A stretch of 64,000 bases of DNA from Leucogyrophana mollusca (taxonomy: Eukaryota; Basidiomycota; Agaricomycetes; Boletales): contig MU266441.1 in assembly GCA_021014945.1 (NCBI GenBank), positions 1-64,000 on the forward strand. Direction: 5' to 3'. Numbering within the stretch: position 1 is the stretch's first letter; the number at the start of each line of letters is the position of its first letter. Positions 1 through 64,000 of this stretch are shown here, in pieces. The position numbers and the translations under genes are program-made. The notes under the pieces were generated by a model. The model searched no databases, was not told the DNA's origin, and saw only the letters and a list, made by a program, of their open reading frames with translations.

Positions 1-579
1 GTGGCGGCGGGAACCTGTCAGTAGGCCAGCGACAGATTCTGGCTCTTGCTAGGGCGATGGTGCGCGGCAGCAAGTTGTTGATCTTGGATGAAGGTCAGTG
101 TATCCAGCTTCTTTTGGATTTTATTTAGCTGACTATGCGAAACTAGCGACGTCTGCCATAGGTAAACTGATATAGTTTGTGTGCTGCAGCGTGGATATAG
201 TCGCTGACCAGATCTTAGATTACAAGACCGACACCGCCATCCAGTCCTCTCTTCGACATGAACTTCGGGACGTCACCCAAATCATTGTCGCTCATCGTCT
301 GCAAACCATCATTGATGCAGACAAGATCGTAAGTGATCGTGTAAAGGCCTTGTGGTGTGCTTCGCGCTGACCACTTTTTCAAGATGGTTTTGGATGCTGG
401 CAGGCTGGTAAGTTTTTCCATTCAAATGTCGATGATCGTAGCGAATTTTTGCTTGTGCGTAGGTTGAGTTCGGCAGCCCCGCGGAGCTGTTGAGGAACGA
501 GGAAGGGATGCTGCGCGCGCTTGTGGATGAAAGCGGGGATAGGGATGCGTTGTATGCGATGGCGGCAGGAGAAGCTTAA
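1..579 (+). CDS. ABCC-type ABC transporter, 3' end only (left-arm copy)
   Basis: This is the C-terminal part of the second nucleotide-binding domain of an MRP/YOR1-like full ABC transporter; the gene starts outside the window. Exons that join in frame are 1-93, 147-161, 219-328, 384-407 and 463-579. They encode the ABC signature LSVGQRQ, a Walker B strand LLILDE with its catalytic Glu, the split ATSAI/DYKTD segment, the switch histidine in [10 protein letters not shown], and the end [10 protein letters not shown]. It is a close mirror copy of the end of the complete transporter at 18,988-26,069, with a few substitutions (for example R for K in the LLRNEEG segment). It forms the outer end of the left arm of the inverted duplication. 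Whether the rest is intact cannot be seen. The family exports organic anions, glutathione conjugates or drugs using ATP; the substrate here is unknown. Confidence 0.9.
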
Positions 580-2741
580 GCGCCGACATTGAGCCATAAG
601 GGGTGTATGATTCTTGTATGCAAATTCCGCGGACAGGTTATACAAATGATGGATCTAGACATCAAGAAAATGGACGCAATGCCTGTGGAGACTGGGTGGT
701 GCTGAGCAACGGACGAGGTTCCGTCCAGGAGTTCATGGGGACGCTTGAACAAGGGTCATCTCTGATTGTTCTGCCAACTCAGACAGCTCAGGTATATATT
801 TGTAGCATCCAGGGTATGGATCCCCGATCTCAGATTATCTACAAGACATTCAATGTGACACCAGTGATCACTGAGGGTCTACTCCTGTGACTCGTCGACC
901 AATACCTCAATCATCCCCAAGTCAGCTAGCCACTGCACTGATATACCCTAAGGTCACCAATCAGATGTGTTTGGCTGTTAGATACAAGCAGCTGCTCGCC
1001 GAGTGAGATCCTTCACGATTTAGTCTGGATTTGCTCCAGACTTCTGAATGGGCTGACGCGGGTGAGGCGTACAAACAGCGAGTGAGGTTGCGTGGACGGC
1101 ATGACCAAAGAACAGGCCAGAGGGTACACTCTCGACGATCAGACTTGCACCAACGGTCGACTCATCCTGAATTCTCGGTGCGTGCAAGAGGCACACGCAA
1201 ACATTTCGTCAGTTTCGGATCACTACCACACTTGGCTACGCCCGCGAGATATGGAGCTGGATGGGGCTTGCCCTAGTGGACATCATCGGAGGTGAAGCAA
1301 CCTGTTTATAGTATGAGGATATCACACCTTGAGACGGGAGCCGGGGCGTACACCCTGGACGCTGGTAAATGAGATGTTATGCGGGCTCGTACTGGGCACC
1401 ACTGAACATACACGAGGCGACAACCACCCATTAGTGTCCTATCTCGAGCGCAAGTGGGGTGAAAAATCACCCAGAATTGAATCGGAACTCTCATCGCTAG
1501 ATTGCAGGGCCGTTTGCGTTGGACCCTTGGCTAGCGGAATGAGATATCCACCCCTCCCAGCAGGTTGAGCGCACCAGGTATTACGACAGAGCTCCACCAA
1601 TTACCCCTCGTTCGAATTAGACGGTTTCTGCATGTGGACCGAGTTGAGTGCCCATAGACTGCAGTGCACAGCGCGCACCTTTAAGGTAGTTTCGTCTCGA
1701 ACCTTGCGGAATTTTTCGAGTGCCGTATAAGTATCTGCCATGGGTAACAGGAGCTAGCGCTGATATCAGTCCTTGGTGAATGTTGCCTCGGCCTTGAATA
1801 CACCAGGGGTGGAAGCGATGAGAGTTCCTATTCAATTCTAGGTGAGTGCCATCGAAAAGAGACTGAGGCACTGAACTGATATGATCACCCATCCAAGTCG
1901 GACAAGATCGAGGCAAGCACAGCGATAACCAGTTGTAACTTGGAACTGAAAGTGTGCTTACTGCGTCAACCAAGAATGTCTTCCGTGCCATTCGATTTAT
2001 CAACACCAGTTGAGCACCAGTCACAGCACCCGCCGTGCCTGCTGGGGATCAGCAGCAACGTTTTGATCAATGTTCTTTACAAACACTTGAAACGCGAAAA
2101 ATTGAAATCGCCTGAGACTCGTTGATCATCTACAACAACAAAAAATTTGCATCAGTTACATCGGCCAGTATTACATACAACAACCATTATACAAAGCGGC
2201 GAGGGAACGTTAACATCATGAATAGCTGAAGAGATATTCACGTGGAGTTTCAAGGAGTGATCCGTGGGAGACTTGTTCTCGGGCTGTGGTTTGGTCTGAG
2301 TTCTTTGGAGTCAATCTGAGCTGGTCTTAACTCAGACTTTGGGAATATCTGGTCATTGTAGCTCTGGCTCTCCCAAAGTTCTCAAGCATGCAAATGCGAT
2401 TCTAGGTATGTCCGATTCTTCTGCTCTTGAATATCACTCCTGCACGAGGCCCACCTCTGATATCTGATGAGCAGCCATAAATGCAGTATTCAGCCAACAG
2501 AAGATGATCACTCTCGTCAGATATGAGGAAGTCTCCAGTGCTAACCCGCCACAGCAACGAATACACGGCAACTCGAGCTTACTTGGTGGCGAGCCTCCGA
2601 CTCGGTCTCGCACCACACCATAGTCTCCTTTGCAATGCCGGCGTCTTCTTTTGCACCGCGAACACGCACGCTCTATCGATCAATGATCTTGGCCGTTAAT
2701 AGTCGCTGATGTGCAATAAGGCAGGCTGCAGTGGTCGATAC
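580..2741. other. decayed left-arm intergenic block, no intact gene
   Basis: No open frame with recognisable domains was found. The block aligns in reverse with about 17,000-18,985. The best conserved stretches are around 830-900, 990-1,560 and 1,620-1,700. Short frames occur but are broken at different places in the two arms. On the right arm a frame reading YKTFNVTPVIT continues further than here, where it stops at 888-890. This suggests a relic of a gene that lay between the transporter and the DUF6534 gene. I could not identify the family. Confidence 0.5.
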
Positions 2742-2748
2742 TATAAAA
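2742..2748 (+). promoter_or_regulatory. TATA box of DUF6534 copy A
   Basis: TATAAAA lies 113 bases upstream of the ATG at 2,855. Copy B has TATAAAG at a similar distance. Copy C has a mutated CATAAAA in the equivalent place (near 17,085 on the minus strand). Confidence 0.6.
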
Positions 2749-2760
2749 CATAACCCAATG

Positions 2761-2777
2761 CCCCCCCCCCCCCCCCC
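2761..2777 (+). repeat. C17 homopolymer in the copy A leader
   Basis: Seventeen consecutive C residues lie between the TATA box and the start codon of copy A. Copies B and C have only four or five C residues at the equivalent place (after CAATG). The tract is therefore a copy-specific expansion or a sequencing artefact. Confidence 0.85.
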
Positions 2778-2854
2778 ACGCTTTACTCCTGTTCGAGGCT
2801 TTCCATATCGTTCGGTTGTATTACAAGTCCCAGGTCCCTCCTTGAATTGACCCG

Positions 2855-4934
2855 ATGTCTCAGCCTGTCCCCGGCGCTGCCTCCGTTCCACCGCTCAACG
2901 TCGACCTGAGTGACACTGACGGAGCCCTGTTCATAGGCTCGACTCTCGCTGCTGTGTAAGCGTCTGTCTCGTTCTTCCTTGCAGCTGGCTGGGTGTCTAC
3001 ACATACTGAGTCAGCTGTGCACACTCGCAGGCTCTTTGGCCTGACAAACGTCCAGGCCTTTGTGTACTTCCAGAACCACAGGGGTAGCGGCATCACGCTC
3101 TTCAAGCTTGTGGTAAGTTCCCCCTCGACCTTATCATGTCACGACGCTCTTTCGCTAACCACCTGCCGCCGCCCTAATAGATATATTACCTCTGGTTTGC
3201 AGTGCAGAGCCGTGCTTATGCCGTGCCACTTCCACTGAGGCTTTCTAACTTAGGATCCTCGATGCGATTCATCTCGCGTTCGTCACGCACATGACATACC
3301 ACTACTTGATCAACGACTGCGCAAACCCACTGGCACCGCTTGTTATTGTGTGGAGCTTCCAGGTTCGCTTGTAACGTACATCAGTCGGCCAGCAGCTAAT
3401 AGGGCCACCCGCAGGCACAGATCGTAGTGGATGTTTGTCTTTCTCGTTGTATCCTGGGGTCATTCTTTATTGACAAGCATTTTCAAAGGTACTTATTGTT
3501 TATGTGATCCATTTGTATGTTACTTTCCCGGTTCATACCAGATGTCGTATCGTTGATACATGTCCATAGGTTGTACGTTCAGCGCCTTTGGATACGTATG
3601 TCTGCGTCTGTTGCTTCATTCAAATGAGGGGACGCTGAATTCAGTACTAGTGAGTCGAGGAAGATCGCGGATCCTTCCGTCCATTATGGCAAGTTGATGC
3701 GATTGGTTTCAGTGACCCGTGATTACTGATTGAACGCACGTAGACTGTCATTGTGGTCCTCGCGTCTGGCAAGTCTTCTCACTGGTTTGTACCCTTACTA
3801 TTTGTTGATTGTGCGCCGACACGTTACCCAGGCGCCGCCATTAGTACGTGTCTCCCTCTATAATCTAATTTATGTCAATGTCTAACAATATCTCCCAGCG
3901 CTCATTTGGGCTGTGTGGGTGTCCTTATTTTCACCACCATGCGTGCAAGCAGACCTAACGACTAACGACTACTGCCTAGGTATCAATGTCATCTTTTCAC
4001 GGAGCTGTTTGGCTTCGAGGTGAAGATGAGCCCTTAATCCATACACCCTTCCGCCATGCTGACATGACCTCACATCAGTGGTCGATATATCTAGCGTTAG
4101 GAGTGATGTCTGTCGTGGATATGTTGATAGCAGCGTCGATGTGCTATCTGCTATCCACAGCACGCACTGGGTTCTCGAGGTAGGCGTCTTTGTGACTCAT
4201 TGCAGTAGCAAACCGCCTTGATCCTAATGAGTGTGGTGTCCTAGAACAGATTCATTCCTCACGAAGCTGATGACCTATATCCTACACACAGGGCTTCTCA
4301 CGAGGTGGGCCTCGCCTCACGCATACCTATTTAGCCAGCGTATCTCATAACATTCGTATCGAAGCTTGTGTTCGCTTACCGTCGTCATCACTGTGAGTGA
4401 CATTCTTTACATGTTTTTGAGGAGACTGATTGTGATTGGGCCACATCAGTGCGCAGCCATGCCGAAAACCTTTGTCTTCCTAGGGGTCGACTTTGTGTGT
4501 GCCAAACGTGCGCGTTCGTTCTCACCAGTATCCTCACACAAGCGTGTTCTTATACACCTAACACAGTATATGTGAATGCATTCGTGGCGCTGCTCAACGC
4601 ACCCTACTATCTCCAAAACGGCAGTACCCCTGCTAACCACACGCAGAATGCGGATCTGCGGATCGATTTGCGGCCCATGTCGGTGCCGGAGGGGAGCACG
4701 GAGGTGGCAAAACATGGGATGAGTGTGGCGGAACATCCCACTCGGCTGCTGCCATCTGGTGGTAGACAAGCGTTATCGGTGTGTGATGACGCGAATTCTG
4801 TGCTGATGCAAAGGTTGACTAAATGTATTCTGTTTGTGATAGCCAAACCGATATCAGCAGCGACCGATCGCGGTGATGGTGGAATTGGAGACATTTTCGG
4901 ACCCATAGCTGGATTGCGGATGATGAGAACATAG
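2855..4934 (+). CDS. DUF6534 seven-helix membrane protein, copy A
   Basis: Seventeen exons join in one frame: 2855-2955, 3031-3112, 3181-3194, 3254-3362, 3415-3432, 3489-3514, 3570-3595, 3645-3688, 3744-3768, 3832-3843, 3899-3914, 3980-4019, 4079-4179, 4245-4304, 4365-4392, 4450-4507 and 4567-4934, giving 375 residues. The protein starts MSQPVPGAAS, followed by DGALFIGSTLAAV and LFGLTNVQAFVYFQNHRGSG, then several hydrophobic helices. The DUF6534 core is WSIYLALGVMSVVDMLIA to ARTGFSR, and the hallmark LYVNAFVALLNA comes near the end. The family is an expanded basidiomycete group of integral membrane proteins without a proven function; a receptor role is often guessed. Introns 8 and 9 begin with GC rather than GT (gcaagt), as in copy C but not copy B. 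The hydrophilic tail of about 100 residues is longer than in copy B. Confidence 0.88.
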
Positions 4935-5532
4935 CTTGTATGCCGGTTGGTATAGAAGTCTGGATGCCGCCCAATGGATCGTACTCAGATCTTGAATTCG
5001 ACTTTGTCGCTGCTTCATTCCAATTGGGGGGTGACTCGGATTACGTTTAATACCGGGCAGCAGTACACCAGGCTCTTGATTACGGACAACCTGTGACCAC
5101 GGTGGTAGCACTCTCATCTGCATCACCAGTCTGAGACGTACGACGGTATGGTCCAAATATCATACTAACGGGATACTCCCATTGTTAACCATTCATAAAA
5201 ACTAGTGACCACTCCTCCACTCATAAACCCACTACCAGTTATGACTGGCCGTGCTGCCTTGTCTACTGTCATTCGCCATCCATCCGGTGTTGATGGGATC
5301 CCGCGCCTAGCTTCGTGGGTACCTTGATATCATGTTGCCAATAATAGTCACAGAGGCAGTTCCGCTCTGATGCTCTCCGTCGCCTTTGATGGCTCAGCGG
5401 AAGGCCATTCGCTGAGTGGGCGAGCTTTAGGCGCAACTTCGCACACCACTGGCGCCTGCGCTATTCGAGTCATCTCCGTGCGCGATGGGTAATAGGGCTA
5501 TGATGGAGAGGGCACGGCGCCAATAGTCAACA
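4935..5532. other. intergenic stretch, inner side of the left arm
   Basis: No supported gene. Homology to the right arm ends at about 4,920, so this is the start of the spacer of the inverted duplication. It carries the likely promoter region of the DUF6533 gene. Confidence 0.5.
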
Positions 5533-5539
5533 TATATAA
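5533..5539 (+). promoter_or_regulatory. TATA-like box upstream of the DUF6533 gene
   Basis: TATATAA lies 42-48 bases before the ATG at 5,581. That is a short distance for a basal promoter, but it is the only TATA-like element nearby. Confidence 0.4.
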
Positions 5540-5580
5540 GCTGCAACCCACGGTGCAACACAACAACAACGTCCTTCGAA

Positions 5581-7219
5581 ATGTCAGTCGACTACGAGAG
5601 TGTTGGACTACAAACTTCTAAGGCGTGTCCAGCTCTTTCGTTATCTCTGATTTGTGTCTAATGACTTGGCAGTATTTCAACGGTGCGTCTCACGTGCACT
5701 GCCCGCAGAGCATATGCTCATAGGGGTGACAAGTGTCTGCAATGGCGATGCTTGTGAGATGCCTTTATGCTAGCTATGCGATTCAATCTAACCATTAACT
5801 AGGTCGCTGATTACTTCATTACCATGCAGGCAGAGGTAATGCCCCGCTCCCACCCATGCTTTTCCTTTCAAACTGCTTATAGGCGTGCTTCTCAGATTCA
5901 CTGGGTGTGCGGAAGAAAGTGGGACTTGGGTCGCATCATTTTCACGGTTTCACGTTATTTGCCATTTGCTGGCGTAACGATGTCGGTTTATGGTATGTGC
6001 CTCAACTCTGCATACTTCTCCTTGGTTGTCATACACTATCAGCTGCATTGAAAAATCGAGCTGGCGAGAACGTGGGTGCTACTGGCCCTGTATCCAATTT
6101 TGATAGACTCACTGAACTTCGAAGTGCGTCGTATTTGGTCAAGCATCGAACGGCGAGTCCTACTGTGCTTTATTCAGCCTTCTTCCTGATATGTGAATCA
6201 AGCCCTGCACATCATCGGCATCCTTGCCGCGGAAGGTCAAGACCATAGCTCTGATTTCTTTATATCTGCTGATCACAGCGAAAATCAGGTTTGCTCGTTT
6301 TAAGGACATACGCCTTTTGGAAATGCAGCAAGAAACTGTTGGCCGTGCTGTTGTTACTCGCGGCGGTGAGTGTATTTGTGTGATGACCTCCTATGTAACC
6401 GTGACACTTGGACCGCAGGTTTGTCTTGTTGGCGCTGTAACATCTTCGCGCCTTATAACCATCACGTTGCCGTCCGATCCTACTGAAAACGACGTCTATG
6501 GTTAGTCCTCTGTCACTGTTATCTGCAACAAATGGGAAACTGTCTTTCAGAAAATGACTCTGGGTGCATCTTTCAAAGCGGTCGCAACGCTACTCTCCAG
6601 TACATCTTTTTGATGTTTTACGAAATGGGCGAGTTCTCTTCGAGTCCCAGTGGTAGGCTAATAGTTGAGCAATGAAAATTCAAAACAGTGGTCTTAAGTT
6701 TGATGGCCTACCAGAGGCAACACTCCCACCGCGATTCCAAAAACTCTGTGCTCAAAACCCTCTATCGCGATAGTATGCTATACATCGCCTGCATAATTCG
6801 TAAGCTGCTCTTAGCTCGCTAGACTACGCTCCCAACTTAGGCTCCCCTGATCCACGGTTTCACCCTTGAAGTTATGTCGGGGATCACCATCATCGTCGGC
6901 TTCGGCCTTCCGGTGAGTTTTCCCTGGGTCATCATTTATGAAGTCATATTCAAAGCCGTCTCCCCCTGCCAGATTTCGTATATCGCAATGCTAGACTGGT
7001 AAGTTCCTGTCACAATGACCTCTCTTTAAAATCACTGGCATTGGAAACAGCCCGCAGGTTGTCATACACAGCATCTTAGCTTCTCGTATTTTGTTCAACC
7101 TACACGAATGCGTCCAGCACGAAGCCGATGGAACGCTGGCGATGGAAGTTTCGGATTTCCGGGCTGGACCTCGGTCCCTCGTAGAGTCGGCAGAGCAAGG
7201 GAGTGATGCACGGAGTTGA
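5581..7219 (+). CDS. DUF6533 domain membrane protein, frame partly disturbed
   Basis: The N-terminus MSVDYESVGLQTSK, then VADYFITMQAE joined across 5836-5895 to IHWVCGRKWDLGRIIF and VSRYLPFAGVTMSVY, matches the DUF6533 signature (acidic residue, I-x-W, then K-W-x-L-G-x-I-x-F and RYLPF). The second half is also clear. It runs through SGRNATLQYIFLMFYEMGEF, VVLSLMAYQRQHSHRDS, LKTLYRDSMLYIACII, VMSGITIIVGFGLP and the typical ending VVIHSILASRILFNLHE; the stop is 7217-7219. Between about 6,040 and 6,540 I cannot follow one frame through plausible introns. The segment ARTWVLLALYPILIDSL (about 6,066-6,110), which resembles the family's R-T-x-x-L-x-A-L-Y helix, is out of frame with its neighbours. 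The second exon is also ambiguous (GC donor or 10-base microexon). The gene may be functional with unusual splicing or may be a young pseudogene. The family is multi-helix, basidiomycete-specific and of unknown function. Confidence 0.6.
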
Positions 7220-8546
7220 AGTCACTCGATGCCTTAAGGACGAACGTGCAGACACCAAGTACTATTTATTGATATAGAATAGACAATGGACGATAGAGTT
7301 GGGGTCAGGCAATCAGGAGAGCCCAAGTGGCATCGCAAAGCGGTTGTTGAGGTCTGACACATCAGTCCCCACCATCTCCTCCATCATGATCGTGCTCTCG
7401 AATGCAGCATCTCAGACCCTTCAATCCCCGGGCTGATGTAAAAACGTCCGAAACCTTCCAATCAGGCCGGGCCATGGCATCGGCGGGAGCGTATATCAGA
7501 TCAATCTCGTCTAGATGGCAAAAACATCCAGCCGACTTTAAAGGACGATGGTGTCGGATCGGCGGGCACCATTCAAGTACCACCACATACTGTGACAGTG
7601 TAAGTATCCTTAGGCACTTCGGTGCATCGCTGAGTGCTGAGGCATGACTGCAGTATGCACCAACAGACGTAGGTTCGTGGGAACGCATATATCAACTTTG
7701 TACAAACGCTTTGTACTAGTGACTGTGGCACACAAAACTGCACACCTCATTTTCCTCCATTGCCAGCGTCGATTGCTGACGCTCAGCATCGACCGTTTTC
7801 CCCCAACATGTCAGCTGTTCTGTCTGGCTACAAAAGTACACATTGACCGGCATATCGTTTGGAAACCAACAGCGACGAGAGCTTGATTGACGGCCTCCAC
7901 GGGTTGTATAAATAACTTATGCGCGACTTTTTGCTTTCAACGGTCAACTTCCGCCTCACAGGCATGTCGATAGTTGAGCTATAACATAGGCCATCGCATG
8001 GGAAGCGCTAGAGTGTACCTGGTAAGCACTTGAGAACGAGAGTCTCTGGCCACTTGCTTCTGAATGACTCGCCTCAGAACGTCGCAAAGCCACCTGCAGG
8101 CACCTAATCCGGCGAGTCCTGTGATATCGGGATTCTTCCGCTCTTGAATCCTATCACTGCTCAGTGCTCAGGCTCAGCTTTGAAGCTCCAATATTTTGAG
8201 TAGCCGTACGCGGCTCGTTCAAGTTGAAATGCAAGTATTCAGCCGAGAGGATCTCCCGCCGGACATAAGCCTGCCTGCAGCACACAGGCTGACCCCGCAG
8301 CGAACAGCTGCATAGCAGCTCGAGCTTACTTGTCAGTGGGTCTCGGCCCCGCACCGCACTCTTGTGATCCTCTCTTGCAATGTCACGATCTTCCCTTGCA
8401 ACGGCACGATGGGCACGCTTCATTGATCGCGCCCGTTGATAACATTGATAGTCGATGGTGTGTGATATAGAAGGCTGTGGCTGACTGATCGTTGATAGCA
8501 CGGGGTGGAACAGAGGCGTCAGGGACGACAATGTGCCTATACATAT
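7220..8546. other. intergenic; 3' part is the duplicated promoter region of DUF6534 copy B
   Basis: No gene was found. From about 8,130 the sequence resembles the region upstream of copy A (about 2,400-2,850), including the segment before the TATA box. The duplication that made copy B therefore included its upstream region. Nothing recognisable lies in 7,220-8,130; overlapping open frames on both strands at 7,362-7,688 lack family features. Confidence 0.5.
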
Positions 8547-8553
8547 TATAAAG
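8547..8553 (+). promoter_or_regulatory. TATA box of DUF6534 copy B
   Basis: TATAAAG lies about 90 bases upstream of the ATG at 8,641, in the position corresponding to the TATAAAA of copy A. Confidence 0.5.
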
Positions 8554-8640
8554 TATGGCTCAATGCCCCCTACACGAGGCGCGCCTGTTCGAGGCTCTCC
8601 GTATTTCCCAGTTTTATTGCAAGTCCCAGGTTCCTCCTCG

Positions 8641-10567
8641 ATGTCTCAGTCTGTCCCGAGCGCTACCCCCGTTCCAGAGCTCAACCTCGACCTGAATAAC
8701 ACCTTCGGAGCCCTGTTCATAGGCTCGACTCTCGCTGCTATGTAGGCATCCGTCTCATTCGTCCTTGCGGCAGACCAGGTCTCCCTATATATATTGAATT
8801 GACTCGGCCCGCCCGCAGACTCTTTGGCTTCACGAACGTTCAGGCCTTTGTGTACTTCCAGAACCACAGGGGTAGCGGTATCACGTTCTTCAAGCTCGTA
8901 GTAAGCGCCGCCCGGATTGCATAGTCAAGCTTTGTTACTGACCCCGCTCTAATAGATATGTTACCTCTGGTGTGCAATCCGTCATATTCGCTGTGGCCCC
9001 GCTGAGGCTTCTAAACTTAGGATTCTCGATGCGATTCATCTCGCGTTCGTCGCGCACATGATATACTACTACCTGATCAACAACTACGCAAACCCGCTGG
9101 CGTTACCTGTTATCGTGTGGAGCTTCCAGGTGCGCATCACACATACACACCACTCGAGTCGCGGCCGCTCATAGGGCTGCCCGCAGGCACAAGTTGTGGT
9201 AGATGTTTGTACCGCCTTCTGTATTCATACCTCTGAAGTGCTGATTTTCGTTGACTGTCGTTTTCGCAGGTTCTCATTATTTATGCTGTCCATTTGTATG
9301 CTGTCTTCCTCGTCTGTAGGGGGCGTCACATTGCTGATACCTATTTGTAGACTATACGTCCAGCGCCTTTGGATATGTGCGTCTGCGTCTACCTTTTCCG
9401 TTTAGACGCTGAATTCAGTACTAGTGAGTCGAGGGAGATCTCGGATCCTTCCGTCTATAATAGTATGTCCATACTATTGTTTTTGGTGAACCCTGGTTGG
9501 ATGCTGATTGGGCGCGCGTAGACGGCTATCGTAGTCCTCGGGTCTGGTAAGGCTTCTCGCTGGTTTGTACACTTGCCGTCTATTGATCGTGTACCGACAC
9601 GTTGCCCAGCCGTCGCCATTAGTGCGTGATTTCACCCTTTAATCTGGTTGACGGAAATGTCTAACACTATCTCCCAGCGCTCGTGTGGGCTGTGTGAGTG
9701 ACCCTTGGTTCTGAAGCGCAGGTGCAGGTGAAGCTGATGCATGTGTGCTCCTAGGTATAAATGCCATGTTTTCACGGACTTGATTGGCATTGAGGTGAGC
9801 ACCAGCCCTCATTGGATGCACCTTCCATCACACTGACGTGGCCTCGTATCAGTGGTCGACATTTCTAACACTAGGAACGATATCGGTCGTGGACATGTTG
9901 ATAGCAGCGTCGATGTGCTACCTGTTAACCACGGCGCGCACTGGATTCTCTAGGTAGGTTTCGTTGTTTGGAGTGCCATGCTCCCTTGAACCTACAAATC
10001 TCGTATCCCAGAACAGATTCATTCATAACGAAACTAATGGTCTACATCCTGAACACTGGCCTTCTCACGAGGTGGGCCTCGCACCTTTCTGTTTAGCCAG
10101 CGTATCTCATGACATTCGTATCGAAGCTTATGTTCACTCACTGCGATCATCACTGTGAGCGAGGTTCTTTACGTGTAGCGGGGGGAACTGATTGTGACCG
10201 GACCCCATCAGTGCGCAGCCATGCCGAGAAACTTTGTCTTCCTAGGAGTGGAATTCCTGTGTGCCAAACGTGCGCTTCCCACAAGTATCCTCACACATCC
10301 GCGTCTTCTTATACATCTACCACAGTTTACGTCAACGCATTCGTGGCACTGCTCAATGCACGCTACTATCTCCAAACTGGCAGCACCTCTGGTAGTAGCC
10401 ACGCGCAAAACGTGGATCGAATCGATTTGCGGCCCATGTCAGTGTCGCAGGGGAGCACGGAGGTGTCGAAGCATGGGATGAGCGTGTCGGAGCCTCCCAC
10501 TCGGCCACTGCCATCTAGTGACAAGCAGGCGTTATCGGTGTGTGATGACGCGATTCGTGTGTGCTGA
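8641..10567 (+). CDS. DUF6534 seven-helix membrane protein, copy B
   Basis: Seventeen exons have the same lengths as copy A except the last: 8641-8741, 8819-8900, 8956-8969, 9021-9129, 9187-9204, 9270-9295, 9351-9376, 9419-9462, 9522-9546, 9610-9621, 9678-9693, 9755-9794, 9853-9953, 10012-10071, 10127-10154, 10212-10269 and 10326-10567. They give 333 residues. Key segments are MSQSVPSATPVPELNLDL, GALFIGSTLAA, LFGFTNVQAFVYFQNHRGSG, LDAIHLAFVAHMIYYYL, the DUF6534 core SVVDMLIAASMCYLL and ARTGFSR, and LYVNAFVALLNARYYLQ. All introns here are GT-AG, unlike A and C. The protein ends earlier (DDAIRVC) because a small length change shifts the frame into a stop after the shared SVCDDA segment, so its tail is about 42 residues shorter than that of A. 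An upstream in-frame ATG (8,533) is possible, but the conserved start MSQ favours 8,641. Confidence 0.88.
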
Positions 10568-11055
10568 TGCAAAGATTGACTCAAGGAAATTTTTTCTGCG
10601 ATAGCCAAACCGATACCAGGAGCGGCCGATCGCGGTGACGGTGGAGCTGGAGACGTATTCGGAGCCGTAGCTAAGATACCCACCAAAAAGTGTAGCTCCC
10701 CTTTAGAATTTACAAGACTAGTTGGAATGACCAATGCACAGTTGAAATTGATTGAAGTTAACAGCGAGGAGGATGACAGGCATTAATCCTCCCTGTACAG
10801 TGAGGCGTCGGCGATGACTGGTCTTTTTTTTCCAGTGCTGGGATGCTGTATTGGATGTATCCAAGCACGCACGCCCCTCGCGCGTTTGGAGTGTATGATT
10901 ACCTCGTGGATTGATTCAAGCATGCCTTGAACACGAGTTTACCGCGGATGAATAAAAGTACAAAAGCGGGACTCGAACTCCGCTCAAAAGAATACGTACT
11001 ACACGTCCTCCTACTCTTCGCTCATTATCGCTGTCAATACTCCTCTTCCTCAAAA
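10568..11055. other. intergenic between DUF6534 copy B and SCS2
   Basis: The first 100 bases or so continue the homology to the copy A coding tail, now non-coding because of the early stop in copy B. No gene was seen in the rest. Confidence 0.5.
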
Positions 11056-12357
11056 ATGTCGGTCCATTTAATCCCAAACAATGCTTTGGGCTTCAATAGT
11101 GCGTTATAATCCCAGCGTAGACCTGTAAAGCCATCTGAGGGGACTTGTAGGGCCTTTTACGACACTCGTCAAGCGCGTTCTGACAGTCGTCAACAACAAT
11201 GCTCAGCCAGTCGCTTTCAAGGTAAAGACGACAGCACCAAAGGTACGCTCTTCTCCGAAATGGTGATATCCTTTTAACATCGCTCTAGCTCTACTGTGTG
11301 CGGCCAAACTCGGGGAGAATAGAGCCAGGCGAAAGTGTCGATGTTTCGGGTATGCGTCCTCGTGCTCCGCCACCTCGCAGTCAGCACTCACCACTCGACA
11401 GTCATGCTCCAGCCTATGAAGGATGAGCCTCCCTTGTCTACCAAATGCAAAGACAAGTTCTTGATCCAGAGCACCCTCATCACCCCTGACAAAGAAACCA
11501 AGGGCTTGACCGATATCGTACGTCTTCGCTTACTCATCCTCCCACTGGACTCAACCCGATCCCGCGCAGTGGAATGTCGCGGACGGTGGAGAGGAATGGA
11601 AGGTCTACCAGCAGAAGCTCCGCGTCGTGTATCTTCCTCCTGAGGGTCAGACTGTCGAAGAAGAAGACGAGGGCCACCTACAGCAAGTGGCAGGCCTGAG
11701 CCCCGGGGAATCAGTGCGTCCTTACTCATATGATATTCCTCATAATCTAACACCATAGTTTAGCGATACGCAACTGTCAAACAGCACAATGGCCACCCCG
11801 TCGGCCCCGCCCCTCAGTTCTCCTACGAAGAGGACAGCCACGACTTGCCGCCCCCTGGCGTACCCGAGCCCCCGGCAAGCCCTCCACCTCAGCAAGCCGA
11901 CTACACAGTCGCTCGTGAAGACTCCCACGAAGAACCCGCCTTCGAGCGATCAACGAGCGGCGGCGTCGGCATCGTAAACGTAAACGTACACTCGCCTTCG
12001 CCCCCTCCATCACCCCCCGCAGCACCTGCAACACTCATCAATCGCGAGCTCCAATCAAAGTACGAAGATGCCCAAGCAGAAATACAGCGCCTCCGCGCAC
12101 TGCTCGCCGCCGTCCCCGATCCTAGTTCAATAGCTCCCGAGTCCGTCGCCCCGACGGAACTCAGATCCAGACACACGTTTGCGCAGTCTGATGACGGGAG
12201 CACCTATGCTGGAACCGAGTTTGCCGGGACCGAGTATGCACGGACGGACGTGGGCACGATGATAGACGAGGGCGTGATACACCAGGACGGCGTGCCGCTA
12301 CAGGTGGTTATCATCCTCGCGCTCGGCGTTTTTATCACGACGTATCTATTTTTCTAA
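11056..12357 (+). CDS. SCS2: VAMP-associated protein (VAP/Scs2), ER membrane-contact protein
   Basis: Six exons join in frame: 11056-11098, 11151-11242, 11289-11349, 11402-11517, 11570-11713 and 11764-12357, giving 349 residues. The N-terminal ~125 residues form an MSP domain: LIPNNALGFNRPFTTLVKR, AQPVAFKVKTTAPKLYCVRP, NSGRIEPGESVDV and CKDKFLIQS are characteristic. A Pro/Ser-rich low-complexity linker follows, then a short coiled coil (LQSKYEDAQAEIQRLRALL). The tail ends with a C-terminal membrane anchor, VVIILALGVFITTYLFF. In the family, the MSP domain binds FFAT motifs of lipid-transfer proteins and the tail anchors the protein in the ER, linking it to plasma membrane and other organelles and to phosphoinositide and inositol regulation. 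The last intron acceptor was chosen at 11763 because the earlier AG at 11758 leads to the wrong frame. Its neighbours are unrelated in function. Confidence 0.93.
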
Positions 12358-12639
12358 GTTGTTGTCGTCTGGGCAGACTGCTCCTCCCCGTCCTTACGTT
12401 CCTTTCCTTTCCCGATCGCTCCGGGCGCGCTGAAGTGTTCAAGCGGATCGCAGTCAAGTACATTATATCGCATCTTTTCTTCTCTGTCAGCGGTGGTTAG
12501 CGGGATGGGTTCCGTTGATGCATTCCGTTCAATATATACGCTATCATTTCTGTTGTGCACCCGTCAGCTGTTATGTTTTTTGTACATAGCTATCTATTTT
12601 CCCTCCTGACAATCTCAATATTGACATTCCCTTGGGTCA

Positions 12640-14193
12640 TCAAGAAGCACTTTGCAGTTGCGATTCGAGCGCGCTGGCCAGGAGACGATGGACGTTTTCG
12701 GTCGGATGCCCAGTGTCTACGTAACTCAGCTTCAGCACTCGTCGACTCTCAAATGAAACGTCTCGCCAGAACTCACTGTACCAAAAGTAACTCGGATCCG
12801 TGCACTCACAGTACCTGAAATGGCCGCATCAGCCCGCTGCCCGCAGCCACACCAGTACCTCGAACCGGACGTTTTGGGAAGCGGAGTTGAAAACGTGGAA
12901 GATCCCGAGGGTTTGATCTCCGCTATCCATAACGTCTGGTCTCGAGACCAGCACCAGGAGCCACTCACCCTGTGATATTCGTGAACCCGTATTGTTCCGC
13001 ATCGTCGAGTATGGAATTGAACCACGTATGTGCATCAAACGCCACGACGGGCGTGTCGGGGTGTGCCTCGGAGAATTTTTGGACATACCCCGCGAGGACG
13101 GCGTTGAACGTCGTGATGTGCTCTTTTAGGACAGGGCCCCAGGTGGCGTCGTCCACCCAGGCTGGCGAGCGTTCTTCGGGGGGGACATTGATGAAGAGCT
13201 GGGGGCCGCGGAGACCGCTCTCGTACGCCATGTCCTAGTAGGTATGCTCAGCGCCAATCTGGGAAAGAGCCAACCAGGGAAAGAGCGAAAGGCATGCATA
13301 CCACGGCCTCAAAATAGGCAGTCATCTCAGCGTCCCAGAATTCCGCGAAATCTGTGATCTTCGTGCGCGAGGTGAGCCACGCAGGTGTGGAGATAGACGG
13401 GGACTCTGGCTTACGGTAGCGTTCTGCAGCGAATCGCCGGTATCGTTGATCCCGATCCACCACGCCGTCATCGTCTCGCCAGATGGGTGCGGAAGGACGT
13501 CCGACGCGTACGCGGCGTACTGCTTCACCTGGTCGACCAGCTGCACCGAGAAGTTGTGGTGGAGTGGAAGGCTTCACGATTCGAGTTGATCAAAATTTCG
13601 TGCAGGAATCAGTATGGGTAATCAGGCGGACGTACAGGGCGAGGCTGATATCTGCACCAGCGAATGCGAAATCCCACAGTTGGCGGCTGCAGAAGGATGG
13701 GAAGCCGTCGTAGCACCCCGTGAGGAACTCGACCTACACCGCGTCAGCCGCCGACGTCACTCAATGCTCACATTCAATTCAGCGCGGAGACGACGCACCC
13801 AATTCGACCCATCTGAGCTGGTCTAGAAGCAACCTCGCGATGAGCACGTTAGTATACCGCGACGAAAGAATATCTCCGGCATACGTTATGCGGCACGATG
13901 CGGTCAGAGAGCAATTGTGCGGGCGTGAAAGCTAGGTTGAACGCATCGCCTATGAAGCTGGGACATAGTTCAGGCAAGGTGATAATACTTATCGCAAGCG
14001 AGAAACGAACGCGTGCTTACCTGTAGTTCGCGTACCCCTCGGTTCCCTGGACGAAGGAGTACGAGTCCCCGAAGACGTATAAATAGTTGATGTCGTCCCA
14101 CTCAAATTTTGGTCCGCTCGACGTGCTCAGACTGGTGGCGAGCGCGGCAACTGCCAGTGAGAGCGCGCTCAAGGTCGATAATAGTTTCGCCAT
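12640..14193 (-). CDS. secreted SGNH/GDSL esterase of the CE16 acetylesterase type
   Basis: The start at 14,193 gives MAKLLSTLSALSLAVAALAT, a signal peptide. It is followed by YLYVFGDSYSFVQG (GDS nucleophile block, Ser about residue 44). Further exons carry WVEFLTGCYDG-like and QLVDQVKQYAAYASDVLPHP, MTAWWIGINDTGDSL (GxND-type block), PQLFINVPPEERSP, FDAHTWFNSILDDAEQYGF and TDPSYFWY. The last exon joins as WYNTGHPTENVHRLLAS, supplying the catalytic His block. The stop is 12,640-12,642. CE16 enzymes remove acetyl groups from xylo-oligosaccharides at the non-reducing end and act outside the cell in hemicellulose breakdown. The gene has several introns. The assignment to CE16 rather than another GDSL lipase family rests on the GDSYS and N-T-G-H-P-T motifs and the length of roughly 360 residues. 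Confidence 0.85.
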
Positions 14194-14899
14194 GGTAGGG
14201 GTGGGTGTGTCCTGGTGGTGGCATCACAACGAGACATTTTATGGTTGGTTGGGATCGTCAGCTGACAGGTTGTGCTTCCGCCTGTCCTGCTTCTGAGCGG
14301 GCCGGCTGGGTGGGAGGGAGAAGTCAGGCCATGCTTTAAGCTTCAAGTCCGACCGCGAGAGTCACTGGCCAGTGGCACGGGTGTCATGCACGCCGGATGG
14401 AGACCTTGAAGGTCGACATGAAGGTCGACTCGGGCGTGTCACACGCAGACAGAGACAGGCTGTAATAACCTACAGCATGTCTCTGTGGGGGCCCCGCTTA
14501 CAAGTAGCTGCACAGGGAGACCTTCGTGGCTCGTTCGTGGAATCACTGGGCCTCGGCGCCGCGTTTTTTGTGTCGACATTCGCGGTCGCAGGAGGGATAA
14601 TAATGGGCTGAGAGCGGACTCCGAGCTGGAATGGACATGGTGACCTGGTCCGCCTGGTCTGAGTCACCCTTTGGTTGGGATGAAGTAGCGATGAAGTCGA
14701 ATTCGAAGCGGTACGATGATATGATCGCATCGGGCGACATCAGCACACTTCTCTACGAATTGGCGTACAAGCTGCAAGTTACATTTCCATCATCCACATT
14801 CCTATAGTCTACACGTCATACGGGGCGGATTGATTCCCATCATCCACTCCGCCTGCTGGCTAGTAATGTTATAAATCCCAGAAGGGCGTTATTCATAAC
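14194..14899. other. intergenic between the CE16 esterase and DUF6534 copy C
   Basis: No supported gene. It holds the upstream region of the esterase gene and the 3' flank of copy C. Homology to the left arm does not extend here. Confidence 0.5.
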
Positions 14900-16981
14900 T
14901 TAATAAATATTGGTGGATATCTCTTCGGACCCAGCTACGGCTCCAATTCCACCATCACCGCGATTGGCCGCTCCTGATATCGGTTTGGCTATTGCATAAA
15001 AAAACTCGTTAGTCAACCTTTGCATCAGCTCAATATTCGCGCCATCACACACCGATAACGCCTGCCTGTCGCCAGATGGCAGTGACCGAGTGGGATGCTC
15101 CGCCACGCTCATCCCATGCTTCGATACCTCCGTATTCCCCTCCGGCACCGACATAGGGCGCATATCGATTCGCAGATCCGCATTCGGCACGTGGCTAGCA
15201 GGAGTACTGCCGTTTTGGAGATAGTAGGGTGCGTTGAGCAGCGCTACGAAAGCATTGACGTATACTGTGCTGCACGTATAAGAGCGAGTTTCTGTGAAGA
15301 TACTTGTAGGATTTCGCACATTTGACACACACGAAGTCAACCCCTACGAAGACAAGGTTTCTCGGCATGGCTGCGCACTGATGTGGCCCGGTCACAATCA
15401 GTATCCTCAACAGCCCGTAGCATCTCACTCACAGTGATGACGACGGTAAGCGAACACAAGCTTCGATACGGATGTCATGAGATACGCTGGCTCAACAGAA
15501 ATGCCCAAGGCGAGGCCCACCTCGTGAGAAGCCCAGTGTTCAGGACATAGGTCATCAGCTTCGTTAGGAACGAATCTGTTCTAGATACAATATTCATTAG
15601 GATCAAGGGGGCATGTCACCGCGAATAGTTACGAAGAGACCTACATCAAGAACCCAGTGCGTGATGTGGCTATAAGATAGCACATTGACGCTGCTATCAA
15701 CATATCCATGACAGACATCGTTCCTAGTGCTAGATATATCGACCACTGACGCGAGGTTATATCAGCATCGCGGAAGGTTGCATGGAATAAGGGCTCAAGC
15801 TCACCTCGAAGTCAATCAGGTCCGTGAAAACATGACATTGATACCTAGGAGCAAATAGTCATTAGGGCTGCTTGCGCACATGGGTGGCAAAAATAAGGAC
15901 ACTTACATAGCCCAAACGAGCGCTGGGAGATGGTGTTAGACATCGGCATCAACTAGATTATAGAGGGAGGCACGCACTAACGGCGACGCCTGGGTGACGT
16001 ATCGGTACATTATCAGCGGACGGTAAGGGCAAAAACCGGTGAGAAGACCTGCCAGACACGATGACCATAATGACAGTCTACGTGCGCTCAATTAGCAATC
16101 ATGGGTCACCGAAACCAATCGCATCCACATGCCATAATAGACGGAAGGGTCCGCGATCTTCCCTGACTCACTAGTACTGAATTCAGCGTCCCCTCGTTCA
16201 AAAATAGCAACGGACGCAGGCGTACATGTCCAAAGGCGCTGGGTGTACAGCCTACGAATATGCATCAGCGATACGACATCCCGTATGAACGAGTCAAACA
16301 ACATACATATGGATTACATACACAATAAGAACCTTGGAAAATGGCTGTCAACCAAAATTGGCTCTAGGATGCATCGAGAAGGACAAACATCTACTACAAC
16401 CTGTGCCTGCAGGTAGCCTCGTCAGTCACTGGCGCCAGAGTGATACAGTGTGTATGTTACGAGCGAACCTGGAAGCTCCACACAATAACAGGCAGCGCCA
16501 GCGGGTTTGCGTAGACGTTGATCAAGTAGTAGTATATCATGTGCGTGACGAAGGCGAGATGAATCGCATCGAGGGTCCTAGGTTAGTTAGAAAGCCTCAG
16601 CGGAAGTGGCACGGCACAAACACTGCTCTGCACTGCGCACCAGAGATAACATATCTGTTAAGGTGGGTGGCAGGTGGTCAGCGACAGAGCATAGTGATAT
16701 GATAGGATCTAGGCAGTACTTACTACGAGCTTGAAGAACGTGATGCCGCTACCACTGTGGTTCTGGAAGTACACGAGAGCCTGGACGTTCGTGAGGCCAA
16801 AGAGCCTGCGAGTGTGCACAGTCGACTCAGTATATGTAGAGACTCAGCCTATCGCAAGAAAGAATGAGACAAATGCCTACACGGCGGCGAGAGTCGAGCC
16901 TATGAACAGGGCCCCGTAATTTTCATTCAGGTTGAGGTCGAGCGGTGGAACGAGAGCAGCGCCGGGAACAGACTGAGACAT
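14900..16981 (-). CDS. DUF6534 seven-helix membrane protein, copy C
   Basis: This is the mirror-image partner of copy A. The ATG at 16,981 starts MSQSVPGAALVPPLDLNL, then GALFIGSTLAAV, LFGLTNVQALVYFQNHSGSG, LDAIHLAFVTHMIYYYL, a DUF6534 core SIYLALGTMSVMDMLIA, CAAMPRNLVFVGVDFVCVK and LYVNAFVALLNAPYYLQ. Each exon could be followed with splice sites in register with copies A and B, so the gene looks intact. As in copy A, introns 8 and 9 use GC donors (gcatgt near 16,137 and gcaggt near 16,054). The C-terminal tail diverges from copy A after DRGDGGIG-like sequence, where C lacks about 18 bases, and ends ISTNIY. The promoter TATA is mutated to CATAAAA, which might weaken expression. Confidence 0.85.
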
Positions 16982-19565
16982 CAAGCCTGGTCAAGGAAGA
17001 ACCTGGGACTTGCAATACAATTGAGCAGTATGGAGAACCTCGAACAAGCGTTAGTTGTGTGTGGGGCATTGGGCTATATTTTATGGTATCGGCCACCACA
17101 GCCTGCCTATCACACACCACCGACTATTAACGGCACGATCACTGATCAGCAGAACATGCGCGTTCGTGCGTTGCAAGAGGGGGTGATGGCATTGCAGAGG
17201 AGGACACGGTGCGGTGCAAGACTGGGGATTGTCACCAAGTAAGCTCGAGTTGCTGCGTATTTGCTGCTAGGGCGGGTTATCACTGGAGACAGCCTTGTGT
17301 CTGATGAGAGTGACCATCTTCTGTTGGCCGAATACTTGCATTCATGACTACTCAAGATATCAGACATCGGAACTGGGCTCTGTGAAGTCACGGTAGTGAT
17401 ATTCAAGAGAGGGCGTATTGAACATCTCTGGAATCCCAATTGGTGCTTGGGAGCTTTGGGAGAGTCAGAGTTGCAGCAACCAGAGATTCTCAAATGTCGA
17501 GTGCTTACCACTGCTAAGCCCTCAAGACTGGTCATCGACTCCAAAGAGAACTTGCTACTTGGCAAGACCAGTCACTTGTCAGATCAGGCCGCCACAGTGT
17601 GACTTGGACTCGGAACATCAAGTTTCCCACATATCACAGATCTGTGAATGTCTCTCCAGCAATTTACGACGTTCCCTCACTGCTTCATGGCTGTATGTAT
17701 GCAATACTGATCGATGGCCCTGATACAAAAATTTGCGCAAAAATAGCTGCTGTAGGTAACGAGAGGCAATTTCAACTTGCAAGGATGGGTGATACCAGTG
17801 CCTCATTCCCCTTTTCAACGGCACTCTTCTAGAATTGAATCAGAACCCCCACCGAGCAACATCCGCCGGGGACTATGATCTTAACGCTGGCCCATGCTAC
17901 CCATGGCAGACACTAATATGATACTCTCAAGATTCAAGACGAAACCATTTTAAAGGTGCGCATTTCAGTAGCTCTGTACTGCAGTCTATTGGCACTCAGC
18001 TCCGCCCACAGGCAGAAACCGTCCGATTCGAACAAGAAGTATTCAATAGGGGCCCCGTCATTCTACTTGGTGTCCTCGACTTGCTGGGAGAGGTGGACAT
18101 CTCATTCGGCTAGCTGAGGGTGCACTGCAAACCGCCATCCTATCTTTCACCCAGCCTGCGCTCGAGATGGGACACCAATGGACGATTGTCATCTCGTGAA
18201 TGTCCAGTCGTGCCCGGTACGAGCCCGCTTAGCATCTCATTTACCAACGTTCAGGGTGTACGCCCCGGTTCCTGTCTCAAGCTGTGGTATCCTCGTACCA
18301 TAAACATGTTATATCACCTTCGGTGATGTCCACCAGGGCAAGCCCCATATCTCGCGGGCGAAGCCAAGTGCGGCAGTGATCCGAAACTGAAGAGATGTAT
18401 ACTTTTCCTCTGGCATGCACCGATAATCCCAAGTCAGCGGTTGGTAGGTCTCGTCGTCGAGGGTGTACCCTCTGGTCTATTCTTTGGCCATGCCGCCCAC
18501 GCAACCACACCCGCTGTTTGTACGTCTCATTCGCGCGAGCTCATTCAGAAGTCTGGAGCAAACCCAGACTATATCGTGAAGGATCTCACCCAGTGAGCAG
18601 GTACTTGTCTGACCGTCAGACATGTCTGATCTGTGACCTCAGGGTAACAGTGCAATGGTTAGCTGACTTGAGGATAATCGAGGTATTGGGAGACGGATCA
18701 CAGGAGTAGACCCCATGGTGATCACTGGTGTCACATTGAATGTTTTGTAGAGAATTCTTGATCTGGGATCCATATTAGAGCTGTCAGCGTTGGCAGAACA
18801 ACTGGAGGCAGCCTTTCTCCAAGCTTCCTCACGAGCTCCTGAACCGAGCCTCGTCTGTCACTCAAAACCACCCGGCTTCCAAAGACATCGCATCCATTGC
18901 CTTGATATATAGATCCATCACTTATATAACCTGTCCGTGGAATTTACATATAACAATCACGCTCTCCTTGTGGCTCAATGACGGCGCTTAAGCTTCTCCT
19001 GCCGCTATCGCGTACAACGCATCCCTATCACCGCTTTCATCAACAAGCGCGCGCAGCACCCCTTCCTCGTTCTTCAACAGCTCTGCGGGGCTGCCGAACT
19101 CAACCTACACACAAGTCAAAATTTGCTATGATCATCAACATTTGAATGGAAAAACTTACCAGCTTCCCAGCATCCAGAACCATCTTGAAAAAGTGGTCAG
19201 CACGAAGCGCATTAAGAGACCCTTACACGATCACTTACGATCTTGTCTGCATCAATGATAGTTTGCAGACGATGAGCGACAATGATTTGGGTAACGTCCC
19301 GAAGTTCATGTCGAAGAGAGGACTGGATGGCGTTGTCGGTCTTGTAATCTAAGATCTGGTCAGCGACCACATCCAGGCTGTAACACACGAACTAATCAGT
19401 TTACCTATGGCAGACGTCGCTAGTTTGGCACAGTCAGCGAGATAAGATCCAAAAGAAGCTGGCGGCTCTAACCTTCATCCAAGATCAACAACTTGCTGCC
19501 GCGCACCATCGCCCTAGCAAGAGCCAGAATCTGTCGCTGGCCGACCGACAAGTTCCCACCACCAC
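14920..19565. repeat. right arm of the large inverted duplication
   Basis: This is the reverse-complement partner of 1-4,920: DUF6534 copy C, a decayed block, and the 3' end of the ABCC gene. The visible similarity reaches at least the Walker B/signature region of NBD2 and probably continues into the rest of the transporter, because the left arm runs off the window there. About 10 kb of spacer separates the arms. Confidence 0.85.
16982..18987. other. decayed right-arm block between copy C and the ABCC gene
   Basis: No intact gene was found. It matches 580-2,850 in reverse. On the minus strand an open stretch near 18,660-18,770 reads SRILYKTFNVTPVIT and continues past the left-arm stop. Another near 18,370-18,500 contains WPKNRPEGTLDDETYQPL and FRITAALGFAREIWG in one frame. 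These look like fragments of a protein-coding gene broken by stops and indels; I do not recognise the family. Confidence 0.45.
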
Positions 19566-22500
19566 TGGAAATTGCGCTTTCTAGAGTCAGTTTGCTCTCG
19601 TCCGACTCGTCCTGCACTGCGAATAGCCCGGCAGAGCGCAACGCATCATTGAGGACTGCATCATCGTGTTGGTCGAATGGATCGAGATTTTGGCGAAGGG
19701 TACCAGTGAGCAGTTCGGGCTATGTCCATCACATCAGAGTTGAGTATTCCGCTTGTCGATAGGACCAGAGACGTACGATCTGAGGAATGATGGTCACATT
19801 CGAACGAAGGGCCTTCAAGTTGATAGAGCCGGTGGGAATGCCGTCGAAATAAGCATCCCCTTCCGTGAAGATGCAGCGAAGCAGCGAAAGCGTCAGCGAA
19901 CTCTGTCCTCCAGTTAGCGATACGGCAGTGTTTGAACAATCAGACTCCCACCTTGCCACTTCCAGTACGCCCCACTTGAAACCCAGTGAATTCTCAGCAT
20001 CGGGTAACAATTATGCGTGGCTGGTACACACCGATACCAACGCGCTGGCCAGAGGCAATATGGAAGGTTAGATCGTGTAATACTTTCGGACCGTCCTGTG
20101 TAGCTCGTGGTTAGCCGTAGAACATGAAACAAACTAGCTTGTGGTGTACCAAGGAGTAGCGAGCAGATAGATTCTCTACTCTCAAGTCACCACTTGCGGG
20201 CCAGTACGCTGGTGGTTGTCCTCCCTCTGTGGACTTCGGTTCCTGCTCTATCTTGATGTAGCTGTCGACTCGCTCGAGACTAGGATCCCAGCGTATGAGC
20301 ACGATTTCGCAAAAGAACCAGCAAGACATACCTGTTGCCTGTTATGAAAAGTGATTGAGTACGCGCCCCAAATGGTAGATCCACGCCACTCACCACTGAC
20401 TTCTACGTCGTTCAGGTACCGAACCCATAATAGAATCATGGAGCTGAAGCCAACTGCGCAAACATGGTTCAGTAGAACAGAAACCCCACCCAAGCTACAT
20501 ACCGGCCATGTTCAAGGAGAAACCGATATTCGATGCTTTTGGAATACTACTGCCGTAGATAAGATATGTGGCAAGACACGCAGTGAATAACGCGCTGATA
20601 ACGTCGAGGCGTGTAGAAACCCAGCTTTACTCAGGGTGAGCACGCAACACATTGGAGGGATGCATTAGAGCCCTCACCGATTCAAGTTGTAGAACATGCG
20701 CGCGGATTTTGTGTAGCGGTCGATTCGTGTCAAAGATTGCCCTTTGAAAGCTTCTTCCGCACCGTAAGCCCTGATGGAAGCTAGCGAGGGCTCTGTGAGG
20801 GCATACATCTGACATAATGCATAGAACTTACTCAACCCCGCAATGGCTGCGCCAAAATGTCCCAGGACGGGTGCCTTTGCGTTGCTCATCTCCCGCTTCA
20901 CCGATAACTGGGCCTTCATATACATCCTACTCACAAATCCACCCACCACTCCGACGACGAGGCCGGGGAGCAGAAATGTGGGCGTCATCACAACGATAGC
21001 TCCAAGCTTCACAATCATTATCAAAGTGGCCTCTACCACAATACCGACTCCCTGGGCCAGAGGTCCATCGACTACAAAAACGGTGAGAAACGTTATAACC
21101 ATAAAGAAGGCTTCGTACTGGCTCGGATATCTTGAGTGCACCGCGTGATTACTCGTGAAGTAGGCGTTGTATCAAGCCACCTAGGTACGGTCAGTCGTGA
21201 ACGAGCCTGATTATTATCTAGCTGTGCACCTCAGAGTTGTCCCTAAGACGGACTGGACGAGTTGCTTGTGGATAGTTCTTGATGCTCTCATTGTGCCGTA
21301 ATAATAGAGCACGTTTCCTACACAATACGCCGAGCAGGCAACCACAAGAAGCAGTGCATACATCGCTAAGTAACTTGAGAGTGCTGTTATTAGCTTCGAG
21401 TCCGAATGCGGAGACGCAGGCTCACGAGGGAACTTTGACCTCCGATGGCGGGTGGACTTCATATTGAGAAGCCCAGTAACCGAGGAGCCACGTTTGTAAG
21501 GTATTGATCAGGGGAGTGAAGCCCATGAGACCGAGAAAGACAGCCCAGAATATCAATGGATAGTGCCCTCCCAGGCCAACGAGGTACAACTTGACTAAAA
21601 AGACAGGTGGCACATCAGCTATGGTCTCGGGAAGCCTTGGGAACGACCCACACGCAGCCCAGCTAACGTGACCTTCTTGTATTTCCTCTGCGACCACGAG
21701 CTTTCCGTCTGTCTTGGTCTCGGTCTTGATTGCGGGCTCAGTGTCCACGGCGTCCGCTTCATCCTTAATGGCTTCCTGTTCTTTTGCCACCTCTGCAGCC
21801 AGTTGGTCGTCCTTTGCGATGGCGTCAAAGATGGACCCTTGACTGGCGATACGGCCATTGGAACCAAGAGAAACTACAAAATGCGCTACCGAGCTGGCCA
21901 TCGCGACGTTGTGCGTCTTGGTCATGTGTCAGCACAATGGAAGGCTGGGTTCAGCTTGGACATACCACCAGCAGTACGGTACGACCCTGCACAAGATTGC
22001 CGGCCAGACATTTATCGACAATCCATTTTGAGGTGTGCACATCGAGCGCAGCCAGAACCTGGCGGGATGTGGTCAGCAACATACGTTCCCTGCCATTCGA
22101 ACGATGCTTACATCATCCAGCAAGAGAATTTTCGCAGGGGAATAGATTGCCCGCGCAAGAGTGATTCTTGCCTGCCTCAAGGTGAGCCTGTGAAGGAAAG
22201 ATAAAAGGGTCTCTCCTTACCTTTTGACCACCGCTTGAGGATGGAGATGGTCAGTACAACATGGCAGTTTATGCCGCGATCCACTCACCTCAGAGTCAGA
22301 CCTTTCTCCCCGACTTCCGTTTGATCGCCGGCTTCGAACAGGTTTAGATCGCGCTCAAGAGCACATTGATGTAACACTGTTGCTGAGATGTCAGCATGAG
22401 TTACTAGCCAGAAGCAATGCACATCACCTTTCTTGTATCGGGTCTCGTCGTAAGGTGCTCCGAAAAGGATGTTATCCTAGAATTATACCTTAAAGCAAAT

Positions 22501-25500
22501 GCCACCAAGGTAAAGCTTCGAACTTCCTTACCCGAATAGTCTCGTTTTGAACCCATGATTCTTGCGCTGCATAGGCGACTCCTCCATCGCGAGGAAGCCC
22601 AAACCAGGACGTTGGGTCCGAAGGAATAAAATGCATCTCGCCTACAGCCAGTCCACGCAATGAGGCGACACCCACGGTTCAGAGTGCAATGTGATGACTC
22701 ACCCAACAAGGCCATCAACATTGAGGTCTTTCCTGAACCTGTCGGTCCAACGATGAGGTTGATATGACCACGCTCGAAGATGAGCTCGTCTTCAACACGC
22801 AAGTTGAACTTTCGTTTCGAAGGAGTTAAGGTCCCACTGTCGTCATTCGACCAAGCGAAAACTGCATTCCGAAAGCCAATGGTGTCGGAATCGTCCTCGC
22901 CATCCCTCAACAGCTGTGTGTCACCTTCCTCAGAGTCGGTGTACTTGTCCAGTAACTCGGTATCGACTAAGAAGTCATTTACTCGGTCGAGAGATACCTT
23001 GGCTGGAAAAATTCACTCAGAAATTGACGGATCCAGGCAGGCGCAGAGATTCCTGTACCCTGCACCACTTTCGGAACATGGTAAAACGCGGTGTGGAGTT
23101 GGTTACGCAGAATGTCAAAGACTGCAACCACGCGACGTTAGCGGGAAATGGCGTCGAAGTCAACTATTGGCGCACCGGACATTGATGCAAATACTTTGGA
23201 AGCTGCAAGGGGTTGATGAACGACTGCAGAAGATAGAATAACGTCATGCCCATACCGCTGAGGCTCTGTCCCATGATTAGGGTCTATAACAGAGGAAGTG
23301 AGTACGTGACGACGAGAGGGAGGCTTGGCAACACCACAGACGCACGTAGGTGGTATACGTGGAAAGCATTGTAATGAGAGGAATCCAATAGCTGCGTTCG
23401 CGTTAGCCATTGGGGACTATTCGGTGACGTAGATTTACTTCAGATTGTTGTTGACAAGTTCAAGGACTCTCTGCTTCCAAGTCCAGATGAGCTCTTCTTC
23501 GCGTTTCTCAGCGATCCTCTTGTCAATCTTGGGCTCCCATCCGAAAAGCTTAATCATACGGAGAACGTTCATGGCTGTAGCATATAAGTGACTAATGGCC
23601 GAGGCAAGATCAAAACTCTCACTTTCGGTCACCGTTTGTACTCGTGCATCAGTCTACAGTGTGTTTGGCGGGGTAAGCTTCCGTTTGACCCCCACCGAGG
23701 GGACGTACCTTGTTCATTTTCGTGATCTGAGCGGTCTGTATCTTCCGCGCAACGTATCCGGGGAGAGGAAACAATAGGATCATGACAACCAAGCCAACCA
23801 GCACACTCCATCCCAGAATATTGTAAATGAACCAGATACATAAACTGACTTGCAAAGGGACATATAGACCTGAAAGGTGGGCCGTCAGTCTGCTCTCGCT
23901 ATCTGGGTCGTGCCACTCACCGACAATCAGGAAATCTCGGCCGTCGGTGATATTGTTCAGGTCTGTGGTAACGAGATTGTTAATTTTGCCGACCAGGTTG
24001 CCCGCGCTGGACTTCCGCGTTCGCGTGTCATTGGTTTCTTTTGCGACTTTTGCCTTTTGCTTCCCTTTCCTCGACGAAGACGTCGCACTCGCAGAGCTAG
24101 GTTGCAGAGTCTCTTCCTCGCTACTGCTCGTGCCCACCTCATCGTCAGGGGTGCTCGACTCAGCAATGGATGCGGTATCGGGTGTAGAAACAGCAGTAAA
24201 CTTGCCGCCCTTGCCATCATCTGGAGGTTCGGCTTTCATTCGGATACGCAGCGAGTGGTTGAACAGGAGCTGAGTGATGATCCCTTCGGTCCGCACAAGA
24301 GTACGCGTCTATGTACACACACATCAGGAGGTAACCATATTCCGAGCGCCTTGATGTACTTACGCTGATGAAGATATACCACTGGAGAGCGAGGGAACCT
24401 GTCATGGGCCCGAGGAATAACCACGTAATCCAAACCCACGGGCGAATGACAGCGCCCTCGCCACCTGTCTCCAGGTACCTACACAAGATATGAGCAGCGG
24501 TAAAGGGCGCGTTAGTAAGCCAATCACTCACTGTAGAAGATATTTGATACCGAGAGGACTGGCAAGGTTCACAAGAGCGAAGATGCAAAACATCAACGCC
24601 AGTGTGATGTATTCCGTCCCTGTGGTCTGTCAATATCGCGCCATAATCTCAAGAGCTTCACACTTACGGTACACTTTCAATAGGCCGAAGAATATGTGAC
24701 GCCTTTTACCACCAGAGAACGGGTCAAGATGCTTTCGTGACGTTGGCAAACGTTCGTGCGATGGTCCCAAAAGACTAGACTTACTGGGAAAGCTTTCTTG
24801 ATCAAATACCTGGAACGATCGTCATCAGACATAGGTGGCAGTTGTTCGTGTGACAGGTGAGGCATTTTATATGCCAAGTAGACGATTGGGTCCTCCCATA
24901 TGAACAGTAGCATCGACAGCCACGACGCCGTTTGTTCGGGATGAGGTGTGTCTGCGGGATTCTTAACAAAAACGGTCAGGCGATTCCACAAGGGCACATG
25001 GAAACCTACAGCAGGGTCACAAGGAATATACTGCCGTGGGCTGACCATCGGAAACACAACACCAGTCATGGCTAGGACGGAAACTTTGGCCCACAGCAGA
25101 CAGCCCTCATGAAGGTCCTTCGGATGCTTTGTGAAGGTCATCAGAGGAAACAGATCACGGTAGGCATAGACCGCGAAAATTGCTAGAAGTAAGGTAGCCA
25201 GGTGGGTTGACACGAGTCTACTCCAACGCGGCCGAGTAGTGACCGAGACAAGCCCCAGCAGGGACGCATAGACCTAAGCAACTATCAGATGGGGGATTGC
25301 GCGATGATGTAGACCCTACGTACTGACGCCATACAAAGCGCGAATTGATGCCACTCCGCACGGGAGAAAAGGGGTTGATCGTCTGATGCACGATGTTTGG
25401 GGCGCTTACCACCCCAGTGCTTGTCCAAGGCTCCCAGCATATGCTCTTCTCGTTCTTCCAGTATAAAAGTCGCCAACGAAAGGCCCAGGAGTGCCAAGCA

Positions 25501-26069
25501 GCCAACGAACCGAGCAACCTTGTAGCCGAATATGATAGGTCCACCATGTTGCGAGACGAAAGCCTTCGCGTCGGAGGAGAGGCCTCCAGCGTGAATATCA
25601 GCCCCTGTTTCGGGGGAAATTGCTGGTTGGAGACCGTCTGAGCGACGAACGACACGAGCCCAGATGTTTTGCGCTGAAGAGGATAGTAGGATAAGGTGAA
25701 GAGTTAAAACAACCGCTGATACGCCGGCAAAATATGCAGGGATCATCAACGAGCTGAGCCATACACTGTAGTGTCGTCGTTAGCCGTGCCGCCAATGACT
25801 GAAACAACCTACTTACTCATCTTTGTGTAGTACCTTTGGCAAAATTTCAATGTGTGCTCCAAGCACTGTTTGAGCGGACCGATGGTCACCGAACTGACCA
25901 AGGCCATACATATCTCGCTACGACCTGCAATAGCTGTTCAACCGGAAATCTGGATGGTAAATGCAACGCCCTTGAGTGCAAGACGCGGGCCCTGGTCGCG
26001 GAGATACTTACAGCAAGCTGCGGTTGTAGTCACTGCAAGCGCCCAGTGCGACCACGTCGACAAGGGCAT
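18988..26069 (-). CDS. full-length ABCC (MRP/YOR1-like) ABC transporter
   Basis: This is a large multi-intron gene of about 1,450 residues with the layout TMD0-like N-terminus, TMD1, NBD1, TMD2, NBD2. Early helices include SLMIPAYFAGVSAVVLTLHL and ARFVGCLALLGLSLATFIL. TMD1 contains PLGIKYLLQYLE, SAGNLVGKINNLVTTDLNNI and MNVLRMIKLFGWEPKI, with a Ser/Glu/Lys-rich insert (SSSEEETLQPSS). NBD1 has Walker A GPTGSGKTS, the Q-loop region AAQESWVQNETIRDNILFG, signature LSGGQKARITLARA and Walker B ILLLDD. TMD2 includes DIRAVDGPLAQG and TSIRAYGAEEAF. NBD2 has Walker A GRTGSGK/SS, split by an intron after Lys (about 19,895-19,950), signature [20 protein letters not shown] and [10 protein letters not shown]. 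The end ALYAIAAGEA is at 18,988. Family members export drugs, lipids or conjugates at the plasma or vacuolar membrane. The first exon is uncertain: the ATG at 26,069 is the best candidate, but the joins before VWLSSLMIPAYF (about 25,770) could not be resolved. Confidence 0.88.
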
Positions 26070-27084
26070 GGCGCCAAACACCAGCTTGTTCAGTGAGACT
26101 TTGGTGTGCATCCTCTTCTCACCCAATATACCTGATCCATCAATCATGATACAATGATAGCCTGCCGGACCTGGATGGGGACTCGGTGTATTACTTAGTA
26201 AGCGTGGTACCGGCTACGGAACCTTCACCACTCTTCTTCTATTGGCTTGTCCCACCACACCTAGGGAGGAGTATAGTCTCAGTGCGTGGTGCAGGGCCGC
26301 GCGTCCACAGTCCACCATTTATAATATATACCACCCCGCCTCCGTTATTCTCTATCATTCTGTCCGACTCGGCCCCAGAACGCACGTGCAGTTGCTGGCT
26401 ACCAGCCACTAGTGTTCAGAGCAGCTATGCCTTCTCGTCGATTTCCTGCCATTCAAGTGCCAACACTGCTCCCAGAGATACTATGGGGAGCAATTCACTG
26501 TAGCCGTTCCTAGATGACCAAGTTACGACGAGAGCAAGTACGACCGGTCGCACCAAGGTCCGAGCTGTATGTTTATCCTAGCAATCACGTGGGGAGCGCC
26601 TGACAAGCCCACTGAATATTCAGGTCCTCTTTACAACGACCCTGTCGCAATTCCTCATGGGCAACACCCTAATCTCAGAAATGGGCGGTCAGTCGAGCGA
26701 AGGCGGAGAGTTAGAGGAAGGCGATGATTGAGCGAGTGAAGAAAGGTGTAAATCGTCCAGCTCTGTGTCCCTGGGTGTCCCTGTTGATCTTGGTGACTTC
26801 AGCTTTTGACGGAGGAAGAGACACTGATGTTGACCGCCGAAGAGGCGGAGCGTGCGCAGGCCGGGACAACAGAGAAGGAATGCATTATCATGTAATCGCC
26901 TCGATACTGCGTGGTTGTCTTTGAACCTCAACAGACATTCGTGCACGGTGATCAGAACATGAATTTTATCCAGAACCTGATGTCCGTTATGCATACAGTG
27001 TCCGATTGAAAAAACTGTCCAGAAACACAGCCCATGCTACCGCTAGCTCCCGCGAACCATTCCATCATCGGGGCCACTGTCAAG
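26070..27084. other. gene-poor stretch upstream of the ABCC gene
   Basis: No supported gene. Several short open frames (for example 26,186-26,503 and 26,426-26,730) lack family features and do not splice in frame with one another. The ABCC promoter should lie in its first few hundred bases. Confidence 0.4.
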
Positions 27085-27570
27085 GGCCAACGATAAAAGA
27101 ACAGTAATAAAGAGAAGCCAAAAAGAAAACGCGGGAAGGCCCAGTGTCCACAACACAAGATGTCCAATGGAGAAAATCTAGTCCATGCCTTCTCGAAACC
27201 ACTCTGCTCGAAGTCGCTCTCAAGGACCACCGACAACAGAATGGGAGGAGAAGCCAGAGGGGAAGAAAAAACATGAGGGTAGCGGCACCAATGTCCAGGT
27301 ATGTGATGTCCGATGAAGGTCTAGCCCATGCGTTCCCGAGAACCACTCCGCGATCGAGGTCACTCTCAAGGACCACCGACAACAGAACGGGAGGGAAGCC
27401 AGAGGGGAAGAAAATAGATGAAGGCAACGGCACCAGTGTCCAAGATATGTGATGTCCGAGAGAGATAATTGTCCAACAGCATAGTCCACACTTTCCTAAA
27501 ATTCCGAGGTCGAGGCCGCTCTGAAGGGCCTCCGACAACAGAATCGCAGGAGAGGGCGGACAAAAAGAAA
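27085..27570. repeat. imperfect tandem repeat (minisatellite), units of about 145-156 bases
   Basis: The block containing the motif CTCTCAAGGACCACCGACAA starts at 27,217 and again at 27,363. A diverged form (CTCTGAAGGGCCTCCGACAA) starts at 27,519. Each copy is followed by an A/G-rich segment (GGAAGCCAGAGGGGAAGAAA in the better units) and then a GTCCA...ATGTCC segment. A truncated first unit begins near 27,085. The repeats are open in several frames, but no start or domain suggests coding. Confidence 0.75.
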
Positions 27571-27823
27571 AACACCGCGGAATCTAGACAGTCAATGAAA
27601 CAAGGGAACATATGCATGCTTCGAGAGGAGAAAACGCGGATGCCTCCGGTGCCGCACGAGGGGCAATCGAGAGGTTCAAACACTACCGGCAACATGATCA
27701 ACGGAGGTTCGATGGCGTGCTTGGGGACGACTCTTCAACGAGAGCGGTGGCGCCTGGTAGCCCGGATAGGAGAGACATAGATGCTTTCGCCTCGGAGTTT
27801 AGAGAAGAACCCTGTGTGTCAGG
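27571..27823. other. intergenic between the minisatellite and the coiled-coil gene
   Basis: No gene was recognised; this is the 3' flank of the minus-strand gene ending at 27,824. Confidence 0.4.
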
Positions 27824-29185
27824 TTAGAATTGCCAGGACGCAGAGATGTCAGAGTACGTACGCTTCGTAGCAAGGATGCTACTCATAGAGAGGTCGATGA
27901 TCAAAGGGGGATCCGACCTCCGAGCACGGCGCACCGTCTGAAGGTTCTCAGGGCGGGACAGGACTGGCGCAGTGACAGGGGTTACTGAGGACGACGACAA
28001 CGGAGGCAACTCAGCATTCGCTGGGGTTTAAGTGTGAGTAATGCAACGCAGCAATGGAGAAAACAGCATCGTACTGGTCAACCTCCTAGTCGACGCCTTC
28101 CCCAAGGAGACCTGGACAGTAGACACCTTGACTGGCACAGACGTTATACCGACGCTGGCCTTCCCATCTGTAAAGGGACCTTCAAAATGGGAACTAGGAA
28201 CGGGAAAAAGAGATGATTTGCCTTTGGGCGCCTTCGAGAACTGATTGCGCAAGGAAGGGAGCCGGGATTGACGAGGTTTCTTGGCCTGTACCGCGATATT
28301 CGTAGGCTTGACGGCCAAAGCGGACCTCGTTGAAGTCTCCTCGGATCCTTTTGCCCCACTTTCCCGAGTGCAGGAGGCAGCTATGAAACCAGTTTAGTTT
28401 CAAATCAAGCTTGTAGTGGGAAGACGGCTGACATGGAACTGAAACGGCCGATACTGTAGGAGCGAGCGTTTTGCCCGTCAAAGAGGTTGGCAAAGGTTGG
28501 TTCTCTTTGCTGTTGTCTTTTCGAAGCGGCTTGGCCTCGATATTCCTGGGAGTGGCACAGGCTGGAACAGGATCAGACTCCGAAGGGTAGCTGGGAGCAG
28601 ATTGATCAAAAACATACCGGGCATTACCCCCCTCTCGACGAGGCGGCGAGCTACCTCCGGGTGGATCTTCAGACGCTGAGAATCCTTCGCACCTTGTCCA
28701 GCAGCCTCGAGCGACACACGTGCTGCTGTCTCCGATGCGAGCGACAACTTGAGCGCAGACACTTCCGCCTCGCAAGCATAAAGCTTCTTAGTCATTTCCA
28801 GGCGCAAGCTCTCGATGGCCGTCTGCTGGCGCTGGCGCTCCGCGGAGACATTGATGAGCTCGGCGAGGAGATTACCCCTGAAGATTTCATATTCCTTCTC
28901 GTTACTTTTGACCCGAGCGGCAAGCGTCTTGGCCTTTGCGCGGTCATCTGAGGCTTGCGAGTACAAGTCCGCGATGAGAGTCTGCTGTCCACCAACCATC
29001 GCAGCGAGAGAGGCGACCTGGGCGCTGAGTGCTGTACCCCCGAAGCAGGGTGCCGATGACACGATGCTGGCCACTGGAGGAGGGCGGACATCGCCGATGC
29101 CTTCGCCCGCGATTACAGGGGACCCTGGGTGCGTCCCAGTGGAGATGATCGCGGCCACAGCCTGGTTCTGGAGATCTTGTGACAT
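27824..29185 (-). CDS. uncharacterised coiled-coil protein
   Basis: The ATG at 29,185 opens a long exon encoding MSQDLQNQAVAAIISTGTHP, an Ala/Gly/Pro-rich segment, and then a coiled coil of about 100 residues (from SAQVASLAAMVGGQQTLIADL through QTAIESLRLEMTKKLYACEA to LSLASETAARVSLEAAGQ). The first intron is best placed with its donor just before the GTAATG near 28,625, giving VERGYPSESDPVPACATP. A second intron yields VPSASCTRESGAKGSEETST and then RSALAVKPTNIAVQAKKP. A final exon, LSSSSVTPVTAPVLSRPENL, ends DISASWQF at 27,824. The C-terminal half is basic and low in hydrophobic residues, so probably disordered. No known domain was recognised. A structural or nuclear scaffold role is possible but is only a guess. 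Splice joins after the first exon are plausible, not proven. Confidence 0.6.
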
Positions 29186-30223
29186 CGCTTAGAATGAACA
29201 AAGGAGGCGATGCAAGCGAAGACGTTTGGTTGGGTGATGATAGAGAGAGAGAAAGACCTAAGGCTCTGAGCCAGCAGGGCGTTGTCCTCATATATCTTGG
29301 ACATTGTGAACTGGCCCACTGGCCCGGGACAAAACGACTGGGTTCACGGCCTCACGGTCATGATGCGCGGTTGGGTGGTGATGTCGTCAACAAGAACTAC
29401 ATTCTTCGGCCGCTCAGTACAGAGCAGCGCACGCGATAGCGTTAAACCTGGGCGGGTGCTTGGGACACGCATGATTCATCACCCACCGTCCACTGCAAGG
29501 GGCGAAAGAGAGCGACACCAATCACAGAGCTAGGCAAAGACACTCCTTCGAGCAGTGATGGGGAATGACCGCTGCGTCACGGGTGGACTCAATGGTGCTA
29601 TGGCCATTCCGCGCACATTGCTAGGGGAGGGTGATTAGCACTCTACCAATTTGAACGAACGTACATTCAGTACAAGTCGCTGACAAACGTGGATTTAGAG
29701 GATTGACGCCTGAATCGCAGCCTCGGTAAAAATTTTAGCAAAAACACACTGCAACGAGGATGTTTGGAAGTCGTACGGAGTTGAAATCAATTAGTACTAA
29801 TAGTCAACCGCTACAGTAGCATCGTTTCTGGCTCCGTCGCCTACGAGTGATGCAATGCAATTGCGAGCAGAAAGATCACGATCAATCCCTGGCGTTCACA
29901 TCAAGCCGCGAATTTGGCTGCGAAAATAACGAAACGCCTGACAGTAGCCCGGTGCCACCCCTAGGACCTTCAAATAATTTAAAAAGTAAGGCCGCTAGCT
30001 ATAACCTCCTGAAAGTATTTATGGGAAGAATTCAATGACCACTTGCCTGGATTGCAAGCTATTAGATGTTACATATATAGTGATAAGTAGACGGCGTGGT
30101 CCACGTTGAAGTGGCTTATACATAGGATAAATAAACTTACAGAAAAACAAGAACGAACGGCTTGGGAATGGAAAGCAAATGAAAGTTGTTAATAAGTTGG
30201 ATTCGGGAGCCTCTCAGGTCTCC
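29186..30223. other. intergenic, nothing recognised
   Basis: This 1 kb region separates the coiled-coil gene's promoter from the 3' end of the HET-like gene. No RNA gene, repeat or coding sequence was recognised. AT content rises from about 29,640 to 30,180. Confidence 0.4.
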
Positions 30224-32347
30224 TTATTTCTGGCACTGGTCAAACAGACCAGTTTGGGTCCCGGGCTCTACACCTCCAAGCGCAACCCAGTCGCATGGTA
30301 ACATGGATCGCCTGATATAGGACGGCATCCTCAGCACGCTTTCTTTGTGGAGTTCATTGATCGTGCAGGTTTCCGAGCAGAGGACGAATCGTCCTAATCC
30401 GCCCTCACGGCCGGTGAACAAGCACACTGTAGGGGGACGTTCCGCGACGAAGTAGTAGAGCGTACAGGAGAGTGTGTCGACCAGGGTATACATGTGGTCG
30501 TTCCATTCCGCACCGGATGCGAGGTTGGTCTGTGCACTATCGCCTTCGCGGAATTGTTGCTTTTCTGGTACGGAGAACGGGGAGCCGCTTGGGGTGTAGA
30601 ACATGCGAGGAAAATTGCCGAGAGCGCCGCCATAGAGATGCTGTGCCACCTGGTCAGCTGTAAGGACGCCCTTTACGCCAATGAGCCAAGGTTGGGCAAG
30701 TAATATACGTCCCGAGTTGCTGTATGCAATCATGAGTGGCGAAAATACCAATAGGACAAGGGCGAAAGCAATGAAAATGCCCCCGGCGACTGGATTGAAT
30801 GCAACGGCCGCAATGCCCGTGAAAAGCACCTCCCAGAATGCGTAGGGCAAGCTACCGACAAAGGTACGCCTGAACGAGGCCTTGGTCATAAATGCAACGT
30901 CGGGAAAGTCTTTCCACCTGATGGCGGCAGCGAGACAGCCATCGAGGACGAGCGCTCCGTTCTTCGTAACGCCGGCAACCTGAATATCCGGCTCGATATC
31001 CCACAACTTCGCCCCGTACACATCCAGATCAGAGTACCAGCAAGCTTTCGTCGGAATTCGCATGGGGAGCATGGATACCATGCGCTCAGCAATGCGATCG
31101 TTGTCGTTGGCCATCGACAGCCGGGCGAGAGCCTGGAGCTCTGTTTCGAGGGAGTTGGGTAGGATACGATGTTCAAAGAAGCCCATCAGGGCGTACACCT
31201 TCTCCGCGGGATACGCAAACTCGCCAATTTGGGTAGCTTTCTTCTCCTCCACCTTTGCTCTCTCCTCCGGCTTCTGTGGTAAACTGGCGCTTCCGCGGCG
31301 CCAAATCGCAGCCTTCAGTAAGGTGAGTCTCTCCAGTCTCTCAAGAGGATCTCTCCCACAGTATGCGTTGATGATCGCGGTCTCCTCATCGTAGCGCTCG
31401 TACGCGAAACCTGCCAACTGGCGAAGGGTTAGGGGGATGACGGGGCCGTCGCCGACTTTGTAGCGCAGGTTCGGGCTCAGGAGAGCTTCTGGCAGTGTCC
31501 AAACCCGACCGCCCCAGCTCTTCCAGCTCTCAATGCCGTTGCGGAGAGCGATGAGTGTGAAGGCTGCGCTCCTGTAGATGTCCGCCATGCGATACAAATC
31601 CAAGTTCTTCTCTTCCGGGGACGGACCAACTACCTCGAAGTCGAGCCAGTACGCGCGAAAGCCCTCGTCGAGGGTTGTCTTCCGTAGCATCTCCACGAAG
31701 GTCCTCTTCTGCTCTTCTTCCTTCCTCTTTCCCTCTTCGTCTTCTCCTCGATCGAAGACGTCGGATTGACGATAGGAAATAGCGATGTAAGGCTGATGAG
31801 CGACAATTGATTTGTCGAAGGTGATGGACCACTCCTCGCGACTGGGATCATAGACCATAAGTTGACGAGGGTGAAGTGCGTGGGTGATGGACTTTGGATC
31901 TGTGATCGGGGCCGGAGTCGGCAGCTCGTGTCCTTCCAGTTCCTTCATGCGCACAGAATACTCCCTCGGCGAGCGAGCCGCCCAAAGTTGTCCCCAGTAC
32001 CTCAGATGATACGGCTTGTAGAAACCGGTGTACGACGCCGCGTCGAAAGGCCAAATCAACGCGCCCATGAACCATATCCACTTCCCGACCCACTGAAGAA
32101 GCTGCTCGCCAGACTCTGGACGATTCTGCACCAACCATACAGCCAGCTTGCTTGATTTGCGCGAACCGTCGCTTATCTTGACTTCTCTCCCTTTGGGATT
32201 GACCGCCTGAACGATGAGCTTCCTGCACTTTCCACTCGTTGGGCTGACATATCTTTGTTCAGGACCGTGAGTGACGAGTCTGAGTTGACCGTCCCGGCAG
32301 AAAATTTGGCCTTCAGCGGGCTGCGCGGGAGCGGGATATGCAGACAT
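30224..32347 (-). CDS. HET-like (heterokaryon incompatibility) domain protein with membrane segment
   Basis: This is an intronless frame of 707 residues from the ATG at 32,347 (MSAYPAPAQPAEGQIFCRDG). The HET-like signature blocks are in order: QPYIAISYRQSDVF (about residue 190), FRAYWLDFEVVG (about 235), LYRMADIYRSAAFTLIALRNG (about 260) and WGGRVWTLPEALLS (about 285). YPAEKVYALMGFF follows, a block typical of HET proteins. Around residues 500-545 there is a strongly hydrophobic region with two likely membrane helices (AFWEVLFTGIAAVAFNPVAG and IFIAFALVLLVFSPLMIA). In ascomycetes HET proteins trigger cell death when unlike strains fuse. Basidiomycete HET-like proteins with C-terminal membrane helices are common but not functionally tested. 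The Cys-Ile-D-Q element usual after W-L-D is absent here (WLDFEVVGP), so the core is divergent. Confidence 0.78.
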   Translation of the reverse strand: MSAYPAPAQPAEGQIFCRDGQLRLVTHGPEQRYVSPTSGKCRKLIVQAVNPKGREVKISDGSRKSSKLAVWLVQNRPESGEQLLQWVGKWIWFMGALIWPFDAASYTGFYKPYHLRYWGQLWAARSPREYSVRMKELEGHELPTPAPITDPKSITHALHPRQLMVYDPSREEWSITFDKSIVAHQPYIAISYRQSDVFDRGEDEEGKRKEEEQKRTFVEMLRKTTLDEGFRAYWLDFEVVGPSPEEKNLDLYRMADIYRSAAFTLIALRNGIESWKSWGGRVWTLPEALLSPNLRYKVGDGPVIPLTLRQLAGFAYERYDEETAIINAYCGRDPLERLERLTLLKAAIWRRGSASLPQKPEERAKVEEKKATQIGEFAYPAEKVYALMGFFEHRILPNSLETELQALARLSMANDNDRIAERMVSMLPMRIPTKACWYSDLDVYGAKLWDIEPDIQVAGVTKNGALVLDGCLAAAIRWKDFPDVAFMTKASFRRTFVGSLPYAFWEVLFTGIAAVAFNPVAGGIFIAFALVLLVFSPLMIAYSNSGRILLAQPWLIGVKGVLTADQVAQHLYGGALGNFPRMFYTPSGSPFSVPEKQQFREGDSAQTNLASGAEWNDHMYTLVDTLSCTLYYFVAERPPTVCLFTGREGGLGRFVLCSETCTINELHKESVLRMPSYIRRSMLPCDWVALGGVEPGTQTGLFDQCQK

Positions 32348-33795
32348 GAAGCTGGGGGTTCGAAGGTCTGTGTGAGCTGTAGAGATGTTGACCAAGATGA
32401 GTAATAATCAAGCGAACGACTGTGTTGCAACATACATAAGAAATCGGTGGTGGGGATATTTCAGCAGAAAGACCTTGTGAAAAAGGACGAGCGTCGGTCT
32501 TTTGTACCTTCCAGGCGGCGATGATCCATTAAAGTTCGAATCCTCCTTGGGAATCTGCAGACCACATCTCGAGAACGGTATCCCTGTATTGGCAATTCAC
32601 TGAAGCAGTGCGCCGATAAGTTCTCGTGATGGCGGGATCAGCTCATGGGCATCTGATGAACGATGAGGTCCAAAATTCACTGTACCTGACTCAGGACACC
32701 GGAAAGAGCGGTAATTGCACGCTGTATCAGCAGTGGGCGCCAAAACTGTCTACTAACCATGCTGTGGTTGACCCGCCGAGAAAACACGATTACGCGAAAG
32801 TACGTTTTGAGCGCTACAAAAAATCTTCACTATTCAGGTGGGTGATGGCCAAGGGTTGTTGGCCTCGACTCATCCGTGGACGCTTCAAACGATAGTGTCC
32901 GCATTCGTTCTCTCTGACATCCATTGACCCAAGCCGATCTGATCCTGTCTCCATGTCCCCAAAATGACTTAGGATTGCCCTTTGAAGGTCCCGTCAATAC
33001 CCTGCAGAAAGTTCAAACTCACCGGCCCACAGCAAGGTCATCAGGATCTACGTGCCCATTGGATATGTCGACCAGCTGTGGCCAAGCTTTGTTGACCTAA
33101 ATTTGTAAAAACGGTCCACCGTTACGGGCCAACCAGTCTTGAGCTTCTCAGGCCAAGTAGCAGGATGCGATAAAAACAAGAGACAAGCAGCGGCATTCTG
33201 GTCCAGGCTATGGGCCAGATGTTCCGTTCCTGCAGGTACTGTACCTGCGCTCGAGGCCACGCTAGCGGCATCGCTCATTCAAAGCGTGACCGAGCGTGAC
33301 CCTTTCCTTGTAGTCCCGATTTGGAGTGCTGGTATTCTCGCGTCTGTCTCCACCCACCTGTTGACACAATACAGGGTCTCCGAGTCATTGTCAGTTAGCC
33401 ATGGAAACGAAAGAACCTGCGTTGATTATTGTTACAAATAATACCAAGACTCTGACCCGCTCACTTGCTTTTTTATCGACAGGTCTCCTTCCCTGCATTC
33501 TGGCAGCTGGGGTAACTAAGTCCCTCAATTATCTTGCAGTGGACCCGGCATCAGGACGATGTATGTTATTGTGCATTGAAACTATACGAAGCTGCTGTGT
33601 TCTTCGGTGGACGATGCTAGACAAATGCGCAATTGTCAAAGCGCGGTTGTCGTCATGGGACGCTTTGGCCGCCTCGTTGTTCTATAAATTCGATACTCCG
33701 TACGTCATTTAACTCCCTCAAACCGAGAACGCACACACCACCTGAAGCTACAATACGCCCATCGCCTTTATCTTATCTGCCCAGTCTTAACAGTC
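32348..33795. other. divergent intergenic region, nothing recognised
   Basis: It lies between two divergently transcribed genes (HET-like minus, PAM2 protein plus), so it should hold both promoters. No coding sequence with family features was found. The frames at 32,626-32,895 and 33,139-33,441 show no domain and no convincing splice structure. Confidence 0.4.
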
Positions 33796-35048
33796 ATGGC
33801 CAAGTTCGATCGCGCTTTGATGAACGACCTCAACAGGCTCTTTGAACCAACCACTAAGGATATCTCCGTTGATGCACCTTCCCAGTCGTCACAGCCGAAG
33901 GAGTTACAGTACTTCCAAACTCGCTATGATCGCATGAAGGCTCAGATTCCTCCACGAGAAGCTACCGACTCTCCCTGCAGTAGCAGCGCTACTCTCCTAA
34001 ATGATGACGATCTTCAATCTGCCGATGCGTATGAGCCACCCAAATTGGATGAATACCTCGCTGCGAACCAACCCATGAAGTCCAAGTTCAATCCCAACGC
34101 GACCCCATTCGTCCCCTCTGGCTTAAACCCCCTTACCCTTGCCCCGCCCCCCAACTTGGAACCGGAATGGCTTCGAGCCTTCCGAACAGGAACCTCGTCC
34201 GGGGAATTTGGAAAGCAGGAGCATTTCGCAGCAGTCCTTGTACAGAGCACTCGTTGGTCCTTTGGTGCCATCTGTGACCTTGCAGATCACTTCTGTCGCA
34301 ACGCGGCTTCGGATCGGTCTACGGAGACACCGACTCCCGCGGCTCAATTCGCTCGCGCGGTTTATACCGCCTTGCGGAACATCCTTGGAGAATGGGAGTC
34401 GAGTTGCTTCGCATTTCAGCTTCGTCAGCGTGTGCTTGGACTATTCAGGGCGTGTTGGTCATCGGTGAGTAGTCTATATCTCGCGTTCGTGCCTACTCAC
34501 AAAGCGTATTCACGAATCAGGATCAGCCACTGGCACTAAGCCTGCGGAATCCGGCCTCCATTGATTATCTCTATTCCGCTTACAGCATCGCTTGCTTCAT
34601 AGGTGATCTCTTCGCCGTACGCCTCATCAGCGATGTCGCGGTGCACCACTGTCTTTCGATCCTCCTTGCGGAGATGTCTGCAAGTGAGCACGTCCATGCA
34701 ACCCATGCAGTAATCCTACGCGCAAAGGAAAGGCTGTGGCAGGGTCCAGACAGCATTCGTTTTGTGCGGGACTTTACCGTCAGCTTTTCCCAGCGCTCGA
34801 GCTCGATCGAGGAAAACGTGAGCATTGTGGGGGATCCATTCAAAAAAGAGGTCTTGCAGCACTTAATTGTGGTGGGTCTTTTCACCCTTTTCCAATTGTG
34901 TCCTGAATTTCCCCCCTCATTTCTGTCCTCGTTTCTGTAGGTCGTTGGTATTACTCAGAAAATCTCTGAGTGGCATTCACGGCGGCCACGAGAGCCGTTA
35001 GACTGTGGCGTGAGGTCCGTATGGAAGCCCTTGGATCCCCTTTGGTAA
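33796..35048 (+). CDS. PAM2-motif protein with helical C-terminal domain (possible PABP-binding regulator)
   Basis: Three exons (33796-34464, 34521-34871, 34941-35048) give 375 residues. The N-terminus has MAKFDRALMNDLNRLFEPT and ELQYFQTRYDRMKAQ. Residues 96-107 read SKFNPNATPFVP, a good match to the PAM2 consensus (L/F-N-P-N-A-x-x-F-x-P), which binds the MLLE domain of poly(A)-binding protein. After a proline-rich linker comes an all-helical region of about 230 residues (EWLRAFRTGTSS, FARAVYTALRNILGEWES, PASIDYLYSAYSIACFIGDL, VHHCLSILLAEMSASEHVHA, FKKEVLQHLIVV). PAM2 followed by a helical repeat domain recalls Paip1-like and other MIF4G-type translation regulators. The MIF4G assignment is inference from helicity only; homologs are otherwise hypothetical proteins. 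Confidence 0.75.
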
Positions 35049-35407
35049 TCTTAGAGAGAGTTGATTATGTCTCTACAAATTCCTTTTATAATGTACTTGG
35101 TACATTACTTATAATGCATACCCCCGGCGAAGTTCCCTTACAACTACCTTCATATGTTGGCGGGAGGATCTCGAGTGCCGAGATGTTGTCTTGGGCCAGG
35201 GATCTTGGCTTTCCTGATGTCTCTGATGCATGCTCTTGAGCTATGGTGAAGCAAATAATTATGCAACATTGCAACAGCATTTACTTGTGTAATTTGTTTC
35301 GTGGCCAGTCTTGGTGTCAAGTTAGATAGCACCCGGCTAGCCGGGGACTGCCGAATCCGAAATCACGTTCCCGAGGTTCCGCTCCGTCTGTTCTGAAGTG
35401 TACGAGG

Positions 35408-36543
35408 ATGAGGCCTTCTGCTGCGCGATTGCTCAATATTCTGGTGCCAGTGAAACGGTCAGTGACCAAGAAACCTGTTATACGAGCTTGCATTCTGACC
35501 CTGCACACCCAAGGGCCGTCGACTATGCTGTCAAAATTCGCGTGAATCCTCAACAAACTGGTATTGACCTCAATGTTAAGCATTCCATGGTCAGTTGGGT
35601 TAACTATGAGCCCTTGCAACCAGACTGACAGTTTACTTCTCCGACAGAACCCTTTTGATGAGATAGGTAAGCCGTTTGGCCATGCCGAGCGAGCATAGCT
35701 GAACCCTTCCGCTAGCCGTGGAGGAAGCAGTCCGGATACGAGAGCGACTAAAGGAAGCCGTCAAGTCAATAAAAGTAGTCACCATCGGTCCTCCCAAGTC
35801 TGCTGAAACACTCCGCACAGCGTTGGCCATGGGCGCCGACTCGGCGATCCATGTCGAAATACCAGAGTCTGATCCGTCCCCAGAGCCTCTTGGCGTCGCG
35901 AAGACCCTCAAGGCACTCATTGAGCGTCAGAAGGAAGGTGTAGACATCGTGATTCTCGGGAAGCAGGCTATCGACGACGACGCGGGACAGACTGGACAGA
36001 TGCTTGCTGGGCTCATGGGCTGGTCGCAGGCGACGTTCGCCAGCAAGGTCGTCGTTGACGCAGAGAACAAGGTTGCGAATGTCACGAGGGAGATCGACGG
36101 TGGTCTTCAAGAGCTGAAATGCAGACTACCGGTCGTCGTGACTACTGATCTTCGGTGAGAGCTCAGCTGTTGAAGTAATATCTTTGATACTCATTCAGTC
36201 TGTAGACTCAATGGTGCGTGGCCCCTTGGGGCTCCTTGAAGAATTTTAATCGCCTGTGTTCCTTAGAGCCCCGGTATGCCTCGTTACCAAATATTATGAA
36301 GGCCAAGAAGAAGCCGATCGAGAAGCTGTTGGCAGCAGATCTCGGTGTCGACCTCACACCTCGTCTCGAGACGATAAAGGTGGAGGAGCCACCGAAGCGC
36401 GTAGGGGGCGGGAAGGTAAGCCATGATGGTGCTCATCTTCCACTTTGACTCCGAACCTTATTCCACTGCTGCAGGTGGAGAACGTAGATGAGCTGCTTGC
36501 CAAGCTCAAAGATGCGGGGATCACCGCCATAAAGCGTGCTTAA
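35408..36543 (+). CDS. ETFB: electron transfer flavoprotein beta subunit (mitochondrial)
   Basis: Seven exons join in frame: 35408-35457, 35514-35589, 35648-35666, 35716-36154, 36206-36213, 36267-36415 and 36475-36543, giving 269 residues, the usual size. Diagnostic segments are [73 protein letters not shown] (AMP/FAD-binding region), [17 protein letters not shown] and [19 protein letters not shown], ending AGITAIKRA. With ETF-alpha it forms the matrix flavoprotein that passes electrons from acyl-CoA and other dehydrogenases to ETF-ubiquinone oxidoreductase, supporting fatty-acid and branched-chain amino-acid breakdown. Exon 5 is only 8 bases; it is needed to keep R-L-N-E-P-R-Y in frame, so automatic gene finders may miss it. 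Confidence 0.95.
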
Positions 36544-36949
36544 CCAGCAACTGTAGCGACCCTTCATCACACTTAATGCAAATGGTCTCGCTGGTAAGGC
36601 ATCCGCCTGCGTCCAAGATGATAGAGTGATAGAGTGAATTCAAATGTCCTGTCTATATGCCGTACGGTACAAGGATGAGAGAGTTAACACAGTGAATGGA
36701 CTGGATCGATGGATGGAGTGGGTACTAAGCAGCAGTAATATTACGTTCACAACAAGTGACCAATGCTACATGAAAGTTGAGGCTGGCAAAGGAAGAAGGC
36801 GAAGAAGTAAGCATGTCGAGGGACTGAAGCCAATCGAAGTTACTAGACGGTATCATGCCGAAGCTGGTGTTTGCATAGAGTGGCTTGCGCCAACCTCGCT
36901 GCCAACCCCCTGTAGTTTAAACGAAAGTGATAAGCGCGTTTAGTGGGCT

Positions 36950-39900
36950 TCAGAAATGCGAGGAACGAACCTTGGACCGGCAGGCGGGGCAGTTATTACG
37001 ACCTGTTTGGAGCCAGCGATCGACGCAAGTCTTATGGAAAGCGTGTCTGCAACCAAGAACACGGATATCCTCTTCAACTGCATAGTCATCGAGGCAAATC
37101 AGACACTGATAACTGATGTTAGTACGAAAACCACGGATGAATAGGAGATACTTACTCTGTCGACGCAGTTCGACGCTATCTTGTTCTCTTGCTCGTACTG
37201 CTGTAAAGATGACGCTTTGATGATTTCAAGACCCGATCTGTCGATCTCCTCCTTGGATGCCGTCGGCGGTTTGACTTGTCCGAGGAGTTCCGCAAGTTCC
37301 CTTGGAGGCCAAGTCAGTTTACTCACAAAGTCAGATACGGGGGCGACGTACCACAGCGCTTCAAACGACTCCAAATCCCCTGCCGTGATGATCTGATGAT
37401 CAGGAGGGTAGTAACCTGCAGACGAGATCAGTAAAAGCTCGACCACCAGTGGCAGCACAATTCACCTCCAATGACATAGATCATAAAAGTCCGCGAGCCT
37501 GGAGCATCAGGGGTTGGCTGTCGCGAAACTCTCCGGCCGCGCCTCAGGTTCCTGAACGCGTTCGTTGCCCGCGAGCGCCATCGACGATCGTGAGGGTTTT
37601 GAAGAGGTTCGTTGGGGTCCTCAGGAGTGTTCCAGCCGTCAAAGTCCATGGGGTCGGCTTCGTCGGCGCCGTCGCCAGCGTCTCCAGGCTGCCCTTGTCC
37701 TGGTGCACGCTGGCCCGTGTTCACAGACTGAAGCCCGACAACAATGACGGGTACGACAACATTGGGTCTTTGGTCAGATGGTGTAGCTTCTGGGGATGTG
37801 GGCCGTGTGGCTGTAAGACCCGGCGTTGTAGTAGAGGGGGTAGGATTGTTCATGAAGGCAGGCATAGCTGGGTTCGCTGCAGTTACACCATTTTGATGTC
37901 CTGGCACTTGAGGCGAGGCAATTGCCGGGAACCTATACATTCTCCACCAGTTAATACCTCCACCAGGCCTATGCTCAGTTCTAGAAGTAGAACCAGCAGT
38001 AAACGCTGGTAGTCCAGTGGACCCTAGACTACCACCATCGTGTGGTGCATGAGGCGCTGGTGCCTCACGGGTAATTGGATCTGAATCGCCTTCTTCTTCA
38101 TCCAGGAAGTCGTCTTCTTCGGCGTCTTCCTCTTCAGAGTCCGATGTGCTTGCCAGAGCAGGCAGTTCGTCGTCATCGATGTCCTCAGCAGCGGTGTCGT
38201 ATGCCCCACTTGCAATTGAAGCAACCTCGTGGTCAGGTGCAGGTACGGGTATAATATCTGTTGGCAGCTGCGTGGTTGAAGTTCCTGCATCCTGAGCAGT
38301 AGAATGCTGAGTAGGCTCAGCAGGGGGCGCCTCTTGCGTGAGAGCGATTCTCAAATCAGCTTGAAGATCGATTAAGAAGCGCTCGAAGCTATCTGGCGGA
38401 GGAAGGGATGGCGCTGCGGCTTCATTGTTAGGTTGTGAGCCAGTGGCTCTGCCTTCCTGAGAACCTGTTGAAGGCGCTGCAGCAGACACTGGGTTAGATC
38501 CAGAGTCACCAGCGGCGGGAGCAGGGCCGTTGTTCAGTCCGAGACCAAGGTTGAAGGCCCTCGCCATCTCCGCAAGCATTATCTCTCTCGCATCCATGGG
38601 GGTACCATCAGGCCTCATCCTGACGCCCAAGTCTCCCTCCTCATTGCGTGCTCCAGGAACTCCGGGGCCGCGCAGTCCTAAACGGTCTCGCAGGCTGCTC
38701 CATACCTGCCTCATCCTATCTCGGGGGTTCGCTGATGCTGCATCTGCAGCTCCGAGACCTGCAAAACCGACTGAGCCGACTCCAAGTCCGGCTGTGGGGG
38801 TGGGAGACAATGGGCGGTCAGCACTATGAAAAGCACCTGAGGCGCCAAGGTGGGGGCCCGCCCCGGCGGTGGGAGGAGCGAGTCCCGACGAGAATATGGG
38901 CTCGGATGAACCCGTGAGAAGAGATGCAGCAGTAGCTGCAGCAGCGACACTGTAGATAGTCAGGTAAGACGAAATTGTTGAACATAATGTGGGCCACGTA
39001 CCTAAGTAAGGTTCCAAGTACGTCAATACTGCTGGGGGACAAAGAACTTGAGTTTGGGTCGGAACCACTACCAGCGGCAGCGGTGGCGCTATCTGCCTGG
39101 GGAGTAGAACTTGGTGTGCTCGCCTCGGTAGTAAGGCCAGCTTCCGTGCTAGACTGAGTGTCACCTGAATCCGTGTTTGTGGTAGATGTGGCTTGTGAAG
39201 AACTGTCAGCAGCCGGAGTGGAAGTGGAAGGGTATGCGGGGAGCATGCTAGCGGGGCGTGGTACGAATGCTGACAATCGATTTCGGACACTGTTTCTTTC
39301 CTCTGCGGGAGTAGAAGGGCGCGGCGTAGACGACGCACGCCGCCGGGAAAATGCGGGGGGTGGGACAGAGGATGCTCGGGGTGGGGCCGCAGTAGCCTCG
39401 GGAGTTCGCGACACATCGGTGGTGTGAACGACACCCTGAACAACTACAAGCGTGCCTGGAGGAGGAAACTGGCGTCCAGGGGCTTGTGCAGCGGGAGTTA
39501 TCGGTGGGGCGGCATGTTCCGCCATAGTAGCCAAGTTGGGTGAATCTGTTGACGGTTGTATAACCACTTCGTCTTCGTCAGTTGACGGTGGAGGCACAAG
39601 ACCTAATCTTTGTGCCAGGGCTCTTGCGGGATCGCGTACATCTGTGTAAGATCTGTTCGGGGAAACGTCGCTAGTATCGACTGGGCGCCTAGCCGTGGCG
39701 TCGAGCGAAGTCTCAGGCGGAGCCGAAGGAGGACGAGTGATGATTGTTGGTGGAGGTGGTGGATCTGACGGCGTCTCAACATCGTTCGATCTGCTGTCAT
39801 CTCCAACCTGCGGCTCCCTCATTTTGCCCTTACTGGCAGCGGAAAGGTCTGAGGGTTGAGGGCTGTCAGCATCCGCATCCTCTTCTGCGTCTTCATCGAC

Positions 39901-40278
39901 TGCTGGGGCGATATCGGCTGGCGCATCAGGTGTGGGGAGTTCCTCCGGCGCTTTCGACCATCGCCTCGATAGCCGCCAGCGCCTCCGCGACGACTGTGAC
40001 TGCACCGTTGCTGCAGATACTGCGCTTTCTGTGCGAGCCCGCGCACTCCCTGACGGCCGCGTATGAATGGCTTCTAGGAGTCTCTTTGGCATTGACGCAC
40101 GTCGGGAGCGTTTGGTCGCTGTGTTTGAAGTCGAAGGACCCTCCTCAACGCGGTCAGGAAGCGAGTCAATTCGATCAATGGTAGGGTCGTTCGACCGTGG
40201 CTGCGACACTGGTGCAGATGGCAGTGTGGCCGAACGGCGAGCGTCCTGCCTGCGAGTCCTGGAAGCGGTCTGGCCCAT
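36950..40278 (-). CDS. large RING-H2 E3 ubiquitin ligase with N-myristoylation signal
   Basis: Five exons encode about 1,030 residues. The start, MGQTASRTRR, fits an N-myristoylation site (Gly2, Ser6, basic residues after). Most of the protein is Ser/Pro/Thr/Ala-rich and probably disordered, with an acidic patch (DSEEEDAEEDDFLDEEEGDS). Near the C-terminus comes YYPPDHQIITAGDLESFEAL, ELAELLGQVKPPTASKEEI and a RING-H2 finger. The finger reads CLICLDDY, then LGCRHAFHKTCVDRWL and NNCPACRSK, with all eight Cys/His ligands present; it starts exactly at an exon boundary, and the protein ends at 36,950. The family attaches ubiquitin with a partner E2. Myristoylation would place it on a membrane. The substrate is unknown. 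A long plus-strand open frame across the same region is a codon shadow. Confidence 0.87.
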
Positions 40279-40680
40279 TGTGCGCGTGCTGGGGAAAGAG
40301 ATGGGGAGTAGAGATGATTACAAAGAGAGATTGGAAACAAGTTGGGTGTGTAAAGGCAAGAAAGGAAAAATATGCAAGAATATAAGGAATTGGACACGGA
40401 GGATTGAGGAAAGCAATCAGTCAAAGTATTGGAAGTAATTACAAGGCCTTATAATCCACACTCTGCGCTTTGTTTCAGTGTGGTCGTCGTGGATCGGTCT
40501 GACGAGCGAAAGTAGACTGAAGCGGGGGACTGCCCCAATTGTCGGCTGTAGCCGGTGCCCTTGCCTATTTCGATCACCCATAAAACGTGGCAAGTTGGTG
40601 GCGCAATACACCCTAGCAAAAACAACGCATGTTCGCTGCGATGTGCACAGCTCTGTCATGCGCATCGGAAACTTATTGTA

Positions 40681-42159
40681 TTATACAAGGGACGGCCATA
40701 CCAGGTGTGCTGATCCACCAGCCACCGTGCAGCTCCATGCAGGCTCAGCGCCACTAGCGCCAACCCTACTCAGTATAAACCCGTTCTCGCTGGACGCTAG
40801 GAACGTGTTTAGCAGTGTTTCATCTGCGATATCCGAGGGCAAAGCTTCAGTAGCGCCATCGGATGATGAGGTCATGAACGAGAGCGTCGATTTCAACTGC
40901 TGATATTGCGGTGATGCTGAGACTACGCCTTTGAGATGATGGTATACCTGTTGCCAAAATGATGTCAGGGGACGACCCCAAACAGGGGAGGGCGTACCTG
41001 CACAACCGCGCCCACCGGTGGAGCAGCATGCGACTGCAGCGCGATTGTCCCTCGCGATGGATCACCGGACAGGATGTGGTACACTTGGTTGAGCTGCGAG
41101 GGTGTTTCATAGAAAGGGGGCAAATGAGGTCGTCACTCATACCTGGCCATCCTCCACGACACCCAAATAGAAATCGTCCTCTTTGAACGAGTTCCTGTCG
41201 TCGATACCGTGCTTCCGAATGGCATTCAGTAAGAGTCGCGTCGGGTTTGCATTATCAAGCTCGTTAACAAGATTGCCTTCAGACCTGTCCATCCGGTCTT
41301 GTCAGTGACCCATCTGCGAAAAGAATTCAGGCAGACCTGGTGACCACCAGCGGCGGTGTGAGACAAATCAGACCTGGAAACTCGACGCTGGAAGCAGGTG
41401 CTTTTGAAGTAGTCAAACCCAAACCCACGGCTCCAGAGGAATATATCTGGTTGTCGTGGAACAACGTGACGGGTCTACCGGTCACAAAAGGGGTCGAAGA
41501 TGCAATGAGGCCAAGCTTGAGGGAAATTCAGCGGTGCGTTGTGCATTTGTCAAATGAAATGGTGCATCACTGACCTGCATGGCGCGCGGAAATACGCTGA
41601 GTGAGTTTGATACACCCTCGGGAGCTCGGTCAGAGAAGTAGATTACGGAAGTGACAGACTCAGGCCTAGAATATAGAACGTCAGATATCCTGCTGTAAAT
41701 CAGAAGCCAAATGGACCTTAGTGCTCTGAGCTCCTCCGGAAGAGCATCGAACCCGACACTACGGTCCCATACGTCGTCCCATTTCACTGAACCGTTTTTG
41801 TCCTCCTGTATGTCTGTCAGTGAGGCTGCAGTAGTCTCTTCCTTCTTCCTAAAAGCATGCCACCGCCCGACCTGGGGCTCAGCACGTCCAGGTATTGTCG
41901 ACCGAAACGACACGGCCTCATTCCTGGAAAACGCAGCAACCGAGCAGGACAGTGCAACTCCAGGGACTGGTGCAGAAAGACATCCGACGTGATGCGGCGA
42001 GAGCGCAGTCAGGCGTGAAACGAGCATTGACAACTCCGGAGCATTGGCGGAAAGTGCAAAGACGACTGAGTCCTTAGCGTATTTCGATGAGATTTGGGTC
42101 AGGTAAGAGACCACCTGAGCTGGGGTTCGAGCGAGGATAGTACTCGCATGAAGGACCAT
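40681..42159 (-). CDS. FIST domain protein (FIST_N/FIST_C-like)
   Basis: The ATG at 42,159 starts MVLHASTILARTPAQVVSYL, followed by SVVFALSANAPELSMLVSRL, HHVGCLSAPVPGVALSCSVA and FRSTIPGRAEPQVGRWHAFR. Later exons include ESVTSVIYFSDRAPEGVSNS, ASSTPFVTGRPVTLFHDNQI, LLNAIRKHGIDDR-like, DDFYLGVVEDGQ, and the end NTFLASSENGFILSRVG, EPAWSCTVAGGSAHLVW. In fungi this family is annotated as FIST C-domain proteins. FIST is a proposed small-ligand sensory domain in bacteria, and its fungal role is unknown. Frames upstream of 42,159 are open but lack an ATG in frame, so this start is preferred. A spliced 5' exon from the ATG at 42,347 is possible. Confidence 0.78.
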
Positions 42160-42438
42160 AATCGAAACGAAACCTGCGATTAGCCTTGAGGTATTGGTAC
42201 TTTCTCGAGCCTGGATGCTTCGATGTAGTAGTGGACGTGCTTGTATGGAAGGAGAGACGCGTTGGGCCACGTGCCGACGTATATCTTTTTGCTTCCACCA
42301 CGACTGTACTTGCAATACTTGCTGCAACGGGGGCAGGCAAGACTCATAACAAAATCCAAGGGCTAGCTCAGAGTTCTAGCACCGCGGAGAGAGGCGGGCT
42401 TTGCGTTATCCGACGGACCCTCGGTGCACGATTTTCTC
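42160..42438. promoter_or_regulatory. shared divergent promoter region of the FIST gene and RRP6
   Basis: The two start codons (42,159 minus and 42,439 plus) are 279 bases apart and transcribed away from each other. Both promoters must lie in or very near this stretch. No clear TATA box was seen. Confidence 0.5.
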
Positions 42439-45400
42439 ATGATGGACTCTGGTTCGCATTCTGGCCAAACGGGAATCCCGTCGTCTTCCTTCGACGAATA
42501 CAATTCTACGCTACAAGGTACTGCTCTGAAAGCCACCCGCCATGCTGTCTCGCTCCCCACCGATCTCGCTTTTCATCGGTCCATGGACTCTGATCTCGCT
42601 CAGGAACTCGATGCGTTCTCCTCCAGGGTTCTATCCTTAACGAACAGTCTACTGGCTTTGGTATCCACTTCTGAGACAGCCCAGAACGCTCGCGGGAAGG
42701 GAAGAGCGAAGCTTGAGAGTCAGGATGACGTCGTGGATGGTTTTCACTCGCTGGTGGTCGACTCCATGGATCAGCTACTTGAGAGAACGGTGAGGGCTTT
42801 CCCGTTTACCACATTCGTTGCAAGTTAACGGAATATAGGACAACTGTCTCGACCAATATCTGGGGCGCATAAAAGCACCTGCTATTGCAGTAAACGTAGT
42901 CCCCGAGCCCCAAAAAAGCAAAGTACGTGCGGCCTCCTTATCAATTTCATTCGTTGAACAGGGCACAGAAATCCAATGCGCCAAAAGGACGTCTGGATCC
43001 CGCCTTGCAACACGCATCGCATTTACCAAAACCGCAACTCCGATTCAAATCGAAAGTGGATAATTTCACGGAGACTCCATGGTATCCGACGCTTCCACAC
43101 AAGTATAATGCCCAGGTACCTTTGGGATATCATTTCCATGACTCCGAGGATGATTCCAGCCCTAATAAGATGTGCGTCTTTCATTGGGTGGGATTCCCTT
43201 CATATTCAAGCGGTATCTACAATTTGTCTCTCATTATCGCAGAAGCGTGCACCCGTACCAATACGAAATCAAACACTTATCGTACCCTACACGGATGTTC
43301 CGAGCCACTGCGCCCATACCTCCAAAATCGTTCGACGAAACCCCGTTCACGTGGATATCTACCCATGCGGCATTCAACGCTATGATGGATAAGCTGCGCA
43401 GAGCTTCAGATATCGCGGTTGATCTAGAGCACCATAGCCATCGGACATATAGCGGCTTCCTTTGCCTGATGCAAATTAGCACTAGGAGCGAGGATTTCGT
43501 TGTTGACACCCTGGCGCTTCGCGACGAGTTGCATGAGTTGAACGAGGTATTTACAGACCCAAAGATCGTAAAGGTCAGTATAACTTGCACCACATGCTAC
43601 GATGTGTATCCTTCATCTCTGTCATAGGTTTTCCATGGAGCTGAAAGTGACATTGTCTGGCTTCAACAAGACTTTAACCTATTCATTGTCAACCTCTTTG
43701 ATACTTACCACGCATCTAAAGTCCTCGGTAAGCTCGAGCTAAACACTATCACCACTTGTCAAATCACTCATATTGAGCACTTCGCGACCAGATTTCCCAA
43801 AGCATGGGCTTGCGTACCTGCTAGAAATCTACTGTGATTTCATCCCCGAGAAACAATACCAACTTGCCGACTGGCGTATACGGTGTGTTAACTAAAGCCT
43901 GGTTATTTTGTGCAGTATGTTAACAATCAACGTGTACTTTCACAGGCCATTACCCGAAGCTTTCCTTGCATATGCCCGTTCTGACACCCATTTCCTCCTC
44001 TTCGTCTACGACAACCTTCGAAACGCTCTTTTGGACCGCTCGCAGTCGCGTGCTCAGTCGCCACGGAATGAAGGTATCCAGGTGGACGCCCAGGACCCAG
44101 CTCAAGCGCTTGTTCGTGAGGTGCTCTCGCGCTCAGAGGAGACCTCCCTGCGCGTGTATGAGCGAGAAGTGTACGACGCAGAAAACGGTGCTGGTCCTGG
44201 TGGGTGGGATACGCTGGCTAAGAAGTGGAATAAAGGCGCTCTCACAGTTTTAGCCAGAGAGAGCACCCAACGCGAGGTGTATAGATCGATCCACGCCTGG
44301 CGAGATAGAATCGCGAGAGAAGAAGATGAAAGCACGAGGTCCGTGTTGTTAGCATGTCACATCCGTGCTTTATGGCACTAATCCCGGGTCATTTCAGATT
44401 CGTCCTTCCAAATCACTACCTTTTTCAAATCGCAGAAAAGCCACCATCCGACGTTGCAGCGCTACTGTCCATTTTCCAACCTGTACCACCAGTCCTTAGG
44501 CGCCGAGCGAAAGAGCTGCTTGATGCCGTGAAAGATGCTGTGGCAAGGCATGCGACCAATGGTATCATTCCTCCTCCTGTGGCGTCAACGGAAGATGTTG
44601 TCATCGAGGTGGAGGTGAACACAGCATCGGCCCCCGTAGAGACCTCACCTTCTATCACCAACACAGCCAGCTCCAGGCTATGGGGAAGCAGTCAGTTCAT
44701 CAGTAGCCAACCTTGATTTATGAACTGACGATATACCAGTGTCAGTGCTTGGGGCGCCCGTACAGCGGACATCATCGTTGTTTGGATCTACGGTTCCAAG
44801 TAGATCGGCGGACCACCAAACTGCCATGTCATATGCATCTTCGCGAAGTTCGCTGTTTGGCACCAGAAGCGGATCAGTGCGTAGCTTTCAGAGTTCCCTG
44901 AACATGAGTACCAGGTTTATGATGATTCGCGGGCAGCTTCAAGCTTCAAGATTGGTTGAAGACAAAGCTCGTTTTAAAGAACTGTTATCGCGGATACACA
45001 GCACTTTAGTGATTTCGCCCAGTGCTCCGCAGGTAAACACAAAATAATTCCACTGCATTACCAATATGTGTAACGTCCTCTGCCACAGGCTCTATCGGCC
45101 ACGACATCCAAGTCAACTACCCAATTCGGGGGGACTATCACAGCCAACACGTCTACGAACACGACCGTCATCGGCGATGCGGAGATGGTATCTGTTGAGG
45201 GTGACATCAACGGAACAGGGCAGGCTGAGATTCCATACGTGCCCTCGAATAAACGTCAACCACATTCGGGCATGGACGTTATTGATGACTCCATAGTTGT
45301 CGTGGGCCAGGTGCGGCAGAAGAAACGAAAACGGCCGAAAACTTCCATGGCGCAAGACGCCGGGCTCGAGATCAACCTCCCTGGAAGTGACCGGTCTCCC

Positions 45401-45767
45401 CGAACAGCTGAAATACCTGCCCCAGATGGGAATGCGTCAAAGCGCAAACAGAAGCAGGACCGAGCGCAAGGAAGCGAAAATAGCGAAGAGCACTCGCAAG
45501 ATGTGGTCCCTTTTGACTATACTGCAGTACCTAACCTGCTCGACGATGGCCCCTCGCCAGAAGTGAACCCTGACTTACGGCAGAAGAAGAAACCAAAGCA
45601 GACGAAGAGTATGTCAAGGAAATAACTTTTCTATATTTCTCGGCCGACGTGGCTCACTGCTTGCCTCGGTGTTTACAGGTGGCGTGATCGAATATGGCAA
45701 TTTTCGCGCACCCCCGCGGGATTTCCGCGAAGTCAAGGGTGGCAACAAGACGCACACTTTCAAATGA
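42439..45767 (+). CDS. RRP6: nuclear exosome 3'-5' exoribonuclease Rrp6
   Basis: The start at 42,439 gives [20 protein letters not shown], then [20 protein letters not shown] and the PMC2NT-like N-terminal domain ([17 protein letters not shown]). The exonuclease domain shows the DEDD-Y residues: [12 protein letters not shown] (D and E, near 43,420), [14 protein letters not shown] (D, near 43,640-43,680), and [10 protein letters not shown] (Y and D, near 43,969-44,000). An HRDC domain follows ([20 protein letters not shown]). The long C-terminus is charged, with Lys/Arg-rich nuclear-signal-like stretches (RQKKRKRPK and [10 protein letters not shown]), ending [14 protein letters not shown]. The protein trims and degrades rRNA, snoRNA and aberrant transcripts in the nucleus with the exosome core. 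The gene has at least eight introns. Confidence 0.93.
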
Positions 45768-46272
45768 GTATATGGCCTTCTGTAACCTTCGGTTTCTAAC
45801 CTTGAGTTTGCGTCGTGGCTGGTTATGCAGTTATGTCGTATTCAGTCACACTGACATCTGGGACAGACGTATTTGTTGTGACTACCACAATGACATTGAT
45901 TCTGGCGATAGGGATCCGTAATAGATAACCCACCCCAATCCCGAGAGCACAAGGTATCGCATACGTAAGGATATCCTCCCGCGTTCCCGAGTGCCGCATC
46001 CGAGTTCTTGCCAGCGGAATCACGTTGGGGACGGAGCAAGTCATACGACACTCCCACAGAACTTCGGCCGTCCTTTCCGACTTTATGGTGGGATAACGAA
46101 GATTATGGGCGTACGACGGGTAAAATTACCTTATCAAGTGCCCAGGTGCCCCAACGAGCGCACATCGCATCGATGCTTTCGGACTATCGTACTTATAAGA
46201 GCCCTCACAAGTCCCTGATGACATTCTTTAAATCCCGCAGACCAGAAACAACTTTCACGACATTTCACGACA
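45768..46272. other. intergenic between RRP6 and the first MFS gene
   Basis: No gene recognised. It holds the RRP6 3' flank and the promoter of the first MFS transporter. Confidence 0.4.
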
Positions 46273-48608
46273 ATGTCTTCAACGCAACAGAGCACGGCAG
46301 CGACGGGGACAGATGAGCACGAGCTCGACAGATCCGCCCGGAATGGCGTATCAGAGCTTGAAATGCCAACTGCAAATCAAACAGAGGGCCGAAACCTAGA
46401 CATCGAGCACGTAGTCGTTAAAGAAGACCCTCGTAAATGGGGACGAGCCAGAAAGGTATGTAACTTTGCGCTAAAATACTCATACTCGCTAGAATTTTAA
46501 AATGTGATGTTCACTTTTTCTATTCAGAATGTCACGTTATGGATTGTGTCGGGATCCGCCATGGTTTCTGGGCTAGCTACCAATATACAGAACCGTACGT
46601 CCTTCATGAGATTTTGTGTTCCCGGTTTCTGAAGAGTGCGCCGCTTTTACCAGCTGCCAACGCGCAGATAGAACAAGACCTACATGCCTCTAGCGGGCAG
46701 ATAAGCTGGACACTAGCCGCCTTCATCATCATACAAGGAAATTTCCCTCTCATCTGGAGCGCCGTCAGCGAGATCAAAGGTCGAAAGGTTCGTCAAATTT
46801 TTGATGTACCTGGGTGCTTTCTTAGGATATGATTATCTGCACCACGACTATAGCTGGTATATGTAATAGCTGCAATATTATTCCTGATAGGTTCGACAGT
46901 GGTGGCTACAGCACAAAGCATCCAACTCGCTATTGGCATGCGAGCCCTTCAAGCCGTAGGGTAAGTGTGATACCTCAACGTCCGCTTGCATTAGACGAAA
47001 GGTAAAATATATAGGTCGAGCGCTGCGATGTCAATCTCCGCTGCTACTCTAGCAGACATGTACGACTCGCACGAGCGAGGTACGAAAATGGGCATTTTTT
47101 ACGCGGCACCGCTATTAGGTCTGTCCGTTTCTATTATGTAAAATGGTACATATGTCATGCTAACGGGTTGGTTGGGCCCGCTCGACTGCGTTCTTACTAG
47201 GTCCTGCAGTTGGGCCTTTGCTCGGTATTATTGATCTACAAACCCTAAGACACGGTCAGGCTGACACTGGACCATCGCTACTTTTTGTTCTTAGGGGGTG
47301 GATTAGCTCAAGCCTTCAATTGGCGAGCGGATTTCTACCTGCTGGTGATCTTGGACGCCATCATTTTGATGGCATTTCTATTCCTATTCAAGGACACGTT
47401 CCGGCGCGAACGTAGCTTGACATATCAAATTGCTCTCCGACGCCGCCTGAAAGAACAAGAGCTTAGCCGACTGAAAGGCGCGAGCGATACTACAATGGCC
47501 GCGTGTTCCGCTGAAAAGCATGAAGCGGTGGAAAGGGGCGAAAGCAAAGCAAGCCACACCAATTCTCGCGATATCGAGGCTAATGTAGAGGTGTCGCTGC
47601 CTGCGCAAGGGCTGCCCGAAGTGAAGCTCTCTCTTACAGATGTAAATCCACTACCTCCCCTCCTCAAGATTCTGCAGCGAAAGAATAACGTGGCCGTTCT
47701 CTGCTCGAGTGGTGAGTTTGGGTGACAAGCAGTGGTGCTTAGTCTGACCAAATCTGGGATGCACAAGCTCTCATATTCGGGTTCAGTTATACTATCGTGT
47801 ATACCTGCGCCCGGACACTCGCCAACTCATACCATTATGATGCTCTTCAAACAGGTCTTGTCCTCCTTTCTTTCGGGATCGGTGCGTCTGTTCCTCTTGG
47901 TGTCAGGGAACGCAGCTTACGGCATCCAAGGGAATATTATGGGCAGTATCTTTGGAGGTCGCTGGTCTGATCGAGAACTCGCACGGCTTAAAGACAGGAA
48001 TGGCGGAAAATGGAACCCAGAGGTAAATTCTATCATACTCGGCAGAGCTGGACACCGAGACTGCTTTAGATGCGACTCGAGAGCACAAAGCTAGCTATGT
48101 TGTGGCTGCCCCCTTCCGTTCTTGGATACGCTTGGGTCTGTCAAAAACACGTCCACATTGCGGCTGTTTGCGTTATGCTTTTCCTATCAGGGTTTTTTGC
48201 CATGTGAGTACCTTTTCTCCAGTCGTAGCCACTCTTCTAGCCGAGCTGACCGAACGCTTAGATGGATGTACACCAGTACACTCGCCTACATCGTAGACGC
48301 AAACACTGGTCGTTCCTCCACGGCCGTCGCGAGTAACAGTTCTTTCCGGGGGACGGTGGGCTTTGTCGCTGCGGAGATAGCTGTCCCTCTCCAGGTAGGA
48401 GCGATAGTCAATTACTCCGTTCCGTCCTCTCACAACAATACCACGCTGTCTTTCCTGCGTCACCCAGGATGCCATTGGGGATGGGGGGCTATATACGCTC
48501 TGGGCCGGCTTGTTGATAATCATGGAGTTACTGATATTGCTCGCACTGTACAAGGGGGAGGCATGGAGACGAGACCTCGAAGAACAGGAGAACGCTAAAG
48601 CTGAATAA
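46273..48608 (+). CDS. DHA1-family MFS drug-type transporter 1
   Basis: The start is MSSTQQSTAATGTDEHELD, with a hydrophilic N-terminus ending VVVKEDPRKWGRARK. Membrane segments follow in the usual 12-helix order: TLWIVSGSAMVSGLATNIQ, SWTLAAFIIIQGNFPLIWS with motif-A-like SAVSEIKGRK, LVYVIAAILFLIGSTVVATA, AAMSISAATLADMYDSHERG and FYAAPLLGPAVGPLLGGGLA. The conserved loop LFKDTFRRERSLTYQ leads into a long charged central loop, then VNPLPPLLKILQRKNNVAVL and helices 7-12, ending LWAGLLIIMELLILLALYKG. Introns of about 55-90 bases separate roughly ten exons, and all can be joined in frame. Relatives (Qdr/Dtr/Aqr type) are proton antiporters exporting drugs, weak acids or polyamines at the plasma membrane. 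It is the first of three tandem copies and most similar to the second. Confidence 0.88.
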
Positions 48609-49648
48609 TATCCGTACTTCGGGCCTTGAGGGTGCTCTGGTATTTGGGTCAACCTGCCATGTCTGACTTCTCCGCCGTTCCGAAGCCACGCTTTTACTAC
48701 ACTTAGAGTCACGGAATTCATTGACGGTATGTCACCCTGGTCCAATACTCTGGTCACACTCTCGGGACTTTGAGCTACCCTATCGCAAAATTAATAAAGC
48801 CGGTCGACGGAGGCGCTTTCCGCTTACTTACCTTGCCGTATACTGTGCAGTAGTAACGTTGGTTCATCTCCTGGACTGCGACTCAGGGACAAGTTTCCTG
48901 ACACACTACCGCGGGTTTTTGCCGAATCAAAAGTATCAAAAGATCTCCGCGTCCAAATAATTTACCTGAGGTTTCCTGCCGAAACCCTAACGGCCCACCT
49001 GCGGGCGTGCTGCCTCGAGTTATCGTTGCACTGACTTTTAATTTGAATCGCAAACTCGGGCGCAATTGTTCGATCATATTAGTCATCCGGAGGCGTGCTA
49101 AAATTGAAGCTACGAACTTGAAGTATGAACTTTGATCAAGCCAAGTTGAAGCACGATGTTCATATAACTTTCGTACTGGCCTGTTGCCCGGCTCACTGCC
49201 ACTTTGTGGTCGGACGACTTGGATTCGCTCATCGCACGAAAACCGGTGACCGGAAGGCCATCGAAATGGAAGACAGATAGTATGTAAAACTTACACACTT
49301 TGCCCCCTCCTGGCATTATTTTGCTGCCAAATTGGCGTCGACTGCCGCTGTGACATGTACAGGCTGCGTTACTCGCCGCTCGAAACAAACCGAGATCACA
49401 CTTTGGACCCTGCCCGCAGGTTGCATGACTGCTAGTTAGCTGTCTTACTACCTGCTGAATCGAAGACATGGACTCAGCGTGGAGTCCGCTAAGGGCGAAT
49501 TTTGCTCTGCCGAGTTTACAAGGCAAATCTGCTTGCAGGTATCGGTGGACTCTGGGCAAACACTGGTATAAGAAACCTATGTGTATTACCATCCGATGTA
49601 TACTTCATCCCACCAAGCTAACATCCACTTCCGCTACCTCTTGTAACG
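48609..49648. other. intergenic between MFS copies 1 and 2
   Basis: No gene recognised in this 1 kb. It does not show obvious similarity to the upstream region of MFS copy 1, apart from the immediate start region. Confidence 0.4.
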
Positions 49649-52020
49649 ATGGCTGCGACACAACAGGAGACTTCGGTAACTGATACTGTTAATTCCACGA
49701 AGTCATGTAGCACCGACTCGGACGTTGTGAATCCCGCACTCGGCAAGCCATCTTTGACGGTGCAGTCAGCTGAGGAACCCATCAAGCTGGACATCGAGCA
49801 TGTCCCTGTAGAAGATGATCCTCGTCAATGGGGACGAGTTAGAAAGGTACTATTTCATACATTATTGTAAAATTGTTATAATATTAATTCAACCTTTATT
49901 TCGACGCAGAACACCACATTGTGGCTCATATCGGGGGCGGCCATGATATCTGGATTGGCTGCCAACATTCAAAATCGTATGCGACTATATACATTTCTCG
50001 TTATGTTGTAGTTTCTCGTGACTGAGCTTTTTCTTTACAGCGGCGAATGCAGAAATCCAACGCGACCTGCATGCTACGAGTGGAGAGATAAGCTGGACCC
50101 TGGCTGCCTTCATCGTCATACAGGGAAATTTCCCCTTGATCTGGAGCGCTGTTAGCGAAATTCAAGGCCGAAAGGTTCGTGGATGTTGCCGCGCGCCTGC
50201 AGCCTTTTTACAATTTACGGTTTTCGCCTACGGGATCCTTATAGCCGGTATATTTGATAGCCACGATATTGCTGGCCGCAGGTTCAACACTTGTAGCTAC
50301 GGCGCAGTCTATAAAACTTGCGATAGGCATGCGGGCTCTGCAAGCCGCAGGGTGAGCGCACCACGGCACACTCGTGGGCTTGCATCCCTGATGAGAATGA
50401 AATCCGATCGTAAAAGGTCGAGCGCCGCGATGTCTATCTCTGCCGCTACATTAGCAGATATGTACGACTCACATGAGCGAGGTTCAAAGATGGGCATTTT
50501 CTACGCAGCACCACTATTAGGTCACCCCGTCCTTTGTGTGGCAAAGGAAATGGTTTAACTCATCTCTTTTCAACTCTAGGTCCGGCTCTAGGCCCTCTTA
50601 TTGGTAAGTTTTTCCGTGTTGTTGACTGAGATGCCATGCTTACGCAAAGCTTGGGCGGCACGCTGCCTTTTGGTTTTGGTAGGGGGTGTTCTCGCTCAAA
50701 GCTTTAACTGGCGCGCGAATTTCTACTTCTTGGTAATCTGCAGCACCATCATTTTGATGGCTTTCTTGTTCTTGTTCAAAGATACCTTCCGCCGTGAGCG
50801 TAGCCTGACCTATCAGGGCGCTCTGCGGAGGCGTATGAGAGAACTCGAGATGGATCGACAGAAGAGCTCGAGCGAAACTACGATCGCGGCACTTGGGAAA
50901 GAAACCCCCGAACAGAAGGGAGAAGGGAACGGCCAGGTTACTCTCCCCGAAGTGAAAGATATCGAAGCTGATGGGAGGGCACATATACCTGCGCCAGCTA
51001 TCGCCGAAACGAAGCTATCATTCACCGACGTTAATCCCTTCCCACCTCTTCTTCAGATCCTCCGGCGAAAAAATAATGTGGCCATCCTTGCTTCCAGCGG
51101 TCAGTGCTGTCATCTTCCTCAGCGGTCTATCTAAATAACTTCACCTTTTTCCCATTCGCATATATAAGCTTTGATCTTTGGTTTCAGTTATAGTATATCT
51201 TATACTTGCGCGCAAACTCTTGCAAAGTCGTACGATTACGACGCACTTAAAACAGGTCTTGTTCTGCTTTCCTTCGGGATTGGTGCGTATTGAATCTCGT
51301 TTCCATCACGCTTTCGTGTTTATATCATTCCAGGGAGCATGACCGGCAGCGTTTTTGGAGGTCGCTGGTCCGACCGAGAACTCGCGCGACTCAAGGCGGA
51401 GAGTGATGGAAAATGGAACCCGGAGGTATATTTCCTCTTCGGAACAAACACGCAGCTGCTGAAAACCCGCTTTAGATGCGAATTGCAAGCACAAAGCTAG
51501 CTATGCTATGGCTGCCCCCTTCCGTTCTGGGATACGCTTGGGTGTGCGAAAAACACGTTCACGTCGCGGCCATTTGTATTATGCTGTTCCTCTCCGGGTT
51601 CTTCTCTGTGTCAGTGAATTCGCTCTTGACTTCCTCTGTGAGTTCTGACATTGAGCACTGTGTACAAAGATGGATGTACACGAGTGCGCTTGCGTATATT
51701 GTGGATGCGAACACGGGACGTTCCTGCTCAGCCGTGGCAACCAATAGCTCGTTTCGAGGAACCTTGGCATTCATCGCTGCTGAGGTCGCAATCCCTCTTC
51801 AGGTTGGCGCAATATCATTAGGCTCAGTTTACTCCCATCATGGTGGTGACCTCTGACACGCTGTTTCCAGGATGCCATCGGAGATGGCGGGCTATACACC
51901 CTCTGGGCGGGCTTATTGGTAATCATGGAATTGCTCATATTGCTCGTGTTACGCAAAGGGGAGAAGTGGCGACAAGAGAGCGAAGAGCAGGAGAACCGCC
52001 GGAGTGCGGCCATCCAATAA
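49649..52020 (+). CDS. DHA1-family MFS drug-type transporter 2
   Basis: It starts MAATQQETSVTDTVNSTKSC and shares IKLDIEHVPVEDDPRQWGR with its neighbours. It has the same helix order and exon structure as copy 1: TLWLISGAAMISGLAANIQ, SWTLAAFIVIQGNFPLIWS, VYLIATILLAAGSTLVATA, AAMSISAATLADMYDSHERG, GPALGPLIGGVLAQSFNWR and FKDTFRRERSLTYQGALRRR. The central loop carries KETPEQKGEGNG, then VNPFPPLLQILRRKNNVAIL, FGGRWSDRELARLKAESDG and the end EKWRQESEEQENRRSAAIQ. All introns can be removed in frame, so the gene looks functional. Close similarity to copy 1, including intron positions, shows tandem duplication. The substrate is unknown. Confidence 0.88.
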
Positions 52021-52797
52021 GGCGGCCGACCTTAGGTTGTGTTGCGAGGTTGTCGGGCGGTAGATTCGGCCGGGCTATGGGTGGAATTGCATATATTCAT
52101 TGGTCTTATTATTGCTCGCTGTTGTTATATCGTTCGGGCTATGTGGAATGTTATCTACTATAGTTATGTAGGCGCTGGGTGTACTGGTAGTAGTAGCTTA
52201 TGTAAAACCCCGCGCCATATGCAGAATAACCTCAACTCTCGACCCAGCCTCAAGGTGTCCATCTTTGGTCCATCTACCAGAACGCCAATATGTCCGCTGT
52301 TACCCAAGCGACAGAGAGCGACAGACACTCTCGCATACCGTGTTTCAAGAAGCTTGCCTCTCTGATTGTACAAATAGTCGATTCGACGGACCCGGCTCTC
52401 CGTGTTCTAAATCCAGCATCTCCGAGTGTTCCCACTCACCTCATATTGGATGAGAGCAGAGTGTCCTTTCGTTTCGGAGCAACAAAATAGTCCCCACGAT
52501 GAAAGGGCTCTCACAAAGCGATCCGGCTCGGCATGATGTGTCAGAAATCCACATTAATATGCAAGCCCAAGATATCACAAGGTTGCTCGTGTCGGCCGTA
52601 TCATCCGACTCGTCTAGCGACCCTTCGACACTCTGCCCAGACTGGATCACGATCCCGGCAACGGAAAGCATCCAACGGAATGTTCACGGTGCTGTTTCTG
52701 GCACACGGTTTGTCATGGAGCTATTCATATATAAGAAGGCCTGACTGCCGACTTCCCCTCACCTATCGGCCTGCTAGACGACTTATCACGACATGTA
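52021..52797. other. intergenic between MFS copies 2 and 3
   Basis: No gene recognised; short frames here have no family features. Confidence 0.4.
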
Positions 52798-54911
52798 ATG
52801 GCAATGGCGAATAGCCAGAGTACGAATTTGGCTCCTACCAGTGCGGAAGCCACCAATGACGCCAACGATCACTTGCAGAAACAACCGCAAGCTTTCGATT
52901 CACTCGAGGAGAAGATTAAGTTAGATATCGAGCACGCCGTCGTTGAAAACGACCCGCGAATATGGTCGATGACGAGGAAGGCACGCTCCTTTATCATGCT
53001 CTGTCCCGCAAGCTCTTGACGGATCCCTTCAGAACCTCGTACTGTGCATTATATCTGGAGCATCCATGATTGCGGGTTTATCGGCCAATATCCAGAACCG
53101 TAGGCCTCCACATCTACTAGACTGGTCAGAAATGGCCGACTAACCTCACAAACTGCCAGCGGCCAACGCGCAGATTGAACAAGAGCTCCATGCTTCAAGC
53201 GGGGATATCAGCCTTAGCTTATCGTTATTTATCCTCGTCCAGGGGAATTTCCCTGTGATATGGAGTGCAGTCAGCGAGATCAAAGGTCGGAAGGTAAGTG
53301 TAGGTCCTCAGCGTCTTATTTGGCTTGAATAACTTGTTGGGACAGCTGGTGTACCTTCTGTCAGTGGCTCTTTTCACCCTTGGCTCCGTCATTGTGGCGA
53401 TATCCAAAACCATAGGATTGGTTATCGGCATGCGCATCGTACAGGCAGCAGGGTAATTATCCGCCGCTTCTGTTCCCACTTTCCCCCTTGACTAGTCGCG
53501 TTATACTAGATCTAGCGCCGTCATCGCCATCGGAGCGGCTACTCTTGCCGACATCTACGAGCCCCACCAGCGCGGTACCATGATGGGAGTCTACTATTCT
53601 GCACCACTATTAGGACCGTCCATCGGCCCACTTTTGGGCGGCGGGCTGACACAAGGATTGGACTGGCGCGCTGTCTTCTGGTTCTTGGTCATCTGGGGCG
53701 CAATCATCTTCCTGGCGTTCTTGATCCTGTTCAAAGACACTTTCCGCCGCGAACGTAGCCTTACGTACCAGAATGTGCTCAAGCGTCGAATCAGGGAGCA
53801 GTCATTGGCGAAATCGAAGGCGAACAGCCAGGATACGGTGATTCACCCGTCCGCTGAAGAGCCCAAGGGGACGAAGAATGAGCGCGCACCTGAAGTTCAG
53901 GACCTGGAAGCACAGGCTACGATCCCTGTACCTAGTGCCTCCGCGATCAAAGAAGTCACGCTTTCCCTCGCCGATGTTAATCCTTTCCCGCCTTACCTGA
54001 AAATCATTGCAAGAAAGAATAATTTTGCCATCCTTGTCCCGTCTGGTCAGTTTCTCGGACTTTGAAAGACGGCTCCTGTACGCCTTGGGCCTTTGCCTGG
54101 TGCTAATTGTTTTGATGTGCAGGTCTACTCTTCGCTTTTAGCTTCAGTATCGCTTACACATGTGCGCGGACTCTTGCTGACTCATATCAATACGATGCCT
54201 TGAAAACTGGGCTCGTACTTCTGGCATATGGAATAGGCATGTAAAGTTTGACTGGTATCACTCCCTGGGCTGAGCTTCCTTTGCGTTCGTTTGAAGGCAG
54301 TGTTGCGGGAAGCATACTTGGTGGTCGGTGGTCTGACAGGACATTGGCGAGGCTCAAAGCTAAGCACGGCGGGAAAAGCTATCCGGAGGTGCGCACCGTA
54401 TCGACCCTCACTAAGAGTCGCTGGCTCACAGTCACTCCAAACAGATGCGACTTGAGAGTACAAAGGTGGCCATGTGGTGGCTCCCTCCCTCAGTCATTGG
54501 ATATGCTTGGGTATGCCAAGAACGAGTTCATGTCGCGGCAATGTGTGTAATGCTCTTCCTCGCTGGCTTCTTTTCCATGTCAGTCCTGTTTGGCTCTCTT
54601 TGGGTTTCCGCACTAAACACCTCGTGTTCAGCTGGATATACACCAGCACCCTGGCGTACATCGTAGATGCCAACGTTGGTCGCTCATCGACAGCTGTGGC
54701 GACCAACAGCTCTTTCCGTGGCGCATCAGCATTCGTAGCGGCTGAAGTGGCTGTTCCTCTCCAAGACGCAATTGGCGATGGCGGACTTTATACGCTATGG
54801 GCGGGCTTGTTGATCATCGCACAGCTGCTGATTCTGCTTGTGCTCTATAAGGGGGCGAAATGGCGGGAAGAGAGCGAGGCAAGAGAGAAGCTGAAATCGG
54901 AAAGTCAATAG
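52798..54911 (+). CDS. DHA1-family MFS drug-type transporter 3
   Basis: It starts MAMANSQSTNLAPTSAEATN; a second ATG two codons on is equally possible. It shares IKLDIEHAVVENDPRIW and the family blocks NIQNPANAQIEQELHASSG, LSLFILVQGNFPVIWSAVSE with IKGRK, LVYLLSVALFTLGSVIVAIS, AVIAIGAATLADIYEPHQRG, GPSIGPLLGGGLTQGLDWR, FKDTFRRERSLTYQNVLKRR and ILGGRWSDRTLARLKAKHGG. The ending is ESEAREKLKSESQ. It is more divergent from copies 1 and 2 than those are from each other, and its second helix pair (LSLSLFILVQG) matches the wider DHA1 family better, so it may be the ancestral copy. Exons around the stretch TMMGVYYSAPLLGP are fused here, whereas copies 1 and 2 have an intron at that point. Confidence 0.88.
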
Positions 54912-55158
54912 ATCATAAATGACATTGCTTGCTTCCATAGATGACATGAATAGATAATAGGCGACACGACGATGTGCAGCTAAATTCACTTAGCACAAGG
55001 CTTGCAACAATTCCCCGCCATCCTACGGAATAGAGCGCTGGTCTGGTGTTTGCAATATGCCAGCGACGACCTTCCTCCGTCATGCAAGGGCCTTACAAGG
55101 CCAGGTACGCGACAATACACGCATGTTTAATAATATAATCCTCATCGTGTACCATCGA

Positions 55159-56541
55159 TCATCCCTTAATCATCGTCGCCCCGTTGTTTCTACGAGACTG
55201 GCCCGGCGCTTTAGTCGCCATGATTGTGTCATAGCCAAGAGACAATGCACGAAGATTGGGACATCGGTTTACGAGCGCTATGATCCCCTTGAACGAGATT
55301 TGGGAAGGCTCGCGAACGGGGCATGGCGTGCTGACGAGCACCAGCTGCTCCATCGAGGGCCATGCTTCTCCTATCTCTGTCACTGCAGCATCGTCAAGCT
55401 CCATTACGCCGAGATTTTCGAGGGTGAGGCTGCGCAGCCGGCGGAATGAGAGGAGAGGAGCTATGTTAGAAAGGGTGAGGGAATGGTAGGTGAGACCTGG
55501 GGGTTTGGTAAGACAGATCGAGAGGGAGTATAGACATGACGGATGCGAAGGAGAGGAATGTAATATCTCCAGCAGATCATGCAGCGAGAATGGGGATATG
55601 TGATGGCGTATGGTCACAGCTACTTGCTCGAAATCGGGCGACGATATGGTGCCGATAATGGAGGTGCATGCGTCTGCTGTGTCGCTGTGGATCGTGATGC
55701 GTTTGAGCGAGGGAAATGTAGGGCGCTCCTGGCGTTCCGGTGAGAAAGTAAATGTGGTATCGTTATGGCCTGCTAGGTTCAGCGTCACATCTTCAAGTCT
55801 ACGCACGCTAGCAAGGCAGTTTACTGCGTCTGGTGCTAAGCAAATTGCTCCGTCGGCGCAGAAGGTGCGGAGATGAGGGACATGACGAAGGGACCGAGTC
55901 AATGTCGCAGGGTGGGTACTGCTGAGAACCAGGACCTCACAGTCGGGACAATGGCGTAGGACTGAGTCCAGGAATATATCGGCGTCGTCTACAAGAGGGA
56001 GCTCGAGCGAGAGTCGTCTGATACGTGGAGTGAGAAGCGTGCAAAGAAAGGGGAAGAAACAGTCGCTCCTTTCAAATCGCGCAATAAGTGACGAGTCAAG
56101 GACGGAGAGATTTGGGATAAGCGAAGGTGCTGGACAGGCGGTCAGCAAGACGAGGAGCGTCGACCAATGCGGGTGATGGTCGGGAAAAGTTTTGCGTTCC
56201 AAGTGCTCAATGCGTTTGATCTTTGGGGAGTAAACCAGTAATCGTTCTAAATCCGAGGGACGCAAGTCCCTCTGGAAATGCTTTGAGGAGTCAGTAAGAT
56301 TAGGCAGGAGATGGCGGGATATCCTCACTATCCAATAATCGTCTTTGACGTACCATGCGTCCTGTGGCACGGTGCGCATGATAAGGTCTCCAAGAGAACT
56401 TTGCGAACTCCAGAGCAGATCCAGCGCTGGCTCGAGGAATGCGCGACATGTCAGCGCAAAAGATAGGAGCGAAGCAGAAGTTCCCTCGACATTGTCGAGT
56501 ATGTTCATGATGACATCGTAATTGAGGGAGCAGGTATCCAT
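55159..56541 (-). CDS. F-box / leucine-rich-repeat-like protein
   Basis: This is an intronless frame of 460 residues from the ATG at 56,541. The N-terminus, NYDVIMNILDNVEGTSASLL and FALTCRAFLEPALDLLWSS, is an F-box-like element, which in the family binds Skp1. The rest shows repeated Leu-rich strand-helix units (RIRRLSLELPLVDDADIFLD, VLVLSSTHPATLTRSLRHVP, LRTFCADGAICLAP, LRSLTLENLGVMELDDAAV, WPSMEQLVLVSTPC, CPNLRALSLGYDTIMATKAP), as in substrate-recognising LRR domains. F-box proteins of this kind act as substrate receptors of SCF ubiquitin ligases. They are greatly expanded in mushrooms and mostly uncharacterised. Confidence 0.82.
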   Translation of the reverse strand: MDTCSLNYDVIMNILDNVEGTSASLLSFALTCRAFLEPALDLLWSSQSSLGDLIMRTVPQDAWYVKDDYWIVRISRHLLPNLTDSSKHFQRDLRPSDLERLLVYSPKIKRIEHLERKTFPDHHPHWSTLLVLLTACPAPSLIPNLSVLDSSLIARFERSDCFFPFLCTLLTPRIRRLSLELPLVDDADIFLDSVLRHCPDCEVLVLSSTHPATLTRSLRHVPHLRTFCADGAICLAPDAVNCLASVRRLEDVTLNLAGHNDTTFTFSPERQERPTFPSLKRITIHSDTADACTSIIGTISSPDFEQVAVTIRHHISPFSLHDLLEILHSSPSHPSCLYSLSICLTKPPGLTYHSLTLSNIAPLLSFRRLRSLTLENLGVMELDDAAVTEIGEAWPSMEQLVLVSTPCPVREPSQISFKGIIALVNRCPNLRALSLGYDTIMATKAPGQSRRNNGATMIKG

Positions 56542-56742
56542 GGTGGGGATGCGCCAGTAAGGGATGAGACCAGTGAGTTTCCGTGGTGAAGATCAGCCAT
56601 TGCTTTTAATAACCCAGGCCATAGCCTCTCTAGCGACATTGAGAGCGAATTGACGCAGGATCGCGATGGAACCCTGTGTGGTCGTTACGACCATGGGTGC
56701 TGGGATCACTGGGAGGTACTGAAAATAGCTCAAGGTTCGACT

Positions 56743-57192
56743 TTAGGCGTTTATCTTGTCACTATTTCGATCCAACTGGCGGCGATAAACCTGGGGGGAG
56801 TTAGGATGTTCCGAGTCTGAGGCTACCTTGACATCGAAAGTGCGGGGGTACGTTACCGTGTAAGGCGTCTCCGTTGGCCAACGTTCTGCTAATACACAAT
56901 AGTAAAAGTGCATCTGAGGGTACCGCGCGCCAATGACGGACGACGTCAGGATGAGCTTTTTGTCGGACTGTGGCAGCATCCACAACGACTCGAATTCCGT
57001 GCCCAGAAGAGACAACTTCGATAACGAGCGTGGACTGTCTCATGGTTTCAGTTTCATTGGTACCTGTGGGTGCATCAAAATATGTGCGCTTCAATTGCGT
57101 GCATGTGAACGATCGCGTGGTTGATTGCAAACCTGAGATGAGACGATGCAATTTATAACGACTCGGATCCACGCATTCCACCAACTCGACAT
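56743..57192 (-). CDS. small uncharacterised protein
   Basis: Two open frames join cleanly if a roughly 50-base GT-AG intron (GTTGTC to CCACAG, about 56,974-57,025) is removed. The result is MRQSTLVIE/SDKKLILTSS followed by VIGARYPQMHFYYCVLAERW, PTETPYTVTYPRTFDVKVAS, and the end YRRQLDRNSDKINA at 56,743. The upstream part includes TYFDAPTGTNETETM. The true start is unclear: the long upstream frame lacks an ATG. The best model begins at the ATG at 57,192 (MSSWWNAWIRVV) with another intron, while the internal ATG of MRQST is an alternative. No domain was recognised; the composition suggests a soluble beta-rich protein. Confidence 0.45.
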
Positions 57193-57699
57193 CTTCACAG
57201 AGCGTCAATCATAATTGAATATTTTTCCCCCGCCCTTTTGGTTCAGAATCCGAACATAGACTAACCCCCGCAAGTATATCCCGCTATCCTCATCGTCAAC
57301 TCCAGCGCCGCCAGCGATACAACACTATACAAGCATTTGCTGTCGATTTGTGGCATCTTACCTCAATACACAGCTGATGCAGAGCCATGAAGATGGCCCG
57401 ACGCTATAGCGACTCATACAAGTTCATGGTGACATCAGGTGTTAGGATAGCTTTGATGGGCAGACCTGGGCAGACATGACTTGGTATGCTTACGCTCATA
57501 CTGTCTATTCTGAATATCCAGATTTATTGAACAGATATGCATATTTATTCATGAATACCTGTTCGTTAGCGTCGGCGACGATCGTCCCGTTGTGCGCCAG
57601 CCACCGATGACATCAACGGCTGGCTCGATGACGCACCCGCGTTGAGCCCTGCCAGCCGCCGACGCCTGTGATTGGTCCCCCGTTGCCCTCCCCAGAGCG
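57193..57699. other. intergenic upstream of the repeat-protein gene
   Basis: No gene recognised. An ATTGG (inverted CCAAT) lies at about 57,671, shortly before the TATA box of the following gene. Confidence 0.4.
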
Positions 57700-57707
57700 T
57701 ATAAATA
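57700..57707 (+). promoter_or_regulatory. TATA box of the repeat-protein gene
   Basis: TATAAATA lies 105-112 bases before the ATG at 57,812. An inverted CCAAT sits about 30 bases upstream, and a long pyrimidine-rich stretch (57,710-57,775) sits downstream. This is the layout of a strong fungal promoter, suggesting high expression. Confidence 0.65.
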
Positions 57708-57811
57708 CCCTTCCGTCTCTCTTTCCATTCCCCGTGCTTCTTCTTTCATCTCCCCCATCTTACTATCATACAACTCCAGACACTCTTTAATTCCACATCT
57801 ATACTAGCATC

Positions 57812-59642
57812 ATGGTCCAACTCGCCCCTCGCTTCACTGTTCTCCTTGCACTCTGCCTCGTCGCTGCTGCCACTCCCGCTCCCGTTACGCCTGCGCCCGC
57901 GCCGTCCCCAACCCCCAATCTTGCCGCACCCCACGTCTCCCTCAGCCTTGGCGACTCTCATGTAAGCACTTTTCGTCGATCTATTACAACAGCTGATGTG
58001 CTGACTGTACTGCCGCATGCTATCACAGAAGGTGGTCAGGAGGGACCCCCCTTTCGCCGCCCCCGAACAACGTCTCGCCAACATTACCTTGGCTAACAAC
58101 GGGACAGATGCTCACGCTACCAATAAGCAAGCTCGCGGCGCAATTCCCATTAACATCGAAACACCGGGAACCGCCGGGGGTAATTCCACCTCCAAGTCCA
58201 CGGCTCCCGCTAAGCGCGCGAAGGACGGCGGAAAGACCAAGGCACCGAAAGCGCCTGTAGCTCTCCCGTCCCTCAAGGCACCCGCGCGCAGACAGCAAGG
58301 GAAGGCGGGGATCAACATACTTCCTGGAACACCCGGACCTCGGATTTCGGAGAGGGACGGCAAGGGAAAGAGGTATGACGATGGCCAGTACCACCCGAAT
58401 CCCGCATACGATGACGGTCAGTACCACCCCGGAGAGAAACATTCGACAGGAACTGCCACCACCGACTCACCTCCTGCGTCTGGACCGTCTCCTACTTTCG
58501 ACGATGGTCAGTACCACCCCAACTCTGCTCTCAACAGCGGTATGTACACTCCGGGCGTGGATATTCCCGCCCCATCGTCATCAACCACTAGCGGCGCCGC
58601 TCCAAGTGACTCTGTGGACTCTGCGGCGGGGGCAGCGGCAGGGGTTTTATCCGGGCTGGGTTCGACGACGGCCGCTTCGTCGGCTACGCCTACTGGCACT
58701 GGGACGGCGACGGGGACTACGACCTCCACGACTGCTACGTCTACGACATCGGATGGAGTAGCCGATATGGAAGCTGTTGCACAGAGCATGTTGCGCCGCT
58801 ACGATGATGGGCAGTACCACCCCAATCCTAAATTCGATAACGGCCAGTACCATACTAGTACCACCACATCCGCGGCCGCGACTGCTTCCCCATCCAGCTC
58901 TGGGGACTCCTCGCAAATCGTCGATTTGGGACTGAACCGTCGAAATGACGACGGACAATATCACCCTGACCCGAAGTTTGATGACGGTCAGTACCACCCG
59001 TCTTCTCAGTTCGACGATGGGCAATATCACCCAGACGCCAAATTCGATAACGGAATGTACCACGGGAATCGCAGGTCGGACGACGGTCAATACCACCCCG
59101 ACCCCAAGTTCGACAATGGTCAGTACCACCCCTCGTCTAACACAAAGTCATTCGACGATGGACAATACCACCCCGATCCCAAAATCGACAACGGAATGTA
59201 CCACCCGAGTCGTAGGTCGGATGACGGTCAATACCACCCCGATCCCAAGTTCGACAATGGCCTGTACCATCCTTCAACTGGTACGAAGTCGTTCGACGAT
59301 GGGCAATATCACCCCGATCCCAAATTCGATAACGGGAAGTACCATGGAAATCGTAGGTCAGACGACGGTCAATACCACCCTGACCCCAAGTTCGACGATG
59401 GTCAGTACCACCCCTCGTCTGACACAAAGTCATTCGACGATGGGCAATACCACCCCAACCCCAAATTCGACAACGGAATGTACCACCCGAGTCGTAGGTC
59501 GGATGACGGTCAGTACCACCCCAATCCCAAGTTTGATAACGGGCAATATCACCCTACATCGGGGACGACTCCAGGGCAGACTTTTGACGACGGACAGTAC
59601 CACCCAGACCCCAAATTCGACGACGGGAAGTACCACGGTTAG
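57812..59642 (+). CDS. secreted DDGQYH-repeat protein, candidate Kex2-processed repeat peptide precursor
   Basis: Two exons (57812-57961, 58029-59642) give 587 residues. A signal peptide (FTVLLALCLVAAATPAP) is followed by a Pro/Ala-rich region, a Gly/Lys-rich middle with N-glycosylation sites (NITLANNGT), and then the repeat array. The repeat unit is D-D/N-G-Q/M/L/K-Y-H, usually followed by P. About 25 good copies occur plus one degenerate one (NSGMYTPG). They alternate as DDGQYHP(D/N)PKF then DNGMYH or DDGQYH. Several pairs are preceded by dibasic sites (GKGKR, MLRR, LNRR, GNRR, SRR), the cleavage signature of the Golgi protease Kex2. Thr/Ser/Ala-rich low-complexity segments interrupt the array. 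Signal peptide plus Kex2-punctuated repeats fit the KEP class, which includes dikaritin RiPP precursors with core Tyr. Asp and His in each unit could alternatively bind metal or act as a wall component. No cysteines were seen in the array. Confidence 0.85.
58374..59639 (+). repeat. coding tandem array of DDGQYHP modules
   Basis: The array encodes the repeated modules of the preceding gene. Unit spacing is commonly 10-11 codons within a pair, with longer pairs including N-T-K-S-F or R-R-S linkers. Nucleotide identity between units is high towards the 3' end (59,080-59,640), suggesting recent expansion or homogenisation; the first units (58,374-58,560) are more diverged and separated. Confidence 0.85.
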
Positions 59643-60510
59643 GAGAGATATAGGTCTTTGGGGTATGCAAGCGAGCGCAGTGTCTGAAATAGCTGAGATC
59701 ATGATGCGAATAACACTCTTTTCACTATACCTCGTGCATGATTCTATGAGTTGGATTCGCCTTTTCTCGGTCTGGTTGCATTGAATGCTTTTGAGCACTG
59801 ACAGCGATGTTGTTATCGTCGGGTAGACGTGCGACAAGCATTGAGCATTGAAGCAAGTGCGCTGGCTCGCAGTTATGTTCGACTTATCGTGTCTGTTCAT
59901 TTGGCTTTTTCAGCTCCACGTCTAAGTGCTCGTCGAGTTCTTTACGTCTCCGCCTTTACCCCACGGCATTACGAGAGCGATGTCCTTGTGAGTCATGGCT
60001 GCTCTGCTGGAATACTATGTAGGCCATCGCATCAATCGTAAAGGAAAGGTTTCTCTTCGGGTTCTCCCTACTTCAAGTCACCGGTGAGCGGAGTGTTATG
60101 ATATGCTGTAAATGACTCAGTACTGCTTATGTTGTCTTGCTGGTCGCACTTATACTCGTCCAAGTCGATGGATGGACTCTCCATCCTGACTGACAAGTAG
60201 TATTCAACTAATCGCAAGTCTTCGCAAGTACTAGCTTGCATGTCTTGCCGCGGTCAGTTGGAGCCGTCGTTGTCGGTGTTGACGCGTTGAACTTGACGGC
60301 CTGACTCGCTCCGAACTGATCCACCAGATACTCCGAACCTGTTCCTGGGCGTAGCAAGCCCGGAACATGAATAGGAACGACTATCTTCATTCAAAACTTT
60401 GGTCTGCACACGAGAGACTGGATCCTGAACGGATCCAAGAGAATTCCTCTCTGAACTATCGGCTGAAAAAGCTTTCCCGCCCCCCCTGCTGTCGTTGAAA
60501 ACCTTCCAGT
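59643..60510. other. intergenic between the two secreted-protein genes
   Basis: No gene recognised. The 3' flank of the repeat gene and the promoter of the Cys-rich protein are here. The C-rich run at 60,480-60,486 is not unusual. Confidence 0.4.
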
Positions 60511-61389
60511 ATGCTTCAAGTGGCTTCTTGCCTTCTGGCCCTCGCTGCCATTGTGCAGGGTGAGTTTTTCACAGGCTTCTCCGGCTGAGCTCATTTTGTT
60601 ATCTGCACACAGCGGTGCCCGCGGACACTCTCGTTGGTTTACAAGCACTTTCCCGTCGCAACAGTTCCGACGACGGATTCTATCCCCCACAGTGCAAGTC
60701 ATTTTGTGAGCGAGCAAGCATTGACGTATGTACTACGCGGCATCCTATGCAGTAAGTTTGAGGCTTAAGCTCGCGTATCTTGTAGAACTGCGACAATGTC
60801 CCAGCTGCAAAGTGGCACGCTTGTCATTGCGCTCCAGCCGTCGGAACGAACCTTGGAAACTGCGAGAGCTGCTTAGTTGCACACAACTGGTTCAACGTGA
60901 CCTCAGCGCAGACTCTCGTAGACCGTAGGCCCGTCTGCCTTTCCCTCCTGTTCGATGCTGACTTGGCGTAGAGTACAACAAAGTCTGCGGTACATCTGTG
61001 ACTGTGTGTGCGCCGATCGGGCTCTCGTTTTCGCTTGATGGATCAAGGACTCATAATCCACTTTCTAGGTCGACCCCTCCCACTTCATGAATTCGACAAC
61101 TGGCGGATCTGGCGGATCAAGTGGTGCTCCCACCAGTAGTTCGTCGGGGAGCACCACAGGGGGCACATCCGGAGGTCCATCGAGTGCAAGTGGAGGCCCC
61201 TCTGGTACTTCGACAAGCGGTTCTCCGGGTACTTCGACGGGTAGTTCAGCTGGAGGCTCCCCTACCACCTCTCCTCCCGGAGGTCAAAGCCCATTTGGCA
61301 ACGGTGGTGGGGCCACAGGGCTGAAAGCTGCGGCTGGCCTGGCGATAGGGCTTGCCTCGGCTGCCACTGTCGGCCTTCTCGTATTTTAA
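60511..61389 (+). CDS. Cys-rich secreted protein, probably GPI-anchored
   Basis: Five exons join in frame: 60511-60559, 60613-60725, 60786-60924, 60972-61003 and 61069-61389, giving 217 residues. A signal peptide (MLQVASCLLALAAIVQAVPA) is followed by a dibasic site and LSRRNSSDDGFYPPQC. The mature domain has eight Cys (CKSFC, NC, CHC, NCESC, VC) and N-glycosylation sites (NVT, NST). A Gly/Ser/Thr-rich stalk of about 80 residues follows, and a hydrophobic tail, AAAGLAIGLASAATVGLLVF, is typical of a GPI signal. The Cys spacing resembles a common basidiomycete surface-protein family but not strict CFEM. The protein probably sits on the plasma membrane or wall. Donor/acceptor choices (60,925 and 60,971) give LVDQYNKVCG in frame. 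The RR-N-S-S-DDGFYP segment resembles the repeat of the neighbouring gene. Confidence 0.78.
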
Positions 61390-61816
61390 TCACCATGCGG
61401 ATGATAAATGGTCATTTCGGCAACTTCGGCTCGCAATTACTTGGAGAAAGATTCTCCTTAACTCGTAAATTTCTACACCACACCTCTCCCTGTCGTTAGT
61501 CAAATACGTGAGGTCAATGCAAGGTACACACATTGCCAGTAGTAACAGGGCCTTGAACTTCTCTATTGGTGTCCACCTTGCACGAACGTTCATATCGTTG
61601 CTCAGTCTGGAGGTAATTGTAATGATGCGCTAGTGCTTTCTGCGGTATAGGAGTGTCGATCACATCAATTCACCGCCACAAGCAGAATCAGTTCGTGTAA
61701 CCCTAACCTTAACTGGCCTTTTGTCGTACCACCACCGGCAGCAGCAGGCTGCATTCTTGCCAGCAATTGATCTATTTATCTAACACTGGTATCCCCGTAG
61801 CCCAGCGTGGTGATTG
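61390..61816. other. intergenic upstream of the Rictor gene
   Basis: No gene recognised. A telomere-like CCCTAACC is present at about 61,700, but only once. Confidence 0.4.
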
Positions 61817-64000
61817 ATGCCAACGAGCACTGATCACGATGTCTCGCGTCCATCCTTCCAGCAACCTGTTTCCTCGTCCTCTCATTCCACTGGCATGAAC
61901 TCATCACGAGACGGCGTTCCGCCTGAACTAGACGATGCGTCTCGCACTGTGGATGACCAGGTGAATATCGACGATCGATGCATATATCTTCGCTAACGTT
62001 TAGCGTCGCGTGCTTAGGTGGACGGTTTCATGGCCCTTCTCGCAAGGGAGACCCGCATAAAGGAAGGGGCCGAGAGGCTGTTGAGGCTGCCGCTGACCGT
62101 ATGGCATTGATTTTGTCGCGCACGTGGACCCAGCTAACCCGATATCTGGATGCCAAGGACACTATGCGCGCGCAAGTGGAATCTGAGCTTGAAATGGCCG
62201 AGAATGAGATAGAGGTACTCACAAGAAAGATCGAGCTTGGTATGTCTGCCATAACTGTGTGATATTGTGAAACCTCGACGTTCAACACTCGCACATACAA
62301 AGAATCCCCTCGTGGAAAACGTAAAAAGAACGGTGGCATGCCCATTGCTACCAAGCGTAAATTCGCTGGCCAAGCCCCCCCGGCCGGTGCAAGATTTAAA
62401 GAAGACGTTGACGATAAAGGTGCGGCCGGTTTCTTGTAGTCCACCCATTTCCCCCATCTCTTCCACAGATGACTTCCGCACTGCGCTCAGTCACGCGAAT
62501 GCCTACATCAAGTCCCTGTTATCTTTTGGCCGACCGGTTGTTTCGCCAACATCGCCGTCTTCTTCGAATAGTGCTACAAGCTCGGCGCCACTCGCAGCAG
62601 ACCAAGACCACGCACGCGTCGAAGTCTTGAACAGACTCACTGCGTTGCTCCAGCGAAATGTGCGCGTTCGCTACGAGCTGAACTTCCCCGAGCTAGTGCA
62701 AGCGTAAGTTTCCACTCAAGTACGCTCGTCATAATGTAAAGACCTCCAAATTAGGGCCATTCCCTCGCTTTCAGACCACTGCTCTAAACATTGTCGGGCT
62801 GCGGCCTATCGTCTCATTCGCCACGCCCTTGTAGATGCATCGTCAGTGGAACGACTCCATGAGCAACCTGTTGATTGGTACATGGTAAAGTCAGTTTCGT
62901 GATGTTACCATAGAACAATCACTCTCAAGCTGATTATCCCCCCTTGAAGATCTCTAGTGCGCGATAACAAACACGCGGTTGAGAAGGAGCAAGTTATCAA
63001 ACTCATTCGCACCATTGTTGATATAATCTCCGACCGGGAACGAGATCACCGGCGCGACCGTGAACGACGTCCTTCTGCAGGATCGGTAACTGGTACCAAC
63101 GTGATTCCGCTATCAGAGCCAGTCATGCGGGCCTTCATAGCGGTCGCGGAGCACCCCGAAGACCCCTTCAGGCCCGTGTGTGTGCTGACACTCGCCGAAA
63201 TGAGTGCGTTGTGCATCTCGCGTGCGCATTCTCGTGGACAAGCGTGCTAATTGAAACGGTTCCGTGATAGTTCTGCTAGACATCGACCTAGTTGCTCGAA
63301 CGGGTGGGATAAGGTTTCTGCTACACGCGTTAGGCGAAGGCCCAGTTGAGGTTGGGCCCATATTGGCGGCTACATTTTTACACATTGTGGATTCGCCTCG
63401 GACACGGAAGTATCTAAGAATTGGGACCGATTTGGAGGTGCGTCTGACTCTCCAATGATTCTTATTCTTGTATTGGACTTCCGCTTACCATCGAATCATA
63501 TTGTTTCGATGCACGGTGCAGATCGCCCTCTCATCAGTTACAGATGCTTATGGCAAAGGGACGGATCATGCTGATCGTATGCGGGAGTGCACCAAGGTTA
63601 TACAGCTAATGCTGCGTACCTGGAGCGGTATGTTGACCCGACCGAACTCTAGCAACAAATCATGAATGTTTTGACGCAGGTCTGATGTATTTTTGCATGG
63701 AGGACCAGCTAGCCATCAAGTCCATTGTCAACACCCTCCGCATTCCGTCCCTCGAGACTAGGGTGAGCATTCCTCGCCTATAATCTGAATCATCTGGACC
63801 GTTTACCTGGTTACAATTCAACGTATCATCCCCCTCCAGGAAATCATTCTGGACATGTTCTTCGACCTGCTGAACATCAAGGCTCCTGAATGGTACAAAA
63901 CGTTTATCGATGGTCGGCGACTAACGAGTGTGTTACTCTTCAATGATCCTGGGTCCATCCTCTCGTAGTTGGTGTATCTGACTCTTACCTTGTCATGTAG
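61817..64000 (+). CDS. TSC11: TORC2 subunit Rictor/Tsc11/Ste16, 5' part (gene runs off the window)
   Basis: The likely start at 61,817 gives MPTSTDHDVSRPSFQQPVSS. An HR1-like coiled coil follows (ETRIKEGAERLLRLP, then TMRAQVESELEMAENEIEVL). Next comes the Rictor N-terminal helical-repeat domain: RVEVLNRLTALLQRNVRVRY, CRAAAYRLIRHALVDASSVE, MVKSLVRDNKHAVEKEQVIK, PVMRAFIAVAEHPEDPFRPV, LDIDLVARTGGIRFLLHALG and PILAATFLHIVDSPRTRKYL. The block EIILDMFFDLLNIKAPEWYK, characteristic of Rictor, lies near 63,840-63,900. Many introns interrupt it; the first three joins (around 62,030, 62,090 and 62,240) are uncertain. Rictor is the scaffold that defines TOR complex 2, which controls AGC kinases (Ypk/Akt type), plasma-membrane homeostasis and actin polarity. 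The gene is truncated by the window end. Confidence 0.87.

What the first reader, a model, noticed from the sequence alone, without database searches (positions are those of the whole stretch)
57812..59642. Candidate Kex2-processed repeat peptide (RiPP-like) precursor with about 25 DDGQYH modules
Seen: a signal peptide, one small intron, and a long array of D-D/N-G-[QMLK]-Y-H modules punctuated by KR/RR sites, with no cysteines in the array and a strong TATA/CCAAT promoter. Known: fungal KEP proteins, including dikaritin (ustiloxin-type) precursors, have signal peptide plus Kex2-delimited repeats. Mating-factor and repellent-type peptides share this logic. Inference: processing after R-R or K-R would release 20-45 residue peptides each containing two or more DDGQYHP units. 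The constant Tyr-His could be a modified core or a metal-binding element. No UstYa-like (DUF3328) or other maturation gene was recognised in the window, so it may be a non-RiPP secreted peptide family or have unlinked enzymes.
Basis: partly seen in the sequence, partly recalled or inferred. Interest (0 to 1): 0.85.

Follow-up and report, generated by a model that had tools for sequence, protein, structure and literature searches.

The report
Bolete secreted multi-module repeat peptide precursor
A mushroom-forming fungus encodes a secreted protein that looks built to be cut into several short peptides, each made of repeated "DDGQYHP" units that also turn up in some fungal wall enzymes, insect cuticle proteins and a chitin-binding bacterial protein, so the peptides may coat or knit the cell wall rather than act as toxins or hormones.

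Summary
Exons 57812-57961 and 58029-59642 (67-nt intron) encode 587 aa: a signal-peptide-like start, 25 D-[DN]-G-x-Y-H modules plus one degenerate one, and 10 KR/RR sites, 7 with exactly one residue between site and module. Modules are under purifying selection (pS ~1.0, pN 0.07). One copy was found in the genome. Boletus edulis and Suillus clintonianus relatives share the N-terminus and keep KR/RR before modules, but their predicted peptides carry mostly 2 or 3 modules, not 4. It fits published sequence criteria for a Kex2-processed repeat protein (KEP). The RiPP idea is weak: UstYa matches occur in the genome, none on this contig. The module recurs in Crh-like and AA11 enzymes, arthropod cuticle proteins and a bacterial CBM5/12 protein, but also in bacterial proteins with no chitin link. 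Best reading: precursor of acidic, multivalent wall-matrix peptides. Cleavage and polysaccharide binding are inferred, not shown. Text searches for the motif found no paper about it in the held library.

The parts
57671..57675 (-). inverted CCAAT box (ATTGG on + strand)
   Evidence: sequence only, function not tested
57700..57707 (+). TATAAATA box, about 105 nt before the ATG
   Evidence: sequence only
57812..57961 (+). exon 1 (50 codons); residues 1 to about 20 signal peptide, the rest Pro/Ala-rich
   Evidence: hydropathy and similar N-termini in P0002, P0003, P0007
57962..58028 (+). intron, 67 nt, GTAAGC...CACAG
   Evidence: inferred from splice signals and open frame, no transcript
58029..59642 (+). 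exon 2 with stop codon; rest of the 587-aa precursor
58038..58043 (+). first RR site (residues 54-55), end of a pro-region candidate
58374..58799 (+). N-terminal half of the array: three DDGQYH modules and one NSGMYT, Ser/Thr/Ala-rich linker, bounded by KR (58368-58373) and RR (58794-58799)
58800..58943 (+). predicted peptide 1, two modules, ends at RR
58944..59075 (+). predicted peptide 2, four modules (42 aa + RR)
59076..59216 (+). predicted peptide 3, four modules (45 aa + RR)
59217..59357 (+). predicted peptide 4, four modules (45 aa + RR)
59358..59498 (+). predicted peptide 5, four modules (45 aa + RR)
59499..59639 (+). predicted C-terminal peptide 6, four modules (47 aa), ends FDDGKYHG

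Best explanation
The gene encodes a secreted KEP-type precursor of a Boletales-like mushroom. It enters the secretory pathway, is cut by kexin after KR/RR and probably trimmed by a Kex1-type carboxypeptidase, and releases several acidic, probably disordered peptides, mostly strings of four 11-residue modules x-D-[DN]-G-Q-Y-H-P-[DN]-P-K (two or three in relatives). I propose that the peptides, and perhaps the Ser/Thr-rich N-terminal piece, work as multivalent ligands of the chitin/glucan wall matrix: each module makes one weak contact (aromatic residue stacking on a sugar ring, Asp/His/Lys hydrogen bonds) and tandem modules give avidity, so the peptides coat or knit the hyphal wall. Shown here: anatomy, one copy found, relatives, selection on the modules, phase-locked basic pairs, no UstYa match on the contig. 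Inferred: cleavage, secretion, polysaccharide binding, wall role.
For: Processing: in 7 of 10 KR/RR sites exactly one residue separates site and module (P 1.2e-8); in residues 166-587 all 12 Arg are in basic pairs while all 17 Lys are single (P 1.9e-8); relatives keep module-adjacent sites (3 of 5 KR/RR in Suillus P0003, 4 of 12 in Boletus P0002); kexin P-domain matches in the genome (two adjacent pieces on contig C125); AlphaFold2 on three sequences gives mean pLDDT 39.6, no residue at 70 or more, DSSP returned nothing. Wall role: the window's array alone finds, besides Boletales and unnamed proteins, two GH16 proteins (P0009, P0010) and two Jeongeupia CBM5/12 proteins (P0005, P0006). P0009's best PDB match is 6ibu, 'probable glycosidase crf1' (E 1e-75; a Crh chitin-glucan transglycosylase, recalled). 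The profile search added P0037, matching AA11 LPMO structures (E 1e-58 to 2e-30), with two DDGQWHPE modules in its tail, and proteins with the cuticle domain PF00379 (P0020, P0046). Of 45 hits, 15 carry a Pfam label, 9 of those GH16, CBM5/12 or Chitin_bind_4. Module number per predicted peptide differs between species while the module stays, which fits avidity better than a receptor ligand. Tyr is replaced by Trp in some carriers. Precedent for KEP peptides acting on walls: Rep1 of Ustilago maydis (PMC6339444, Background read).
Against: No peptide, transcript or binding data. The Arg/Lys segregation is not significant in the relatives (P 0.22 and 0.13). Bacterial carriers, which lack a fungal kexin (recalled), also show RR/KR directly before modules (e.g. 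P0012, P0013), so a basic pair in that slot is not proof of processing. Six of the 15 Pfam-labelled hits are glycine-zipper proteins (PF05433) with no chitin link. A double-module DNA pattern in one genome each of 84,980 prokaryote species hit only 6 contigs: three Stenotrophomonas ORFs (read; one scanned, glycine zipper), two Desulfovibrionaceae ORFs (no Pfam match for the one scanned and for its like P0019) and Jeongeupia. So only one of three bacterial lineages is chitin-related. The cross-kingdom similarity rests on a short, low-complexity module and may be convergence; profile A1 contained GH16 and Jeongeupia pieces, so one search is biased towards them. In the host genome the one GH16 piece found (contig C126) has no module match on its contig, and outside this gene the module pattern is at chance level (8 matches, against 7 control matches). 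By its Pfam scan the protein itself has no carbohydrate-binding domain.
Confidence: 0.45

Rival explanations
1. Uncleaved or partly cleaved structural wall protein: the repeats stay linked, and basic pairs are incidental variants of a linker slot that normally holds Lys.
For: RR occupies the same slot as PK in the usual linker (PDPKF versus PSRRS); bacterial carriers have RR there; P0011 (unnamed source) has 12 modules, one dibasic site and none module-adjacent.
Against: In the window's array Arg occurs only in pairs, in the C-terminal array the pairs recur every four modules, and two relatives keep module-adjacent pairs; a kexin gene is present and the array is predicted disordered, hence accessible.
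Confidence: 0.17
2. Linear signalling or pheromone-like peptides released by Kex2 and sensed by a receptor.
For: KEP logic is shared with alpha-type pheromones; purifying selection on the module.
Against: Peptides of 42-47 aa exceed the 9-24 aa reported for alpha-type pheromones (PMC6339444); no XA/XP Ste13 dipeptides follow the module-adjacent sites; peptide length and module number differ among Boletales.
Confidence: 0.12
3. PIR-like covalent wall cross-linker: the Gln of D-G-Q forms an ester with beta-1,3-glucan as in yeast Pir4.
For: 16 DGQ motifs in the protein; PIR proteins share signal peptide, Kex2 site and repeats with minimal DGQ, and DGQIQ also occurs in other yeast wall proteins (PMC8975586, passages), a parallel to the module in Crh-like enzymes.
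Against: PIR consensus Q[IV]xDGQ[IVP]Q (PMC12359137, passages) is not matched (Y-H follows DGQ); position 4 is K, M, L or R instead of Gln in 18 of 61 Boletales units; no four-Cys domain (only C15).
Confidence: 0.1
4. Extracellular metal-binding peptides using Asp pairs and His (Cu, Zn, Ca, Fe).
For: Asp-rich, one His per regular module, predicted pI 4.3-5.2 for the six short peptides.
Against: His is replaced by Thr in 7 and Arg in 1 of 61 Boletales units and is often Arg in other carriers; no Cys in the array; no metal-transport domain in the nine neighbouring stretches scanned.
Confidence: 0.09
5. RiPP precursor (dikaritin type) with Tyr cyclised by UstYa/Yb oxidases.
For: Tyr in every module; 34 of 35 UstYa matches in the genome are over the family cut-off.
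Against: None of the 35 lies on this contig, although in print only 22% of KEPs have a DUF3328 neighbour, so absence is weak evidence by itself (PMC7329392 abstract); peptides are long, the module is shared with enzymes, and Trp can replace Tyr.
Confidence: 0.05

Closest known systems
Kex2-processed repeat proteins (KEPs) of Agaricomycetes
   Same: Signal-like N-terminus, repeats bounded by KR/RR, no Pfam domain; C. cinerea, L. edodes and Pleurotus KEPs yield linear peptides (PMC9769878, abstract and Results parts 1-2 of 3 read)
   Different: Each repeat is itself built of 11-residue modules, four in most; the peptides spelled out in the parts read are 6-20 aa and none has this motif
Ustilago maydis Rep1 repellent
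   Same: Basidiomycete KEP with peptides of similar length (37 aa in Rep1) acting on hyphal wall properties (PMC6339444 Background; amyloid-like fibrils, PMC9769878 passage)
   Different: Here peptides are very hydrophilic (GRAVY -1.8 to -1.9 for the four-module ones) and predicted disordered; the Rep1 sequence was not compared
Yeast PIR proteins
   Same: Secreted, Kex2 site, tandem repeats around D-G-Q (passages)
   Different: No Q[IV]xDGQ[IVP]Q consensus, no four-Cys domain, Gln not conserved
Crh-like (GH16) and AA11 enzymes with module tails
   Same: DDG[QM]YHPDPKFDDG or DDGQWHPE tandem modules in the C-terminal tail
   Different: Catalytic domain, one to three modules, no KR/RR directly before them
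Dikaritins (ustiloxin type)
   Same: KEP precursor with Tyr in repeats
   Different: No UstYa match on the contig; long multi-module peptides

Membership tests
KEP (Umemura 2020 definition, PMC7329392 section 13) | at least 3 tandem repeats of 8-100 aa between Kex2 sites KR/KK/RK/RR | tested here: met
   four 42-45 aa four-module repeats bounded by RR on both sides plus a 47-aa C-terminal copy; the author's script was not run
KEP | N-terminal signal peptide | tested here: inconclusive
   hydrophobic N-terminus in four Boletales proteins; SignalP not available
KEP (Le Marquer 2019, PMC6339444 section 24) | at least 3 similar fragments, motifs at least 15% of length | tested here: met
   five similar fragments, residues 356-587, about 40% of the protein; FIMO not run
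KEP | actual Kex2 cleavage and release of peptides | not testable with these tools
   needs mass spectrometry; kexin P-domain matches are present
Dikaritin RiPP | UstYa/DUF3328 gene near the precursor | tested here: not met
   0 of 35 PF11807 matches on contig C115
Dikaritin RiPP | cyclised Tyr-containing core | not testable with these tools
   chemistry not visible in sequence
PIR proteins | Q[IV]xDGQ[IVP]Q repeat | tested here: not met
   repeat is D[DN]GxYHP; consensus from PMC12359137
PIR proteins | C-terminal four-cysteine domain | tested here: not met
   one Cys, in the signal peptide
alpha-type pheromone precursor | 9-24 aa peptides, often with XA/XP Ste13 dipeptides after the cut site | tested here: not met
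   42-47 aa, [YNS]D after the module-adjacent sites; size from PMC6339444
Chitin-binding modules (CBM5/12, Chitin_bind_4) | Pfam match in the protein itself | tested here: not met
   no Pfam family at E<=1; only other carriers of the module have such domains

The most novel reading that the evidence does not exclude
D-[DN]-G-x-[YW]-[HR]-P in an 11-residue tandem is an unrecognised short polysaccharide-matrix module that fungi, arthropods and some bacteria attach to chitin-acting or cuticular proteins (Crh-like, AA11, cuticle-domain proteins, CBM5/12), and boletes secrete it as free, multivalent peptides by cutting a KEP precursor: a soluble, tunable-valency wall cross-linker or coat.
Probability: 0.2. 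Interest if true: 0.8.

Novelty: new variant of a known kind. Interest (0 to 1): 0.5.

Why it matters
KEPs are widespread in fungi and their functions are largely unknown (PMC9769878 abstract). This family gives a concrete, cheap test: the module also occurs in tails of enzymes and in cuticle proteins tied to polysaccharides, so its binding can be measured with synthetic peptides. If it binds chitin or glucan, a matrix tag of about 11 residues shared by three kingdoms would be useful for wall biology and materials, and would assign a structural role to one KEP family.

Tried and rejected
Looked for the motif in print: text searches of the held PMC library for DGQYH-, DGRYRP- and DDGKWH-type strings returned 2, 5 and 0 papers, none on this motif judging by titles and abstract starts in the listing. 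One search (428 papers, 10 listed) listed no paper holding 'kex2-processed repeat'. Suillus, Serpula, Boletus and Boletales are absent from the main texts of PMC7329392 and PMC6339444, and Suillus, Serpula and Boletus from that of PMC9769878. Supplementary tables of the KEP surveys were not open to me and may list these genes.

X278, a putative chitin-binding domain of AA11 enzymes, was checked as a possible name for the module; the passages seen (PMC9550227) describe a small, mainly beta-sheet domain, so I dropped it; its sequence was not seen. Rfam: nothing over threshold in the window. PDB by sequence: no match for the exon-2 protein at E<=1. A fold search was not run because the model has no residue with pLDDT 70 or more. 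Other copies in the genome: none found. P0036 (unnamed source) and P0045 (partial, Fusarium graminearum), with DDGKWHEGKYEG-type repeats and KR sites, match only weakly in the profile search (E 0.06 and 0.9), so common origin is left open, although P0036 and the array align pairwise over repeats.

Serpula P0007 looks cut short at its C-terminus; I did not try to read it further. The organism of the window was not identified; 'Boletales-like' rests only on the relatives.

Full report
What is there. The gene runs from an ATG at 57812 to a stop at 59640-59642, with one 67-nt intron (57962-58028, GTAAGC...CACAG); the spliced frame is 587 aa. TATAAATA lies at 57700-57707 and an inverted CCAAT at 57671-57675. 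The start is signal-peptide-like. There are 25 D[DN]GxYH modules (16 DDGQYH, 3 DNGQYH, 3 DNGMYH, 1 DNGLYH, 1 DNGKYH, 1 DDGKYH) plus one NSGMYT. Spacing is 11 residues for most steps in the C-terminal array. Ten KR/RR sites exist; in seven, exactly one residue lies between site and module.

Is it more than chance? The 16 DDGQYH copies use 11 nucleotide spellings; pairwise among the 25 modules pS is about 1.0 and pN 0.07, so the peptide sequence is under selection and is not a recent DNA repeat only, although the 282-bp and 141-bp tandem units show recent duplication too. The pattern for DDGQYHP has 16 matches in the 32.3-Mb genome, all here. A looser pattern D[DN]GxYH has 33, of which 25 are here and 8 elsewhere, against 7 matches of the reversed control, so nothing outside the gene stands out. 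A protein search of the genome returns only this locus, on both strands.

Relatives. The full-length search gave two proteins: Boletus edulis P0002 and Suillus clintonianus P0003, both Boletales. N-termini align (MVQLAPRF here and in Suillus, MVRLNSRF in Boletus from its Met 110). Suillus has KR with one residue before a module three times (of 5 KR/RR), Boletus KR/RR four times (of 12, overlapping count). Predicted pieces carry mostly 4 modules in the window, 3 in two Suillus peptides (a further long Suillus piece has 6 and a Ser/Thr-rich stretch, like the window's 140-aa piece) and mostly 2 in Boletus. Serpula lacrymans P0007 (Boletales) has a similar N-terminus and 5 modules but no module-adjacent pair.

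The module elsewhere. A search with the array alone (window 58878-59639) returned 8 proteins at E<=0.01: Suillus, Serpula, two unnamed short ones, two GH16 proteins and two Jeongeupia CBM5/12 proteins. A profile made from ten array pieces (A1) returned 45 at E<=1. In both, only about 8,000 best-sharing candidates were scored. Fifteen of the 45 carry a Pfam label: GH16 5, CBM5/12 2, Chitin_bind_4 2, PF05433 6. The GH16 protein P0009 matches structure 6ibu and the unlabelled P0037 matches 7p3u and the AA11 structures 9exj and 4mah. Named arthropod hits include a pupal cuticle protein (Malaya) and a pro-resilin-like barnacle protein. A1 held GH16 and Jeongeupia pieces, so this list is biased towards them; arthropod and AA11 sequences were not in A1. 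Against a general chitin link, a double-module DNA pattern hit 6 contigs in the prokaryote collection: three Stenotrophomonas, two Desulfovibrionaceae and one Jeongeupia. The Stenotrophomonas ORFs are alike and the one scanned is a glycine-zipper protein; the Desulfovibrionaceae ORF scanned has no Pfam match. In the Boletales units (61 counted over five proteins; the count's pattern fixed D/N/E at position 1, D/N/E/S at 2, G at 3 and Y/W at 5) position 4 is Q in 43, position 6 H in 53 and position 7 P in 56; other groups often have R at position 6, and W can stand at position 5.

Processing. In residues 166-587 all 12 Arg are in basic pairs and all 17 Lys are single (P 1.9e-8); the same test is not significant in Boletus (0.22) or Suillus (0.13). 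Bacterial carriers also have RR or KR before modules, so the slot may favour basic residues for other reasons. Kexin P-domain matches, two adjacent pieces and probably one gene, are on contig C125. AlphaFold2 on a three-sequence alignment gave mean pLDDT 39.6, with DSSP returning nothing: consistent with an accessible chain but also with a shallow alignment.

Neighbourhood. Among nine neighbouring stretches scanned are three with MFS_1 matches (one above, two below the family cut-off), a 3'-5' exonuclease domain and a RICTOR_N stretch; the other four have no Pfam match. UstYa: 35 matches in the genome, 34 over cut-off, all on other contigs. Hence no sign of a dikaritin cluster here.

Mechanism. 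I favour release of disordered, acidic, multivalent peptides that associate with the wall matrix. The reasons are the changing number of modules per peptide between genera, the recurrence of the module in proteins acting on or sitting in chitin/glucan matrices, and a precedent for KEP peptides acting on walls (Rep1; PMC6339444 Background). The steps cleavage, secretion and binding are inferred. The PIR parallel (DGQ forming a glucan ester; PMC8975586, PMC12359137, passages) is a sharper but weaker variant, because Gln is not conserved.

Known or new. It meets the sequence criteria for KEPs that I could test, with the signal peptide judged without SignalP and the authors' scripts not run. The motif was not found in the held literature, nor these genera in the main texts of the KEP papers checked; supplements were not seen. 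I rate it a new variant of a known kind: a KEP whose repeats are themselves modular and whose module is shared with matrix proteins.

Noticed in passing
P0005, P0012 and L029 (Jeongeupia naejangsanensis): Two genes about 0.8 kb apart, with an opposite-strand ORF between them, carry tandem DDGQYHP modules; one is fused to CBM5/12 domains.
   Followed up: partly
P0009, P0010, P0016, P0028, P0029: GH16 proteins (one named, Magnusiomyces paraingens; P0009 Crh-like by PDB match) carry one to three modules in their C-terminal tails.
   Followed up: partly
P0020, P0026, P0027, P0034, P0038, P0046: Arthropod-type proteins, some annotated as pupal cuticle or pro-resilin-like or with PF00379, carry DDGxY[RH]-type modules.
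   Followed up: partly
P0036, P0045: Secreted-looking proteins (P0045 partial, Fusarium graminearum; P0036 unnamed) with DDGKWHEGKYEG-type repeats and KR sites, possibly an analogous precursor family.
   Followed up: partly
L027, L028, L031 (Stenotrophomonas): Proteins with DDGQYRPDPRYDDGQYRP directly after the signal-like N-terminus; the one scanned is a glycine-zipper protein.
   Followed up: partly
window 27177-27459: Direct tandem repeat, 146-bp unit, 2.0 copies, 86% matches.
   Followed up: no
window 47285-54065: Three successive ORFs with MFS_1 matches (two below cut-off), possibly a tandem duplication.
   Followed up: no
window 61069-61389: Ser/Gly/Thr-rich ORF end with a hydrophobic tail, GPI-anchor-like, next to the gene.
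   Followed up: no
G000 contigs C364 and C417: Clusters of UstYa-family matches elsewhere in the genome; precursor peptides there not examined.
   Followed up: no
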